Source: Pseudomonadota bacterium (lineage in GTDB: Bacteria; Desulfobacterota; Desulfobacteria; Desulfobacterales; Desulfolunaceae). From it: a DNA stretch of 56,509 nt. The position numbers and the translations under genes are program-made. The notes beneath the pieces were generated by a model that was not told the origin of the DNA, searched no databases, and was given only the letters and a program-made list of their open reading frames with translations. The number at the start of each line of letters is the position of its first letter. Position 1 is the first letter of the stretch. Positions 1 to 56,509 of the stretch are shown one piece after another. Location: assembly GCA_018818835.1 (NCBI GenBank), contig JAHIRD010000044.1, forward strand, positions 1-56,509. Direction: 5' to 3'.

Positions 1-819
1 GACGGCTGAGACGTTTTCCGGTGTGAATCCCTTTACGGTTTTCTCCACGGTCAGAATGCCGTCAGTAAATGCGGAAAGACGCCCGGGTTTGACAAGGCCT
101 TCTTCAAAAAGCGTGTTCACCATGGCGGCGAGAAGAAACACATCGGTTCCGGGTCGGATGAACAGATGCTGATCCGAAAGGGATGCCGTTTTCGTATATG
201 CAGGATCAATCACAACGACTTTGCCATTGCGCTTTCTGATATCTTTGATCCGTTTCCCGATTCCGGGGGCTGTCATGATGCTGCCACCAGATACAGCCGG
301 ATTCCCTCCGATAATAAGGAAAAAATTCGTTCGATCGATATCCGGAGCAGGAAACAACAACTGGTGTCCGAACATCAGATAGCATGCCATCATCAGAGGA
401 AGCTGGTCCAGGGAACTTGCTGAAAACCGGTTCCTGGTTTTAATCGTCCGTAGAAAGAGCCAGCAATATAAAAGATATCCGTGATAATGCACATTGGGAT
501 TCCCCAGAAACAGAGCCACCGCGTCATCGCCATAGTGCTTGGTGATGTGGGATACTTTTTTTTCGATTTCGTCAAAGGCCTCGTCCCAGCTGATTCGCGT
601 CCATGTCGTTCCGGTCCGTCTCACCGGATATTTCAGGCGGTCTGGATCGTTGTACAAATCTTTTATGGAAGCGGCTTTGGGGCAAATCATCCCTTGAGAG
701 AACGGATTTTTTACATCTCCTTTTATGGATAGAATCTGGCGGTCTATGGCCGTTATTTCAATGCCGCATTCCGCCTCGCAGAAAGGGCAAAGACCAAAAT
801 ATTTTTTTGTATTCTGCAT
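1..819 (-). CDS. molybdopterin oxidoreductase, N-terminal 273 residues (runs off the left edge)
   Basis: Reading the minus strand from an ATG at 819 gives an uninterrupted frame to base 1. The first 48 residues carry the [4Fe-4S] motif of the DMSO-reductase superfamily: Cys11, Cys14, Cys18 and Cys46 in CPFCEAECG and GMICPKA. Next come the family's PLxR-like stretch (LKYPVRRTG), WTRISWDEAF, and the molybdopterin-guanine-dinucleotide binding region with IIGGNPAVSGG and VVVIDPAYTKTA. Members transfer electrons between the Mo/W cofactor and an Fe-S partner (formate dehydrogenase, polysulfide or thiosulfate reductase, or assimilatory types). No Tat signal precedes the Cys cluster, so this looks cytoplasmic. 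The substrate cannot be told from this part. Purine-rich GGAAAAAGG lies just before the start. The C-terminal half is outside the window. Confidence 0.88.
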   Translation of the reverse strand, partial: MQNTKKYFGLCPFCEAECGIEITAIDRQILSIKGDVKNPFSQGMICPKAASIKDLYNDPDRLKYPVRRTGTTWTRISWDEAFDEIEKKVSHITKHYGDDAVALFLGNPNVHYHGYLLYCWLFLRTIKTRNRFSASSLDQLPLMMACYLMFGHQLLFPAPDIDRTNFFLIIGGNPAVSGGSIMTAPGIGKRIKDIRKRNGKVVVIDPAYTKTASLSDQHLFIRPGTDVFLLAAMVNTLFEEGLVKPGRLSAFTDGILTVEKTVKGFTPENVSAV

Positions 820-1617
820 TCCTTTTTCCAATTAACCTCTTTTTTTAAAGGCCTTTAAAGATTAGCGTATGGAATGTTCCCTTTTATACCGCACCGGCTT
901 TTCCCCTCCGAAATGGTAGTTTCTGGAGGAAAACGCTCGGAATGTGGCTCTAACATGCTTCAATTCAATCTTGATCTTGGGGCCATTGAAAACGCTGGAT
1001 GTGTTGTTCTCCAGCCCCCTGTTTTGTGAGAGCCCCTTAGTTTTAATCGCAGGGCTGATATATTATTTGGGGATTTCATGTATAACCGGGATAAAATCGC
1101 GGAAATTGAAGCTATACACTTCGGGTACTTTTTCCCCGCACATAGGTGAAACAGCTTTATTACGAATTGTTTACGCAAAAAGCCTCCTTGTTTATCCGAT
1201 CCAAATTGATTTAAAATTCAATGGCCCAGTGACCTTCTCAAGACTCCCAACCCAGGCCGGTTTATCCAAACGGGCAATAATCCGCATTTCTGTGAAGTGT
1301 GCGTCCTCACTTTTGAGGCCTCATGTTGTCGATTGTCGACAGTATGGAAATTTATTATTCATACCCAAAAGGATTTGTCAATTCTTTTTATTGGATTAAT
1401 CATTATTGCTATATGATAAATACAATAGTCTATATTTCGACATGGAACGTGTGCAATCCGTCTGATTGAATGCAAATGTGGCCACCCATCAGGATTCAGC
1501 TTAAGTTCTTGTATGATCGGACGCCAACCAGGTCATATCAGCGGGCCAGAACATCTTCAGTGCCGTATTGGATCGCACAGCAGATTCGAAAATCATTAAT
1601 AAATAACTGAATATTAA
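820..1617. other. gene-poor, apparently decayed stretch
   Basis: About 800 bases separate the molybdopterin gene from the DUF4403 remnant. No frame here shows a convincing protein. The longest plus-strand frame (944-1399) has no ribosome site and no recognisable motif. A minus-strand frame at 960-1178 has a good AAGGAGG before a TTG, but its product looks like random sequence. A palindromic TTGTCGATTGTCGACA-type sequence lies near 1326-1341, and a minus-strand TTGACA (1376-1381) is followed by an AT-rich -10-like stretch. I see no RNA gene. Confidence 0.4.
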
Positions 1618-1980
1618 AATGATCCTCTGGGCAAGGGATTTTCCATCTCGGTGCAGCGTGCAGATCTTGTTTCATCCGGAAATAACCAGCTCACGGCCTT
1701 GGTTTTCGTACAGATCAGCCATCAAACCTTGGGCCTTGCCACGTCATGCCGCCTGTATGTCCACGGCCGGGTGGACTACGACCCTGCCACCGGGATCATC
1801 CGTTACACCGATATCGCCTATGACCCCGTGTTCTCCCGCCATAGTGTTCAGGCCCTTCACTGGGTGATCTCACCCTACATCCGTCATAGACTTGAACAGA
1901 GTTTGACCTATCCAGTAAACCGCGAACTTTCAAAAGCCCACACAGCCATCAACCAATGGATTGAAACCCTGGTGATCACG
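1618..1980 (+). pseudogene. DUF4403-like C-terminal remnant
   Basis: The frame that starts after the TAA at 1615-1617 reads GKGFSISVQRADLVSSGNN, then LTALVFVQISHQTLGLA, a strand-rich stretch LYVHGRVDYDPATGIIRYTD, and ELSKAHTAINQWIETLVI. This pattern (YDPATGIIRYTDIAYDP followed by a terminal 'A..AIN.WI') resembles the C-terminal part of DUF4403 proteins, which are usually over 400 residues; only about 120 are present. No start codon with a ribosome site exists, the N-terminal two thirds are absent, and the frame runs into the 3' end of the desaturase gene on the opposite strand. I read it as a truncated relic. The family call is from memory of the motif and is moderately sure. Confidence 0.45.
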
Positions 1981-3019
1981 ATGCATGGTCCGGGAAAGGG
2001 ATCATTATTTGCTGGAGTTCATCCCATAGTTTCAGGCGGTAACAGGAAAGACTTTTTACGAGGGTGAGGGGGGCTTTGGTTTGGAGGGCAGGGACGGCAT
2101 CAAAACATGGTTTTAAATTATAATTTGGGATTTTGGGGCAAAGATGATGGATATGGTGGTAGCCGATGTTGCCTGAAAACCAGCGAAGAACAGTCGGTAA
2201 TTTGAAAAATGAGCTGCCGTCCATGGCTGCACGCAAGGGGGTCCACTCGCTATTGCGTGCCCAGTAGCTTCCTTCAAACTGGTGTTGCACGTAAAACAGC
2301 CAGATCCCGGAAGCCCCTGCTATCCAAATAACCGGCAACTGGATCAGGAGAAAAGCCTGCCACCCGATGAGTTTCATGCATAACAATAAAACGCCAAGGA
2401 TCATCACATTGGTGAAATGAACACTCATACGTCCTTTTCGTGAGGCCTGTCGGGTCGGAAACCGGTTGACGAATAGGAAGCTGATCCAGGCCCCTGCCAC
2501 GACCAGGACCAGGGGGGACCGGTAGAGCCTGTACTGCCATTTTTCAAACCTGGAAAGGGCATTATATTCCGTCAGGGTCAGTGTCCATATGTCTCCTGTT
2601 CCACGTTTGTCGAGATTTGCGCATGTCCCATGGTGACGTAGATGGCTGAATCGCCAGTCTTCAAACGAGGTGAATACCAAAAGACCCAGGATGTTTCCGG
2701 CCCATGTGTTCATGTTACGTGATGTGAAAAGCGAATCATGAACACAGTCATGAAATAAAATGAATATTCGAACAAGAAATGCGCCTGCCGGCAGGGTGAG
2801 AGCCAGAGTCAAAACATAGGGGTACCCCCCTTGAATCGATCGGACCATCAGATACCAGAGGCCGACGTAGGGCGCCAGGGTATTCAGCAATTGAAACCAG
2901 GCTTTCCCGTTGCGGGACACACGAAATGGGGAAAGGGATGGATACCAATCGGGCCACATGTGGCCAGGCTTTTTATCTGTCCCCGTCGGTGGGGTCCAGT
3001 TTGATTCATATGCAGCCAT
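1976..3019 (-). CDS. acyl-lipid / omega-6 type fatty acid desaturase, 347 aa
   Basis: Integral-membrane di-iron desaturase that introduces double bonds in membrane fatty acyl chains. The three histidine boxes are complete: HDCVHDSLF, HLRHHGTC followed by LDKRGTGDIWTLT, and HHIHHLCPKIPNYNL near the C terminus, with VQHQFEGSYW before the last box. The 'NLDKRGTGDIWTLT' and 'GNIGYHHIHHLCPKIPNYNL' stretches are typical of bacterial delta-12-like desaturases. Hydrophobic pairs lie between the boxes. A longer frame begins with TTG at 3046, but the ATG at 3019 is preceded by GGAGG at 6 bases and is the likely start. The enzyme needs O2 in all characterised members, which is notable if the host is a strict anaerobe. 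Confidence 0.9.
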   Translation of the reverse strand: MAAYESNWTPPTGTDKKPGHMWPDWYPSLSPFRVSRNGKAWFQLLNTLAPYVGLWYLMVRSIQGGYPYVLTLALTLPAGAFLVRIFILFHDCVHDSLFTSRNMNTWAGNILGLLVFTSFEDWRFSHLRHHGTCANLDKRGTGDIWTLTLTEYNALSRFEKWQYRLYRSPLVLVVAGAWISFLFVNRFPTRQASRKGRMSVHFTNVMILGVLLLCMKLIGWQAFLLIQLPVIWIAGASGIWLFYVQHQFEGSYWARNSEWTPLRAAMDGSSFFKLPTVLRWFSGNIGYHHIHHLCPKIPNYNLKPCFDAVPALQTKAPLTLVKSLSCYRLKLWDELQQIMIPFPDHAS

Positions 3020-3171
3020 GTCCAAACCTCCGTCAGGCTGTGTCAATTTTAAGGTCTGTGCCGGTCTCGGTGCTGGGGTTGTCTGAAGAAGAATGCGAAT
3101 ACAGAAAGAAGAATTTGATTTTTATTTTACCCGCCTTTGGGCTTACAGACAAGTATAAAATTGAGGGATTC

Positions 3172-3642
3172 TTACGAGGCTGAACCGGGTGGGTTCAATC
3201 GGCGGATAGACTGTATGATGTTATCGAGTTGTTGAAGGAAAAGCGAGCGGTCTTTTTTCTGTATGGGCCGGGGGCCTCCTGTTATTTCTCCTGTACTGCG
3301 AAGATCTGATAAAAGCTCCCGGGAGGCCACGGCATCACCAATATTATTTTCCGTGAAGGGCTTTCCGGTGGGGCCTAAGACACGAGCATCTTTTTGAAGA
3401 CAGCGGCTTGCCAGAAGAATATCCGCCGTGACCACGATGTCATGGGTTTGCACCTGATCAACGATCCAGTTATCTGCCGCATCAAATCCACTGTCGACAA
3501 TTTTAAGGTTCACCCTTGGTTCATTGGGGGTCCGCATAAAGGAGTTGGCCACCAGGGTGACTGGGAGGCCATAACGGTTCGCAACCTGGTATATTTCCTG
3601 TTTGACCGGGCAGGCATCGGCATCGACAAAGATATGAAGCAC
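3172..3642 (-). CDS. YaiI/YqxD family (UPF0178, DUF188) protein, 156 aa
   Basis: The N terminus MLHIFVDADACPVKQEIY followed by PVTLVANSF, the middle VDSGFDAADNWIV and DIVVTADILLASRCLQKDA, and TEENIG-like FTENNIGDAVASRELL are hallmarks of the YaiI/YqxD family. The fold is PIN-like, with conserved Asp residues in DADACPVK and TADILLA that could bind metal, but no biochemical role is established. The length is normal for the family. Start is GTG at 3642 behind AAAGGA at 6 bases. It reads in the same direction as the DsrE-like gene upstream and the desaturase downstream, with gaps of about 90 and 150 bases, so a loose operon is possible. Confidence 0.93.
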   Translation of the reverse strand: MLHIFVDADACPVKQEIYQVANRYGLPVTLVANSFMRTPNEPRVNLKIVDSGFDAADNWIVDQVQTHDIVVTADILLASRCLQKDARVLGPTGKPFTENNIGDAVASRELLSDLRSTGEITGGPRPIQKKDRSLFLQQLDNIIQSIRRLNPPGSAS

Positions 3643-3733
3643 ACGTAAATCCTTTCTGTCATGGGTGATATTGAAGCTATGGGTTGAATCCGGGATCAGA
3701 CCTGTTTTCTCGAAAACATAGAACCATGGAACG

Positions 3734-4093
3734 TCAAAGGCTGATCACAGCACTTTTGCATGCCAGGTCGATCAACTCGGCTGCGGTTCCCAGTCGAGCC
3801 CCTTCGATCAGATCTTTTTCCGATATCCGCCTGGCTTTGGCGCAGGGGGTGCAGACGATGATGGGCACGTTGAATGCTTGAAGATGGCCCATCAGGTCCT
3901 CGGCCACATCTCCGGTGGCGGCACGCAAGTTTTCGATCAGGCCGGTTTTGGCCAGATAGACCGCTTCATCCAGGAGAAAAAGGGTGACGTTTTTTCCTTG
4001 CTTTTGGGCCACTGTGGCAAGATGGATGGCCCGTGTTGAACGATTGGGGTTGTCTGTGCCGCATGAGACAACGATGACGACGTTTTCGGTCAT
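3734..4093 (-). CDS. DsrE/DsrF-like small protein, 119 aa
   Basis: MTENVVIVVSCGTDNPNRSTRAIHLATVAQ starts a beta-alpha-beta fold of the DsrE/YchN superfamily. VTLFLLDEAVYLAKTG and a later IIVCTPCAKARRIS loop with two cysteines match the family's conserved active-site region. Related proteins act in sulfur relay or as small cytoplasmic sulfur carriers; whether this one carries sulfur is inference from the Cys pair in the CTPC motif. The ATG at 4093 follows GGAGG, whereas an upstream in-frame start at 4138 has no ribosome site. It is a single gene between a DUF362 gene and the YaiI gene. Confidence 0.82.
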   Translation of the reverse strand: MTENVVIVVSCGTDNPNRSTRAIHLATVAQKQGKNVTLFLLDEAVYLAKTGLIENLRAATGDVAEDLMGHLQAFNVPIIVCTPCAKARRISEKDLIEGARLGTAAELIDLACKSAVISL

Positions 4094-4241
4094 AATGTCC
4101 TCCGGGTGATATGAAAAAAATTTAATAAAAGAAACCACTATGGATTATGATAAGAAAACATTATAAATGATAATACAGAAAAAGGGAAGTAGGGTATGGA
4201 ACAAGATGGCTGATGTTTATATCCTCTTGTCCCACAGTAAC

Positions 4242-4402
4242 ATGGACATTTACGAAGAAGTGCCCCCAGCGATCCGACCTATTGAACACCGAACAGGGGA
4301 TTCAGTGCCACAAGGTCAGACCGCTGGAAGCCGACATGAATCGTGGGAACTACGATCACCTGTCGAAATGGTGCTTGGTGTTAAACAATGGATTTAAATC
4401 CA
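4242..4402 (+). pseudogene. possible frameshifted Cys-rich small gene
   Basis: Starting at ATG 4242 the sequence reads MDIY; after one lost base it continues KKCPQRSDLLNTEQGIQCHK and then EADMNRGNYDHLSKWCLVLN. This second part has a strongly coding-like third-position bias and an orderly set of Cys/His residues (KCP, QCHK, KWC). Upstream of it the neighbouring frame is the better one, which suggests a single-base frameshift. The end runs into the convergent DUF362 gene. I do not recognise the family. It could also be chance reading of intergenic DNA. Confidence 0.28.
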
Positions 4403-4405
4403 TTG
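4386..4405. repeat. perfect 20-bp palindrome over the DUF362 stop codon
   Basis: Bases 4386-4405 form a perfect inverted repeat centred on TTTAAA (CAATGGATTT / AAATCCATTG). It includes the TAA stop of the DUF362 gene (4394-4396). There is no T-run on either side, so it is not a classic terminator. It may mark mRNA 3' ends or be chance. Confidence 0.5.
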
Positions 4406-5557
4406 GGATAGAATATCGCTTATGTTATCCACATCTTCGTCGATGACGTCGATTTTATCCTTGGTCCGTCCCAGGTTCAATTGCTGGGCACGGAGGATCT
4501 GGGCCTGATCCCAGACGGATTTGTTTACATAGGGTTTGTCGATGTTCTGTTCCTTGGCATAGTGCTTCAAAACAGCCACGGCCAGAGAATCACAGGCCAC
4601 CCGGTCCTTGGATGCTAAAATCAGGCCCGGTTTGGCGCTATCCATGGCCAGGGCTGCCGGGCCTCCGGTGAGAACAATGCTTAGGGCATCCACGACGTTC
4701 ATGGTGTGCTTGGGGACCGCAAGATTCAGTTCGGCTGAAATGTCGCCCAGGGTGACCTTGTGAATTCCCATATTGAGGGTTGGATGGGACAAGGCTTCCC
4801 CGAGGGTGTCCTCACCTCCTCCCACGCGGTCCAGGGGATGGACAACACCCACATGATTTTTTATGCAGCAGGTATAATCCACATTGGTGCCAGGAATCAT
4901 GTCATGGTTTTTCAGCAGAGGCACGTTGATGAAATGGTCGAAGGATCCATCGAACAGCGACAGGGGCACTCTGAAATTAAAATCGATATGCTCGAAATCA
5001 TCGGAAAAGACCGTGAGATAATCTTCGGTTTCCCAGGCCATGAAGTTGACCCCCTCATCATTGCACACCTTAAGAATTCCAACTTCCCATGCCCAGGTTT
5101 TGGTCGGCAGCATGAACGCCGAAGCCTCTGCAACGGTGATGTTGCGGGCATTTGTTCTGTCTTTAACCGCACGGATCACCCCTTGAAGCACCTTGGGATG
5201 GGTGTAGATTCGGGCCGGAAGTAGAATTTCAGGGCCTGTGATATTGGGTTTAATCACCACCGTGTCGCCGGATTTGATGTCATCCAGGCCGCCTGCCAGA
5301 TCAATGGCAGAGCGCACAGCGTTTTCAATATCGTCTTTCCGGGTGATGCCCACGGAAATAGAACCCTGTGGGGCATTGGGCTTGGAAATCATATAGGGTG
5401 TTTCTTCATTACAGGAGGTCAGGGTCATGGGGAGGCTCAACCCAGCCAGGGTCAACCCTGTTGTTTTTAGAAAACGTCGACGTCCCATACGCATGCAGGG
5501 GAACAGCTTGTTTCTTTTGGAGCATGTATGATCGTGAACCTTTTTATTCTGTGTCAT
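4394..5557 (-). CDS. Tat-exported DUF362 lipoprotein-like protein, 387 aa
   Basis: The N terminus contains a twin-arginine signal, RMGRRRFLKTTG, then LTLAGLSLPMTLTSC, so the product should be exported folded and probably lipidated at the Cys of LTSC. The body is a DUF362 domain: DTVVIKPNITG, VTVAEAS, LPLLKNHD-like NVPLLKNHDMIPG, CCIKNHVGVVHP and LGDISAELNLAVPKHTMNVVDA. DUF362 proteins often accompany Fe-S or redox enzymes, but here there is no C-terminal ferredoxin motif. The ATG at 5557 has GAGG 8 bases upstream; internal starts just before the RR motif are possible. A long hairpin lies in the leader (5617-5668). Function unknown. Confidence 0.85.
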   Translation of the reverse strand: MTQNKKVHDHTCSKRNKLFPCMRMGRRRFLKTTGLTLAGLSLPMTLTSCNEETPYMISKPNAPQGSISVGITRKDDIENAVRSAIDLAGGLDDIKSGDTVVIKPNITGPEILLPARIYTHPKVLQGVIRAVKDRTNARNITVAEASAFMLPTKTWAWEVGILKVCNDEGVNFMAWETEDYLTVFSDDFEHIDFNFRVPLSLFDGSFDHFINVPLLKNHDMIPGTNVDYTCCIKNHVGVVHPLDRVGGGEDTLGEALSHPTLNMGIHKVTLGDISAELNLAVPKHTMNVVDALSIVLTGGPAALAMDSAKPGLILASKDRVACDSLAVAVLKHYAKEQNIDKPYVNKSVWDQAQILRAQQLNLGRTKDKIDVIDEDVDNISDILSQWI

Positions 5558-5616
5558 GGCTTAGCCTCATTTGCTTTGGTGTTTGGAATGCTGTTCTTGA
5601 ATCAGGCCAACAAAAA

Positions 5617-5668
5617 CCAGATTTATAAGAAAGGGCTATGCAAGCATGCCCATATCTTTCTTATCTGG
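5617..5668 (-). promoter_or_regulatory. long imperfect hairpin in the DUF362 leader
   Basis: The two arms begin CCAGAT and end ATCTGG, and share AGAAAG/CTTTCTT and GGGC/GCCC; the tip is ATGCaaGCAT. The 52-base structure lies 60 bases before the DUF362 start codon on the minus strand, so it could be a leader structure in its mRNA, or a terminator-like barrier. There is no T-run. The structure is seen; the role is inferred. Confidence 0.4.
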
Positions 5669-5972
5669 TTTGGATAATCATGCCAGATCTATGATACCCC
5701 TATGGCCCGTTTTGGGTCATCGGGGCGGAGCACTGCTGAAATAAATCAAACCAAAAAATGATTGTTAACATATGAATGGTTTAATCAATAATACAAATTG
5801 TGCGAATAAATCAATGGTTATTTAAAAATATTTTAAAAAATCGGTTGGATAAATTTTAAACCCATGGCGGCCATGACACACCATGGGCCTGAAAATCATG
5901 TCACTGATGATCATGTGAGGGGGGAATAACCGGGGGAAAGCCGATTAAAGGTACAAGATATCAACATTGACC

Positions 5973-6000
5973 TTGACAAAGGTACTGTATATAGTATGGA
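5973..6000 (+). promoter_or_regulatory. candidate promoter for the J-domain / MORN genes
   Basis: TTGACA at 5973-5978 is followed after 16 bases by TATGGA at 5995-6000. The -35 is perfect and the -10 is weak. It lies about 130 bases before the J-domain gene, with no ORF between. Confidence 0.3.
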
Positions 6001-6132
6001 TAACCTAATGATTTATAGCTGATCGCGCCGTGTTATAACCGTCTGAAAAAAATGAGCCATATCTTTTCCAGTGGGGTCCAGTGGGGGTTTTTCAAACCGT
6101 AGAACATAACACATAAGGATTTAAAGAACACT

Positions 6133-6873
6133 ATGCTGACAACGGTATCCGGTACGGATCTTGTCCGTGCCTGCCAGATTCTCTTCAGTCCCGATGCATC
6201 CTGTTCTCTGTCTTTTGTGAAGAGCCTGGATCCTTTAACACTTAAAACAGCATTCAGAAAAAAAGCTTTGGAAACCCATCCGGATAGGTCAAGGGCCCTG
6301 GGAAAGCATGAGGCTGATCAATCCAGGCGGTTTCTGGAAGTGAAGATGGCCTATGAGGTCCTCCTACCCCTGGCTGAAAAGTCAGTGGCCGTGACAGAAA
6401 AAAAGCGGGCTACAAAGAGACACCCGAATCAGGACAGGGAACGAGAAACCCGATTCAGAGACGCCAGGTCTCGGATGTCCTCCTATTATCGGGGTGTCGT
6501 CCCCACCCAGGAATTAAAGTTCGGGCAGTTTCTTTATTATTCGGGGATTATTACCTGGCGACAACTGATTGATGCCATTTCCTTCCAAAGGTGTATCAAA
6601 CCGCGCTACGGCCAGATTGCCCGGGAATGGAATATTATTGATCTTCATCAGGTGGTTTTGATTCTTCAGAACAAAAACCAGGACGAGAGATTTGGAGAAT
6701 ATGCTCGTAAGTGCGGATTTATTACAGGGTTTCAGCATCTGGCCATCCTGGGCAAGCAGCGACAATTCCACCGCTTGTTCGGAGAGTATTTTGTAAATGA
6801 GGGAATTTTGTCCCAACGACAACTGGATATCGCCGTGAAGCAAGCGATGTTTCATAATCAGAGCAACCAGTGA
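6133..6873 (+). CDS. J-domain protein with C-terminal repeat region, 246 aa
   Basis: Residues about 10-85 form a J domain: LKTAFRKKALETHPDRS contains the HPD tripeptide needed to stimulate Hsp70 (DnaK) ATPase. A basic linker (EKKRATKRHPNQDRERETR) follows. The C-terminal part carries three imperfect repeats of the type 'FGQFLYYSGIITWRQLIDAI', 'IAREWNIIDLHQVVLIL', 'FGEYFVNEGILSQRQLDIAV', which resemble the small helical MshEN/GspE-N-like modules that bind cyclic nucleotides or partner proteins. There is no zinc or substrate-binding DnaJ region, so this is a specialised co-chaperone rather than DnaJ. It precedes the MORN gene by 66 bases and probably shares its transcript. Confidence 0.8.
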   Translation: MLTTVSGTDLVRACQILFSPDASCSLSFVKSLDPLTLKTAFRKKALETHPDRSRALGKHEADQSRRFLEVKMAYEVLLPLAEKSVAVTEKKRATKRHPNQDRERETRFRDARSRMSSYYRGVVPTQELKFGQFLYYSGIITWRQLIDAISFQRCIKPRYGQIAREWNIIDLHQVVLILQNKNQDERFGEYARKCGFITGFQHLAILGKQRQFHRLFGEYFVNEGILSQRQLDIAVKQAMFHNQSNQ

Positions 6874-6939
6874 TCAGGGTATGATGTGTCAGGTATAAGT
6901 CCATTGTTTAAGGGTTTTTCTGTGGAAAGGCGGATTTTT

Positions 6940-8307
6940 ATGCGATTCAGTGACGTGGTTGTGGGTGTGGCTCTGTTTGTTTTCATATCGGCATGTGTTA
7001 CAGCTCAAAAAAAACCGGTTGAACCCATGGGTGAGTGTGTCAGCGGGAATTGCCAGGACGGCAAAGGGACCTTGCAGCGAAAGGATAAGGGGGAATTCCA
7101 GGGAGAATTTCAACAGGGTGTTTTTTCAGGTCAGGGCCGGTACCGTTTCCCGGATGGCCGAGTGTACATCGGGGAATTCCAAGCCGGGGTTATGGAAGGT
7201 AAGGGCGTCCTCACATTCAAGGACGGCTCCGTTTATAGCGGAAATTTTTCCCAAGGATCCATGAACGGGTTTGGCATGCTGACCCTTGCCAGTGGCATTA
7301 AATACGCCGGTGATTTCAAGGATGGAAAATACAATGGCTTAGGGGCGCTGACTTATCTGGACGGGAGGAAATACAGCGGGTATTTCAAGGACGGTCGGAA
7401 AGAAGGGTTTGGAACCTCTCTTTTTGCAAGCGGAGTCCGCTATGTGGGAGAGCATCATGGTGGCAGGATCCAAGGAACAGGTACCATGATCTACACGAAC
7501 GGAGATCAGTATACCGGGGACTTTAGTGAAAATACATTCAATGGTCAGGGAGGGGTGGCTGCGGCCGACGGTAGCTTGTGCCTGGGCCGTTTTGAAAATG
7601 GAGTGATCAGCGGAACATGTGTCCTTGCATTTCCCAATGCCACGGTGTATGAGGGCGGTCTGAGCGATGATTTTCGAATGGGTGGCAAAGGTCATCTGGT
7701 CAGGGGTGACGGAGCCCGTTATCAGGGGGATTTTAAAGACAATCTTTTCCACGGTCGAGGTCAGTTCTTTTTCCCTGGGGGTGTTTTCTATTCCGGTGCC
7801 TTTGAAGATGACGGAATTTCAGGAACCGGAACCTGGTCTTTTATGGACGGAAGCCGTTTTACCGGCAATCTTTCCATGGGCGATATACTAAACAAAACTA
7901 AGGCATGCCCCTTTATGGTTGAAAAAGGCGACGGTTTGGCATTCAAAGCCTACGGCATCAACGGTGAAGGGGTTTTTAAATATCCTGATGGAAGCGAATA
8001 CACAGGCACCTTGCTGCACGGAGAAAAACAGGGTATGGGCCGTTTGAAAAATAGTGACGGCTCGGTGTACGAAGGCGTTTTCAAAAACGATCTTTACGAT
8101 GGTACAGGGGTTTTGACAACCCCCAATGGGGAGCGTATTGAAGGTGTGTTTACCCAGGGACGGGCTCAGGACAGGAAAAAACCCGTGCAAAACGATTCCG
8201 GCCATGTGTCGGATAAAGTGGATGGGACTCCCCATGCATCAAGCCCTATTCCGGCCCCGTCGGATGAAACGTCGCATACCTCAGATAGTGGGGGAGAGCT
8301 TCTTTGA
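6940..8307 (+). CDS. MORN-repeat lipoprotein, 455 aa
   Basis: Starting at ATG 6940, MRFSDVVVGVALFVFISAC is a lipoprotein signal with lipobox ISAC, so the mature protein is anchored to a membrane facing the periplasm or outside. A CVSGNCQDGKGT cap is followed by around 15 MORN repeats of about 23 residues (YxGxFxxGxxxGxGxxxxxDG), for example YIGEFQAGVMEGKGVLTFKDG. The last 40 residues are Ser/Pro-rich. MORN arrays form long beta-hairpin ladders that bind lipid or protein. A longer frame begins at 6886, but its extra 18 residues spoil the signal peptide. The same CxxGNCxxGxG cap occurs in the second MORN protein at 43585-44505. Confidence 0.85.
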   Translation: MRFSDVVVGVALFVFISACVTAQKKPVEPMGECVSGNCQDGKGTLQRKDKGEFQGEFQQGVFSGQGRYRFPDGRVYIGEFQAGVMEGKGVLTFKDGSVYSGNFSQGSMNGFGMLTLASGIKYAGDFKDGKYNGLGALTYLDGRKYSGYFKDGRKEGFGTSLFASGVRYVGEHHGGRIQGTGTMIYTNGDQYTGDFSENTFNGQGGVAAADGSLCLGRFENGVISGTCVLAFPNATVYEGGLSDDFRMGGKGHLVRGDGARYQGDFKDNLFHGRGQFFFPGGVFYSGAFEDDGISGTGTWSFMDGSRFTGNLSMGDILNKTKACPFMVEKGDGLAFKAYGINGEGVFKYPDGSEYTGTLLHGEKQGMGRLKNSDGSVYEGVFKNDLYDGTGVLTTPNGERIEGVFTQGRAQDRKKPVQNDSGHVSDKVDGTPHASSPIPAPSDETSHTSDSGGELL

Positions 8308-8344
8308 TCCGGCGTTGACAGACAAGGCCAAATGGACAATACAT

Positions 8345-8368
8345 GATGAACTCGTAAAACGTCGACGA
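8345..8368 (+). repeat. half copy of the MITE-like repeat end
   Basis: GATGAACTCGTAAAA here equals the reverse complement of the right end of the copy at 44538-44630, and GTCGACGAGG continues like the copy at 41941-42096. Only one terminus is present. It lies directly before the ribosome site of the small gene at 8378, so the relic now forms part of that gene's leader. Confidence 0.5.
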
Positions 8369-8377
8369 GGAGAAAGG

Positions 8378-8590
8378 ATGAAAAAGGTGAGCACATCCAT
8401 TGATGAGCAGATATTGCGGGCAAGCAAAGAGATTATCGTGAAATTTATCGAAGTGGGTCGGGTGTCTCCAACCAGCTTTGGAGAGTCCTTCAAAGATGTT
8501 TATACAGCCATTGACGATACGGTCAAGGCAGCAGTCAATGCGGTCAAAGACGAGGCCATCCCGGAAAAGACGGCCAAAAAAAACAAGTAG
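8378..8590 (+). CDS. conserved 70-residue protein, unknown function
   Basis: MKKVSTSIDEQILRASKEIIVKFIEVGRVSPTSFGESFKDVYTAIDDTVKAAV is a well-ordered, mostly helical small protein; a Lys-rich tail (EKTAKKNK) ends it. The ATG at 8378 is preceded by GGAGAAAGG. I recall similar short proteins in deltaproteobacteria without a known role. The 'KEIIVKFIEVGRVSP..F...F..IY.A' core looks like a DNA- or protein-binding helix bundle, but that is a guess. It follows the MORN gene by 70 bases and is convergent with polA. A longer upstream frame from 8126 is a shadow of the MORN gene. Confidence 0.72.
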   Translation: MKKVSTSIDEQILRASKEIIVKFIEVGRVSPTSFGESFKDVYTAIDDTVKAAVNAVKDEAIPEKTAKKNK

Positions 8591-8612
8591 CCACACCCGG
8601 ATATGGAAACCC

Positions 8613-8666
8613 ATGGGATGATTAAAAACCATCCCATAGGGCTACCGCCCGGGTTTTAGGGGCGGT
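8613..8666. terminator. two stem-loops between the 70-aa gene and polA
   Basis: The first stem is ATGGGATG (8613-8620) with CATCCCAT (8630-8637), loop of nine bases. The second is ACCGCCC (8644-8650) with GGGCGGT (8660-8666). They lie between two convergent genes and could end both transcripts. No long T-run follows, apart from TTTTT within the first loop as read on the minus strand. Confidence 0.5.
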
Positions 8667-8675
8667 TGAATCCCT

Positions 8676-11354
8676 TTAATGGGCTTCAGCCCAGTTCGCA
8701 CCATGGGCGATGTTGACTTTCAGGGGGACCTTCAGGTCCCAGATATGCTCCATGACCTTTCGGATTTTATTCGAAACCTCCTCGACATGCTCCTTTTTTA
8801 CTTCAAAAACAATTTCATCATGGACGGACAGCAGCATGCGGGCCGGAAGATTTTCCCGTTCAATCAGATCCCGGGATCGGATCATGGCCAGTTTGATCAG
8901 GTCCGCTGCCGTGCCCTGAATGGGTGTGTTGATGGCAGAGCGTTCTGCAAATTGGCGAATGGCTGCATTGGAGCTGCTGATTTCGGAAAGTTCACGGATT
9001 CGGCCCAGAAGCGTACTGGTCCGGCCGCTTTTTCTGGCATCGTCGATGGCCTGATCCATATAGCGCTTGACTCCGCTATAGCGGTCAAAATAGTGGGTGA
9101 TATACGTCTTGGCCATTTTCTGGCTGATGTTCAACTCCCGTGAAAGTCCAAAGGGGCTCATGCCGTATACAATCCCGAAGTTGATGGCCTTGGCCTGCCG
9201 TCTCAGCTCATTGGTGACAAGGGACGGGTGGTAATCGAAAACTTCCGCCGCAGTACGGGTGTGGATGTCCTCGTTGTTCACAAAGGCATCGATCAGAATA
9301 GGATCATCGGAGCAGTGGGCCAGAATTCTGAGTTCAATCTGTGAATAGTCGGCCGATACCAGAACATATCCCTCATCAGGCACAAAAGCGCTTCGGATAA
9401 GGCGGCCTTCCTCGGTTCGTATGGGGATATTCTGGAGATTGGGCTCCGAACTGCTCAGCCGTCCGGTCACGGTTACCGTCTGGTTGAAGGATGTATGAAT
9501 CCGTCCTGTTTCAGGATGGACCATATCAATCAGGGCGTCGGTATAGGTGGACTTCAATTTGGAAAGCGTCCGGAATCGTAAGACCCGTGCAGGTAGCTCA
9601 TGTTTGTCGGACAGAAAGGTAAGAACATCCACATCCGTGGAATAACCGGTTTTTTTCTTGGTTTTTTTCTGGACAGGCAGCTGGAGTTTTTCAAACAGGA
9701 TCTGGCCCAACTGCTGGGATGATTTGATGTTGAATTCTTGTCCGGCAAGGTCATAGATTTCCTGTTCAAGGATCAGGATTTCCGCCTCAAAGGTGCTGGA
9801 AAGTCTGGACAGGGTCTCTCCATCCACACGAATACCCGTCATCTCCATGTCACACAGCACAAGACTGAGTGGCATTTCAACGGTTTCGAACAAGGTTAAA
9901 AGTCCTGATTTTTCGAGCTCATCCCGGTATGTCATGTAAATCTGGTGGGTGATATCCGCATCTTCGCATGCATAGGGAACGGCGTGTTCCAGGTCCACCT
10001 TTGAAAATAACACGGCGTTTTTACCTTTTCCCGCCACATCCTCAAAGGTGATGGTTTTGTGATTCAACACTTCCATGGCGATCTGGTCCAGCCCATGGGC
10101 CCGTTTGACCGGATTTAAAACATAGGAGGCAATCATGGTGTCAAAGGCCACACCCTTCAGATCAATGCCATGGCGCTTGAGGACGATCATATCGTATTTG
10201 ATATTCTGCCCCACTTTTCTTATCAAGGGATTTTCAAGAATGGCTTTGAGGGCTGAAAGAAGGTCCTGGGTGTTAAGCTGATCCGGTGCTCCCTCATAGT
10301 CATGGGCGCAGGGGATGTACACCGCCTCGTGGGGGGTGAAGGAAAAGGACAGTCCCACCAGCTTGGCCCGCATGGGGTCCGTGGAGGTTGTTTCCGTATC
10401 CAGGGTGATAATGTCCTTTGTGCCCAGCTCTGAAATCAGACGATCAAGATCTGCTTTATTCAGAATGGCCCGGTAGGTCTTTTTTGCACGATCCACGGGT
10501 TTGGGGAATTCCTGCTGGTACTTTCTGAACTCCAGTTCCGTGAAAAGATCAAAGAGCAGGCTGCTGTCCGGTTCAGCTATTTTGCAGGCTTCAATGTCAA
10601 AGGTCATATCAGCCTGGGTGTCGATGGTCACCAGCCTCTTGCTTAAAAATGCCAGATCTTTGTTGGCCTGAAGATTTTCCTTCTGCTTTTTGGCTGTGAT
10701 GCGGTCAAGATTTTCATAAAGGGCATCCAGACTCCCGAAATCCTCAATGAGGGTGGGGGCTGTTTTTTTCCCAATACCGGGCACCCCGGGGACATTATCC
10801 GACGAATCACCGGTGAGGGCCATCATGTCACAGATTTTTTCAGGGTATACCCCTGTTTTTGCCTTGACCTCTTCCGGGCCGAGCATGCAGTCCTTGACCG
10901 GATCAAAAATCAGGATTCGGTCGCTGACAAGCTGCATAAAATCCTTGTCACCACTGACAAGGATTACATTGAAACCCTGTTTTTCTGCAAGGACAGCCGC
11001 TGTACCGATCAGGTCATCGGCTTCGTAACCCTGTTTTTCAAAGCTTTTGACCCTGAACCCTTGGGTGACTTTTCTGACATAGGGCAACTGGGCCGCAAGC
11101 TCATCAGGCATGGGCGGACGGTTGGCCTTGTAGTCCGGGAAAATGTCGTTTCGGAACGACGGTCCCCGACTGTCAAAGAACATGGCCAGATAGTCGGGCT
11201 TCTTGTCTTTGATTAATTTCATGAGTATATTTGTGAAACCCAAGATGGCATGTGTGGGAAGCCCTTTTGAATTAGTCAAGGGCGGAAGAGCATGAAAGCT
11301 TCTGTATATATAAGCGCTTCCGTCTATAAGGTAGATGGTTTTTTGTGCATTCAT
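8676..11354 (-). CDS. polA: DNA polymerase I, 892 aa
   Basis: Full three-domain enzyme for gap filling, primer removal and repair. Residues 1-270 are the 5'-3' exonuclease (FDSRGPSFRNDIFPDYKANR, VSGDKDFMQLVS, GDSSDNVPGVPGIGKKTA). Residues about 300-490 are the 3'-5' proofreading domain and keep its acidic residues (TLDTETTSTDP, QNIKYDMIVL, YACEDADITHQIY). The polymerase domain follows with DYSQIELRILAH, RRQAKAINFGIVYGMS and LLSVHDEIVFEV. Length is usual for the family, so all three activities are expected. Start ATG 11354. It is divergent from the zinc mini-protein gene, and no operon partner is apparent. Confidence 0.98.
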   Translation of the reverse strand: MNAQKTIYLIDGSAYIYRSFHALPPLTNSKGLPTHAILGFTNILMKLIKDKKPDYLAMFFDSRGPSFRNDIFPDYKANRPPMPDELAAQLPYVRKVTQGFRVKSFEKQGYEADDLIGTAAVLAEKQGFNVILVSGDKDFMQLVSDRILIFDPVKDCMLGPEEVKAKTGVYPEKICDMMALTGDSSDNVPGVPGIGKKTAPTLIEDFGSLDALYENLDRITAKKQKENLQANKDLAFLSKRLVTIDTQADMTFDIEACKIAEPDSSLLFDLFTELEFRKYQQEFPKPVDRAKKTYRAILNKADLDRLISELGTKDIITLDTETTSTDPMRAKLVGLSFSFTPHEAVYIPCAHDYEGAPDQLNTQDLLSALKAILENPLIRKVGQNIKYDMIVLKRHGIDLKGVAFDTMIASYVLNPVKRAHGLDQIAMEVLNHKTITFEDVAGKGKNAVLFSKVDLEHAVPYACEDADITHQIYMTYRDELEKSGLLTLFETVEMPLSLVLCDMEMTGIRVDGETLSRLSSTFEAEILILEQEIYDLAGQEFNIKSSQQLGQILFEKLQLPVQKKTKKKTGYSTDVDVLTFLSDKHELPARVLRFRTLSKLKSTYTDALIDMVHPETGRIHTSFNQTVTVTGRLSSSEPNLQNIPIRTEEGRLIRSAFVPDEGYVLVSADYSQIELRILAHCSDDPILIDAFVNNEDIHTRTAAEVFDYHPSLVTNELRRQAKAINFGIVYGMSPFGLSRELNISQKMAKTYITHYFDRYSGVKRYMDQAIDDARKSGRTSTLLGRIRELSEISSSNAAIRQFAERSAINTPIQGTAADLIKLAMIRSRDLIERENLPARMLLSVHDEIVFEVKKEHVEEVSNKIRKVMEHIWDLKVPLKVNIAHGANWAEAH

Positions 11355-11379
11355 CGGGATTTTCCTGTCATGAGTAGCG

Positions 11380-11408
11380 TTGACATTGTTCGGGGTCTGG
11401 ATTATTAT
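11380..11408 (+). promoter_or_regulatory. sigma70-type promoter for the zinc mini-protein gene
   Basis: TTGACA (11380-11385), 17-base spacer, TATTAT (11403-11408). It points away from polA to the small gene starting at 11520 and predicts a leader of about 105 bases. Confidence 0.6.
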
Positions 11409-11519
11409 TGCCGGCCTGATTTAAAGGTACTCGTATCATGATTGATCGCAAACAACAAGAACAAGGACTAAAGACAGGATCATTCATAGCATAAAGAGAG
11501 TTACAAGGAGTTGTGGGCC

Positions 11520-11741
11520 ATGAACGGGAAAAAAATATCGTCCTATAAACAAAAGAAACTCAAAGCCCAGGAAACGCCCTGTCATTGCTGCGGGATTCCA
11601 GCCCCTTTTTGCTGGCGATGCCGCTGTGGTTTTGCCATGTGTCAGGACTGTATGGATGAAAATTTCTGGGGTGTTACCTGTAACGGCATTACCTGGGATT
11701 GTCCCGATTGCGGAGCCCAGAATGGCTTTGGAAACCAGTGA
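11520..11741 (+). CDS. Cys-rich zinc-binding mini-protein, 73 aa
   Basis: MNGKKISSYKQKKLKAQETP is a basic start. It is followed by paired metal-type motifs CHCCG, CWRCRCG, CQDCMDENFWG, C, and CPDCG, about ten cysteines in 45 residues, enough for two zinc ribbons. Such modules bind nucleic acid or proteins; no specific family is recognised. The ATG at 11520 has AAGGAG about 9 bases upstream; a TTG at 11511 would overlap the ribosome site. It stands alone between polA and rdgB behind a good promoter, and is followed directly by a truncated MITE-like repeat. Confidence 0.75.
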   Translation: MNGKKISSYKQKKLKAQETPCHCCGIPAPFCWRCRCGFAMCQDCMDENFWGVTCNGITWDCPDCGAQNGFGNQ

Positions 11742-11753
11742 CCGACCTATGAG

Positions 11754-11816
11754 GATCGTGTTTGGCCTATGGACCTTTTTCCATAGCCACACGTCGACTT
11801 TTTATGCGTTCGTCAC
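11754..11816. repeat. truncated MITE-like repeat, copy A
   Basis: CCTATGGACCTTTTTCCATA with the flanking GTGTTTGG and GTCGACTTTTTATGCG matches the right half of the copies at 41941, 44538 and 51287. The left terminus (GATGGCGTCGTAAAAA) is missing. The remnant begins about 12 bases after the stop of the preceding gene, a position shared with the other copies. Confidence 0.7.
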
Positions 11817-12023
11817 GATTCAAGGGAAGGTTTAAGGCATGGTGCTGAACAGGTTGCATCCCGTCGTAAGTTGGGGTCACACGGGGGAACATGCCCCGGA
11901 ATTATTTGCGCGTGTTCGAATCCGGAAAATGTTCGTAACCGAACATTAAATCCCTGCAGTATTCGGAAAAGACCGGTTTTAATGTTCGATTATGAAAAGT
12001 TCTAAGTATTTGATTGCAAAGGC

Positions 12024-12052
12024 TTTACAAAATTTAAATTGTGGACTATACG
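12024..12052 (+). promoter_or_regulatory. promoter candidate for a small transcript
   Basis: TTTACA (12024-12029), 17-base spacer, TATACG (12047-12052). No ORF follows before the terminator-like hairpin at 12096-12128. Confidence 0.45.
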
Positions 12053-12058
12053 GATTAT

Positions 12059-12128
12059 TCTAAGTATTTTCCTGGGACGGGGTTATACCTTGATTAAAAG
12101 GGACTGCATTGAACAGGGTCCTTTTTTT
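12059..12128 (+). ncRNA. candidate small RNA of about 70 nt
   Basis: A promoter-like pair (12024-12052) is followed 45 bases later by a hairpin, AAAAGGGAC (12096-12104) with GTCC and the T-run (12118-12128): a nine-pair stem with one G-U and TTTTTTT after it. No start codon with a ribosome site lies between. The family is unknown and I do not recognise 6S, SRP or tmRNA features. This is inferred from spacing only. Confidence 0.32.
12096..12128 (+). terminator. intrinsic terminator upstream of rdgB
   Basis: Stem AAAAGGGAC / GTCCTTTT (one G-U pair) with a 13-base loop and a run of seven T. It stands 170 bases before rdgB and ends whatever is transcribed from the preceding region. Confidence 0.55.
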
Positions 12129-12300
12129 AATCGTTTGCGGGCAGGCGAACATGAGCAGGCCCTTACACATTATGGCTCGAATATAATCTGTCCGGAAAAT
12201 GGAATAACCTGAACCGGCCTATACTCAGCAGCGATCCTGGGCCAGGATGAACACATGGATGGACACTAAAACGTGTCTGGCCAGAAACCATAAGGATATC

Positions 12301-12948
12301 ATGGAAACACCTTATATTATAGTGCTTGCGAGCAGGAACAAAGGGAAAACAGCTGAAATCAGAGAACGATTGAAACATTATCCCGTGGAGCTTAGAAATT
12401 TGGATGATTTCGGGCCCATTCCCGAGGTGGTTGAAGACGGGATGACCTTTGATGAGAATGCGTATAAAAAAGCGAGTTTTACCGCAAGGGTACTGGGTTT
12501 CCCGGCCATAGCCGATGATTCGGGTCTGGTTGTGGACGCCCTTTCAGGGTCACCCGGTATCTACTCGGCGCGGTATGCAGGAGAGGGAGCAACCGATGAG
12601 TTGAACACCCAAAAGCTCCTCAGGGAAATGGATGGAAAGAGCAACCGAAAGGCGGCCTTTGAATGCGTTATTTCAGTGGCGGTCCCCACGGGAGCGGCCC
12701 TTACTTATGAGGGGCGATGTGAGGGTGAAATCGCACAAACACCATCAGGAAAAGGTGGCTTTGGTTATGACCCGGTGTTTTTTTTTCCGGATCTGGGCAA
12801 GACCTTTGCCGAACTCAGTATGGATGAAAAAAGCTGTGTGAGCCACAGGGGAAAAGCGTTGAATGACTTGACCGGGGAATTTGACAAGGTTCTGGTCTGG
12901 ATTGAGCAGAACATGCCCCGTTTCGTCAAGTCCGATTGTGTGATCTGA
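12301..12948 (+). CDS. rdgB: XTP/dITP pyrophosphatase (HAM1 family), 215 aa
   Basis: Hydrolyses non-canonical purine nucleoside triphosphates (dITP, XTP) to monophosphates and so keeps them out of DNA and RNA. Signature residues are present: VLASRNKGKTAEI (substrate phosphate binding), PAIADDSGLVVDAL (metal and catalytic Asp), GFGYDPVFF and VSHRGKAL. Length is slightly longer than usual because of a short C-terminal tail. The ATG at 12301 follows AAGGA; the 12247 start has no ribosome site. No operon partner is apparent; pckG follows after 100 bases. Confidence 0.96.
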   Translation: METPYIIVLASRNKGKTAEIRERLKHYPVELRNLDDFGPIPEVVEDGMTFDENAYKKASFTARVLGFPAIADDSGLVVDALSGSPGIYSARYAGEGATDELNTQKLLREMDGKSNRKAAFECVISVAVPTGAALTYEGRCEGEIAQTPSGKGGFGYDPVFFFPDLGKTFAELSMDEKSCVSHRGKALNDLTGEFDKVLVWIEQNMPRFVKSDCVI

Positions 12949-13049
12949 TATGGTCTTATCATACGTAAACATATTATATTTTTTCAATTTAATTATTCAT
13001 AAGTAAAAGGGAGTTGGTTTCCTTTTACCAAAACCAAGGCAGGGAAAAA

Positions 13050-14990
13050 ATGGCACAGAATCAGTTGATGATAGGTGGGATCACCACCATCGACGAAGCG
13101 TTTAAGCTTTTTGAGAAAAAGATGGACAGGGAAAACCTGGCCAAAATCAAGAAAATCAGAACGGCCGACGCCCTTTTGAAGATCGCCAATGCTGCATCCA
13201 TGTGTGATCCGGACTCGATTTTTGTGAACACAGGCTCGGATGAGGACAAACAATTTATCCGAAAAGGTGCCTTAAACGAAGGTGAAGAATCAGTTCTCGC
13301 CATGGGCAACCACACCATTCACTTTGACCTGAAAGAAGAACAGGGGCGAATCACGGACAGGACCTTTTATATGGCAGAGCCGGATGAGGATATCAGTTCC
13401 CTGGCCAACCGCATGGACAGGATCGAAGCCTTCAATGATGTGAAAAGCAAGATGACCGGTATCATGAAGGGCAAAACCATGCTTGTGGGATTTTATTCAC
13501 GGGGTCCCGTGGGAGCCGTTGCAACCAATCCGGCCATTGAAATCACCAGCTCATTTTATGTGACCCACAGTGCTGAGATGCTCTACAGGAATTGTTTTGC
13601 CCAGTTTGACGGCGAAGTGGAACGATTGGGTCATTTCTATACCAACATCCATTCCCAGGGCAAAAACAGGGCAGAAGACCTGCCACAGGCCAGGGTGTTT
13701 ATGGATCGCCATGAACAAACCACTTACAGCATCAATTGCACCTACGCAGGAAACACCCTGCTTCTTAAAAAAGGGAACCACCGCTTTTCTGTGGATAAAG
13801 CTGTCTACCAGAACAGGGGCCAGGAATTGTCCGAACATATGTTTATCACGGGAATTAACGGAACGGGTGGCCGTGTCACCTGGTTTGCCGGAGCCGCTCC
13901 CAGCGGTTGCGGCAAAACCACCACAGCCATGGCGGGCAACCATTTTGTGGGCGATGATCTGGCCCAGATGTGGATTGACGATAAGGGCTTTATCCGCGCC
14001 ATCAATCCTGAATCCGGTATTTTCGGAATCGTGGAAGACGTGAATTGGGATGGTGACCCCAAACTTATGGAACTCTTGAGAAATCCTGGAACAGAAGTGA
14101 TCTGGTCCAACGTATTGATTGACGAAAAGGGCGTACCCCACTGGACAGGTAACGGGGAGGCCATACCAGCCAAAGGGAAAAATTTTCAAGGGGACTGGTA
14201 CGAAGGAATGACAAACGGTGACGGCAAGCAAATTCCACCGTCCCATCCCAATGCACGGGCTACCCTGGTGGCCAAATCCCTTGCCAACTACTCTTCCGAA
14301 GCGGAAAATCCACTGGGGGTAAAGACCAGCGTGATTACCTACAGCGGACGTGATAGCGATACCATGCCTCCGGTATGGGTGGCCAAAACCCCGGAACAGG
14401 GTGTGGTCATCGGAGCCTGCATTGTTTCTGCCGCCACAGCCACAGAAGTGGGGGCCACCGGTGTGAAACGTGCCCCATGGGCCAATGCCCCGTTTATTCC
14501 CGGTTCATTGGCAGACTACATGGATGCCCAGTTCAAATTTTTCGGTAACGGCAAACTTAACGAAAACGGCGGCCGTCCCATCATGGCGGGACTGAACTAT
14601 TTTCTTACCGATGGAGCACGTGGGGGCAGCACGTCAAAACTTCTGGGGGAAAAAAAGGATGTAAAAGCCTGGTTGGCCTGGCTTGAACGCCGCTTTCACG
14701 GAGAGGTGGATGCCATTGACACGCCCATCGGATATATCCCCAAATACGATGATCTGAAAAAAATATTTAAGGACGTGATCAACAAAGACTACTCCCTGGA
14801 ACTCTATACCAAACAGTTCTCCCTTTATGTGGACAACATTGTCGCGAGAATTGATCTCCAGAGAGCAGCCTATGGAAAAGAAGCGAATCTGCCGGATCAA
14901 CTGTTCAAGGTTCTGGATACACAGAAAGAAAGCCTTCTATCCCTCAAGAGCAAATTCGGTTCCGTGATCAAACCCGAAGATCTCATCTGA
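13050..14990 (+). CDS. pckG: phosphoenolpyruvate carboxykinase (GTP), 646 aa
   Basis: Interconverts oxaloacetate and PEP with GTP/GDP. Seen are GFYSRGPVGAVA with the ITSSFYVTHSAEMLYRN segment, the kinase-1a P-loop GAAPSGCGKTTTAM followed by FVGDDLAQMWIDDKG (metal-binding kinase-2 motif), SGIFGIVEDVN, and RAPWANAPFIPG. This is the GTP-type family, but of a divergent branch: the usual FPSACGKTN is APSGCGKTT. The ATG at 13050 lies behind AGGG; the 13014 frame start is a TTG without a ribosome site. A strong terminator follows at once, so it is a single-gene unit. Likely role is gluconeogenesis from acetyl-CoA-derived C4 acids. Confidence 0.92.
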   Translation: MAQNQLMIGGITTIDEAFKLFEKKMDRENLAKIKKIRTADALLKIANAASMCDPDSIFVNTGSDEDKQFIRKGALNEGEESVLAMGNHTIHFDLKEEQGRITDRTFYMAEPDEDISSLANRMDRIEAFNDVKSKMTGIMKGKTMLVGFYSRGPVGAVATNPAIEITSSFYVTHSAEMLYRNCFAQFDGEVERLGHFYTNIHSQGKNRAEDLPQARVFMDRHEQTTYSINCTYAGNTLLLKKGNHRFSVDKAVYQNRGQELSEHMFITGINGTGGRVTWFAGAAPSGCGKTTTAMAGNHFVGDDLAQMWIDDKGFIRAINPESGIFGIVEDVNWDGDPKLMELLRNPGTEVIWSNVLIDEKGVPHWTGNGEAIPAKGKNFQGDWYEGMTNGDGKQIPPSHPNARATLVAKSLANYSSEAENPLGVKTSVITYSGRDSDTMPPVWVAKTPEQGVVIGACIVSAATATEVGATGVKRAPWANAPFIPGSLADYMDAQFKFFGNGKLNENGGRPIMAGLNYFLTDGARGGSTSKLLGEKKDVKAWLAWLERRFHGEVDAIDTPIGYIPKYDDLKKIFKDVINKDYSLELYTKQFSLYVDNIVARIDLQRAAYGKEANLPDQLFKVLDTQKESLLSLKSKFGSVIKPEDLI

Positions 14991-14994
14991 TTTT

Positions 14995-15033
14995 AAAAAA
15001 AAGGAGAACGCCTAAACCCCGTTCTCCTTTTTT
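14995..15033 (+). terminator. intrinsic terminator of pckG
   Basis: AAAAAAGGAGAACG and CGTTCTCCTTTTTT form a near-perfect stem with a nine-base loop, directly after the pckG stop codon; the A- and T-runs make it work on both strands. Confidence 0.9.
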
Positions 15034-15045
15034 CATTTGCCCCCT

Positions 15046-15093
15046 TTGTGTTCGTCCGTGTCCGTCCACGTTTGTCCGTGCTCGTCCACTCCT
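15046..15093. repeat. short GTCCGTG-type tandem repeats
   Basis: TTCGTCCGTG, GTCCGTCCACG, TTGTCCGTG and CTCGTCCACT follow one another between the pckG terminator and the ampG gene. The unit is about 10-11 bases and imperfect. It produces a misleading upstream extension of the ampG frame. Confidence 0.6.
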
Positions 15094-15182
15094 TTATTCT
15101 TTCGATTTCCCCCCAGCAATGCTATGACCATACAAAGAGAATTCATGACCCGACAGTCACTAAACCCAAAAAAGCAGGCAAG

Positions 15183-16742
15183 ATGACCCCAAAAGACAAT
15201 CACCCCCATTCCTGGAAGGAAGCTGTCCGTGCTTTTTTTCATCCCCCAGTGGTGGCCATGCTTTTCCTGGGCTTTTCCGCGGGCCTTCCCATTCTATTGA
15301 TTTTTTCCTCCCTGTCCTTATGGTTACGGGAAGCAGGCATTGAACGATCTGCAGTGACCTTTTTCAGCTGGGCAGCTCTGGGATATTCCTTTAAATTTGT
15401 CTGGGCACCCTTGATCGACAGACTTCCCCTACCGATTCTGACCCGGCTTCTTGGCCGCAGAAGGGCGTGGCTTTTTTTTGCCCAGATATCCGTGGGCATG
15501 GCCATCTGCACCATGGCCTGCATTGATCCGGCCAGGGGTGACCATCAGCTTATTTTGATGGCATTTGCGGCGGTGGCCCTTGGATTTTGTTCGGCCACCC
15601 AGGATATCGTCATTGATGCCTACCGCATCGAATCGGCAGCCAAGGAATACCAGGCTCTGATGGCCTCCACCTACGTGGCAGGCTACCGAATTGCCATGAT
15701 TCTTGCGGGTGCGGGGGCGCTGTTTCTGGCCGATTATCTCGGCTCCACCAAAGAGGCTTACAGCTATCAGGCCTGGAAATGGACCTATCTGATCATGGGG
15801 CTTACCATGCTGGTGGGCATGGTGACCACACTTGTCATTCCTGAGCCCCAAGGGCAACCCAGGAGCTCTTCCATGCGAGGGCAAGGGGATTATCTTCGCT
15901 TTCTGCTGCTTTTTGTCCTGGCCGTCTCGGGGTTTGTTCTGGCATTTTTCTATAGCGGTGTCCCCGTGGGTGTTTTGAAACAGATGCTCAAGGGGTCATC
16001 GGTCAATGTGCATGTGATATCCTTTGCCCTTGAAGGCATTCGGTTGGCAGCGGGTGTGGTCGTCTCCTATATCATTGCACACCTTCTCATCAAAATGGGG
16101 CTGGTTCATCGCATTATGGTTCAGGAAACCTATATCGATCCCATTGTGGATTTTTTTGAACGGTACGGCAAAGGCCTGGCTTTTTTGATCCTTGCCCTGG
16201 TGGGTTTGTACAGGATTTCGGATATTGTGCTGGGTGTGATCTCCAATGTATTTTATCAGGACTTGGGATATTCCAAAACGGAAATCGCCGCTGTGGCCAA
16301 AACCTTCGGGCTTTTTATGACGATTCTGGGTGGGTTTGTGGGAGGGATTCTTTCGGTAAAACAAGGGGTGGTCCGTATTCTTTTTCTGGGGGCACTCTTA
16401 TCGGCTGCCACCAATCTCCTGTTTATGCTTCTTGCGAATACAGGGTATAATATGCCCATGCTCTATCTTGTGATTTCTGCGGACAATCTTGCAAGCGGCC
16501 TTGCCAGCGCAGCATTTGTGGCTTTTCTCTCCAGTCTGACTGACATCAAATTCACGGCCATGCAGTATGCCCTTTTCAGCTCCCTGATGACCCTGATTCC
16601 CAAGATCACCGGAGGCTATGCCGGGACCCTGGTGGATCGTTTCGGTTATCAGACTTTTTTTCTGATCACGGCCTTGATAGGGATGCCGGTGTTGATTTTG
16701 GTTTGGCTGGCAGGGCGGTATCTTTCCTTAAAAGAATCTTGA
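15183..16742 (+). CDS. AmpG-like MFS permease, 519 aa
   Basis: Integral inner-membrane carrier with at least 12 hydrophobic segments. The N-terminal part VAMLFLGFSAGLPILLIFSSLSLWLREAGIERSAV and FKFVWAPLIDRLPLP, LGRRRAW, SATQDIVIDAYRIE are the AmpG signature; AmpG imports anhydromuropeptides for peptidoglycan recycling. A central insert (RGQGDYLRFLLL and a second hydrophobic stretch near 'YIDPIVDFFERYGKG') makes it longer than E. coli AmpG. The start at 15183 (MTPKDNHPHSW) avoids the repeat-derived extension from 15048, though its ribosome site is weak. No amidase or beta-lactamase gene is adjacent. Confidence 0.85.
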   Translation: MTPKDNHPHSWKEAVRAFFHPPVVAMLFLGFSAGLPILLIFSSLSLWLREAGIERSAVTFFSWAALGYSFKFVWAPLIDRLPLPILTRLLGRRRAWLFFAQISVGMAICTMACIDPARGDHQLILMAFAAVALGFCSATQDIVIDAYRIESAAKEYQALMASTYVAGYRIAMILAGAGALFLADYLGSTKEAYSYQAWKWTYLIMGLTMLVGMVTTLVIPEPQGQPRSSSMRGQGDYLRFLLLFVLAVSGFVLAFFYSGVPVGVLKQMLKGSSVNVHVISFALEGIRLAAGVVVSYIIAHLLIKMGLVHRIMVQETYIDPIVDFFERYGKGLAFLILALVGLYRISDIVLGVISNVFYQDLGYSKTEIAAVAKTFGLFMTILGGFVGGILSVKQGVVRILFLGALLSAATNLLFMLLANTGYNMPMLYLVISADNLASGLASAAFVAFLSSLTDIKFTAMQYALFSSLMTLIPKITGGYAGTLVDRFGYQTFFLITALIGMPVLILVWLAGRYLSLKES

Positions 16743-16844
16743 GCATGATGGCCACTGGCCATTTGTGAAAAGATGGTTATATTACCTCGTGGATTAATTC
16801 TTGGGGATATTTAAAAACGAAACAACGTTAAAACAGGACAGGGT

Positions 16845-18599
16845 ATGACAAGGGACTATCAGTTACAAAACAGGGGAAATAAAAATATAAGTCTTCGGGA
16901 AAAACGAAGGAATATCATGGCACTTTCTCCGGAGAAAGCACTTGATGTGATATTATCTTCGGATTTGCCCGCCGAACTGATCCAGTCCTTTTCCGAACAG
17001 GATCTTTATTTTCTGGTTCATGATATCGGTCTGTCCGATGCATTGCCGATTCTTGCCCTGGCCCATTCCGAGCAATGGGGATACATAATCGACATGGAAA
17101 TCTGGACAAAAGACCAGCTTGACCTGGATTCGACAACCCACTGGTTTAAAGCCCTTCTCCTTGCCGATACAAAACGAATGATACGGTGGCTTCTTTCAGA
17201 CCGCCTTGAATTTCTGGAGCTCTATTTGTTCAGGAATATCGAGGTGATTATAAGGGAAGAAAATGAAGACCCCTCGGATTTCCCCGACGGGTTTTTCACC
17301 GTGGATGATTATTTTTACGTCCGAATCAAAGAAAAACCCGAGCCCCTAGTTGCCCCGGACAATAACGAAACGATTTCACAGGATGATTTGGAAGAGGTGG
17401 TCCATGAAATAATCAATGAGATCATGGCCATTGATTATTATCTGTATCAGGAAATCATGCTGGAGGCCATGAGTGTCATTGCCGCGGAAACAGAAGAAGA
17501 GACATTTCGTCTCCGGAATGTCCGCCTTGCGGAAAAGGGTTTTCTTCCCTTTGATGAAGCCATGGAAGTATACAGCCCCCTTGAACCCGATCAGATCGGA
17601 AAAAAGAGTGTCAACAGGAACCCCTTGTCGCCCATGGATCCGGAGTGGTTACCCACTCCCATGGCCCATGTTCTGGAAATCAAAGAACAGAACCTGTTTT
17701 CTGACAGCCTTGAAAAACTAAGTGACCGGATTGATCTGTCTGACATGGAAATGGAGTTCGCGTCCTTGTGCAATCAGATCATTGCTGCAGAACAGAAGAC
17801 CATCCGGGATAAAGCGATGCTTTCAAAAATCGTCAAAAAAGCCGGGTCCACCATCAGCCTTGGCCTGGAAGTCCTCATGGATCGTGAGGGCACGACAGAT
17901 CCGGCCACCCGTGTGGGGTTTATGGTCAATCATTCCTTGAAGAATCTGTTTCGTGTGGGTCTGGGGCGGATCATGGGTCTGAAATGGCAGGCCCGTAAAC
18001 TCATCGGGGACGGCTGGTTCGGCAGGCAGAAACTGCCTCTGACATTCTGGGGAGAGCATTGGACAGGTGTTGTCGGAGGGCTTCTTGTCATACGGCCTGT
18101 CTATTATGATAACTATCTATCCGGCACCTTGTACCGCGATTTTTTATCCCTTGAGGATATTAAACATACGGAACGAGTTCTTGACGATATCCGGGGATTT
18201 GATGAGTTGCTGTCCATGATGGCCCCCCGAATGGATGATTTCAAGGACTTCCATCTGACCTGCTATAATCTGATCATGACACTCTGGGTTCACGGGAAAA
18301 GCGGAAAAAAAGATGATACCGAAGGCCCCGTGATCATGGACGATGTTAGGCTCTGGTTTCGTGATATGGTGATGCCCCACAATGATGACGTGGAAAATCC
18401 AAAGAACAACCAAGGGAAAAAAGAACTTTTAAGCTGGCTTTCACATCGTTCAGGATTTACGGAAGAGGAAATTTCAAATCGGCTGGGTCATGCTCTGGAA
18501 GCAATGTTCCAGGAATTTGTAAACGAATACGGGTCTGTTCACGTGGACGATCTTGAAGCCCGATACATCACACATCTGTGCATAAAATCTGACCTTTGA
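16845..18599 (+). CDS. DUF6178 family protein, 584 aa
   Basis: The opening region ALSPEKALDVILSSDLPAELIQSFSEQDLYFLVHDIGLSDALPILALAHSEQWGYIIDMEIW corresponds to the conserved N terminus of DUF6178 proteins, which I know from deltaproteobacteria and which have no assigned function. The protein is acidic and helical, with no signal peptide or membrane segment. A glycine/tryptophan-rich block (LMDREGTTDPATRVGFMVNH, LTFWGEHWTGVVGG) lies in the middle. Two starts are possible: ATG 16845 with GGACAGGG close by, or ATG 16917 behind GAAGGA at the usual distance; the second removes 24 residues. A hairpin terminator follows. Confidence 0.75.
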   Translation: MTRDYQLQNRGNKNISLREKRRNIMALSPEKALDVILSSDLPAELIQSFSEQDLYFLVHDIGLSDALPILALAHSEQWGYIIDMEIWTKDQLDLDSTTHWFKALLLADTKRMIRWLLSDRLEFLELYLFRNIEVIIREENEDPSDFPDGFFTVDDYFYVRIKEKPEPLVAPDNNETISQDDLEEVVHEIINEIMAIDYYLYQEIMLEAMSVIAAETEEETFRLRNVRLAEKGFLPFDEAMEVYSPLEPDQIGKKSVNRNPLSPMDPEWLPTPMAHVLEIKEQNLFSDSLEKLSDRIDLSDMEMEFASLCNQIIAAEQKTIRDKAMLSKIVKKAGSTISLGLEVLMDREGTTDPATRVGFMVNHSLKNLFRVGLGRIMGLKWQARKLIGDGWFGRQKLPLTFWGEHWTGVVGGLLVIRPVYYDNYLSGTLYRDFLSLEDIKHTERVLDDIRGFDELLSMMAPRMDDFKDFHLTCYNLIMTLWVHGKSGKKDDTEGPVIMDDVRLWFRDMVMPHNDDVENPKNNQGKKELLSWLSHRSGFTEEEISNRLGHALEAMFQEFVNEYGSVHVDDLEARYITHLCIKSDL

Positions 18600-18622
18600 A
18601 AGGGCTTTTTTAAATGCCCTTT
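18599..18622 (+). terminator. hairpin after the DUF6178 gene
   Basis: AAAGGGC (18599-18605) pairs with GCCCTTT (18616-18622). The first A of the stem is in the stop codon. The T-run is in the loop rather than after it, so termination is likely but not typical. Confidence 0.5.
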
Positions 18623-18690
18623 CAGTAAGAACTCCGTATAAAACGAAGGGAATTATGCCTTTGTACCGGGGCGGGCCATCCAGAATATGA

Positions 18691-18720
18691 TTGACTCTAT
18701 ATCTGGTAATGGAGTAGATT
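18691..18720 (+). promoter_or_regulatory. candidate promoter of the GAF gene
   Basis: TTGACT (18691-18696), 18-base spacer, TAGATT (18715-18720), about 75 bases before the GAF gene. Confidence 0.3.
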
Positions 18721-18798
18721 TAATCATAAATAGCATTCATTCCCAGTATAAATAATTAGAAAACGCTTACGCCTTTTTAGTTCAAGGGAGGTATGATC

Positions 18799-19365
18799 AT
18801 GGTTTATGTTCCGGAAAGAAAAATAAATCTGTCACAATTCAGGGCAATCAGTCATGCCATCTCCACCTATGAAGATGTGATCCTTTTAGGCCGACATATT
18901 GTCGAGAGCATCTGCAGAACCTTTGATATCAAAGCCGCGACAGTTCTTGTCTTTGATGACAGGGAAAAACAACTGTACTATGTGTGCAGCCATGGCCTTA
19001 GCGATGAGTATTTGAAAAAACAACCTGAATATGAGGACGGTTTGCTTCAGGAGTTTGTCACAGGCCAACCGGTCTTTTTTTCGGATTTTGGGAATGACAC
19101 CCGGGTTCAACACAGGGAGGCGATTCAGAAGGAGGGGATCGTGTCCATGCTGTCCTTTCCCATCAAATGTCGTAAGGCCGTAGTGGGCTTGTTGAAGCTG
19201 TACAACAACGAAACCTGGATGATCCACGATGATGATAAGGACTCCATCAACATCCTGTCAGAACAGTTCGGGCTGGTCATCGAAAACAATGGGCTTCAAA
19301 ATTTTTTAGATGAGGTTCGGTCTGTGATGGGCAATCTGCCCCTTCGGATGCTAAAGGGGATTTAA
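18799..19365 (+). CDS. single-domain GAF protein, 188 aa
   Basis: Residues about 25-170 form one GAF domain: ILLGRHIVESICRTFDIKAATVLVFDDREKQLYYVCSHGLS, then VFFSDFGNDTR, SMLSFPIKCRKAVVGLLKLYN and a helical end EQFGLVIENN. GAF domains sense small ligands or light; no output domain is attached, so it probably works with a partner. The first ATG at 18793 sits directly on the GGGAGG ribosome site; the ATG at 18799 is 7 bases behind it and is the better start. A universal stress protein gene follows after 115 bases in the same direction, which hints at stress or redox sensing. Confidence 0.85.
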   Translation: MVYVPERKINLSQFRAISHAISTYEDVILLGRHIVESICRTFDIKAATVLVFDDREKQLYYVCSHGLSDEYLKKQPEYEDGLLQEFVTGQPVFFSDFGNDTRVQHREAIQKEGIVSMLSFPIKCRKAVVGLLKLYNNETWMIHDDDKDSINILSEQFGLVIENNGLQNFLDEVRSVMGNLPLRMLKGI

Positions 19366-19480
19366 GATGGAGAACTGGATACCGTGTCTTTATATGAGAA
19401 GGTCCTTGGGAAAAAAAGGAAAATCTGGAATGTGAGCCGGTGTCATTATTTATTTTTTTGATGTGTGGAGGGGTGCTTGC

Positions 19481-19924
19481 ATGGGTAATACAATTTTAGT
19501 TGCATTGAATGATTCCATGAGTTCGCGGGCGGTTCTTGAGTATCTGGCTAAGCTGGCCCTATGCCCGGACGATTTGCGGGTCATCCTTCTCCACGTGTTT
19601 AGAAAACCCTCCGGCGGAGAAGAGCTGATGGGCCGAAAATACATGAACCAGCAGCCTGCCAAATACAAGGGGCTTCTTGAAGATGCCAAGAATCAATTGG
19701 TTGAAAAAGGCATATTCCCTGAAAATATCGAGATAATCATGGTCACGGAACCTTATCCCACCATAGCAGACGGCATCATTGACCAGGCCAGTAAGCTGAA
19801 ACCCACCATGGTGATGATTGGAAGAAAACGTATGTCCAAAGCCGAAGAATTTGTTCTGGGCGATGTGAGTATCAAGCTGGTTCGTGCCTTGGAGGGAATG
19901 GCCGTGTTGGTGGTCAAGATGTAA
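19481..19924 (+). CDS. universal stress protein (UspA family), 147 aa
   Basis: The alpha/beta fold is visible: NTILVALNDSMSSRAVLEYLAKLA, then LRVILLHVFRKP, an internal helix around YKGLLEDAKNQLVEKG, and the C-terminal MVMIGRKRMSKAEEFVLGDVSIKLVRALEGMAVLVVKM. The ATP-binding loop of the UspA/UspFG type is G-x2-G-x9-G-(S/T); here only the final 'LGDVS' part fits, so nucleotide binding is uncertain. Start ATG 19481 with GGAGGGG at 7-8 bases. It sits between the GAF gene and an antiporter gene, all reading the same way. Confidence 0.9.
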   Translation: MGNTILVALNDSMSSRAVLEYLAKLALCPDDLRVILLHVFRKPSGGEELMGRKYMNQQPAKYKGLLEDAKNQLVEKGIFPENIEIIMVTEPYPTIADGIIDQASKLKPTMVMIGRKRMSKAEEFVLGDVSIKLVRALEGMAVLVVKM

Positions 19925-20015
19925 TATGAAAACAGGAATGATTCGGTGATACATTTTTTATTGGGTGGACTGAGTGGACTTGGGCTAAGTGAAAAATGCT
20001 TGGGGCGGAGGGGTG

Positions 20016-21368
20016 ATGACCAGGTATGTGATAAAACATAAGCAGTTCACCCTTCATGCGGTCACCCTGATCGTTCTGACTCTTTTTGCCTTCTGGCTCA
20101 AATCCATGGATACCCCCGGATCACAATCGTCATCAGGCCTGATCAATATTTCATTTGGTTTTATTCTTCTGTTTGCCTATGTTTTTGCCCATCTTTTGAA
20201 AACACTGAAATTGCCACTGATTACCGGATATATTTTTGCGGGTATTTTGGCAGGACCCTATGTGAGCGCCTTTTTAAGTGAAGAGATGCTCGGGCATTTC
20301 CAGTTTATCGATGATCTTGCATTGAGCTTCATTGCCATGAGTGCTGGGGGTGAGCTTCATCTGAAGACCCTCAGCAACCGCCGTTTTGTGATCTTTTTGA
20401 ATGTCTTTTTTCAGATCCTTATCATTTCAGGGCTGGTCTATTATTTTGTGCTTGCCTGCAGCCCTTATTTTGACTTTACCCGGCTCCTTGCCCCAGGGCA
20501 GATCAAGGCTCTGGCCATTCTCCTGGGGGTCATCGCCATTGCCCGATCACCGGCATCCACCATCGCCATCATCAATGAAACCTGTGCCTCCGGCGTGTTT
20601 ACCGAAACCGTTCTTGGCGTGACCGTGATCAAGGATGTCCTGATCATCATCATCTTCACCATTGCCTTGTCGTTTACAAAAATTGTGGTGGCTGGTACAG
20701 GCTCAATGGATTACAATCTGATCAATATCCTTTTAGGGGAAATTCTCATATCCATTCTTCTGGGTGTTGTTTCCGGTAAAATCATTGCCAGCTATATCAA
20801 ACGGGTGGGAAGGGATATTGCTGTGTTTGTGATTCTTTTCGGGTTCGGGATTACAAAGCTGTCTTTGTGGTTGCCTTCATTCATGGAAGGCCTTTTCCAC
20901 GTGTCGTTTCATTTCGAGCCCCTGCTGATCTGCATCAGCACCGGTTTCACCATCCAGAATTTCAGTACCAGCGGAGACCGGTTCATGCGAAGTATCGACA
21001 AGGTGGCCTTACCCATTTACCTGCTTTTTTTTTCTCTGGCAGGGGCCTCACTTGATCTGGGTGCCCTTGGGGTATGCTGGCCCCTGGCTGTCACATTTGC
21101 CTGTGTTCGAATTTTAGGTGTATTTATGTCAACATGGCTGGCTGGGAGGATCAACAACGACCCCCCACTGTTCAATCGCCATGCATGGATGGCCTATATA
21201 ACCCAGGCCGGAGTGGCCATTGGGCTGGCTCAGATAGCTGCACGGCAGTTTCCGGAGATCGGGGACTACTTGAGTACGGTTGTCCTTGCCGTGATTTCAG
21301 TGAATCAGATTATCGGCCCCATTTTATTCAAACGGGTGTTGTACATTGTGGGAGAAGCTAGACGATAA
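20016..21368 (+). CDS. CPA2 family cation/proton antiporter, 450 aa
   Basis: About 12 hydrophobic segments with the Na_H_Exchanger pattern: SFGFILLFAYVFAHLLKTLKLPLITGYIFAGILAGP at the start, LALSFIAMSAGGELHL, and the conserved IAIARSPASTIAIINETCASG with VTVIKDVLIIIIFTIAL. This is the CPA2/KefB-like group that exchanges Na+ or K+ for protons. There is no C-terminal RCK/TrkA domain, so regulation by nucleotides is not expected. The ATG at 20016 follows GGAGGGG; an upstream start at 19989 is less likely. It ends five bases before the stop of a second, distantly related antiporter on the other strand. Confidence 0.88.
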   Translation: MTRYVIKHKQFTLHAVTLIVLTLFAFWLKSMDTPGSQSSSGLINISFGFILLFAYVFAHLLKTLKLPLITGYIFAGILAGPYVSAFLSEEMLGHFQFIDDLALSFIAMSAGGELHLKTLSNRRFVIFLNVFFQILIISGLVYYFVLACSPYFDFTRLLAPGQIKALAILLGVIAIARSPASTIAIINETCASGVFTETVLGVTVIKDVLIIIIFTIALSFTKIVVAGTGSMDYNLINILLGEILISILLGVVSGKIIASYIKRVGRDIAVFVILFGFGITKLSLWLPSFMEGLFHVSFHFEPLLICISTGFTIQNFSTSGDRFMRSIDKVALPIYLLFFSLAGASLDLGALGVCWPLAVTFACVRILGVFMSTWLAGRINNDPPLFNRHAWMAYITQAGVAIGLAQIAARQFPEIGDYLSTVVLAVISVNQIIGPILFKRVLYIVGEARR

Positions 21369-21373
21369 GAATT

Positions 21374-22600
21374 TTAAACCTGTTCGTCGATCTTTTTTAA
21401 TGTACGCTCCGGGTTGACCAGATTGCCGATCAGGTGCGGGCTGACCATGTCGCCGATGATCAGGCCAATGATGGCGACCCCCACCAGAAGGTCCATGAGG
21501 GGGTCGTGAAAGGCGTGATTCAGGTCAAAGTAGATGGCCAGGGGTACGCCTCCTTGTTCCAGAAGGCCAAGGCCCAAGCTTTTGGGGAATGTTTGCTGCT
21601 GATGATGGACACGGGAGGCCAGATAACCGGCAGATAATTTTCCTGTAAATCGTAAAAAGGCAAATCCAATTGCAAGGGGAAGGATATAGAGGCTGTTTGT
21701 GGTCCACCGCGCCCCGAGAAAAACAAGGAGGAGAAGGTAAAGTGGCTTTTCAGCCCAGACCAGCTGGGAGAAAATACGTTCTTTTTCCCGTCGTGTGTTG
21801 ACCAGAACGGTTCCCATGGCGAAATTGGCCAAAAGGGGAGAAAACCCCAGGGATGTGGCTGCTCCGCTGGTGATGATGACCATGCCGATCAACAGAAGTG
21901 ACAGTTCTTTTTTCTCCTTGGGTTTTGAAAGGAAAAGGTTGTACAAAAGAATCAGGGTCACATTGGCGACCACCACGCTCAGAATGGAGAAGGCCGAGGG
22001 TGAGAACAAAATACCGGATTCGAGTCTGGTCGAGGGTTTGAAAAGAAATACACCGGAAAAAAGAATCAAGGCCCCCATGCCGTTCATGCTGGAAAGGTAT
22101 CGCAGGTAATTGACCAGATGGGACCGTTTTTTTATAGTCTCCGAGGTTAAAAGGGCAAGGCCGGTCTGCGCAGTGCAGGTTGCTGCCGCTGCTAACCCGG
22201 TGCTTATCATCAAAAGCCGTGGGCCAGAGACATTGAAACCATACGGCAGAAGGAAATAAAAACCTGTGAAGACAAGCCCAAACGTCACCAGGATGTCTAT
22301 GAGTGACGACAGGAAAAAGGACCGTGGAAATTGCCGGATCCCTGAGAGTTCAAACTGGAACCCGCATAACAAGCCCACCCAGCCCAGAAGAAGGGCTGAA
22401 AGAGGCTCAAGCCCGTCCATGGTCCTGACATCCAGTAGATTTAAAAAATGAGGACCCAATAGAAGGCCGAGAAAAAGGAATTCGATGCCCGTCATGTAAA
22501 ATGTCCGTGCAAAAAGGGGCAGCCTGAAACTCCGGAAACTCAGGTGGTATCCGCTGAATGCGAGAAACACAATGATAAGGAGGGCGGCGAAAAGTTTCAT
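21374..22600 (-). CDS. second CPA2-like cation/proton antiporter, 408 aa
   Basis: Eleven to thirteen hydrophobic segments; IEFLFLGLLLGPHFLNLL is the exchanger N-terminal motif and GLAAAATCTAQTGLALLTSETIKKR corresponds to the 'S/T-rich core' of the family. LGFSPLLANFAMGTVLVNTRREKERIFSQLVWAEKPLYLLLLVFLGARW is typical of CPA2. No cytoplasmic regulatory domain. The ATG at 22600 has GGAG 8 bases upstream, better than the frame start at 22630. It is convergent with the other antiporter; the two share topology but little sequence. Confidence 0.82.
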   Translation of the reverse strand: MKLFAALLIIVFLAFSGYHLSFRSFRLPLFARTFYMTGIEFLFLGLLLGPHFLNLLDVRTMDGLEPLSALLLGWVGLLCGFQFELSGIRQFPRSFFLSSLIDILVTFGLVFTGFYFLLPYGFNVSGPRLLMISTGLAAAATCTAQTGLALLTSETIKKRSHLVNYLRYLSSMNGMGALILFSGVFLFKPSTRLESGILFSPSAFSILSVVVANVTLILLYNLFLSKPKEKKELSLLLIGMVIITSGAATSLGFSPLLANFAMGTVLVNTRREKERIFSQLVWAEKPLYLLLLVFLGARWTTNSLYILPLAIGFAFLRFTGKLSAGYLASRVHHQQQTFPKSLGLGLLEQGGVPLAIYFDLNHAFHDPLMDLLVGVAIIGLIIGDMVSPHLIGNLVNPERTLKKIDEQV

Positions 22601-22732
22601 GGTAAGACTCCATCTTATGTTTAAGGACATTCAGATTTGAGGTGACATGTTTAAAAATAATAAATGAAAAGTGTGGATGGAGCAACAAGTTTTAGGCTTT
22701 GGTACCTCGAAGGATGTGTTGGTGATCCAGAA

Positions 22733-22836
22733 CACTCGTACTCAGTCCCGAAGGGACAGCACTCGTAAGTGTCTTCGAAAAGAGATACCATCGGCTCCGA
22801 TGCGCGAGTGGGACGGGTTCGCGTGCGAGTACGAGT
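22733..22836. repeat. structured intergenic element with 10-bp inverted ends
   Basis: ACTCGTACTC (22734-22743) is repeated inverted as GAGTACGAGT (22827-22836). Inside lie two small hairpins: GTCCC-gaa-GGGAC (22745-22757) and CACT-cgta-AGTG (about 22760-22771). The stretch GTACTCA-N-CCCGAAGGG recurs at about 30170-30188. It stands between the divergent antiporter and HDOD genes and may be a REP-like element or an untranslated RNA. Confidence 0.45.
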
Positions 22837-22935
22837 ACGAATAATTCGAAACGCACGTCGCCAAACAACAGCTTGGTATATATTTTATCCATAGGCCGTG
22901 GGCAGATAAGAGATCCCCCTGGATGGTAGGAGAAC

Positions 22936-23775
22936 ATGAAAAACACCGAAGAGATTATTTCCAAATTCAAACAGATCAGAACACTGCCCCATGTGGCCAT
23001 ACGTCTGGTGAAAATGATTTCTTCAGACCAGGGGAACGCCAAAGATTATGAAGAGGTGATCAAATATGATCCATCTCTGGTTATGCGGGTATTCAAGCTG
23101 GTTAACAGCGCTTATTTTGCCTTGACAGATAAAGTGGAGACCCTGGCGGATGCCATTGTTGTGATAGGACAGGACAATTTAAGGAATATGGTTGTCATTG
23201 AAGCCTTACGGGATATTTATAAAGGTAAAATGAAAACCGGCCATTTTTCAGGAAGGTCCCTTTGGAATCATGGCGTGGCCACAAGTCTCAGCTGTAAAAT
23301 GATAGCCGAGCAGATCTTCGGGCAAAAGGGTGAAGATGCTTTTTTATGCGGATTAATGCATGACATTGGATTGATTGTGGAATTTCAGACTGAACCAGAA
23401 CTTTTCGACCGGATGGTGGGGTCTTTGGAAAAGGGCGTATCGTTCATTGACCATGAAAATATGGTTGTGGGATCCAACCATTGCGAAACAGGTTTCTGGC
23501 TTGCCCGGGAGTGGAAGCTCCCATCCACAGTTCAGATCGGTATACGGGACCATCATAAAAATAACGAAGACCTCGACCCGGCAAGTATCACGGGGATTAT
23601 TCAGCTGGGGGAACTGATTGCCACCCGTTCGGGTTTTGTGGCCTTACCGGAAATTCAAGAAAGTCTTTCGGCGCCACTTATTCAGCATCTTCGCGATAAT
23701 ATAGATGATTATCTTAGAATTCAGCAGGAACTTGTTGGAGAGATGGACAAAACAAAGGCGATATACAGCGAATGA
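22936..23775 (+). CDS. HDOD domain protein, 279 aa
   Basis: One HDOD domain spans about residues 8-205: FKQIRTLPHVAIRLVKMIS, YDPSLVMRVFKLVNSAYFAL, and an HD-like segment AFLCGLMHDIGLIVEF with a later DHHKNN. HDOD proteins are signalling output modules related to HD phosphohydrolases; most lack the full metal set. Here the His-Asp of 'LMHDIGL' and the DHH are kept, so residual activity is conceivable. No response-regulator or EAL domain is attached. The ATG is behind GGAG at 5 bases. It is a single gene, convergent with the cold shock gene. Confidence 0.9.
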   Translation: MKNTEEIISKFKQIRTLPHVAIRLVKMISSDQGNAKDYEEVIKYDPSLVMRVFKLVNSAYFALTDKVETLADAIVVIGQDNLRNMVVIEALRDIYKGKMKTGHFSGRSLWNHGVATSLSCKMIAEQIFGQKGEDAFLCGLMHDIGLIVEFQTEPELFDRMVGSLEKGVSFIDHENMVVGSNHCETGFWLAREWKLPSTVQIGIRDHHKNNEDLDPASITGIIQLGELIATRSGFVALPEIQESLSAPLIQHLRDNIDDYLRIQQELVGEMDKTKAIYSE

Positions 23776-23822
23776 ATGAAAATTCCTGTCGTGTCCTTTG
23801 GGATAATCACCGATTTTAAGAT

Positions 23823-24026
23823 TTAGATGAGTTTGACCACCTCAACCGCCGCAGGTCCTTTTTTGCCTTTACCAAGTTGAAAAGATACCCTCTCCCCTTC
23901 GTGGAGTACTTTGAAACCGGCCATGTTTATAGCAGTATGATGAACAAAAATATCCTCGCCTTCGTCTTGACGAATAAATCCATAGCCTTTTTTTTCATTA
24001 AACCACTTTACGGTACCTGTTGGCAT
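23823..24026 (-). CDS. cold shock / CspA family protein, 67 aa
   Basis: Complete OB-fold nucleic-acid chaperone: GTVKWFNEKKGYGFIRQDEGEDIFVHHTAI holds both RNA-binding motifs (KGYGFI as RNP1 and DIFVHH as RNP2), followed by RVSFQLGKGKKGPAAVEVVKL. It destabilises RNA secondary structure. ATG 24026 behind GGAG. The leader is long (about 120 bases if the promoter at 24156-24184 is used) and contains an ACATG/CATGT hairpin, as in other cold shock mRNAs. Confidence 0.97.
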   Translation of the reverse strand: MPTGTVKWFNEKKGYGFIRQDEGEDIFVHHTAINMAGFKVLHEGERVSFQLGKGKKGPAAVEVVKLI

Positions 24027-24155
24027 GATGAATCTCCATTTTTTATTAAATGAGGGGTCAGTCAGCGAAAATTGTTTTTTAACGACTTGAACGTCTGGCT
24101 TGGAAGACTGTCATGGGTGTCTGCCAGTAACATGTAAAACATGTCATGTTAATTT

Positions 24156-24184
24156 TAGTTACCGAAAAACGAATAACTTGTCAA
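24156..24184 (-). promoter_or_regulatory. candidate csp promoter with long leader
   Basis: On the minus strand TTGACA (24184-24179), 17 bases, TAACTA (24161-24156). The predicted leader of about 120 bases contains the inverted repeat ACATG-taaaa-CATGT near 24130-24144. The -10 match is weak. Confidence 0.35.
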
Positions 24185-24294
24185 TTGAAAATACTAAATA
24201 AATAATGCAATTGCTCATCTTGAAGACATGTTATTTTGCTTGGATGTCTTTGGGGGAATAGAGGTCTATGTATCTGTTTATATGCGTTTTGGAT

Positions 24295-24332
24295 AAAAAC
24301 ACGACAATCCAAAGACATGGCATGGGATTGTC
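24295..24332 (-). terminator. intrinsic terminator of the PBP1A gene
   Basis: Read on the minus strand: GACAATCC (24332-24325), loop of 14 bases, GGATTGTC (24310-24303), then GTGTTTTT. It lies 50 bases after the PBP stop codon. Confidence 0.65.
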
Positions 24333-24383
24333 GAAGATACCCTTAAGGGGCATAAATATACAGAGGTGTCCTTTAAAAATGGC

Positions 24384-26825
24384 TTATAAGTCGTCTTTGA
24401 AAAGTTGAACAGAATCCTCACGCACTTCAGGTTTGGGAGTATATTCCGTGGGGACAGTTCCTTCTTTGAAACATTCAAATATGGTTTCCTCGGATTCGGG
24501 AATGGGCAGAAGACCAGTTTTGGCGTCAATTTTTGAAAAAACAACGCCTTCAGGAACCTGAAAAACCCGGACGGGTTTGTCCTTAAGGGCCTTTTGCATA
24601 AATCCAAGCCAGATGGGGCTGGCGGCCCGGGACCCGGTTTCTCCCTTGCCAAGGGGGGATTTGGAGTCGTTGCCCACCCACACACCGGTAATATAACGAG
24701 GCGTATAGCCCACGAACCATGCATCATGAAGGCTGTTGGTTGTTCCTGTTTTACCCGCCGCAGGGCGGTTCAGGCTCCGGACACGTTTTCCGGTTCCATG
24801 CTGAATGACACCTTCGAGGAGACTCGTCATGATATAGGCTGTGCTCATGTCAATGACCTGGTTTTTGATGGGGACGGCTTCTTCGAGAATGTTCCCCTCC
24901 CGGTCTTCGATTTTGAGGATGAAGGTGGGCTGAACCAGATAACCCATGTTGGGGAAAACAGAATAGGCCGTTACCAATTCAAGCAGGGACACACCGGAAG
25001 AGCCAAGGGCAATGGACAGATCCCTCGCAAGGGGAGATTCGATACCCAGCTTTTTTGAATAGTCTATGACATAATCAATGCCGATATCTTTCAGGATTTT
25101 GATGGTGATGATGTTCATGGATTTGGTCAGTGCTTCCCGGAACAGGGTGGGGCCATGGAATTTTTTTTCGTAATTGTTGGGTTTCCATGTGGAATCGCGT
25201 TCTTCATCCAGATAAACCACCGGGGAATCAATGATCATGGTGGCCGGGGTGTAGCCCTTATCCAGGGCCGCTGCGTAGACAATGGGTTTAAAGGCGGAAC
25301 CGGGTTGGCGCCGTGACTGGATGGCCCTGTTGAATTGACTGTCCGTGAAATCCCTGCCGCCGATCATGGCTTTAACATATCCGGTTTCAGCTTCGATGCT
25401 CAAAAGGCCGGCTTCGGACAACGGGGTCTGCTCCAGGGAAAGATCCCAGATGTCCTCTTTATCCGGGGTTATTTTAAGCAAGTCCACTTCTTTTGGGCTG
25501 TTTGTGTCGTCTTTTTTCTTCACGCCATTGGCCCTGACCATGATAACATCACCCACTTTCAGGGCAAGCCCCGGCTCGGTAATGGATCCTTCCCAATAAC
25601 CCACATGAATATCGGGTTTCCTGGCCCAGCGCATGCTGTTCATGGGGATGATGCCCATGATATTTCCCATTTTGACGGTGGATTCCCGGGTGTTATTATC
25701 AACTTTGATCACCACACCCTTGAGAATTTTTCCAATTTCAATGGGATCATCTTCAAGGTCATATCTGAGTTTTTGGGAAAAGGGTTCGATGTTTTCGGCG
25801 GAGAGATGCTCTATGGGGCCTCGGTATCCCTGGCGTTTGTCTAAATCCATGAGGCCTTGGGACACTTCTTCCTGGGCGTATTTTTGTATTTCAATATTCA
25901 CAGCGGTGTAAATCTTAAGGCCCTGGTTGTAAAGGGCGTCTTCCCCATATTTTTTTTCCACATGCCGCCGGACATATTCAGTGTAGCAGGGCACTTTTTC
26001 AATATACCAGTTACGCCGTGGTTTGATATCCAGAACAACATTCATGGCTTCCGTGGCTTCAATATTGGTAATAAAACCATCGGCGACCATCCGGTTAAGA
26101 ACATAAATCTGACGTTGTTTGGCAAGTTCCGGATTTTTGAAAGGGGAATACCGGCTCGGAGCCTGGGGCAGGCCCGCAAGGATGGCGCATTCGGACAGGT
26201 TGAGCTCTTTGGACGATTTGCCGAAATAATTTTCTGCGGCAGCTTCAACACCATAGGCCCCATGGCCCAAATAGATCTGGTTTAGATACAAATAAAGAAT
26301 TTCATCTTTGGTAAAGGTTTTATCCAGGCGGTAGGCCAGAATGGCTTCCTTGATTTTCCGACTGTATCGTCTTTCAGGGCTCAGGAAAAAAGACTTGGTG
26401 ACTTGCTGGGTGATGGTGCTGCCCCCCTGAACAATGGATCCGGCTTTGAGATTTCGGGTGAATGCCCTTATAATGCTGTAAAAATCAATGCCTTTGTGCA
26501 TGTAGAAACGGGAATCCTCTGCGGCGATAAAGGCGTTGATCAGTGTTTTTGGAATTTCTTCCAGGGGGGTGACAATACGTCGCTCCTTATAAAATTCCCC
26601 TATCTTACGTCCGTCATCGGAATAGACACAGGTGACGGTCGGTGGCTTGTAATCCCTGAGGGACGAAATCTTGGGAAGCCCCGAACTGAAATAAAGATAA
26701 ATCCCCGTGAAAAGAAGAAGAAGAGATAAAATGGATATCCCCGCCGTAATAATAGTATAACGGATGGTGCGAATAAGAAGATTGCCCTCACCCGGGTCTT
26801 TTTGTGTAATTAAGGATGATGTCAT
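24384..26825 (-). CDS. penicillin-binding protein 1A, 813 aa
   Basis: Bifunctional class A PBP that polymerises and crosslinks peptidoglycan. After a short cytoplasmic start, ISILSLLLLFTGIYLYFSSG anchors it in the inner membrane. The glycosyltransferase (GT51) domain carries FIAAEDSRFYMHKGID, GGSTITQQVTKSFFL and LNQIYLGHGAYGVEAAA. An OB-like insert follows around residues 315-440. The transpeptidase domain has SAFK (RQPGSAFKPIVY) as the serine motif, SMN (LTKSMNIITI), and KTGTT. The usual start is ATG 26825; the longer frame from 26882 lacks a ribosome site. It stands alone between the cold shock gene and the his genes. Confidence 0.95.
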   Translation of the reverse strand: MTSSLITQKDPGEGNLLIRTIRYTIITAGISILSLLLLFTGIYLYFSSGLPKISSLRDYKPPTVTCVYSDDGRKIGEFYKERRIVTPLEEIPKTLINAFIAAEDSRFYMHKGIDFYSIIRAFTRNLKAGSIVQGGSTITQQVTKSFFLSPERRYSRKIKEAILAYRLDKTFTKDEILYLYLNQIYLGHGAYGVEAAAENYFGKSSKELNLSECAILAGLPQAPSRYSPFKNPELAKQRQIYVLNRMVADGFITNIEATEAMNVVLDIKPRRNWYIEKVPCYTEYVRRHVEKKYGEDALYNQGLKIYTAVNIEIQKYAQEEVSQGLMDLDKRQGYRGPIEHLSAENIEPFSQKLRYDLEDDPIEIGKILKGVVIKVDNNTRESTVKMGNIMGIIPMNSMRWARKPDIHVGYWEGSITEPGLALKVGDVIMVRANGVKKKDDTNSPKEVDLLKITPDKEDIWDLSLEQTPLSEAGLLSIEAETGYVKAMIGGRDFTDSQFNRAIQSRRQPGSAFKPIVYAAALDKGYTPATMIIDSPVVYLDEERDSTWKPNNYEKKFHGPTLFREALTKSMNIITIKILKDIGIDYVIDYSKKLGIESPLARDLSIALGSSGVSLLELVTAYSVFPNMGYLVQPTFILKIEDREGNILEEAVPIKNQVIDMSTAYIMTSLLEGVIQHGTGKRVRSLNRPAAGKTGTTNSLHDAWFVGYTPRYITGVWVGNDSKSPLGKGETGSRAASPIWLGFMQKALKDKPVRVFQVPEGVVFSKIDAKTGLLPIPESEETIFECFKEGTVPTEYTPKPEVREDSVQLFKDDL

Positions 26826-27075
26826 AAAAGCCTGTATTTTTGTAAATGAATCATATGAACACAAACATGCCCATATGGACAAATCAGATCATATCACGTG
26901 AATAAATTCAATTTTCAAGACAAACTATGTACCAACTATTTATATTTAAAACAAGAAAATCATGGAAGAATCTTCGGGTGATCATTCTGCCAATGAAAAA
27001 GAAATTGACTTTAGATGAGGAAAAAACTAATTAATAAAGTTTAGTCTTTTAATATGAAAAAAAGAAGGATTTAAC

Positions 27076-27453
27076 ATGATTAAACTTGATTTTACTAAGT
27101 TTGACGGGCTTCTGCCCGCCATTGTTCAAGATTATGAGACATCCGAGGTGCTGATGGTTGCGTTCATGAATGAAGAGGCTTGGAACGCCACACTGCAATC
27201 CGGGAAGGCAACGTATTTCAGTCGTTCCCGAAATAAACTCTGGGTGAAAGGCGAATCTTCGGGTCATGTTCAGCATGTTCGTGAAATTCGTATCGATTGT
27301 GACAATGATACGGTACTGCTCAAGGTGGACCAGGTCGGTGGGGCAGCCTGTCATCTGGGCTATGCGAGCTGTTTTTTTAGAAAAATTGAAAACGGAGAGC
27401 TTGTCACTTTAGGAAAGCCTTTGTTTAATCCGGATGAGGTATATAAAAAATGA
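27076..27453 (+). CDS. hisI: phosphoribosyl-AMP cyclohydrolase, 125 aa
   Basis: Third step of histidine synthesis, opening the purine ring of phosphoribosyl-AMP. Seen are [38 protein letters not shown] and [30 protein letters not shown] with the zinc ligands Cys, Cys and Cys. It lacks the C-terminal HisE pyrophosphohydrolase domain, which must be encoded elsewhere. AAGGA precedes the ATG at 7 bases. The last four bases overlap hisG (ATGA), so the two are translationally coupled. Confidence 0.97.
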
Positions 27454-28325
27454 CAGACACATTAAAACTTGGTATTCCCAAAGGAAGTCTTCAGAATGCA
27501 ACCCTTGCCCTCTTCAACAATGCGGGCTGGAAAATCACGGTGAGCGGGAGAAGTTATTTCCCTTCAATCAACGATGACAGCATTTCCTGCGCCTTGTGCC
27601 GTGCCCAGGAAATGGCCATCAATGTGGAAAACGGTACCCTGGATGTGGGCTTGACCGGAAAGGACTGGATTGCCGAATACCAGTCCGATGTTCATGTGGT
27701 TGCGGATCTGGTTTATTCCAAAGTCAGTGCCAAACCTGCACGGTGGGTTATTGCTGTGGCCTACGATTCACCGGTGAAAGAACTTAAGGACCTTCAGGGA
27801 AAAACTATTTCTACGGAATTGGTGGGATACACCAAACGGTTTTTTGAAACCCAGGGTATTGACGTGAAGGTCAAATTTTCCTGGGGTGCCACTGAAGCCA
27901 AAGTGGTTTCAGGCCTTGCCGATGCCATCGTTGAAATCACAGAGACGGAAAGTACCATCAAAGCCCACGGCCTCAGGGTGATTCATGAACTCATGCAGAC
28001 AAATACACAGTTGATCGCGAACCGAAAAACCTGGGAAAACCCTGAAAAAAGAGAGAAAATAACTCAGATGGCCCTTTTATTGAAAGGGGCTCTGATCGCA
28101 GGCAAGCTGGTGGGACTCAAGATGAATGTGCCTGAATCGGCCATTGATACAGTGGTGGCACTGCTTCCAAGCCTTCAGGCTCCAACGGTGGCCCATCTTT
28201 ATAAAAGTGACTGGGTTGCCGTGGAAACTGTTGTGGATTCAGGTATGGTAAGGGATCTGATTCCAAGGCTCCTCAAGGAAGGGGCCACAGGAATCATTGA
28301 ATATCCCTTAAATAAGGTGATTTAA
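27450..28325 (+). CDS. hisG: ATP phosphoribosyltransferase, long form, 291 aa
   Basis: First committed step of histidine synthesis: joins ATP and [27 protein letters not shown] and [19 protein letters not shown] are the catalytic domains; [33 protein letters not shown] is the PRPP-binding region. The extra C-terminal 75 residues ([37 protein letters not shown]) form the ACT-like regulatory domain of the long form that is feedback-inhibited by histidine, so no HisZ partner is needed. It overlaps hisI by 4 bases and leads into engB after 40 bases. Confidence 0.97.
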
Positions 28326-28365
28326 TATGTTGGGGCGCTGTTATGTGCCCCAACTGAGGTTGTCC

Positions 28366-28965
28366 ATGATTATCAGTTCGAGCGAATTCGTAAAAAGTGC
28401 AGTGAAACCTTCCCACTATCCGGAGGAAGTATTACCCGAAGTTGCATTTGTGGGTCGTTCCAATGTGGGAAAGTCTTCGTTGATAAATACCTTGTTGAAT
28501 CGTAAACGACTGGTCAAAACAAGCTCCACACCCGGCAGAACCCAGTTGATTAATTTTTTTAATATCAACAAGACCTTTTCTTTTGTTGATCTTCCGGGTT
28601 ATGGCTATGCTAAAGTCCCCAAGAGTGTTGTCAAGAGCTGGGGCGAGATGATCGAAACTTATCTGTCCACTCGAAAAACCCTTAAAGGGGTGGTCATGCT
28701 GATGGACATACGGCGAGACCCGGGAAAGGACGAACAGGATCTGGTAAACTGGTTCAGGCATCACGCCATTCCCACGATCTTTGTCCTTACCAAGGCCGAT
28801 AAGTTTTCAAATCAGAAAAAGAAAGTGCACCACGAAACGTGTGCGGAAGCCTTGGGGCTTTCTCCAGCGGAGATGATCTGTTTTTCAGCCAAAACACGAC
28901 TGGGACGGGATCGGCTCCTTGATGAAATCAAACCATGGGTCAGTGAGCAAACTAATGAGTTTTAA
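28366..28965 (+). CDS. engB: ribosome biogenesis GTPase EngB (YihA/YsxC), 199 aa
   Basis: Essential GTPase for 50S subunit assembly. G1 is VAFVGRSNVGKSSLIN, G2 the TSSTPGRTQLINFF region, G3 FVDLPGYGYAKVP, G4 LTKADK. The longer frame from 28327 overlaps the hisG end; the ATG at 28366 is preceded by GAGG. The next gene era starts inside its last codons (28955), so the two assembly GTPases are translationally coupled. Confidence 0.97.
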   Translation: MIISSSEFVKSAVKPSHYPEEVLPEVAFVGRSNVGKSSLINTLLNRKRLVKTSSTPGRTQLINFFNINKTFSFVDLPGYGYAKVPKSVVKSWGEMIETYLSTRKTLKGVVMLMDIRRDPGKDEQDLVNWFRHHAIPTIFVLTKADKFSNQKKKVHHETCAEALGLSPAEMICFSAKTRLGRDRLLDEIKPWVSEQTNEF

Positions 28966-29833
28966 ATCAGGTTATGTGGCTATTGTCGGGGCACCCAATG
29001 CAGGGAAGTCCACACTTTTGAACCGGCTTCTGGGTGAAAAACTGTCGATTACCTCTCGGAAACCCCAGACAACTCGGAATAGAATTCTTGGTGTCGTCCA
29101 CCGGCCTTCTGCCCAATTAATATTTCTTGATACACCGGGAGTTCACAAATCAACCGCTGCTCTGAATGAACGGATGGTGGAGGTGGCCTTTTCTGTCATG
29201 GGGGATGTGGACCTGGTTCTTGTTCTGGTCGATGTATCCAGCCCGGACCCGGCCTCGGAGGAGTTTCTGGTTAAAAAACTGGAAAACCTGAACAAAAAGG
29301 TGGTTCTTGGCCTGAATAAAATCGATTGCGTGAGTAAACCCGAACTGCTGGGTATCATAAATACCTGGTCCAAGGTGTATTCGTTTGAAGGGATCGTTCC
29401 CATTTCAGCCAAGCACGGTGACCAGGTGGATGTGCTCTTGGGTTTGATTGAAGACCATCTGCCCGAAGGCCCGCCTCTTTTCCCCGAAGATACGATGACG
29501 GATCTTCCCGAGCGGTTTTTTGTGGCTGAGATGGTTCGTGAAAAGGTTTTTCGCCTCACAGGTCAGGAAATCCCCTATTCGGCAGCCGTGACCGTGGATT
29601 CCTTTTCCCATGACAAGGGGCTGACACGGATCAATGCGACCATTCATGTTGAACGGGATTCTCAAAAAGGAATCGTGATCGGAAAGGCCGGAAGCAAGCT
29701 CAAGCAGATTGGTGAGGATTCTCGAAAAGAAATTGAAAAAATGCTGGGGCGAAAAGTGTTTTTGAAGCTTTTTGTCCGGGTTCAGAAGAACTGGAGCAGG
29801 GACACCAAGGCGATCACAAAATTTGGAGTCTGA
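28955..29833 (+). CDS. era: GTPase Era, 292 aa
   Basis: Binds 16S rRNA 3' end and helps mature the 30S subunit. G1 VAIVGAPNAGKSTLLNRLLG, G2 KPQTTRNRILG, G3 LIFLDTPGVH, G4 LNKID, G5 PISAKHG; the C-terminal KH domain reads IHVERDSQKGIVIGKAGSKLKQIG. The start ATG 28955 lies within the engB 3' end. Pairing with engB rather than rnc/recO is a local arrangement. Confidence 0.97.
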   Translation: MSFKSGYVAIVGAPNAGKSTLLNRLLGEKLSITSRKPQTTRNRILGVVHRPSAQLIFLDTPGVHKSTAALNERMVEVAFSVMGDVDLVLVLVDVSSPDPASEEFLVKKLENLNKKVVLGLNKIDCVSKPELLGIINTWSKVYSFEGIVPISAKHGDQVDVLLGLIEDHLPEGPPLFPEDTMTDLPERFFVAEMVREKVFRLTGQEIPYSAAVTVDSFSHDKGLTRINATIHVERDSQKGIVIGKAGSKLKQIGEDSRKEIEKMLGRKVFLKLFVRVQKNWSRDTKAITKFGV

Positions 29834-29850
29834 CAGGGACGAAAGGTGTT

Positions 29851-30135
29851 TTGACAGTGTATCCCGACGATGATGAGATTCGTAAAGAGAGGAACAAAGC
29901 CCGTGATCTGCGCAAAAGCCAGTGGTGGAAACGGCAATGCGCCAAAGGCCTTTGTCATTATTGCAACAAAGCCGTGAAAGCGGCGGATCTGACCATGGAT
30001 CATGTGGTCCCCCTGGTCCGGGGTGGCCGAAGCACCCGGGGAAACGTGGTTGCGGCCTGCAAGGACTGTAATACGAAAAAACAAAGCCTGCTGCCCATGG
30101 AATGGGAGGAATACATGGATCATCTTGCGAAATAG
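29851..30135 (+). CDS. HNH endonuclease-type protein, 94 aa
   Basis: A compact HNH module: CHYCNKAVKAADLTMDHVVPLVRGGRSTRGNVVAACKDCNTKK, with two CxxC knuckles for structural zinc and the catalytic His in DHVVP followed by the Asn in RGNVV. N-terminal YPDDDEIRKERNKARDLRKSQWWKRQCAKG is a basic helix. Stand-alone proteins of this size are common in chromosomes and may have a repair or RNA-related role; restriction function is not suggested. The start is TTG at 29851 with AAAGG before it; GTG at 29857 is an alternative. It follows era by 17 bases and ends before a strong terminator. Confidence 0.85.
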   Translation: MTVYPDDDEIRKERNKARDLRKSQWWKRQCAKGLCHYCNKAVKAADLTMDHVVPLVRGGRSTRGNVVAACKDCNTKKQSLLPMEWEEYMDHLAK

Positions 30136-30220
30136 CAGGGCCAAGGTCAGTGAACGTTACTCACCACGTGTACTCAACCCCGAAGGGGTAAATGATTCGG
30201 CGACAGATTTTCCCAATAAA

Positions 30221-30250
30221 AAAAAAGACTGCCAAAGCAGTCCTTTTCTT
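30221..30250. terminator. bidirectional intrinsic terminator
   Basis: GACTGC-caaa-GCAGTC (30227-30242) flanked by nine A on the left and CCTTTTCTTT on the right. It ends the his/era/HNH transcript on the plus strand and the 216-aa gene on the minus strand. Confidence 0.88.
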
Positions 30251-30280
30251 TATGATACGAATTGTGTTTTCAATTAAAGA

Positions 30281-30931
30281 TCAGATGCTCTGGCAAAGCC
30301 TGTGAATGGTCTGGGCATGCCATTTCCCACGACCTGAAAATGTGGGAAGATTCAGATCCACAAGATGGGATGCGATCTCATTGTAAGTGGAACCCTCACG
30401 ACGCATGCTGGCAATGAGTTCCATGATGTCATCCTTGCCCAGGTCAGAAGATTCGGCATCGTCGCTATCGTTATTGATTGCCTGGGTGTCTGTCTCCTGG
30501 GTGTCTGCTCCCTGGGTCTCCTTCTGTTCTTCAACCGGTGCAGAATCATCAGCCACAATCTGCTGTGGGGTTTCTGCGGCGTGTATTTGGGGAACGAAAA
30601 TTTCACCGGAAAGTTTTCCGATGTGGGTCGCGATAAATTCAAAGGCATCGGCCTTACGCTCTTCGGCAATGGCTCTGCGCTCTGAGAAAGACAGGGTTGA
30701 CTTCTGATTTGTCAGGATGGCGGCCAGTGTCTCCTTGATGGCGGTCATGGTTTCGTCGGGTACATTGTCGCCTCCGGATCGTTGGTGGAATTTGCGCTCA
30801 TTGCCGTTTCGCGTGAAATTTCCATTGGACTCATAGGTCCTGCGGGGCCTTTGACTGTTATAGCGTGGTTTGGACGATCCGTTTTCCTTGGCATAATTGC
30901 CATTTCGAATGGATTGAAGAAAATCATTCAT
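30281..30931 (-). CDS. low-complexity protein with helix-turn-helix-like C terminus, 216 aa
   Basis: The first 70 residues are basic and disordered (KPRYNSQRPRRTYESNGNF, RNGNERKFHQRSGG). A helical stretch follows (TAIKETLAAILTNQKSTLSFSERRAIAEERKADAFEFIATHIG), then an acidic linker of about 60 residues (DTQETDTQAINNDSDDAESS). The end IMELIASMRREGSTYNEIASHLVDLNLPTFSGRGKWHAQTIHRLCQ resembles the helix-turn-helix of resolvase/recombinase-type proteins ('G.s..eIA..L...g.pt..G..W....v..il'), but without a catalytic domain. It may bind DNA. ATG 30931 with AAGGAG at 6 bases. Family not recognised. Confidence 0.72.
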   Translation of the reverse strand: MNDFLQSIRNGNYAKENGSSKPRYNSQRPRRTYESNGNFTRNGNERKFHQRSGGDNVPDETMTAIKETLAAILTNQKSTLSFSERRAIAEERKADAFEFIATHIGKLSGEIFVPQIHAAETPQQIVADDSAPVEEQKETQGADTQETDTQAINNDSDDAESSDLGKDDIMELIASMRREGSTYNEIASHLVDLNLPTFSGRGKWHAQTIHRLCQSI

Positions 30932-31270
30932 AGATTGCTCCTTAGATAAAAAAAATTTATATTCTTCCCGGAGTCTGTCTATTGCAAAGAAAAACACATG
31001 GCTTTGCAACCCTATCATGAAAACGGTGTATCGAGATCCGGGATTTCATCAATTATGTATCCATGGGGGATTGATTATGAGCTACCAGATATGGATGAGC
31101 TTGTCAAACATAAATGTTTATAAATGATTGTTCTTTTAAAAAATCCAAGTTGCGTCATGAATGTTATTTTGACAAGGAGGCCTGCCTGGGCTATATTCCC
31201 CAAGAAAAAAGACAAAGGCTGGGCTCAGGTTCCGGCCGTTTAATGGATATCTTGAACAAAGGAGGGCAGG

Positions 31271-31468
31271 GTGCCTGAAATAAAAAAATACATCGGATAT
31301 GCAGCAGTCATTATTACAGCTCTTATTCTGGGACGCTGGTACAGTAAGGAACGGGATAAACTTCTTATGCAGGGCGAACCCTGGATCAAGTCCTGGACCT
31401 CCCTGCCAGGCTTGGTTATCCTGATCATTCTGTCTATTCTTGTTTTTTTGAAACTCAAATTTGGTTAA
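31271..31468 (+). CDS. small membrane protein, 65 aa
   Basis: GTG start at 31271 behind an excellent AAAGGAGGG. Two hydrophobic segments, IGYAAVIITALILGRWYS and LVILIILSILVFLKLKFG, are separated by a short charged loop (KERDKLLMQGEPWIKSWTS). The product should span the inner membrane twice. No family recognised. It lies 70 bases upstream of queF in the same direction. Confidence 0.7.
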   Translation: MPEIKKYIGYAAVIITALILGRWYSKERDKLLMQGEPWIKSWTSLPGLVILIILSILVFLKLKFG

Positions 31469-31540
31469 TGCGCGAATCATAACATTGTTCGCGAAAAGGA
31501 AACAGAGTTATAAAATCGTTCGTCACAAAGGAATCGGACC

Positions 31541-31942
31541 ATGGACAATAAGGACAAATATCGTGTCAATTACACGGTGGAAAGCCCGGACACGGTGAAA
31601 ACCCATGTACTGGACCCCATCGTCTACGCCTATGCATCAAAGCGAAGTATTGATATAACCATACGACAGCCTGAATTCACATCGGTCTGCCCAATGACCG
31701 GGATGCCTGATTATGGCTGCATCACCGTGACATACCGGCCAGACCAAAAGATTATTGAACTTAAATCTCTGAAATATTATTTTCTTCAGTACAGAAATGT
31801 GGGGATGTTTTACGAACACGTGGTGAACCGGGTTCTGGATGATCTGGTCTCGGTACTCGAGCCTTTTTCCATGGAAGTAACCGGGGAATTTAGCTCCAGG
31901 GGGGGGATTTCTTCTTGTGCGACGGCGGTTTATAAAAAATAA
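31541..31942 (+). CDS. queF: 7-cyano-7-deazaguanine reductase, 133 aa
   Basis: Reduces preQ0 to preQ1 with NADPH in queuosine synthesis. ITIRQPEFTSVCPMTGMPDYGCITVTYRPDQKIIELKSLKYYFLQYRN is diagnostic; the Cys in TSVCP forms the thioimide adduct and the nearby Asp is the proton donor. It is the short, unimodular (YkvM-like) form. Followed by a short 9-base repeat tract and convergent with dus, another tRNA-modification gene. Confidence 0.95.
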   Translation: MDNKDKYRVNYTVESPDTVKTHVLDPIVYAYASKRSIDITIRQPEFTSVCPMTGMPDYGCITVTYRPDQKIIELKSLKYYFLQYRNVGMFYEHVVNRVLDDLVSVLEPFSMEVTGEFSSRGGISSCATAVYKK

Positions 31943-31961
31943 ACGTTTCCCTCTAAAAAAA

Positions 31962-31997
31962 TGGGACCTATGGGACTTATGGGTCCTATAGGGTGCC
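31962..31997. repeat. 9-bp tandem repeat (TGGGACCTA type)
   Basis: TGGGACCTA, TGGGACTTA, TGGGTCCTA and TAGGGTGCC follow in 9-base register between the convergent queF and dus genes. The reverse complement of the unit is the CATAGGTCC unit repeated at 43542-43577. Confidence 0.65.
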
Positions 31998-32002
31998 CCC
32001 AA

Positions 32003-33019
32003 TCAGGAATCGCTTCTGGCCAGTTGTTCTTTGCCATGGTCCGAATCCAGATAGAGTTGGAAGGCTGATAGGCAATCGCGGATATCTTTTTCACAGGTGG
32101 TGAGAACCAGTTTTTTTCGAAACGTGCTGCATCCGGGCAGTCCTTTGACCAGAAATCCCAGGCGGCTTCTCATCATATTGCAGGCGATGCTTTCGCCGTG
32201 GTGATCGATTGAATTTTTAAGGTAGTTTCCCATCATACGGAAATGATCATCAAGGGAAAGGGGCTCGGCGATTTTGTTTTCCAGAAAAAGGGATGTTCGT
32301 CTGAAAATATCCGGATCGGACAGCGCGGCTCGACCGATCATGATCCCCTCGCACCCGGTTTGTTCAAACATGTCATGGGCGAGTTCAGGTGATGTGATGT
32401 CCCCGTTTCCGATCAGGGGAATGGAAAGTTTTTGCTTGAGGGCTGCAATCAGAGGCCAGTAAGCTTTCCCTCCGAAACCCTGGCCGGCGGTTCTGGGATG
32501 GAGACACAGGGCGTCGACGCCACATTGCTCGGCCATGGATGCGATTTCAAACGCTTGTTTCCCCGAAGGATCCCAGCCCGAACGTATTTTAATGGTCAGT
32601 GGGATGGCGATGGCCTTTCTCACGGCAATCATTATTTTCTCAGCACGTTGGGGATCACGCATCAAGGCTACCCCTGAGTCTGTTTTTACCACTTTTTTGA
32701 CCGAACATCCAAAATTAATGTCCAGAATATCCGCTCCGGCTCCTTCCACCATGCGGGCTGCTTCGGCCATGATCCCGGGGTCCGCCCCGAAGATCTGAAT
32801 GGAAAGAGGGCGCTCCCGATCTGTGCTTTCAAGCATCTTAAAGGTTTTTTTCGAACCATATACCAGGCCGTTGGCGCTGATCATCTCGGAGCAGACAAGC
32901 CCACACCCTGCATCCTTGGCCATAAGCCGGAAGGGAAGATCGGTGATGCCTGCAAGGGGTGCCAATATCGTAGGGGGCTGGATGGTGACAGGTCCGATTC
33001 GGAGTGCTTTATTAGTCAT
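32003..33019 (-). CDS. dus: tRNA-dihydrouridine synthase, 338 aa
   Basis: Flavoenzyme that reduces uridine in tRNA D loops. LAPLAGITDLPFRLMAKDAGCGLVCSEMISANGL is the family start; SIQIFGADPG, DILDINFGCSVKKVVKTDSGVALMRDP holds the catalytic Cys (the usual GCP is GCS here), KIRSGWD and GIMIGRAALSDPDIF complete the TIM barrel. The ATG at 33019 is behind GAGG and overlaps the stop of the preceding DUF1848 gene (ATGACTAA). The longer frame to 33178 is a shadow of that gene. It is the last gene of a five-gene minus-strand run. Confidence 0.93.
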   Translation of the reverse strand: MTNKALRIGPVTIQPPTILAPLAGITDLPFRLMAKDAGCGLVCSEMISANGLVYGSKKTFKMLESTDRERPLSIQIFGADPGIMAEAARMVEGAGADILDINFGCSVKKVVKTDSGVALMRDPQRAEKIMIAVRKAIAIPLTIKIRSGWDPSGKQAFEIASMAEQCGVDALCLHPRTAGQGFGGKAYWPLIAALKQKLSIPLIGNGDITSPELAHDMFEQTGCEGIMIGRAALSDPDIFRRTSLFLENKIAEPLSLDDHFRMMGNYLKNSIDHHGESIACNMMRSRLGFLVKGLPGCSTFRKKLVLTTCEKDIRDCLSAFQLYLDSDHGKEQLARSDS

Positions 33020-33935
33020 GACCATATCCTCTGGGCTCTCGGGGATTGGCATAGCAGAACAGGCAGTTATGGTAGCAGGGATGGAACCTGTAAGAACCGA
33101 TGTCCCTGGATAGGCCGCATCCGCATCCCTGGTTCTTCCGCTGCCCCCTATCTTGGGCCCGGGAGATCCCTTGCCCAAAGAGTTTGATCAGATCCTGGCT
33201 TGGGATGCATGCTGCCTTTGCAACGGTGCTGTTTTTAGGTAGATGCATGAGAATTTCTTTTTCGCAACACAGAAAAAGACGGATGCCCAGAGGCAATAAT
33301 AGGTTCTCCATGGAAAGAATCAGATTTATTTTCCGTTCACGGGGAATGTCGACCAAGGAAAAATCCGGACCCGTCCTGGCCAGGACTTTGGTGTACAGAT
33401 CCACAAAGCTGGTCACACAGCGGCCTATTCCCGCCCTGGCAGCGTGTTCAGCTATTTCCTGCACATCCGAAAGATTGTTTTGTTCACGTCCCTTATCCAC
33501 CTGGTAATGGCAAATGGGATCAAACCGCCAGGTGATGGCCTTGGAATCGAACCGGTCACACAGGAAGGTGAGCTGCTTGAGCCGCTGGGAAAGTTCGGGA
33601 ACGTGGGGTTCCAGGATGGGATGGTCCGAGTTGATGGTGAAATTGAAAAAAAGATGATAGCCCATACTGGTGAGCTTTTCACCGTAACCGCCTTGGATAA
33701 ATGGCCCGAAATTTTTTGACCAGAAAACCAGGGTGTGGGTGTTGTCGGGATTGACCGGGATGGTTAATAATGTGCGGGAGTATGGATTCTCAACCTCGAA
33801 AAAACCTCGGCTCAGGCTCTCCATGAACCAATCCATGTAAAATGCCGGAATATCTGTTCGGCGAGAAGCGGAAATAACCTGCTTGGTTCTGGATCCGGAG
33901 CCCGGCATGCAACCTGTTTCCTTATATTTAGTCAT
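33012..33935 (-). CDS. DUF1848 family protein with C-terminal Cys cluster, 307 aa
   Basis: VISASRRTDIPAFYMDWFMESLSRGFFEVENPYS and LVFWSKNFGPFI, FNFTINSDHPILEPHVP, ITWRFDPICHY are typical of DUF1848. The C terminus, GCGCGLSRDIGSYRFHPCYHNCLFCYANP, has six cysteines, including C-x3-C-x2-C as in radical-SAM iron-sulfur sites, but located at the C terminus; an [Fe-S] cluster is likely, function unknown. Start ATG 33935 overlaps the previous gene's stop as ATGACTAA, exactly as this gene overlaps dus; so it is strongly coupled to both. The longer frame to 34022 reads through the upstream gene. Confidence 0.85.
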   Translation of the reverse strand: MTKYKETGCMPGSGSRTKQVISASRRTDIPAFYMDWFMESLSRGFFEVENPYSRTLLTIPVNPDNTHTLVFWSKNFGPFIQGGYGEKLTSMGYHLFFNFTINSDHPILEPHVPELSQRLKQLTFLCDRFDSKAITWRFDPICHYQVDKGREQNNLSDVQEIAEHAARAGIGRCVTSFVDLYTKVLARTGPDFSLVDIPRERKINLILSMENLLLPLGIRLFLCCEKEILMHLPKNSTVAKAACIPSQDLIKLFGQGISRAQDRGQRKNQGCGCGLSRDIGSYRFHPCYHNCLFCYANPREPRGYGHD

Positions 33936-34272
33936 TCCGTTTTTTGAACGAAATGATTTTTCCAGGTGTATGGGATTCTGTGGCCTGTTTTTTCGGTTTT
34001 TTATCCTGCTTTTCATCCCCATCAGGCTCTGGGGGATCGTGGGGCCGAACCACTTTTTCCATGCGTACCCGGATGCCGTTCATGGTAAATTCAGAACCCT
34101 CTATGTAAATGCCCCTAAGGGTCCAGATAACAACCTGAACCGGGATCTGGAGCATCAGGAGCGTGACGTTGTACCAGTCTTTTTTTCTGTCGGCGGTGAT
34201 ATCTTCAATCCGGGCAAACCCCACGGGTTGGTCTTCAAAATAGATCAGGACGATATCGTTTTCAGATGCCAT
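33928..34272 (-). CDS. small conserved-looking protein, 114 aa, unknown
   Basis: SENDIVLIYFEDQPVGFARIEDITADRKKDWYNVTLLMLQIPVQVVIWTLRGIYIEGSEFTMNGIRVRMEKV is a strand-rich domain of about 75 residues; the rest is a charged Lys/Asp/Pro tail. No signal, no membrane segment. I do not recognise the family. AGGGGA lies before ATG 34272. It starts 6 bases after the acyltransferase stop and overlaps DUF1848 by 8 bases. Confidence 0.7.
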   Translation of the reverse strand: MASENDIVLIYFEDQPVGFARIEDITADRKKDWYNVTLLMLQIPVQVVIWTLRGIYIEGSEFTMNGIRVRMEKVVRPHDPPEPDGDEKQDKKPKKQATESHTPGKIISFKKRND

Positions 34273-34278
34273 GGTGTG

Positions 34279-35064
34279 TCAGTCCCCTTTCCTGGGGAAT
34301 AAAAGTGACCTTATCCAGCCTGTGATGGTATTGCCTTCAAGTTGAGCCCGGTCCAGGATATCAAAATCCCTTGCCAATTTCCCGGGATTAGCCAGCCAGT
34401 GTCCCCGTGTTTTCATGCCTTCGCTGGGGTCCAGATAACGGACGACTTTGGCCGGGTTGCCCACGGCGATGGCATTATCGGGAATGTCGGACACCACCAC
34501 GGAACCGGCACCGATGATGCTGTTTTTTCCGATGGTGACCCCTTTGCATACAATCACGCTGTCTCCGATCCAGACGTTTTCTTCCAATGTTATGGGGGCT
34601 GATTTTCCAACAGGTATGCTTCGGTCGTAGATATCGTGCCAGTCAGAATCCGTCAGGTAGGCCCCGCTTGCAATCATACAGCTATGGCCAATGGTAATCC
34701 GTTCGGCTGAGGCAATGCGAACGCCAGGACAAATCAGGCAGTAGTCCCCGATTTCGATACCCCTGATATCGTCACTGCCCGCCCAGACAGTCAAACGGAC
34801 CTTCCTGTCCGGCGAGGCGATGACCGTGTGGTACGAGCCCATGGATATGGGGCCTCCGAATAATTCCACGTGCCAGGGCTTCATGAAAACCCCCCCCCGC
34901 CCGAGGTTTTCGAACTGGGTTCCCAGGTATCGGTTGGCATAGAATTTTTGGAATTTCTGATAGGCTCTCTTGAAATAATAAGGACGATGGTCTTTTCTCA
35001 AAACGACATTCCTGTATACGTTAAAACGTAATGGCGGTGGATTTTTCCCATACACTGTGATCAA
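34279..35064 (-). CDS. hexapeptide-repeat acyltransferase, 261 aa
   Basis: Left-handed beta-helix protein of the LbH/XAT type: MGSYHTVIASPDRKVRLTVW, IEIGDYCLICPGVRIASAERITIGHSCMIASGAYLTDSDWHDIYDR, then IWIGDSVIVCKGVTIGKNSIIGAGSVVVSDIPDNAIAVGNPAKVVRYLD. The repeated [LIV]-G-x4 triplets build the helix and His of 'SDWHDIYD' is the likely catalytic residue. Substrate probably a sugar or cell-surface compound. The start is unclear: TTG 35064 or GTG 35055, both inside the 3' end of the upstream toroid gene, implying coupling. Confidence 0.82.
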   Translation of the reverse strand: MITVYGKNPPPLRFNVYRNVVLRKDHRPYYFKRAYQKFQKFYANRYLGTQFENLGRGGVFMKPWHVELFGGPISMGSYHTVIASPDRKVRLTVWAGSDDIRGIEIGDYCLICPGVRIASAERITIGHSCMIASGAYLTDSDWHDIYDRSIPVGKSAPITLEENVWIGDSVIVCKGVTIGKNSIIGAGSVVVSDIPDNAIAVGNPAKVVRYLDPSEGMKTRGHWLANPGKLARDFDILDRAQLEGNTITGWIRSLLFPRKGD

Positions 35065-36064
35065 ACATCCGGCTTGCGGGTGTCAGATCGAACAGTGCAT
35101 CGGCTGCCATGAGAACAACCCCGTTGGTCCAGGAAAGTTTGTCCTCGGGCCAGACCACCATGTCAGGGAAGGTGAAGCCACACCAGTAAGAACCGTCTTC
35201 GTATCGGCGGTCTTGGATCCATCCGAAAATAATCCGGGCAAGTTTGTCATTGCCCATGGCGGAAAGAGCTAAAACAAATTCGGAGGTTTCGGCGATGGTC
35301 ACCCAGGGTTCATCCGAAACACAGCGGATCCCCTGGCCTTCAACCACAAATTTTTTCCAATATTTATCGATGCGTTTCTGGGCTTCAACGCCGGTCAAGG
35401 CGCCGGATAAAATAGGATAAAACCAGTCCATGGAAAACCGGGACTTGCTGATGTTGAAGCAGTGGGGCCGCTTGGTGATGGATTCCCTGACCTTTAGAAG
35501 TGCTGTCTGCCAGTCCGGTCTTTTTTTATTGAGGATGTGAGCAATGGCAAGGGCACATTTGATGCTGAAAAAAACAGAACTGGTTCCGGTCATCAAGGCC
35601 ATGGGGTCCACCACCCCTTCGGGGCTTTTGGCCCAGTGGATTTCACCGCCAGGAGCCTGGAGGCTCAGTGCGAAATCGACGCCTTTGCGCACAGGTTCCC
35701 AAAGGCTTTCCAGGTAGTCCCGGTCCCCGGTAACAAGGAAATGGTGAAAGGCTCCCACGGCGATGTAGGAGCTCATGTTGGTGTCCCGTGTCTGATCATC
35801 GGGCTTGCCATTCACATAGGATGCATACCAGCTGCCATCGGTCAGTTGTTGTCCAACCAGCCAGTCAAAGGCCTTGCGGGCTTCCGGAATCCTGCCTCCG
35901 ATGGTCAAGCCCATGGTTGACTCCACATGGTCCCAGGGATCGGTTTTCTGGGAGGAGCACCAGGGGATCTCTCCCGAAGATTTCTGTGTTTTTACAATGG
36001 ATTCGATCACCGAGTCAAGGTTCAGGGCCGACGAACGTTTTTTTTCTGGCTGGTTAAAATACAT
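35021..36064 (-). CDS. alpha/alpha-toroid (prenyltransferase/squalene-cyclase-like) protein, 347 aa
   Basis: Repeating helical pairs with Trp/Gly-rich turns: IPWCSSQKTDPWDHVESTMGLTIGG, AFDWLVGQQLTDGSWYASYVNGKPDD, VDFALSLQAPGGEIHWA, GWIQDRRYEDGSYWCGFTFPDMVVWPEDKLSWTNGVVLMAADAL. The 'L...Q..DGSW' motif is that of terpenoid cyclase / prenyltransferase and six-hairpin glycosidase folds. A catalytic DxDD motif is not seen, so activity is uncertain. No signal peptide. It opens the five-gene operon; a glycan or cell-surface role is suggested by the acyltransferase next to it. Confidence 0.7.
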   Translation of the reverse strand: MYFNQPEKKRSSALNLDSVIESIVKTQKSSGEIPWCSSQKTDPWDHVESTMGLTIGGRIPEARKAFDWLVGQQLTDGSWYASYVNGKPDDQTRDTNMSSYIAVGAFHHFLVTGDRDYLESLWEPVRKGVDFALSLQAPGGEIHWAKSPEGVVDPMALMTGTSSVFFSIKCALAIAHILNKKRPDWQTALLKVRESITKRPHCFNISKSRFSMDWFYPILSGALTGVEAQKRIDKYWKKFVVEGQGIRCVSDEPWVTIAETSEFVLALSAMGNDKLARIIFGWIQDRRYEDGSYWCGFTFPDMVVWPEDKLSWTNGVVLMAADALFDLTPASRMFDHSVWEKSTAITF

Positions 36065-36631
36065 GAATTCATCCTCATATTATCTGTAGATCGTCCGCAA
36101 TCCTGAGATCTGTCTGCTCAGGGAAACCGGAAGTCTTAATCGCATCACATCAAAAACGTTGAGCTTTAATAATGATCAATTACCGAAACCATGACTAAAG
36201 AATCGAATTCAGGCATATAGCAGAAAGATTGGTGTTTTTCAAGATGATTCAGTATCTTGCTGAAGAAATCAGCGTGGGTCATATAGAAAAATCCCGGGAT
36301 GAGAGGCTTTAAGGTGGGCGCCCCCGCGCGTTTACGGATTACATTTTCCTGGAAAGGGATCGTGACAAAGGCAGATATGCCTTAGTTAGTACGTGTGTCA
36401 GTCGTTTACTGCAGTGAATGGCTATTCAGTTTTGGGGCCCATGTTTTTGGAAACCCGGTTGTATATTTTTAGCGGAAGTATAAAAAAAACCTTTGGTTTA
36501 AACATGAATATCCTTCATTTTCATCCGGAACCCTCACGTGTCGGGACGAAAGAAATGAATTAGGCATGCTCAAGGCCACTCACTCTACGGCCGTGTAAAT
36601 CAAGAGAATCACTAAAATAAGGCCTTTAGAG

Positions 36632-36654
36632 ATTCATACCGATCAGGTATGAAT
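36632..36654. promoter_or_regulatory. perfect 9-bp inverted repeat, possible operator
   Basis: ATTCATACC-gatca-GGTATGAAT, 23 bases. It lies 43 bases upstream of the -35 of the fad promoter candidate, so it could be an upstream activator or repressor site. Confidence 0.45.
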
Positions 36655-36696
36655 TATGCCGCACCCAAAGCCGTGAAGACAGCAAAGGATTTTTAC

Positions 36697-36726
36697 TTGA
36701 CACATCAGAGCGAGTTTTGGTATTGA
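36697..36726 (+). promoter_or_regulatory. candidate promoter of fadBA
   Basis: TTGACA (36697-36702), 18-base spacer, TATTGA (36721-36726). It gives a leader of about 85 bases, overlapping the operator candidate at 36748. Confidence 0.45.
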
Positions 36727-36747
36727 GAAGATTGCATTAATTTAGAT

Positions 36748-36761
36748 TGAACGATCATTCA
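36748..36761. promoter_or_regulatory. TetR-type fatty-acid operator candidate
   Basis: TGAACGATCATTCA is an almost perfect palindrome just after the predicted transcription start. It resembles TGAATGA-N-TCATTCA sites bound by TetR-family FadR regulators of beta-oxidation (established in Bacillus). Position and sequence fit repression relieved by acyl-CoA; the regulator itself is not in the window. Confidence 0.45.
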
Positions 36762-36817
36762 TATCGGTCATTTTACATAGTTAGATCATTGTAATTTTTT
36801 ATACACAGGAGGGAATT

Positions 36818-39235
36818 ATGAGTAGAAAGATCAGTAAAGCTGCAGTTATCGGTTCCGGGATCATGGGTGGCGGTATTGCTGCTCTCCTTGCCGCTGCTGG
36901 AGTCAAGGTATTGCTGCTGGACATCGTACCGTTCAATTTGACAGACGAAGAGAAAAAAGATCCTGAAGCACGCAATAGAATGGTGAAAGCCGGTTTTGAC
37001 GCGGCTTTGAAATCACAACCCGCTCTTTTTTACACAAAAAAGCATGCGGCTCTCGTGAGCACAGGTAACCTGGACGATGACTTCGACAAACTGGCCGATT
37101 GCGACTGGATCTGCGAAGTTGTTGTTGAAAATCTGAAAATCAAACAAGATCTTTTCAAACGCATTGATGGCGTCCGTAAAAAAGGTTCCATCATTTCTTC
37201 AAACACATCAGGTATTCCCTTGGCAAAAATGTCCGAAGGTCTTTCTGATGACTTGAAAAAACATTTCCTTGGAACCCATTTCTTCAATCCGGTTCGCTGG
37301 ATGCACCTTCTCGAACTTATTCCCGGTGCAGAAACATCACAGGAAGTTCTCGATTTCATGGAACGTTTTGGAGAAGTGAATCTGGGTAAAGGTATTGTAT
37401 GGGCAAAAGACACACCCAACTTTATCGGAAACAGAATCGGTATCCAGGGTATGGGTAAAGTTATGCAGGCCCTTTCCACTGCAGACGGAATTACCGTATC
37501 TGACGTGGATGCACTTTTCGGCCCGGCTGTGGGCCGTCCGAAAACTGCTATTTTCGGTACATCGGATCTTGTTGGTCTGGACACCATGGCCCATGTTGCC
37601 CAGAACTCATTCGATATGTGCCCGAATGATGAAATGAAAGACACCCTGGTTCTTCCTGATTTTGTCAAGAAGCTTGTTGCCGATAAAAAACTTGGTAACA
37701 AATCCGGTGCAGGTTTCTACAAAAAAGAAAAAACACCCGAAGGAAAACGTCTGAAACTTCAGATCGATCCCAAAACCGGCGAATACGTTGAAGCCAACAA
37801 AGCCTCTTTTCCCTGCTTGGACGCTGCTAAAAAATGCACCACCACCGCCGACAAAATGAAGGCTGTTCTTTATGGTGAAGATGCAGGCGCAAAATTTGCC
37901 TGGGATTGTGCTTCCAATGGTTTTATCTATGCTGCCAACCGGATTCCTGAAATTTCTGAGACCGTTGTTGAAATCGACAACGCCATGAAATGGGGTTACG
38001 GTCTTGAAATGGGACCCTTTGAATCCTGGGATGCCATCGGTGTGAAAGAGTCTGTTGCTAAAATGGAAAAAGACGGCCTTGCGGTTCCTGCAAACGTGAA
38101 AAAAATGCTGGCAGCCGGCAATGAGTCTTTCTATAAGATTGAAAAAGGTGTTCAGTATTTCTTTGATTTTGCTTCAGGTTCATACCTGAAAGTGAAACTC
38201 AACAAGAGCGCCCTTTCTCTGGCTGCGTGCAAAGCCGACAACAAAGTGGTTAAAACCTGTCCTTCCGTATCTCTGATTGATATCGGCGACGGCATTTTCT
38301 GCGTTGAATTCACCACAAAGATGAATGCCCTTAACCGTGAAATCATCGAATTCATGGGTGAAGCAAAAGATTATGTCATGGCAAACGGTGCAGGTCTTGT
38401 CATCGGTAACCAGGCCGGTGGTATGCCTGGTGCGTTCTCAGCCGGTGCTGATCTTTCCTATGTCCTGAAGCTTTGCAAAGACAAAAACTACGCAGAAATG
38501 GACGAATTCCTGAAAAAAGCCCAGTTCGGTCTTCAGGAACTCCGTTATTCATCCCTTCCCGTTGTGGCCGCTCCTTACGGAATGACCCTGGGCGGCGGTT
38601 GCGAAGTCTGTCTTGGTGCTGCTGATAAAATCGTTGCAACCGGCGACACCATGATGGGCCTTGTTGAAATCGGCGTGGGTCTTCTTCCTGCAGGCGGTGG
38701 TTGTATGAACCTCTGGAAGAAATTTGTAAGATCCCTGCCCGCAGGCGTCGAAAAAGACACGGATCTTGCCAAGCTCTTCGTACCTGTTTTCCTTAACATC
38801 GCCATGGCCAAATTCTCCATGTCCGGTCCGGGTGCCATTGAAAACGGTCACATGAGCGCTCTTGCAGATCGCATTATTCTTAACCGCGACCTTCAGCTCG
38901 GCGAAGCGAAAAAAGAAGTTCTTGCCATGCTTGACGCAGGGTATGCGCCTCCCATGAAAAAACCCCTCACTGTGATGGGCCAAGGTGGTCAGGGTATGAT
39001 CAATGCCGAGATTTACAATATGGAGTGCGGTGGATTCGTCAGTGAATATGACGCGATTCTTGCAAAACGTATCGCTTACGTTATTAGCGGTGGTCAGGTT
39101 AAAGAAGGAAGCCAGGTTGAAGAAGAAACCATTCTTGCGCTGGAAAGAGAAGCGTTTATCGATTTTACAAAAAATGAGAAAACGATCGCTCGAATTGAAG
39201 CCATGTTGACGACCGGTAAACCGCTTCGCAACTAG
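36818..39235 (+). CDS. 3-hydroxyacyl-CoA dehydrogenase / enoyl-CoA hydratase, 805 aa
   Basis: Bifunctional beta-oxidation enzyme. The dehydrogenase comes first: AVIGSGIMGGGIAALLAAAGVKVLLLDIVPF binds NAD, FLGTHFFNPVRWMHLLELIPG holds the catalytic His, and a second 3HCDH-C domain follows (FIYAANRIPEISETVVEIDNAMKWGYGLEMGPFESWDAIGV). The C-terminal third is an enoyl-CoA hydratase: AFSAGADLSYVL (oxyanion hole), GGGCEVCLGAADKIVATGDTMMGLVEIGVGLLPAGGG with both catalytic Glu. The order, dehydrogenase before hydratase, is that of FadN-type proteins, opposite to E. coli FadB. AGGAGG precedes the ATG. It is followed by the thiolase gene; together they degrade acyl-CoA to acetyl-CoA. Confidence 0.95.
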   Translation: MSRKISKAAVIGSGIMGGGIAALLAAAGVKVLLLDIVPFNLTDEEKKDPEARNRMVKAGFDAALKSQPALFYTKKHAALVSTGNLDDDFDKLADCDWICEVVVENLKIKQDLFKRIDGVRKKGSIISSNTSGIPLAKMSEGLSDDLKKHFLGTHFFNPVRWMHLLELIPGAETSQEVLDFMERFGEVNLGKGIVWAKDTPNFIGNRIGIQGMGKVMQALSTADGITVSDVDALFGPAVGRPKTAIFGTSDLVGLDTMAHVAQNSFDMCPNDEMKDTLVLPDFVKKLVADKKLGNKSGAGFYKKEKTPEGKRLKLQIDPKTGEYVEANKASFPCLDAAKKCTTTADKMKAVLYGEDAGAKFAWDCASNGFIYAANRIPEISETVVEIDNAMKWGYGLEMGPFESWDAIGVKESVAKMEKDGLAVPANVKKMLAAGNESFYKIEKGVQYFFDFASGSYLKVKLNKSALSLAACKADNKVVKTCPSVSLIDIGDGIFCVEFTTKMNALNREIIEFMGEAKDYVMANGAGLVIGNQAGGMPGAFSAGADLSYVLKLCKDKNYAEMDEFLKKAQFGLQELRYSSLPVVAAPYGMTLGGGCEVCLGAADKIVATGDTMMGLVEIGVGLLPAGGGCMNLWKKFVRSLPAGVEKDTDLAKLFVPVFLNIAMAKFSMSGPGAIENGHMSALADRIILNRDLQLGEAKKEVLAMLDAGYAPPMKKPLTVMGQGGQGMINAEIYNMECGGFVSEYDAILAKRIAYVISGGQVKEGSQVEEETILALEREAFIDFTKNEKTIARIEAMLTTGKPLRN

Positions 39236-39278
39236 TACCGGTTTATGAACATAGATTTTTTTTTTGGAGGATACAACT

Positions 39279-40451
39279 ATGAGAGAAGCATTTATTGTTG
39301 AGTCAGTCAGAACACCAGGCTGTAAGAATAAAAGAGGTAAATTTAAAGATACACGTCCGGAAGACCTTCTGTCTTTCATTCTCAAATCATGTGTTGACAA
39401 AGCCGGCATTGACGCCGCAGAAATCGACGATGTAATGGTGGGGTGTGCTTTCCCCGAAGCAGAGCAGGGCATTAACATCGGCCGTATTGCATCTAAAATG
39501 GCCGGTTTTCCGGATTCAGTATGCGGTGCTACGGTTAACCGTTTCTGCTCATCCGGTATCGAAGCCATTGCCCTTGCATCCCTTCGTGTTCAGGCAGGCT
39601 GGTCCGAAGTGACTATGGGTGCTGGTATTGAATCCATGACCTTCGTCCCCATGGGAGGTAACAAACCCAGACCTCACCCTGAATTTTCTGCAGAAGATCC
39701 TACGGCTTACATTTCCATGGGTATCACGGCTGAAAACGTGGCATCACGTTACAACATCACCCGCCAGGAATGCGATGAATTTGCTGCAAAATCAAACGAA
39801 AAAGCAGATTTTGCCCAGAAAAACGGTTACTTTACTGAAATCGTTCCCACTCCGGCCGTTAAATTCGTGGTTCAGGCTGACGGAACATACAAGAAAGAAA
39901 CCTTCATCGTGAGCGAAGACGACGGTGTGCGTCCGGGTACAACTGCTGAAGGAATCGCAAAACTGAGATCTCCCTTCAAAGCAGGTGGAATTGCAACAGC
40001 TGCCAACAGCTCACAGACCACTGACGGCGCTGCAGCCACTCTTGTTGCAAGCAAAGAAGCATGCGATAGATTGGGCCTCAAACCCATCGCTAAAATTTTG
40101 GCCTACGCCGTTGCCGGATGCAAATCCGACGAAATGGGTGTTGGTCCTAAATACGCGATTCCAAAAGCTTTGAAAATTGCCGGCCTCAAAGTTGAAGACA
40201 TCGACGCTTTCGAACTGAATGAAGCCTTTGCTACCCAGGCCATTCATTGTGTCAGAGAGTTGGGCATCGACATTAACAAAGTGAACCTGAACGGTGGCGC
40301 CATTGCTCTTGGACATCCTCTGGGATGTACCGGTGCAAAACTCACCGCAACCCTTCTGGGTGTTCTCAAGAGAACTGGCGGGAAATACGGTGTCGTCTCC
40401 ATGTGTATCGGTGGCGGCATGGGTGCAGCAGCTATCTTCGAAATGGTATAA
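39279..40451 (+). CDS. fadA: acetyl-CoA acyltransferase (thiolase), 390 aa
   Basis: Splits 3-ketoacyl-CoA into acetyl-CoA and a shortened acyl-CoA. VNRFCSSGIEAIALASLRVQAG carries the nucleophilic Cys near residue 90, ELNEAFATQAIHCVRELGI the Glu/Asn motif, NLNGGAIALGHPLGCTGAK the His, and SMCIGGGMGAAAIFE the second Cys. Length and motif order are normal. ATG 39279 follows GGAGG at 8 bases, 43 bases after the dehydrogenase stop, so the two are co-transcribed; a strong terminator ends the operon. Confidence 0.95.
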   Translation: MREAFIVESVRTPGCKNKRGKFKDTRPEDLLSFILKSCVDKAGIDAAEIDDVMVGCAFPEAEQGINIGRIASKMAGFPDSVCGATVNRFCSSGIEAIALASLRVQAGWSEVTMGAGIESMTFVPMGGNKPRPHPEFSAEDPTAYISMGITAENVASRYNITRQECDEFAAKSNEKADFAQKNGYFTEIVPTPAVKFVVQADGTYKKETFIVSEDDGVRPGTTAEGIAKLRSPFKAGGIATAANSSQTTDGAAATLVASKEACDRLGLKPIAKILAYAVAGCKSDEMGVGPKYAIPKALKIAGLKVEDIDAFELNEAFATQAIHCVRELGIDINKVNLNGGAIALGHPLGCTGAKLTATLLGVLKRTGGKYGVVSMCIGGGMGAAAIFEMV

Positions 40452-40476
40452 TTCTATCTCGTAAAATAGTGTTTTA

Positions 40477-40509
40477 AAAAAAAGGCTGCCGCTTCGGCAG
40501 CCTTTTTTT
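40477..40509 (+). terminator. intrinsic terminator of fadBA
   Basis: GGCTGCCG-ctt-CGGCAGCC (40484-40502) between an A-run and TTTTTTT, 25 bases after the thiolase stop. Confidence 0.95.
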
Positions 40510-40634
40510 ATGGATTATGCGTCTTGCCTTGGGTATACTTAATAAGATATACACCAAATGAAAAAATTGAGCATGGTGATTCGGGTCAGTGAGGCCATGC
40601 AGGCACAAAAATAAAAATTCCATGGGATTACAGC

Positions 40635-41942
40635 ATGAATATTGTGACATACCCTTCCATAGAGGCAAAAGAAAAACTAAAAAAAATCGTTGATCGGGGC
40701 TTGGGATATTCTGAAGAAGAGTATGAAAGGGTGGTTGCCATCATCAATGATATCAAGGATAACGGTGACAAGGCCTTGATGGAGTACACCCGACGGTTTG
40801 ATGCCCCTGGCCTGGGTCAGGATCAGTTGAAAGTGACGGACAAGGAATTTGAGGATGCCGAAAAAATGGTGTCGGCTGAATTTCTTACAGCATTGGACCG
40901 GGCCGTGACCCAGATTGGATCTTTTCATAAAAAACAGCTTCGAAAATCATGGATTGATACGGATAGGGACGGGGTGGTTCTGGGACAGCTGGTGACCCCC
41001 GTGGATGCAGCCGGTGTCTATGCTCCTGGAGCCAAAGGGGGGAAAACCCCCCTGGTGTCTTCGGTTCTGATGGGCGGGATTCCTGCAAAAATTGCCGGTG
41101 TCCGTCATATTTCCCTGATGACACCACCCACCGAAAAGGGGGCCATCAATCCCCATCTTCTGGTGGCGGCGCGCAAGGTTGGTATTGATCATGTTTATAA
41201 GGCCGGTAGTGCCTGGGCCATTGCAGCCCTGACTTATGGAACGGAAACCGTACAAAAAGTGAATGTGATTGTGGGGCCAGGCAACATGTATGTGACTCTG
41301 GCCAAGAAGATTGTGTCCGGCACCGTCGGCATTGATATGATCGCGGGCCCCAGTGAAATCCTTGTGATTGCCGATGACAAAGCCAACCCGGCCCACGCGG
41401 CTGCGGATATGATTTCCCAGGCTGAACATGACACGGTTGCGTCAGCGGTTCTCCTGACCACATCCTTAACGCTTGCGGAACAGGTGGTAACGGAACTTGA
41501 ACGGCAACTGGAAACATTGCCAAGGCGTGACATCGCCCGGGAGTCCCTGGAACATTTCGGGGCCATCATGGTGGTTCCGGATATTGATACGGCCCTGGGG
41601 ATTGCCAATGAGATCGCAACGGAACATCTGGAACTTCTGGTTGAAAACCCCTTTGAGTACATCGGTAAGATCCGGAATGCCGGAGCTGTTTTCCTGGGTC
41701 CCAATACACCGGAACCCATCGGGGATTATCTGGCCGGACCAAACCATGTTCTGCCCACGGCAGGAACGGCTCGATTCTCATCCGCCCTTTCCGTGGATAA
41801 TTTTATAAAGAAAACAAGCCTGATCAGCTATTCAAAGAAAGCATTTGACATGGAAGCAAAGGATATCATCACCCTGGCTGAGATCGAAGGCCTCCATGGC
41901 CATGCGAACGCCATAAAGCTCCGATTGTCCCATCAAGAGTGA
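40635..41942 (+). CDS. hisD: histidinol dehydrogenase, 435 aa
   Basis: Catalyses the last two oxidations of histidine synthesis, histidinol to histidine, with zinc and NAD. Seen are PVDAAGVYAPGAKGGKTPLVSSVLMGGIPAKIAGV, NVIVGPGNMYVTLAKKIVSGTVGIDMIAGPSEILVIAD, DMISQAEHDTVASAVLLTTS (zinc-binding Gln/His) and NATEHLEL-like IATEHLELLVENP, GPNHVLPTAGTARFSSALSVDNFIK. Full length. Separated from hisI-hisG by 12 kb, so the his pathway is dispersed. The ribosome site is weak (GGGATTACAGC). Directly after the stop begins a MITE-like repeat. Confidence 0.97.
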   Translation: MNIVTYPSIEAKEKLKKIVDRGLGYSEEEYERVVAIINDIKDNGDKALMEYTRRFDAPGLGQDQLKVTDKEFEDAEKMVSAEFLTALDRAVTQIGSFHKKQLRKSWIDTDRDGVVLGQLVTPVDAAGVYAPGAKGGKTPLVSSVLMGGIPAKIAGVRHISLMTPPTEKGAINPHLLVAARKVGIDHVYKAGSAWAIAALTYGTETVQKVNVIVGPGNMYVTLAKKIVSGTVGIDMIAGPSEILVIADDKANPAHAAADMISQAEHDTVASAVLLTTSLTLAEQVVTELERQLETLPRRDIARESLEHFGAIMVVPDIDTALGIANEIATEHLELLVENPFEYIGKIRNAGAVFLGPNTPEPIGDYLAGPNHVLPTAGTARFSSALSVDNFIKKTSLISYSKKAFDMEAKDIITLAEIEGLHGHANAIKLRLSHQE

Positions 41943-42096
41943 TGGCGTCGTAAAAAGTCCCATATGCGGCGTTATAGTGTTTGGCCGGACGTTCGACATA
42001 CGCTTAAAAGTATGCCTTCACGCCCAGCCAAACACTATGCCTTGCCTATGGACCTTTTTCCATAGCAATCCTCTGTCGACTTTTTATGAGCTCATC
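41941..42096. repeat. MITE-like palindromic repeat, copy B (156 bp)
   Basis: Left end GATGGCGTCGTAAAAAGTC and right end, read inverted, GATGAGCTCATAAAAAGTC form terminal inverted repeats. Inside, ATAGTGTTTGGCCGGACGT pairs with the inverted stretch ending GCCAAACACTAT, giving a long hairpin. CCTATGGACCTTTTTCCATA near the right end is shared by all copies. It overlaps the last bases of hisD. The flanks carry a direct repeat: CATCAAGAGTGATGGCGTC on the left and CATCAAGAGAGTGATGGCG on the right (42092-42110). Confidence 0.85.
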
Positions 42097-42111
42097 AAGA
42101 GAGTGATGGCG

Positions 42112-42582
42112 TCAGCAGCGTAAGCTTGCCGTAAGACGCAAGGGATTAAGAAATAGATCCAGGGCATCGGTGATGCTGGTTGTGACCACATCGGCAGAGA
42201 AAAGGGCTGCAGGGGAGGCCCCTTCCTTGAGGATCACGGCAATGCCCAGGGCTGCCTCTTTGAGCATCATGTGGTCGTTTCTTCCGTTGCCGATGCAGGC
42301 TGTTTCTTCCAGGCCCAGGTGTGCCACATAATGGAGTTTAGCCTTGTCCTGGCTGTGTGGCTCGATAATTGAGACTGTGCAGGGTACATCAGCCAGAGCC
42401 TGTTTGACCGTGCCGAACGTGTCGGCGGTGAGGACGTGGATTTCCATATCCCGGGAAAGGTCGGAAAGGCGGCGTTTGACCCCTGATATGGGCTCCCCAT
42501 CCACGGCCAAGGTTCCGTTATAATCCAGAACAAGGTGTTTGATCGTAACCTCTTTAAACCCCGGTATGCTGATTTTCTTCAT
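42112..42582 (-). CDS. HAD-superfamily phosphatase, P-type-ATPase-like, 156 aa
   Basis: A minimal HAD fold without cap: VLDYNGTLAVDGEP (nucleophile Asp; motif DxxGT as DYNGT), HVLTADTFG (motif II Thr), KAKL (motif III Lys), and ACIGNGRNDHMMLKEAALGIAV (motif IV Asp). Soluble proteins of this type resemble the phosphorylation domain of P-type ATPases and are annotated as HAD hydrolases; the substrate is unknown. ATG 42582. The gene lies between a MITE-like repeat and a divergent glycosyltransferase gene. Confidence 0.85.
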   Translation of the reverse strand: MKKISIPGFKEVTIKHLVLDYNGTLAVDGEPISGVKRRLSDLSRDMEIHVLTADTFGTVKQALADVPCTVSIIEPHSQDKAKLHYVAHLGLEETACIGNGRNDHMMLKEAALGIAVILKEGASPAALFSADVVTTSITDALDLFLNPLRLTASLRC

Positions 42583-42697
42583 GGTTGCTCTCCATGTGTA
42601 TGATAGTATCCCTTATGATGCGGGCCATTATAAACAAGCACCGGTCAGAATGCAAGGCAACCCTTGGAGCCGTCATTCCGAAAAAAAGGACCTGTTC

Positions 42698-43537
42698 ATG
42701 AATCAGATTTTTTCTCCCTTGGTTAGTGTCATCATACCCACCTATAACAGGGGGGCTCTGGTGTGCGAGGCCCTGGATTCTGTTCTTGGCCAGACCTATG
42801 GTTCCCTTGACGTGATTGTGGTGGATGATGGTTCCACCGATGATTCATTTGCCCGGCTCGAAGCCTATGGGAATCGGATCCATCTGATCCATCAGGAAAA
42901 TAAAGGGGTCAGTGGGGCAAGAAATGCAGGAATCCGTATCGCTTCAGGGGATTATATCGCTTTTCTGGACTCGGATGACCTCTGGGAAAAAGACAAGATC
43001 AATGCCCAGGTGGGTTTTTTTAGAAATAATCCCCACGCCTTGATTTGCCAGAGCCAGGAAATTTGGATCCGGAACGGCAAGAGGGTGAACCCCATGAACA
43101 AGCATAAGAAGCTGACCGGTATGATTTTTGAACCCTCATTGCACCTTTGCCTGGTCAGCCCCTCGGCGGTGATGATCAAACGTGCGCTTTTAGATGAAAT
43201 CGGTCTTTTTGACGAGGCCCTTTTAGCCTGTGAGGATTACGATTTGTGGCTGAGGATCTCGTCCAGATACCCCATTTATACAACAGATGAAAAACATGTC
43301 ATCAAAAAGGGCGGTCATGAGGACCAGCTTTCCCGTGCTCCGGGGCTGGACAGGTATCGAATCAGATCCCTCCTGAAGATCCTGAAACAAGGCACCTTGA
43401 ATCCGGCCCAGGCCAAAGCCGCTCGTGATGTTCTGATTGAAAAATGTCGAATTTATGCACAGGGCTGCAAAAAACGGGGAAAGGATCAGGAGGCACTCTA
43501 TTATGAATCCATCCGGGATGCCCAAGGCTGTTTATAA
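42698..43537 (+). CDS. family 2 glycosyltransferase, 279 aa
   Basis: GT-A fold enzyme that moves a sugar from a nucleotide donor: PLVSVIIPTYNRGALVCEALDSVLGQTYGSLDVIVVDDGSTDDS, NKGVSGARNAGIRIASGDYIAFLDSDDLW (DxD-like metal motif), and a CEDYDLWLRISSRYP motif for the acceptor side. Cytoplasmic, no membrane segment. The 42698 ATG follows AAAGGA at 7 bases; the longer frame from 42539 would overlap the divergent HAD gene. The acceptor glycan cannot be told; a MORN protein and a 9-base repeat follow, so no glycan operon is visible. Confidence 0.9.
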   Translation: MNQIFSPLVSVIIPTYNRGALVCEALDSVLGQTYGSLDVIVVDDGSTDDSFARLEAYGNRIHLIHQENKGVSGARNAGIRIASGDYIAFLDSDDLWEKDKINAQVGFFRNNPHALICQSQEIWIRNGKRVNPMNKHKKLTGMIFEPSLHLCLVSPSAVMIKRALLDEIGLFDEALLACEDYDLWLRISSRYPIYTTDEKHVIKKGGHEDQLSRAPGLDRYRIRSLLKILKQGTLNPAQAKAARDVLIEKCRIYAQGCKKRGKDQEALYYESIRDAQGCL

Positions 43538-43541
43538 GTTC

Positions 43542-43577
43542 CATGGGTCCCATAGGTCCTATAAGACTTATGTCTTT
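43542..43577. repeat. 9-bp tandem repeat (CATAGGTCC type)
   Basis: CATGGGTCC, CATAGGTCC, TATAAGACT and TATGTCTTT follow in 9-base register between the convergent glycosyltransferase and MORN genes. The unit is the reverse complement of the tract at 31962-31997. Confidence 0.6.
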
Positions 43578-43584
43578 ATTTTGC

Positions 43585-44505
43585 TTAATCTTTTTTTAGA
43601 ATCCCGTCGACGAAGATTCCTTCGGAGACCTGGCCGCCCGGGTAGATGACTTTCCCCTTTCCGTTGGGAAGATTGTTCTGCCAGGCTCCCACATAGACGC
43701 GGCCATCCGGGTAAGCATAGGTCCCCGTGCCTTGGAAAAGGTTGTCCTTGAACTCGCCGGTGTATCGCTCTTTAACGGAGATGATCTTTGTGCCGAATCC
43801 GTTGAGTTTTCCGTTAACGAACTGGCCTTTGAGAACACTGCCATCCGTATCGGTCAGAGTGCCTTCACCATTGGGCTCATTGGCGTGGAATTCACCGGTA
43901 TAAACCTTTCCGCTCACATAGGTGAGGGTGCCTGTCCCCTCTTTGATGGCATCTTTGAAATCACCGACATAGGTGTCGCCGAGTTCGTTTGCCAGGGTTC
44001 CCAGGCCATTGGGTTGTCCGTTAAAAAACTCGCCGGTGTATTTTTTACCATCCGGGTAGGTGTAGGTCCCTGAACCGTTCATTTTCCCGTCCTTGAACTG
44101 TCCGTCGTACATCTCACCGTTGGGGAAGACGTAAATACCTTTCCCGTTGAACTTATCATTTGAAAAATCACCGGTGTATTGCTCCCCGTTGGGGTAAACA
44201 TAGACCCCTTTCCCATCGAATAAACCATTAACCAAGTTACCGGTGTAACGTTCTCCGTTCTGGAAGGTGAAGGTCCCATTTCCATTGAAGAGGCCGTCTT
44301 TGAACTGGCCGGTATAGTTTTTCCCGTCATCGTATGTTTTGCTGCCCTTCCCGTTGAAACGGGCGTTTTGGAATTCACCTTTGTAGGTGTAGTTTTTTCC
44401 CTTGAAGATGCCTGTTCCGTTATTGCAGTTGCCCTGGATGCAGTCGGCGGTTGTCAGATCAGGTGCAAAGAGAAGTAAGGATAGAGCCACAATAAGTCGT
44501 TTCAT
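43585..44505 (-). CDS. secreted MORN-repeat protein, 306 aa
   Basis: MKRLIVALSLLLFAPDLTTADC is a Sec signal peptide (cleavage near TTA-DC; no lipobox). It is followed by a CIQGNCNNGTGIF cap and about 11 MORN repeats such as YTGEFFNGQPNGLGTLANELG and YTGDFSNDKFNGKGIYVFPNG. The C terminus VIYPGGQVSEGIFVDGILKKD closes the ladder. It shares the CxxGNCxxGxG cap with the lipoprotein at 6940-8307 but is soluble in the periplasm rather than lipid-anchored. A MITE-like repeat lies 33 bases before its start. Confidence 0.88.
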   Translation of the reverse strand: MKRLIVALSLLLFAPDLTTADCIQGNCNNGTGIFKGKNYTYKGEFQNARFNGKGSKTYDDGKNYTGQFKDGLFNGNGTFTFQNGERYTGNLVNGLFDGKGVYVYPNGEQYTGDFSNDKFNGKGIYVFPNGEMYDGQFKDGKMNGSGTYTYPDGKKYTGEFFNGQPNGLGTLANELGDTYVGDFKDAIKEGTGTLTYVSGKVYTGEFHANEPNGEGTLTDTDGSVLKGQFVNGKLNGFGTKIISVKERYTGEFKDNLFQGTGTYAYPDGRVYVGAWQNNLPNGKGKVIYPGGQVSEGIFVDGILKKD

Positions 44506-44537
44506 GATATGTCATCCGGGATTTGATGTTCATTCTT

Positions 44538-44630
44538 GATGGCGGTGTAAAAAGTCCCATATGCGGCGTTATCGTGATTGGCATAGGGACCTTTTTCCAT
44601 AGCAATCTGTCTACTTTTTACGAGTTCATC
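44538..44630. repeat. MITE-like palindromic repeat, copy C (93 bp, internally deleted)
   Basis: Starts GATGGCGGTGTAAAAAGTCC and ends, read inverted, GATGAACTCGTAAAAAGT. It keeps CATATGCGGCGTTAT and GGGACCTTTTTCCATAGCAA but lacks the central TTTGGCCGGACGTTCG arm found in copies B and D. Confidence 0.85.
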
Positions 44631-44747
44631 GTTGTTAAACGTCTTGAAAAGGTACTTATTTATATAGGAAAATGATAATCTCTTCAAGATTTTTTTAAGC
44701 AGAAGGGTACGTTCGGGTGTTATTGGGTATTAATAGAATGCATATCA

Positions 44748-44782
44748 AAAAAACAGACATTCCCGGGCCTGGGCCCGGGAAT
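44748..44782 (-). terminator. intrinsic terminator of the cyclophilin gene
   Basis: Read on the minus strand: a 24-base perfect stem-loop ATTCCCGGGCC / GGCCCGGGAAT (44782-44759), then GTCTGTTTTTTT. It lies 20 bases after the stop codon. Confidence 0.85.
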
Positions 44783-44802
44783 GGTCGTGTTTTAAAAAAA
44801 TA

Positions 44803-45333
44803 TCAGACCGGTAGAAGTGTGTGGAAGTATTTATTCAAGGTGGTGTTCCATTGATCAACCTTGTCGGCTGTTTTTGCCATAAGGTCCGTGATGTCACCTT
44901 CGATGGTGATGTTGATCATGACATCGCCCTTGGTGATTTTATTGACAACCTTCTGATCTTCGTCGCTTTCCACAACACCGAACACCGCATGGAGGCCATC
45001 CAGATGGGGCGTGGGGCCATGGGTGATGAAAAACTGGCTGCCGTTGGTACCCGGGCCGGCATTGGCCATGGACAGGATTCCTGGTCGGTCGTGGCGGAGG
45101 TCTTTGTGAAATTCGTCTTCAAATCGATAACCCGGATCACCTGTGCCTGTTCCGTAAGGGCAGCCGCCCTGGACCATGAAATCTGCGATGACTCTGTGGA
45201 ATTTAATGCCTTTGTAAAATTCACGCCGGGCAAGGTTTACAAAATTCGCCACGGTGTAGGGCACTTTGTCATCGTCTAACTTTATCCTGATATTCCCTTT
45301 TTTTGTCTCAATCACTGCAACCAGGTTCGACAT
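44803..45333 (-). CDS. peptidyl-prolyl cis-trans isomerase, cyclophilin type, 176 aa
   Basis: Accelerates proline isomerisation during folding. [103 protein letters not shown] contain the catalytic Arg (FHRVI), Gln/Phe (MVQGG, SQFFIT) and His. No signal peptide, so PpiB-like and cytoplasmic. ATG 45333 behind AAGGAG. A 30-residue C-terminal tail exceeds the E. coli PpiB length. Confidence 0.95.
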
Positions 45334-45461
45334 GGAATCTCCTTGTGTTGTTTTTTGTTTCGTTAACATGACTCTGCATTTAAAAATATCCGATATATGT
45401 AACGGTTTTTTACGGAAAAAGGAATATTTTTTTCGTCAGATTCCAGATCGGTAAGGCCCTT

Positions 45462-47237
45462 TTACTGAAAGGACCAACCCATGTTGAACCATCGTCCGAA
45501 CTCATCTTCCACACTGATAAATAAACCGGCCCAGCCATAGGGAGCAGGTAAACCCGTGGTATCAAGGGTCACGGATGTACTTTGGGGGCCAAGGTCTTCG
45601 CTGACGTGATACTGGGTACCTCCCGAATCCCAGACAAGGAGTGCTTCATCGGCATAATAGCCGTGAGGGATAGTCCAACTTGCAGAGATTGGGCCGCCGA
45701 AATTCAACAGGGATGACATGTGATGGGGCGGACTTGTCAACGTGACAAAATAGGATGTGTTCAGGTCGGCATTACGAACAGGCGCTTTGCCGATGGATTC
45801 TGTGCGGGTATAACGGGCGGTGCAGCTTACTCCGGAATAAATGGTCTCGGCATCTTCCTCACACAGGGTAAAGGTGTATTCGGCGTTGTCAGGGATGTCA
45901 GACACATCGTCATCATTATCAATTACATAAAAGTGGGTATTTGAACCGCTGGGATTGTATACGTAAAAATCAGAATCAGGGTACATGTGCTCATAGACCA
46001 CTCCGCCGGTGGGCAGGCCCGGGCCTGTGACAACGGCAGATCGGACGTCGTGGTCGTATGCATATCCGGTATCATCATTCAGATTAAAATCAATCCCTGT
46101 CTGGAGAGTCGTGGTGCCTGACAAGACTGACATGAATCCATTGGCTTTCGCTTCGGTTTCAAGCCATGAGCGGTTACCCCACCAGAGCCAGGTATTTCCA
46201 TCATAAACAACCGCAGTGTCAAAGACATCGGAACCATGGGGGCCTTCGTAGTGTAAACGAATCAGGTATCCCTTCTGGTATAAGGTCCCTCCAATATCAA
46301 GGGAGCTTCGAAGGGTGGATGTCAGTGACATCTCCGCCTCGGGCCCCCCGTCTCCAGTTAACCACTGATCAAGGACAATCTGTTTGCTTGCGCCATTTTC
46401 AAGAAAATCATCAGCCATAAGTGCCGCAAAGGCATTTAATTCAGATGGGCTCGGCACAGAGTCATGGTAAAGATTTTCCAAGATATCCCAAATTGCATTG
46501 ATATCCTCGTTATCCTGAAGAACGACTGCAATTAAGTCTGCGTCATCCAGGGGCAATCCATTCCCATCATCAGATTGGGTTGAAACATCGTTGGTGAAAA
46601 CCGAGCCTGTCAGACGATTTGTCACGGTGACAACCGTCCCGTTTATGGAAAACTCAAGGGCTTCCAGAACAAGATCCATTCCCGTTGAATCCGCATTGAA
46701 CGGACTTGAAATAAGGTCTGAATCGTCCGAAACGCCCATGGCTGACAAGAGGGGAGCGATCTGGGTTTGAACCAGTGTTTCTGCGGCACTCAGATCCCCT
46801 GACCCGATCTGCGACCCGTCCCAGGCGTCAAAAGCGTCACCGGGGGCGCTGGCAAGGGCGTTTCTTACTATAAAATCTGTGACAGGTGTTATGTTAATGC
46901 ATCCTTCATCCACACCCGCAGAAAAAATCTTAATGGACTTCCCATTGACAGAGCCTTCGGCACATAACATGTAGGGCGCTGCCAAGGCGCTGACGTCAAG
47001 GCTGAAATGCCCGTCAAGCTCGATGGGGGAGGTAGCGGTATGCCCCAGGCTCCCTTTGACACGGACCACACCTGCGATGGGCGCTCCGGCTGCGGCTGTG
47101 CCTGTGATGGTTTTTGACGGGGGCGCAGGCGGGCTGCTGTCACTGCTGCCACACGAGACAAGGGTAAGGCAGCTGAAAATGATCGTAGCAATAAGGTCTC
47201 GAATGTACTGATATATATCATGATGCAATATGTACAT
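45462..47237 (-). CDS. large lipoprotein with Ig/carboxypeptidase-like start, 591 aa
   Basis: IRDLIATIIFSCLTLVSCGSSDSSPPAPP is a lipoprotein signal with lipobox LVSC and a Ser/Pro spacer. Next comes ITGTAAAGAPIAGVVRVKGS, a carboxypeptidase-regulatory-like beta domain of the kind often starting secreted adhesive proteins. The remaining 450 residues are Asp/Ser/Thr-rich and contain several Cys; GFMSVLSGTTTLQTGIDFNLNDDTG and YADEALLVWDSGGTQYHVSEDLG look like beta-sandwich parts. No catalytic motif. Probably a surface or periplasmic protein. ATG 47237 with AAAGGAG. It stands alone. Confidence 0.8.
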   Translation of the reverse strand: MYILHHDIYQYIRDLIATIIFSCLTLVSCGSSDSSPPAPPSKTITGTAAAGAPIAGVVRVKGSLGHTATSPIELDGHFSLDVSALAAPYMLCAEGSVNGKSIKIFSAGVDEGCINITPVTDFIVRNALASAPGDAFDAWDGSQIGSGDLSAAETLVQTQIAPLLSAMGVSDDSDLISSPFNADSTGMDLVLEALEFSINGTVVTVTNRLTGSVFTNDVSTQSDDGNGLPLDDADLIAVVLQDNEDINAIWDILENLYHDSVPSPSELNAFAALMADDFLENGASKQIVLDQWLTGDGGPEAEMSLTSTLRSSLDIGGTLYQKGYLIRLHYEGPHGSDVFDTAVVYDGNTWLWWGNRSWLETEAKANGFMSVLSGTTTLQTGIDFNLNDDTGYAYDHDVRSAVVTGPGLPTGGVVYEHMYPDSDFYVYNPSGSNTHFYVIDNDDDVSDIPDNAEYTFTLCEEDAETIYSGVSCTARYTRTESIGKAPVRNADLNTSYFVTLTSPPHHMSSLLNFGGPISASWTIPHGYYADEALLVWDSGGTQYHVSEDLGPQSTSVTLDTTGLPAPYGWAGLFISVEDEFGRWFNMGWSFQ

Positions 47238-47484
47238 AGTCTGGCTCCTTTATTTAATAGGGTTCATTATCTTATACATCTGTGGCGTGGGCAAGGCATC
47301 TCCCTCAAGGCATGGGGGAACGTGAGCAGGTTGTCCACGGAAAATTTAACAGGTCATGTCGAATAGACAGTTAGTTACCTTTAAAATCTAATTAAACGAT
47401 TGTCAATAGGAAAATGTCGGGAAGGGAAGGGTTTGGATAATTGGTGTAATATTTAAACAATTCAGTGGGTTGACATTTTGTGGC

Positions 47485-47643
47485 ATGGGGCCGGGTGCCA
47501 CCGGTGATCTGGCCGATGTGGCCGATGTGGCCCACGGATGTATCGAAACGTTCAGCGTGCAACTCAAAGGATCAAAAATCAAGGAAAATGTGAGACAGAG
47601 CCATGGCAGACCTTTCAACATAATCCGTGACAAGGGCTTTTGA
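47485..47643 (+). CDS. possible 52-aa gene or remnant
   Basis: MGPGATGDLADVADVAHGCI followed by ETFSVQLKGSKIKENVRQSH and GRPFNIIRDKGF reads like real protein, with a coding-like third-position pattern, but there is no ribosome site and the frame continues upstream without a start to about 47440. GGCCGATGT is tandemly repeated in it. It may be the end of a lost gene. Family not recognised. Confidence 0.22.
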   Translation: MGPGATGDLADVADVAHGCIETFSVQLKGSKIKENVRQSHGRPFNIIRDKGF

Positions 47644-47693
47644 TGGCTCTATGGACAAACGGTTGGTTTTTTATTGCTAATAAAAAATATTGA

Positions 47694-47704
47694 GGGGGGG
47701 GGGG
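47694..47704. repeat. run of 11 G
   Basis: An uninterrupted G11 tract lies about 50 bases beyond the tatA stop codon, in intergenic DNA. Such tracts slip in replication, but here no ORF or promoter would be switched. Confidence 0.8.
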
Positions 47705-47752
47705 CGGTCAAGGAAAAAAATGAACCACCCCCTGATGAGATCCGGCTTATGC

Positions 47753-47938
47753 TTAATCAGAAGTCTTCTTATCGTCTTTATCTTCTATTTTGTCGTTTTC
47801 CGGGTCTTTCATTGACTTTTTAAAGTTTTTAATGCCTTTTCCGATGCCGGATCCGATTTCGGGAAGACGACCGGCACCGAAGATGATAAGGATGATGACC
47901 AAAATAATCGTAAGTTCCATGGGACCTAAGCCGAACAT
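47753..47938 (-). CDS. tatA: twin-arginine translocase subunit TatA, 61 aa
   Basis: [45 protein letters not shown] holds the short N-terminal membrane helix, the FGAGRLPE hinge and the amphipathic helix with GIKNFKK. It forms the protein-conducting assembly of the Tat pathway. The tail is acidic. No tatC is adjacent. At least two Tat substrates are encoded in this window (DUF362 at 4394 and the amidohydrolase at 54767). GGAGG at 6 bases before ATG 47938. Confidence 0.95.
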
Positions 47939-48076
47939 TTAAATCCTCCGTAGCTGAAATATGCAGCAAGAGTTTGCTTTTTTGGGTAATCGTGATTAAT
48001 ATATTCCGGAAAAAACATAGCACCGGGTTATCTTGGTGTCAATCATATAAGCAAGAACAAAGGATAATGGGGAAAA

Positions 48077-49141
48077 ATGGATAAATTTAATGCAGAAGGA
48101 CGACCTGCTCTGATAGGAAGCCTGCCCATGGACAACCATGAGAAGGCCACGGAACTTGTATTAAGCTATGCGTCTGAAATCCCCTTGTGGGTTCAGCTTC
48201 CGGTTTTTCATGAAGAGGGTATGATTGCGCAGTTTCTGCCTGGATTGCCCGGAGTGGTGACAGAAAAGGACAGGACCTTTATAGATAAAGATCATGAAGG
48301 ATTTGATGAGGATGTTCTGGGCTTTTACGAAGATTATTTGATGATATCCGAAGGCGGCGGGGACCTTAAAGAGTCACGCTTTGGGATGAAGGGCAATGAA
48401 TCCAGAGGGATTGTGGCTTTGAAACAAAAGATCAAGGCATCTGATGAAAAACCCTACGCCATCAAAGGCCAGATCACCGGACCCATCACCTTTGCAACAG
48501 GAACCTGTGACCGCGAGGGGCGGGCCATTTTTTACGATGACCAGTTGCGTGACGTGGCCATCAAACATCTGTCCATGAAGGCCGCCTGGCAGACCCGTGA
48601 GCTTTCAGAGTTTGGCCGACCCGTCATCGTTTTTTTCGATGAACCGGCCCTGGCTGGATTCGGCTCTTCGGCATTTTTGACCATTACCAAGGAATCGGTG
48701 AAAGAAGCCATTGGCGAGTTGAGTCAAGCGGTTCACGCACAGGGGGGCCTTTCAGGCGTTCATGTCTGTGCCAACACCGAATGGGACCTTCTTTTGGATT
48801 CGGACCTGGATGTGATCAGCTTCGACGCCTATTCCTATTTTGACAAATTTATGCTTTACGGCAGTAAAATCAAAAGGTTTCTGGACCGGGGCGGGATTTT
48901 GGCCTCGGGTATTGTCCCCACATCCCCGGCTGAAGTCATTGTCAAGGAGAGTGTTGAGTCCCTTTACTCCAAATGGGAGGAACAGACAAATCAGTTGATG
49001 GGCTTAGGGCTTTCCAGGGAAACCGTGGTGAATCAGACGTTGATCACGCCCAGTTGCGGTACCGGGTCCCTGCCCCTGGAACTTGCCATCAAGGTCCTTG
49101 AAATGACACGGGGTCTGTCCGATAAGGTCCGTGGAAAATAG
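48077..49141 (+). CDS. core MetE-like (cobalamin-independent methionine synthase / UROD fold) protein, 354 aa
   Basis: The sequence fits the catalytic C-terminal domain of MetE without the N-terminal half: GQITGPITFATG, VIVFFDEPALAGFGSSAFL, SGVHVCANTEWDLLLDSDLDVISFDAY and TPSCGTGSLP. The zinc ligands His229-x-Cys231 and Cys327 are in place. Full MetE is about 750 residues; the 'core' form of about 340-360 is known in some anaerobes to take a methyl group from a methylcorrinoid rather than folate. In a host with an acetyl-CoA pathway that would fit, but the donor is inferred. Single gene, divergent from tatA. Confidence 0.82.
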   Translation: MDKFNAEGRPALIGSLPMDNHEKATELVLSYASEIPLWVQLPVFHEEGMIAQFLPGLPGVVTEKDRTFIDKDHEGFDEDVLGFYEDYLMISEGGGDLKESRFGMKGNESRGIVALKQKIKASDEKPYAIKGQITGPITFATGTCDREGRAIFYDDQLRDVAIKHLSMKAAWQTRELSEFGRPVIVFFDEPALAGFGSSAFLTITKESVKEAIGELSQAVHAQGGLSGVHVCANTEWDLLLDSDLDVISFDAYSYFDKFMLYGSKIKRFLDRGGILASGIVPTSPAEVIVKESVESLYSKWEEQTNQLMGLGLSRETVVNQTLITPSCGTGSLPLELAIKVLEMTRGLSDKVRGK

Positions 49142-49225
49142 CCGGGTATTTACGGAAGAAACGTTGCCTGTTTAATGGACGGCACGATGAAGATATTTAA
49201 CATATCAACCAGATGAGGTTTTTTT

Positions 49226-50080
49226 ATGTCAGATTTAGAATCACGGGTGACCTTTACCGGCGCCCGGAAATATGTGCTGGATGACGAGCTCGCAAAGATC
49301 GTGAATATTTCCATGGCCCTTGAGATGCCTCTCCTATTGAAAGGTGAGCCGGGAACCGGTAAAACCATGTTGGCCCATGCCATTGCGGAAAATCTTAAGA
49401 TGCCTCTGATCGTTTTGAATGTGAAATCAAGCATGAAGCTGATCGATGCCCTTTATCAGTATGACACCCTGACCCGACTGAATGACAGCCGTTTTGGAGA
49501 TTCATCCCGGGATGTGAGCAACATCGAAGAGTACATCAAGATGGGAAAAATCGGCCAGGCCTTTACAACAGACCAGCGGACCGTACTTCTCATTGATGAA
49601 ATTGACAAGGCAGATACGGATTTTCAGGATGACATGCTGGATGTGCTTGACCAGATGCAGTTCGATATTATTGAGGTTGACAAGACCGTAAGGGCCATAA
49701 CCCGTCCTGTGATTCTGATCACCTCAAATGCCAAGAAAGATTTGTCCGATCCTTTTCTGGGCCGCTGTAATTTTCACCACATCGCCTTTCCTGACCCCAA
49801 GATGATGCGGAAGGTCATTGCTGTTCATTTCCCTGACCTCAGTTCCGATATGGCTGAAAATGCCATTGGAACCTTTTATAAATTGCGGGAAATGGACGGG
49901 ATCGAGAAAAAACCTGCCACACGTGAATTGATCAACTGGATCAGGGCATTGGATGCGGATCCTGATTTTACAGCCAAACAACTGATCAAGGGTGAGGTCC
50001 CTTTTCTGGGGGTTCTGTTCAAGAAAAGTCCTGATTATTCGCGGGCCCAGCAGCAATTGACCCGGAGACGTATGTTTTAA
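49226..50080 (+). CDS. MoxR family AAA+ ATPase, 284 aa
   Basis: LLLKGEPGTGKTMLAHAIAENLKMPLIVLNVKSS (Walker A), VLLIDEIDKADTDFQDDMLDVLDQMQFDIIEVDKTV (Walker B and sensor), and PVILITSNAKKDLSDPFLGRCNFHHIAFPDP (arginine finger region) define a MoxR-type chaperone. These ATPases usually insert metal or remodel a partner, together with a von Willebrand A protein encoded next to them, as here (50095). GAGG before ATG 49226. Confidence 0.95.
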   Translation: MSDLESRVTFTGARKYVLDDELAKIVNISMALEMPLLLKGEPGTGKTMLAHAIAENLKMPLIVLNVKSSMKLIDALYQYDTLTRLNDSRFGDSSRDVSNIEEYIKMGKIGQAFTTDQRTVLLIDEIDKADTDFQDDMLDVLDQMQFDIIEVDKTVRAITRPVILITSNAKKDLSDPFLGRCNFHHIAFPDPKMMRKVIAVHFPDLSSDMAENAIGTFYKLREMDGIEKKPATRELINWIRALDADPDFTAKQLIKGEVPFLGVLFKKSPDYSRAQQQLTRRRMF

Positions 50081-50094
50081 GAGGCTTTAAATAG

Positions 50095-51285
50095 ATGTTC
50101 ATCAATTTTTTTTATAAATTAAAAGAAGTGGGCTTGCCCGTGAGCCCCACCTCCTTCCTTATTCTGCAGAAAGCCCTGAAATCGGGTCTGGTGAATTCGG
50201 TGGATGACTTTTACACGGCTGCCCGGGCCATTCTGGTGAAAAGCGAACGCTATTTCGACCTTTATGACCAGGTCTTTGCCTTTTATTTCAAAGGCGTGGA
50301 ACTTCCTGACATGGAAGGGCTGGAAATGGATGAGGTGGCCAAGGCCTTGCTGGATGAATGGCTGAAAGATCCCAAACAGATGGCCGAGGCCCTGGGACTG
50401 GATGAAAAGACCCTGAATTCCTACACCCCGGAAGAATTGCTGGAGTATTTCAAAAAGCGGCTCCAGGACCAGACCGAGCGTCATGACGGTGGGAACAAGT
50501 GGATTGGAACCGGGGGGACGTCCCCGGTGGGCCATTCGGGCCACCACCCCGGAGGCATGCGTGTGGGCGGGGAATCCCGGAATAAATCTGCAGTCAAGGT
50601 GGCCGGTGAACGGCGATACAAAGATTATTCAGGCTCAGGACCCTTGACCCAGGCCATGATGGGCGAGGCATTGAAACGTCTTCGAAACCTTGTGCCATCC
50701 GGCCCCAAAGACAAGATCAATGTGGATGAAAGCATCTATCAGACCATGAAGAACGCCGGGGAAATAGAAATCGCATTTGAATCCAGTTTGCGTGACCGGC
50801 TCAAGGTGATTCTGGCCATCGACAACGGGGGCTGGTCCATGGATCCTTATGTTCCCATGGTCCAGACATTGTTTGATTACGCCAGGGCCCAGTTCAAGGA
50901 TGTGAAAACCTATTTTTTCCACAATACCATTTACGACAACGTCTGGGAGGATTCTTCACGCTACCGCAAGCCGGTGAAGGTGGACAGTTTCATGAAACGT
51001 GATCCTGACACCCGGCTTATTTTTGTGGGAGACGCCAGTATGGCCCCCTATGAACTCATGGCACGGGACGGCTCCATCTATGTCCAGGAGCGCAGTGGGA
51101 AGGCCAGTCTTGATCGTTTGAAATCCCTTGCGGATACCTTCAAACATTCCGTATGGTTGAACCCGGTGCCCGGGCACATCTGGCATTATACCCAGACCAT
51201 CAATGTGATCCGGGGCATTTTCCCCATGTTCGAATTGAGTCTGGACGGCTTGGAGCAGGCTGTCGCACAGTTAATGGCTAAATAG
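50095..51285 (+). CDS. CoxE-like von Willebrand factor A domain protein, 396 aa
   Basis: The N-terminal half is helical (FINFFYKLKEVGLPVSPTSFLILQKAL, a CoxE-type start), then a Gly-rich linker (GGTSPVGHSGHHPGGMRVGGE), and a C-terminal VWA domain beginning LKVILAIDNGGWSMDPYVPMV at residue 238. The metal-site motif DxSxS is altered to D243-N-G-G-W-S248, so metal binding through this motif is doubtful, although TRLIFVGDASM keeps a later Asp. It forms a pair with the MoxR gene (14-base gap). No carbon-monoxide dehydrogenase or other client is adjacent. A MITE-like repeat starts two bases after its stop. Confidence 0.88.
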   Translation: MFINFFYKLKEVGLPVSPTSFLILQKALKSGLVNSVDDFYTAARAILVKSERYFDLYDQVFAFYFKGVELPDMEGLEMDEVAKALLDEWLKDPKQMAEALGLDEKTLNSYTPEELLEYFKKRLQDQTERHDGGNKWIGTGGTSPVGHSGHHPGGMRVGGESRNKSAVKVAGERRYKDYSGSGPLTQAMMGEALKRLRNLVPSGPKDKINVDESIYQTMKNAGEIEIAFESSLRDRLKVILAIDNGGWSMDPYVPMVQTLFDYARAQFKDVKTYFFHNTIYDNVWEDSSRYRKPVKVDSFMKRDPDTRLIFVGDASMAPYELMARDGSIYVQERSGKASLDRLKSLADTFKHSVWLNPVPGHIWHYTQTINVIRGIFPMFELSLDGLEQAVAQLMAK

Positions 51286-51286
51286 A

Positions 51287-51437
51287 GATGGCGTCGTAAA
51301 AAGATCCATATGCGGCGTTATAGTGTTTGGCCGGACGTTCGACATACGACCAAGTATGCCTTCACGCCCGGCCAAACACTATGCCTTGCCTATGGACCTT
51401 TTTCCATAGACATCTATCGATTTTTTACGAGCTCATC
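51287..51437. repeat. MITE-like palindromic repeat, copy D (151 bp)
   Basis: Left GATGGCGTCGTAAAAAGATC, right (inverted) GATGAGCTCGTAAAAAATCG. The internal arms GTGTTTGGCCGGACGT and GGCCAAACAC, and CATACG/GTATG, build one long hairpin. It matches copy B along its whole length with few changes, and lies between the VWA gene and the Rieske-like operon. Confidence 0.88.
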
Positions 51438-51459
51438 ATCGTTGACCGTCCTTTCCTAT

Positions 51460-51508
51460 TCATTTGCCCAGCTTTTTAAAAGCTGGCCGCCGGAGGCAAG
51501 GGCTTAAA
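51460..51508. repeat. dispersed repeat before the Rieske-like gene
   Basis: CATTTGCCCAGCTTTTTAAA-AGCTGG forms a hairpin; GCTGGCCGCCGGAGGCAAGG follows. A related stretch, CATTTGTTCAGCTTTTTAAG and GCTGGTTGCCGAAGGCAACG, lies upstream of the amidohydrolase gene (54601-54713), split by about 60 bases. Both sit directly before plus-strand genes. Confidence 0.55.
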
Positions 51509-51522
51509 AAGGATAAGCGAAT

Positions 51523-51936
51523 ATGAAACTATTGAAAATGATTTTCGGGATTTGTGACACAGGTGGCCCGTCAGACGAGGGATGCTGGAGCGTTTCTGAC
51601 CATCAGATTGTTGTGGGAATGAACAGGGCCAAAGAAATTCTTACGCCGGGTGGGGCCGTCCGTCTTGAAGGAAAGGGCCTTTCGGGAAAAATTCTTCTGT
51701 TTCACGGGCTTGACGGGAAGTTCTATGCCGTGAAAAACAAATGCACCCATATCGGCGGCAGGCGGATTGATCCCACCATTGAACACGACCGCCTGAAATG
51801 CTGCAGCGTGATGGGATCGGTCTTCAATTACAAAGGAGAGGTGGTCTCGGGGCCTGCCAGAAAACCCCTGGTATCCTATCCTGTGACCACGGAATCCGGG
51901 CGTTTGATTATTTCCCTTCAAAAGGAAACCGCATGA
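51523..51936 (+). CDS. Rieske-like [2Fe-2S] protein with altered ligand set, 137 aa
   Basis: After a short N-terminal region (MKLLKMIFGICDTGG, two Cys), VRLEGKGLSGKILLFHGLDGKFYAVKNKCTHIGG matches the first Rieske motif (Cys74-x-His76). The second motif, usually CPWHGS, reads CCSVMGSVFNYKGEVVSGPARKPL: Cys94 fits, but the second His is Met97. The fold appears intact (length, GSVF, SGPARKPL), so a cluster with a Met ligand, a rearranged set using Cys93, or no cluster, are all possible. It overlaps the next small membrane gene as ATGA, so the three genes form one unit. No large oxygenase partner is encoded beside it. Confidence 0.82.
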   Translation: MKLLKMIFGICDTGGPSDEGCWSVSDHQIVVGMNRAKEILTPGGAVRLEGKGLSGKILLFHGLDGKFYAVKNKCTHIGGRRIDPTIEHDRLKCCSVMGSVFNYKGEVVSGPARKPLVSYPVTTESGRLIISLQKETA

Positions 51937-52145
51937 AAGGCAATGCCGGTGTGGCACGAATCCTGTTGATCGCTTCCATCATTCTGATGATCGGGGCCCT
52001 TGTGACCCTGATTCCTTTTGCCGGTGCAAGCAAACCCAATATCATGGGGTACCGATCCCTGTGCTCTTTTTCCCCGGTCAGTACCATCATCCTGTTGTTT
52101 GGTGCCAATACCTGTTACGGCATTAGAAAAAAGAAGTTTTTTTAA
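51933..52145 (+). CDS. small membrane protein, 70 aa (Rieske-like operon)
   Basis: MKGNAGVARILLIASIILMIGALVTLIPFAGASKPNIMGYRSLCSFSPVSTIILLFGANTCYGIRKKKFF: two hydrophobic segments separated by a loop with a Cys, and a second Cys near the end of the second. The ATG is inside the end of the Rieske-like gene (overlap ATGA) behind AAAGGA. Its stop is followed at once by the ATG of the next gene. Family unknown; a membrane anchor or electron-transfer partner for the Rieske-like protein is an inference from coupling. Confidence 0.72.
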   Translation: MKGNAGVARILLIASIILMIGALVTLIPFAGASKPNIMGYRSLCSFSPVSTIILLFGANTCYGIRKKKFF

Positions 52146-52328
52146 ATGAAAAAATTAGCGAGATTAGGATTAATCGGCGTTCTTCATGCCACGGTATACC
52201 TGTGGCTGCTTCCTCACCTGATTCTGCCCCGATTCGGAAGCCTTGGGTCTAAAATCACGGTTGGCGTTCTTATCGTTCTTTCCGTGATTATTCTGACCTC
52301 TGCCTTTGTTAAAAAGAAAAAACCCTGA
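52146..52328 (+). CDS. second small membrane protein, 60 aa (Rieske-like operon)
   Basis: ATG directly after the TAA of the previous gene. Hydrophobic segments LGLIGVLHATVYLWLLPHLIL and ITVGVLIVLSVIILTSAFV, then a Lys-rich end (KKKKP), which should stay in the cytoplasm. The first segment holds a His and is amphipathic. No family recognised. Confidence 0.7.
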   Translation: MKKLARLGLIGVLHATVYLWLLPHLILPRFGSLGSKITVGVLIVLSVIILTSAFVKKKKP

Positions 52329-52501
52329 TATTTATGTGAAACATTTACCGCATATTTTTTAACCACAATCTGCAAAACAAAATAGACCTGAGCATCTAAT
52401 GGCAAATGTTCAATGCCTTGTGCTGCCCATAGAAGCAAGGGAGTGTCCAGTAATAGCTTTATGTGCCCTCTTCCTTTATGGAATAGGGTATACTCTGTGT
52501 C
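52329..52501. other. gap after the Rieske-like operon
   Basis: No coding frame with a ribosome site. On the minus strand there are scraps that could continue the RCC1 remnant in shifted frames (for example GHSLA near 52420), but they are too short to call. Confidence 0.35.
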
Positions 52502-52642
52502 TTAATTACCTGGGCTTATGCAAACGGGTGACTCTTTCCAGGATGTTCCGTCTCCAAGTTGACCGGAAGTATTCTGTCCCCAGGCATAAAGAATACCACC
52601 TGTCTTTATTGCTACTTTGTGAAAATCACCGGCAGAAACCAT
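52502..52642 (-). pseudogene. RCC1-repeat gene fragment
   Basis: Read from an ATG at 52642 on the minus strand: MVSAGDFHKVAIKTGGILYA, WGQNTSGQLGDGTSWKESPV, CISPGN, stop. One RCC1 (beta-propeller) repeat of the type 'AGxxHxxAxxxDGxLxxWGxNxxGQLGxG'. A functional protein needs six or seven repeats. The upstream side is cut by the tandem repeat at 52651-52711. It is a relic of a larger secreted-type beta-propeller gene. Confidence 0.65.
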
Positions 52643-52650
52643 AGTGAATA

Positions 52651-52711
52651 ATTGGCCTGTCCCCAATTTTGTTATTGGCCTGTCCCCAATTTTGTTGTCC
52701 CCAATTTTGTT
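52651..52711. repeat. 23-bp tandem repeat ATTGGCCTGTCCCCAATTTT
   Basis: ATTGGCCTGTCCCCAATTTT-GTT occurs twice (52651-52673, 52674-52696), then a partial copy GTCCCCAATTTTGTT (52697-52711). The reverse complement, with CGGGGACAGG, is found at 56351-56384. The motif is of a type often seen around REP-associated transposase (RAYT, Y1) genes; none is present here. Confidence 0.75.
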
Positions 52712-52754
52712 CTCTGGTTCGCCAACAACCCCATTTATGAATAGGCCTCAAACT

Positions 52755-52783
52755 GTGCGCGTCCCCCTTGGGGGGATGCGCAC
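52755..52783. terminator. strong GC hairpin near the InlB-repeat gene end
   Basis: GTGCGC-GTCCCCC-tt-GGGGGGAT-GCGCAC, almost perfect over 29 bases, 58 bases after the stop of the minus-strand lipoprotein gene. No T-run, so it may act as a barrier or an mRNA 3' stabiliser. Confidence 0.5.
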
Positions 52784-52840
52784 AAATTTATCTCACAGAG
52801 GCTTTTGGTTGTGGCTTTGCCGAGCTGGAGGATAGGAATG

Positions 52841-54313
52841 TTAAAAAGAACCGTCCCAGCCAGCAATCCGGGCCCAGATCCACCAGGCGGCATAGGCTCT
52901 GCGGTTTCCGGTGATGTATTGGGGGTGGCTGCCTTCATTCGTGTGCGCCGGGTAAACAATGTCCCCTGAGGTCCAATTACGGCAGGGGAACCAATCGACC
53001 CCTTCGATAATATCCTCTGAATTCTGGTAATTGTAATGCTGAACATTGTCATTGCCGCTTTCATAGGGGTTGTAGGAGTCATCGCCGTAGTCATAGACAT
53101 CCTGGCTCCAGTAATCCAGACAGAAATAACCGTTGGCTCGGCAATGGTCAACGATGGCTTTATGGTTGTTATAAGGTGAATGGGCCGCATCCGGATCATC
53201 GCCATCGCTGCCCCGGGCATAGCCGGTCATCCAGACGAAGGTCACAGCATTATCCGATGTTCGGCCCTTTGATCCTCCAGCCCGGTACATGGTTGAAAGT
53301 TCATCAAAATTAGAGAGATAGGTCTGTACATTGTGGCCCTCAATACTGCACCACGACCACATGACCACATTGACATCAGCATAAGACCCGTTATCCAGAT
53401 AAGCTACCGTTCCCCTGAAGTAAGCTGTATGCCCGTTTTCATCCACGCCGTCATTACTGAGGTCCGTTCCGGAAGCGCCATTGTAATGGATATCCAATTT
53501 CCCGGCCACAGGCACACCGTTATATGAGAATGCGAACCGTGTGTCATCACCGTCCTTGTATTGTTCAAGGCCCTTCATGCCGGTCATGACCTGGGTGGAA
53601 TGGGAGGTGCCGCAATAGAGGATATGCAGGGTGTTCCGTGCGGCGGTCAGGGCGGATTCTGGAATCCTGCGCAGCACACTTTCCTTGGCAATGGTATGAT
53701 CAGCAATTGTTTCGCCCTCAGTCGGGATTACCTCAGTCCATGAGGCGTATAGAATGATATTTTCCGTCCCCATGGAAAGGGTGTTTCCCACGTAATAAGA
53801 GGTGCCTGAGCCGTCTGATGAAGTGTTCCATCCGTTAAATGTATAACCGGTTTGTTCAAGCGATCCGGTGTTCCCCAGAACGGAGATGGTCTGGCCTTCT
53901 TCATAATTCGCAGAGGTAGCAGGAACGCTGCCGTCAGTGGCGCCATTGCCATGGTAGGTTACGGTCCAGGTGGGATTGGCTGTCCACAGGGCGAACAACA
54001 CCACATCCTCGGAGTCCATGGCAAAGGTCTGCCTTTCGTTAAACGTGTCTCCGCTTCCGTCCGATTCGGTGTTCCAGCCGATAAAGGTGTAACCGGTACG
54101 CAGAAGGTCTCCTGAATTACTTAAAACCGTGACCGTTTCCCCTTCCGCATAGGCATCGGAATCAAGGGGAACAGAACCGCCCGTTGCACCATTTTCGTCA
54201 TATATAACTATACTCGTGATTTCTCCTCGGGGTGTTGTGTTATCTCCGCATCCCGAAACCAAAACAACCGCGATCATCATAAGAATCGCCATGAATTTCA
54301 ACGTAACCGTCAT
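52841..54313 (-). CDS. lipoprotein with two InlB-type repeats and a GTSHS domain, 490 aa
   Basis: MAILMMIAVVLVSGCGDN gives lipobox VSGC. Two Listeria-Bacteroides (InlB B / Flg_new) repeats follow at about residues 35-190: GYTFIGWNTESDGSGDTFNE with FALWT, and GYTFNGWNTSSDGSGTSYYV with LYASWT. The C-terminal 270 residues start LHILYCGTSHSTQVMTGMKGLEQY and end HTNEGSHPQYITGNRRAYAAWWIWARIAGWDG. GTSHS and the late SHP could be nucleophile Ser and a His of an SGNH-like hydrolase; that is an inference from motif spacing. AAGGAG before ATG 54313. Surface-exposed role likely. Confidence 0.8.
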   Translation of the reverse strand: MTVTLKFMAILMMIAVVLVSGCGDNTTPRGEITSIVIYDENGATGGSVPLDSDAYAEGETVTVLSNSGDLLRTGYTFIGWNTESDGSGDTFNERQTFAMDSEDVVLFALWTANPTWTVTYHGNGATDGSVPATSANYEEGQTISVLGNTGSLEQTGYTFNGWNTSSDGSGTSYYVGNTLSMGTENIILYASWTEVIPTEGETIADHTIAKESVLRRIPESALTAARNTLHILYCGTSHSTQVMTGMKGLEQYKDGDDTRFAFSYNGVPVAGKLDIHYNGASGTDLSNDGVDENGHTAYFRGTVAYLDNGSYADVNVVMWSWCSIEGHNVQTYLSNFDELSTMYRAGGSKGRTSDNAVTFVWMTGYARGSDGDDPDAAHSPYNNHKAIVDHCRANGYFCLDYWSQDVYDYGDDSYNPYESGNDNVQHYNYQNSEDIIEGVDWFPCRNWTSGDIVYPAHTNEGSHPQYITGNRRAYAAWWIWARIAGWDGSF

Positions 54314-54600
54314 TGTCTGCTCCTTGACCTGTTTTGCGTTAAATAACAGAATAATAGCGACTTATTTTTCAAGCTTCATCCTTGAAAAGCCGGGTTTATC
54401 CTTTGTAATGACGCCTGGATTGAACTTAAATAATGCAAGATTGAAGCCATGTTTTCGAGCACTCGCGTATACCTGAACGGATCGTTTTGATACGGCTTCA
54501 TTTGTCTGTGCTGTTTATAACCCTTGATGTCTATTGGAATTTGTGGTTTTAACGGTAGGGTAAAACCGAATGAATTGTCATCTGCCAGTCCTTCTCAATC

Positions 54601-54713
54601 CATTTGTTCAGCTTTTTAAGCTTGTCCTTGCATAGGTGGGGAAGCCTGCCCGGTGGAGTGAGGGGCTTGTCCCCGGTAAGGTGGGGAGCTGGTTGCCGAA
54701 GGCAACGGCTTCA
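54601..54713. repeat. dispersed repeat before the amidohydrolase gene
   Basis: CATTTGTTCAGCTTTTTAAG and GCTGGTTGCCGAAGGCAACG match the repeat at 51460-51508 but are separated by about 60 bases that include GGTGGGGAAGCCTGCCCGG and GGGGCTTGTCCCC stems. In both places the repeat stands directly before a plus-strand gene. Confidence 0.5.
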
Positions 54714-54766
54714 ATCAGAATAAAATTATGATAATAACTCTATTTAGTAAAGGGATACGAACATCA

Positions 54767-56332
54767 ATGATAAAAAACTTAAGCCGGAGGGATTTTATGA
54801 TGTACGGGTTGCTTGCGACCGGGACACTTGCTCTTTCCGGGGCACCCGGTTGCGCCATACAAAAAAAGCATGTTCCGGATTATGATCAGGACACGCCATT
54901 TATTTTGACCCATGTCAACGTGGTTGATGTGATTTCCGGCCAGGTCACCCCGGATGCCCATGTGATCATTGACAGCATTGGGAAGATTATTTCCATGGGC
55001 CAGGGGCCTGTGGAACTATCGCCCGGTCACAGGGTTATCGATATGAAAGGGCGCTACCTGACCCCAGGCCTTATCGACGCCCATTGTCACAGCACGGTTT
55101 CCCCTGTGTTTGCCATGCGGATGGCGGATCTTGTTAAACATGCCCGGCAGCAGAAAATGAATTATGTGAATACCATCAATTCCGGGGTGACTACCATCCG
55201 GGACATGGGGGCCTTCACGGGTATGCTCCGATGGTTTATGAGGGATATTGAAAAGGGGCGGCTTCCAGGACCCAGGGTGGTTTACTGTAATTCCATCCTC
55301 AACGTCAAGGGCAGCCATCCTGAGATTCCCCCGTCGGATGTGAATTTTTTTGCCCGGCCTGCTTCGGTGTTTATGGGCATGATGATGAGTAACTTCAAAG
55401 GACCTGATCAGCTGGCCTATTACCTGGAAGAAAATGCCCGTGGGGCTTCGTTTATCAAGCTTACCCTGGATAACAAAACGATTTTCTGCAAGAAAGATCC
55501 AACGCTCCCTGTTTATTCAACCAAAGAACTGGATACGATCTTTGGTTATGCCGAAAAAAAAGGCTTACCGGTGGTGGGCCATCACCATTATGTCTTTGGT
55601 TTTGACCGGGCCATGGAATACCCCTTTCATTCCATTGAACATGTGGTGTCGGATCAGTACCTTTCCGATGCCCAGGTCCAGCGCATGGCGGATCGAAAAG
55701 TGGCCATCGTGCCCACCTTGACCATTGCCCAGTCCTATCTGATGGAGGAGGCATTTGATGGTATTCCGGCTGAACTCAAAAGTGACTGGGTGGATGACGA
55801 GTTAAAGGTACGCAGGCATTATTTTGACATGGAAGCCGGGAATCATTGCGAGCCGTCCCTCCATGCCCAAAATTTGGCCATGCTGGACAATTACAAACGT
55901 TATAAGCAATCATCACTGTTTGAACATAAAAAATTTCTCGTTAATCCTGAGCTTTACTTTGGCATGGTGAACAAGGGCTTTGCCAATCTCAAAAAAATGA
56001 AAGATGCCGGCGTATTGATCGGTTGCGGCATTGATGCGGGTATGCCCTTAAATTATTTCGGGGGTCTTTACAGGGAATTTGAAATTTTCCAGCGCCTGGG
56101 CTTTACTTCCCTTGAGATCCTTCAATGCGCCACCATCAACAATGCTAAAATTTTGAAGATGGACGACTCCATCGGCTCCCTTGACCCAGGCAAATGGGCA
56201 GACATGGTGGCCTTTGATGACAACCCCCTTAGGGATGTCCAGGTTCTTAGAAATCCTGCCATGGTGTTCAAACAAGGCCAATTGATGTACTCCAGCCGTG
56301 ACCTGAGCGGTGAAAGTGCTTTTTCGTCCTGA
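54767..56332 (+). CDS. Tat-exported amidohydrolase, 521 aa
   Basis: MIKNLSRRDFMMYGLLATGTLALSGAPGC is a twin-arginine signal (SRRDFM) ending in a lipobox-like APGC. The body is an amidohydrolase barrel: DMKGRYLTPGLIDAHCHS (HxH metal ligands), FIKLTLDN (bridging Lys position), VVGHHHY, HSIEHVVSD and IGCGIDAGMP (Asp), plus GSLDPGKWADMVAFDDNPL at the end. Members hydrolyse amides or prolidase-type dipeptides; substrate unknown. With Tat export and metal site intact it should act in the periplasm, possibly lipid-anchored. Start ATG 54767 gives a clean signal; 54728 is an alternative without a ribosome site. Confidence 0.88.
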   Translation: MIKNLSRRDFMMYGLLATGTLALSGAPGCAIQKKHVPDYDQDTPFILTHVNVVDVISGQVTPDAHVIIDSIGKIISMGQGPVELSPGHRVIDMKGRYLTPGLIDAHCHSTVSPVFAMRMADLVKHARQQKMNYVNTINSGVTTIRDMGAFTGMLRWFMRDIEKGRLPGPRVVYCNSILNVKGSHPEIPPSDVNFFARPASVFMGMMMSNFKGPDQLAYYLEENARGASFIKLTLDNKTIFCKKDPTLPVYSTKELDTIFGYAEKKGLPVVGHHHYVFGFDRAMEYPFHSIEHVVSDQYLSDAQVQRMADRKVAIVPTLTIAQSYLMEEAFDGIPAELKSDWVDDELKVRRHYFDMEAGNHCEPSLHAQNLAMLDNYKRYKQSSLFEHKKFLVNPELYFGMVNKGFANLKKMKDAGVLIGCGIDAGMPLNYFGGLYREFEIFQRLGFTSLEILQCATINNAKILKMDDSIGSLDPGKWADMVAFDDNPLRDVQVLRNPAMVFKQGQLMYSSRDLSGESAFSS

Positions 56333-56350
56333 CGCATGGCTCTCTTTAAA

Positions 56351-56384
56351 AAATCGGGGACAAAAAATCGGGGACAGGCCAATT
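56351..56384. repeat. REP-type motif interrupted by intron-like sequence
   Basis: AAAATCGGGGACAAAAAATC and CGGGGACAGGCCAATT are the inverted form of the tandem repeat at 52651-52711. The motif stops exactly where the GTGCG of the putative intron starts. Confidence 0.7.
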
Positions 56385-56509
56385 GTGCGGCCGGGCAAGG
56401 TCGTGTAATCGAGCGGGTGAGAATCCCGTCCCGGAAGGAAGGCCATCCACCGGGTAGCGAGTCTTTGGAGGCGATGTGGTAACACAGCGCTTTAAGCGTA
56501 AGACAGCGA
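56385..56509 (+). mobile_element. probable 5' end of a group II intron (runs off the right edge)
   Basis: GTGCGGCCGGGCAAGG agrees with the GUGYG 5' consensus of bacterial group II introns. What follows is non-coding, GC-rich and stem-loop-like (GAGCGGGTGAGAATCCCG, TCCACCGGGTAGCGAGTC, GCGATGTGGTAACACAGCGC), as expected for domain I. The intron-encoded reverse transcriptase would lie beyond the window. It is inserted in, or next to, the REP-like motif. The family call is from memory of such RNA starts and not confirmed. Confidence 0.45.

Follow-up and report, generated by a model that had tools for sequence, protein, structure and literature searches.

A Rieske-like protein family with a CxH...C-C-S motif and no second histidine ligand

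The window analyzed here, a stretch of 56,509 nucleotides (contig JAHIRD010000044.1 of assembly GCA_018818835.1, from the Desulfobacterales), carries a gene for a small Rieske-like protein, which is preceded by an AAA/MoxR-like ATPase gene and a VWA protein gene and followed by genes for two small membrane proteins (Table 1). The original prediction described the Rieske-like protein as having Met in place of the second His ligand and read it, together with the two small proteins, as a membrane-tethered Fe-S module. Its account of the reading frame (length, C74-x-H76, C93, C94, and M97) is correct throughout, and motif 2 reads C93-C94-S95-V96-M97, with His expected at 97. The tight spacing of the three genes is also as it described: the TGA stop of the Rieske-like gene (51934-51936) overlaps the ATG of the 70-aa gene (51933-51935) as ATGA, and the TAA of the latter (52143-52145) abuts the ATG of the 60-aa gene at 52146.

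Table 1. Genes and motif codons at the Rieske-like locus of the window
Feature	Position	Strand	Remark
AAA/MoxR-like ATPase gene	49226..50080	+	Paired with the VWA gene
VWA protein gene (CoxE/MadC-like, weak)	50095..51285	+	Upstream; relatives in 153/194 genomes
Rieske-like gene	51523..51936	+	137 aa, CxH...CC-S type; from ORF, Pfam, and alignment
Motif 1 codons, Cys74-Thr-His76	51742..51750	+	Invariant in alignments
Motif 2 codons, Cys93-Cys94-Ser95	51799..51807	+	In 48/48 relatives aligned without a motif filter
Met97 codon	51811..51813	+	Place of the canonical second His; varies among relatives
70-aa small membrane protein gene	51933..52145	+	Local neighbor, no general partner
60-aa small membrane protein gene	52146..52328	+	Local neighbor, no general partner

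Is this a Rieske protein at all? The sole Pfam profile matching the 137-aa protein at E values up to 1 is the Rieske domain, PF00355 (30.8 bits against a cutoff of 20.3); there was no match to the CDGSH (NEET) profile. A structure model, built from two sequences (the window protein and that of locus L002), has a mean pLDDT of 68 and drops below 50 at residues 78-88, i.e., it is weak at the decisive loop. Its best Foldseek match is a Rieske ferredoxin (E 4e-6), and VIA-align placed 99 of its residues on Rieske ferredoxins (Z 10.7, rmsd 2.3); on a model of this confidence, the predicted fold is that of a Rieske protein. The canonical Cys2His2 site is another matter: the first motif, CxH, is present in 48/48 relatives, but the second, CxxH, is absent, with no His at 97 in either the 60 distinct relatives or the 48/48 aligned without a motif filter. 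NCBIfam equivalog cutoffs for dioxygenase ferredoxins (HcaC and others) were missed (36.4 bits at best, against 150). The marks of a bc1 or b6f Rieske subunit are likewise lacking, as there is no membrane anchor (no hydrophobic segment in a 19-residue hydropathy window, maximum 0.69) and no cytochrome b or c ORF among those scanned nearby. The statement that no oxygenase, bc1, or b6f partner is adjacent holds for the ORFs scanned at 48077-56332.

Could the altered motif be damage in a single copy? The nearest named relative, at locus L002 in a metagenome-assembled genome of Desulforapulum autotrophicum, is identical to the window protein at 100 of 136 aligned residues. Between the two genes dN is 0.21 and dS, near saturation, is 1.64; by this comparison (dN << dS) the gene is under purifying selection. 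A mutated pseudogene among homologs with a normal CxxH was named in the original prediction as the case that would undo it, and the close family contains no such homolog (0/60). Normal CxxH was confined to 15 canonical Rieske sequences, which are more distantly related, and the one further PF00355 place in the same genome is a canonical Rieske protein (CTHLGC...CPCHGS). The full reading frame, the low dN relative to dS, and the inherited family rule out a decayed copy.

How far does the family extend? At E < 1e-13, full relatives occupy 48 places in 47 of 194 related genomes, the genome of the window included, a count that leaves out ~50 weaker places (E 1e-9 to 1e-3). When these 48 were aligned without a motif filter, with L002 standing for L004 of genome G001, C74, H76, C93, C94, and S95 were present in every one. 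Among 395 genomes of the phylum, 31 had a match at E <= 1e-10, and the 30 read (all except G221) comprised 17 of the CC type, i.e., with the vicinal Cys pair, 3 of a cousin type, and 10 canonical proteins. Together, the 194 related genomes, the 395 phylum genomes, the relatives of one cousin, and a plasmid yielded 78 distinct Rieske-domain sequences: 60 CC type, 15 canonical, and 3 cousins. The pattern that defined the CC class of 60 already required C74, H76, C93, and C94, so conservation of those four is circular there and the unfiltered figure is 48/48. Beyond the phylum, the search covered plasmid, phage, and viral collections plus one single-protein scan of contigs that is insensitive to distant relatives. 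Two plasmid records matched, one of which belongs to the CC family; 50,697 phage records gave no match; and viral contigs gave none with two DNA patterns and, with a third, two stretches, neither having an ORF > 90 aa that bears CxH..C. The contig scan returned a second locus, L003, without a Rieske-like protein, which was dropped.

Residue 97 varies across the 60 distinct relatives (Ser in 24, Asn in 15, Gly in 14, Met in 4, and Phe in 3). Met97 is confined to the window protein and those of L002, L006, and L008, and Met as the characteristic residue or ligand, the headline of the original prediction, is ruled out. His at 97 together with the double Cys was found in none of the 78 sequences, and no other His is conserved (at least 80%) among the 60. 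The extra Cys93, mentioned only in passing in that prediction, proved invariant in the 48 unfiltered relatives. Across the alignments, the fixed feature is CxH...C-C-S: a loop 2 one residue longer than the canonical one, with a second, vicinal Cys.

MAFFT opens a one-residue gap opposite Cys94 in all 15 canonical relatives, where loop 2 reads C-PCHKSxF, compared with C-C-S-V-S-K-S-T-F in the CC type; the spacing from H76 to C93 is 15 or 16 residues in 58 of the 60. Counted from motif 1, Cys93 would be the counterpart of the canonical Cys, whereas an ungapped count from the KSxF side would make it Cys94. Loop 2 can thus be aligned in two ways, and the pairing of Cys94 with Met97 that was first proposed is one of two options. 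The cousins (L068-L070) also have the longer loop 2 and no second His; they keep Cys93 and Ser95, with Ala, Ser, or Val at 94. Their overall pattern is CxH...C-x-S-x-G, without the vicinal Cys, and two of them (L068 and L069) look lipoprotein-like by eye. A tree of 48 rows, which took 30 of the 60 CC-type sequences, separates the CC family, the cousins, and the canonical proteins with supports of 94/83, 99/94, and 99/96. Because its root is arbitrary and 94/83 lies under the 95/80 mark, we can only infer the direction of the loop change, by which one residue would have been inserted in loop 2 and the second His lost.

Do the two small membrane proteins belong with the Rieske-like protein? Their relatives adjoin each other in six genomes of the same bacterial family (G002-G007), and the 9-13 kb retrieved at each of these places contains no Rieske relative (E <= 1e-3). 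The pair stands beside a Rieske-like gene in 2 of 55 loci, those of the window and L002, the 55 being 52 of CC type (49 from genome searches, L002, the plasmid locus L081, and the window) and 3 cousin loci. On both counts the membrane-tethered three-protein module is rejected. What survives of the original prediction is the inherited change of ligand set on an intact Rieske fold, supported by the Pfam and fold matches and the alignment of relatives; the more general CxH...C-C-S peculiarity replaces both the Met and the membrane-module readings. The two helices ascribed to the 70-aa protein are plausible, although 19-residue hydropathy, which peaks at residue 10, gives a single strong segment; the 60-aa protein has a strong second segment and a weaker first. 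An NAD synthase gene adjoins the pair in both loci scanned (L121 and L122). Alone, the 70-aa type neighbors histidine kinases (L133; L134, in the genome of the window; and L136), whereas Mur ligases adjoin the 60-aa type (L130 and L131). The pair (window 51933-52328; L121-L126) is conserved on its own in the bacterial family, with varied neighbors, and a stretch reading GASKPNIMG looks invariant between the 70-aa protein and its L002 relative.

We also asked whether any other gene accompanies the family. Neither a listing of neighbors nor a Pfam tally, which covered 103 of 104 same-strand neighbors of 54 loci (the one omitted being an over-long L002 ORF that contains the 60-aa relative), revealed a constant partner; such counts are approximate, since they rest on our own gene calling and contig ends clip several loci. 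The commonest neighbor family in the tally is cNMP-binding (6/103), and a single cNMP-binding/DUF4388 protein has downstream relatives in just four loci (L138, L140, L147, and L150). In 5 of the 55 loci (L142, L145, L157, L165, and L167), the closest upstream gene on the same strand encodes a molybdopterin oxidoreductase, at 33-322 nt; for the two scanned, the best NCBIfam match is formate dehydrogenase alpha, at 210-221 bits against 666. These five enzymes appear formate-dehydrogenase-like and of one family. Ferredoxin-like proteins of one family (two scanned) occur in six loci at varied distance, and L145 and L149 each have an OYE-type flavoenzyme as the next gene downstream (the L149 enzyme scanned). 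The VWA gene is near a Rieske-like gene in the same 2 of 55 loci as the small pair, and its relatives occur in 153 of the 194 genomes, so it is not specific to the Rieske-like gene. The AAA/VWA pair of the window missed the NCBIfam equivalog cutoffs (MadB, 114.5 against 475; MadC, 12.2 against 600). We regard this pair and the small membrane proteins as locally derived neighbors outside the general mechanism, perhaps co-transcribed with the Rieske-like gene here.

The plasmid member, WP_025344708.1 (L081, Sulfurospirillum plasmid pSulSP), reads CTH...QCCSLN, with Asn97 in place of Met97, and is 40% identical to the window protein over 88%. The cores of both published SMUL_1574 primers match L081 at 7995 and 8108, which identifies it as the counterpart of SMUL_1574 of Sulfurospirillum multivorans. 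One study (PMC7755780) lists SMUL_1574 as a Rieske homologue in which CxH(x)CxxH has become CxH(x)CxxN, places it in one transcript with SMUL_1573, SMUL_1575, and SMUL_1576, and gives a log2 fold change of 8.7 for tetrachloroethene versus fumarate. A proteome study (PMC4585668) reports the flavoproteins SMUL_1573 and SMUL_1575 as detected and SMUL_1574 and SMUL_1576 as undetected, and suggests a role for the two flavoproteins in corrinoid biosynthesis. SMUL_1574 belongs to the same family as the window protein (CTH...QCCSLN) and differs from it in context, having flavoprotein genes in an organohalide-respiration region and no MoxR/VWA or small membrane pair. A relative of one putative flavoprotein co-transcribed with SMUL_1574 lies 2.1 kb upstream in L153. 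The missing second His has been remarked on once in print, for SMUL_1574 (PMC7755780); searches of an open-access library turned up no description of the CC family or its double Cys.

How does the window protein relate to better-known systems? It shares fold, size, solubility, and CxH with the Rieske-type ferredoxins of aromatic dioxygenases (2de5_E, 2qpz, and 3dqy). These, however, have CxxH where it reads C-C-S-x-x, with no His and a loop 2 one residue longer (against the 15 canonical relatives), and its gene, unlike theirs, has no oxygenase neighbor. The arsenite oxidase Rieske subunit AioB (1g8j_D; Z 7.9 to the model) is encoded with a molybdopterin enzyme, as are the family's genes in 5/55 loci, but the window has no Mo enzyme and none of the Mo proteins scanned comes near the arsenite-oxidase cutoff. 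NirD (2jo6; Z 8.3, rmsd 3.6, 101 residues aligned) likewise combines a Rieske fold with altered ligands. Its ligand motifs are gone, whereas the CC family retains an invariant CxH and motif-2 Cys. NEET (CDGSH) proteins bind their [2Fe-2S] cluster through 3 Cys:1 His (PMC11138216); the likeness lies in that ligation, which is only proposed for the window protein, and fold and motif differ.

What kind of center might such a site hold? Slightly on the favorable side of even, in our judgment, is a widely inherited Rieske-fold [2Fe-2S] protein that would have one of two ligand sets: 3 Cys:1 His, from CxH and the two adjacent Cys, or 2 Cys:1 His, in which Ser fills the fourth site or the site stays open. 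We know of no characterized Rieske protein in which a vicinal Cys pair, or a Ser or open site, completes the ligand set with CxH. The fuller reading, which we put forward tentatively and at a little under even, is a soluble electron carrier with a noncanonical [2Fe-2S] center, putatively 3 Cys:1 His. The 137-aa protein would be a probably cytoplasmic one-electron carrier on a Rieske fold. One iron would be bound by Cys74 and a Cys of the vicinal pair, the other by His76 and the remaining Cys of that pair, giving a NEET-like ligand set within a Rieske scaffold. Having one His less, the center would be expected to show a lower potential than canonical Rieske centers, and the protein may exchange electrons with partners that vary by lineage, either flavoproteins or molybdenum oxidoreductases. 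A retained cluster with altered ligands is suggested by the preserved fold, CxH, the two motif-2 Cys, and purifying selection; a redox carrier is suggested by the tetrachloroethene-induced flavoprotein operon of Sulfurospirillum and by the Mo and OYE neighbors in some loci. Several points weigh on the other side. Vicinal Cys at a strand-loop junction would have to rearrange to reach both irons; the cousins retain C93 and S95 yet lack C94, which speaks against a strict need for C94; no neighbor is constant; and the SMUL_1574 protein went undetected in the proteome (PMC4585668).

Those cousins lead to an alternative we consider unlikely, in which Cys74 and Cys93 would hold one iron and His76, with Ser95 or water, the other, leaving a free site that would allow sensing or catalysis. 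C93 and S95 are common to the CC family and the cousins, which share the longer loop 2; S95 is present in 48/48 family members, and C-x-S echoes the C-x-H of loop 1. Yet C94 is invariant in the main family and hence has some role, just three cousins were found, and Ser is a rare cluster ligand. Somewhat unlikely, too, is loss of the cluster altogether, with C74, H76, C93, and C94 forming a site for Zn or another mononuclear metal, or a redox-active Cys pair, and the Rieske-fold scaffold taking a structural or binding role comparable to that of NirD. NirD shows that a Rieske fold is viable without a cluster, every CC relative lacks one of the two canonical His ligands, and CxH together with CC could plausibly make a Cys3His Zn site. 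Unlike in NirD, however, C74, H76, and a motif-2 Cys stay invariant, and redox-enzyme neighbors in several loci, together with the tetrachloroethene-induced flavoprotein operon of Sulfurospirillum (PMC7755780), also speak against such a loss.

The gene order of the window invites a further reading, a five-gene unit in which the MoxR/VWA maturation system and the two small membrane proteins would insert or anchor a Rieske-like metal center. Order and orientation are the same in the window and L002, and MoxR/VWA pairs mature metal centers elsewhere (CoxDE and NorQD). Set against this are VWA relatives in 153 of 194 genomes versus the Rieske-like gene in 47, the VWA gene and the small pair each beside a Rieske-like gene in 2/55 loci, and the small pair standing on its own in six genomes; we consider the unit highly improbable.

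The Rieske site is the classic example of how ligands set the potential and proton coupling of an iron-sulfur cluster. A family in which one His was dropped and an adjacent Cys gained would directly test the ligand-potential rule and show how such a site evolves. It would also point to a likely redox component of Desulforapulum relatives and of Sulfurospirillum respiring tetrachloroethene, where the gene is strongly induced, and it illustrates that the label "Rieske 2Fe-2S domain-containing protein" (e.g., of WP_025344708.1) can mask the absence of the defining motif.

Two further features of the window deserve mention. A palindromic repeat with the core ATAGTGTTTGGCC lies at 51320-51382, between the VWA and Rieske-like genes, and a string similar to the repeat opens L002. 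In the genome of the window the core is found 84 times in forward and 78 times in reverse orientation, whereas a reversed control gave 0 and 1 copies; among the copies listed, many are inverted pairs ~50 nt apart, and the repeat looks like a REP- or MITE-type element. On the minus strand, at 52841-54313, the window encodes a protein of 490 aa that carries InlB-type (Listeria-Bacteroides) repeats, matched by Pfam Flg_new and Flg_new_2.
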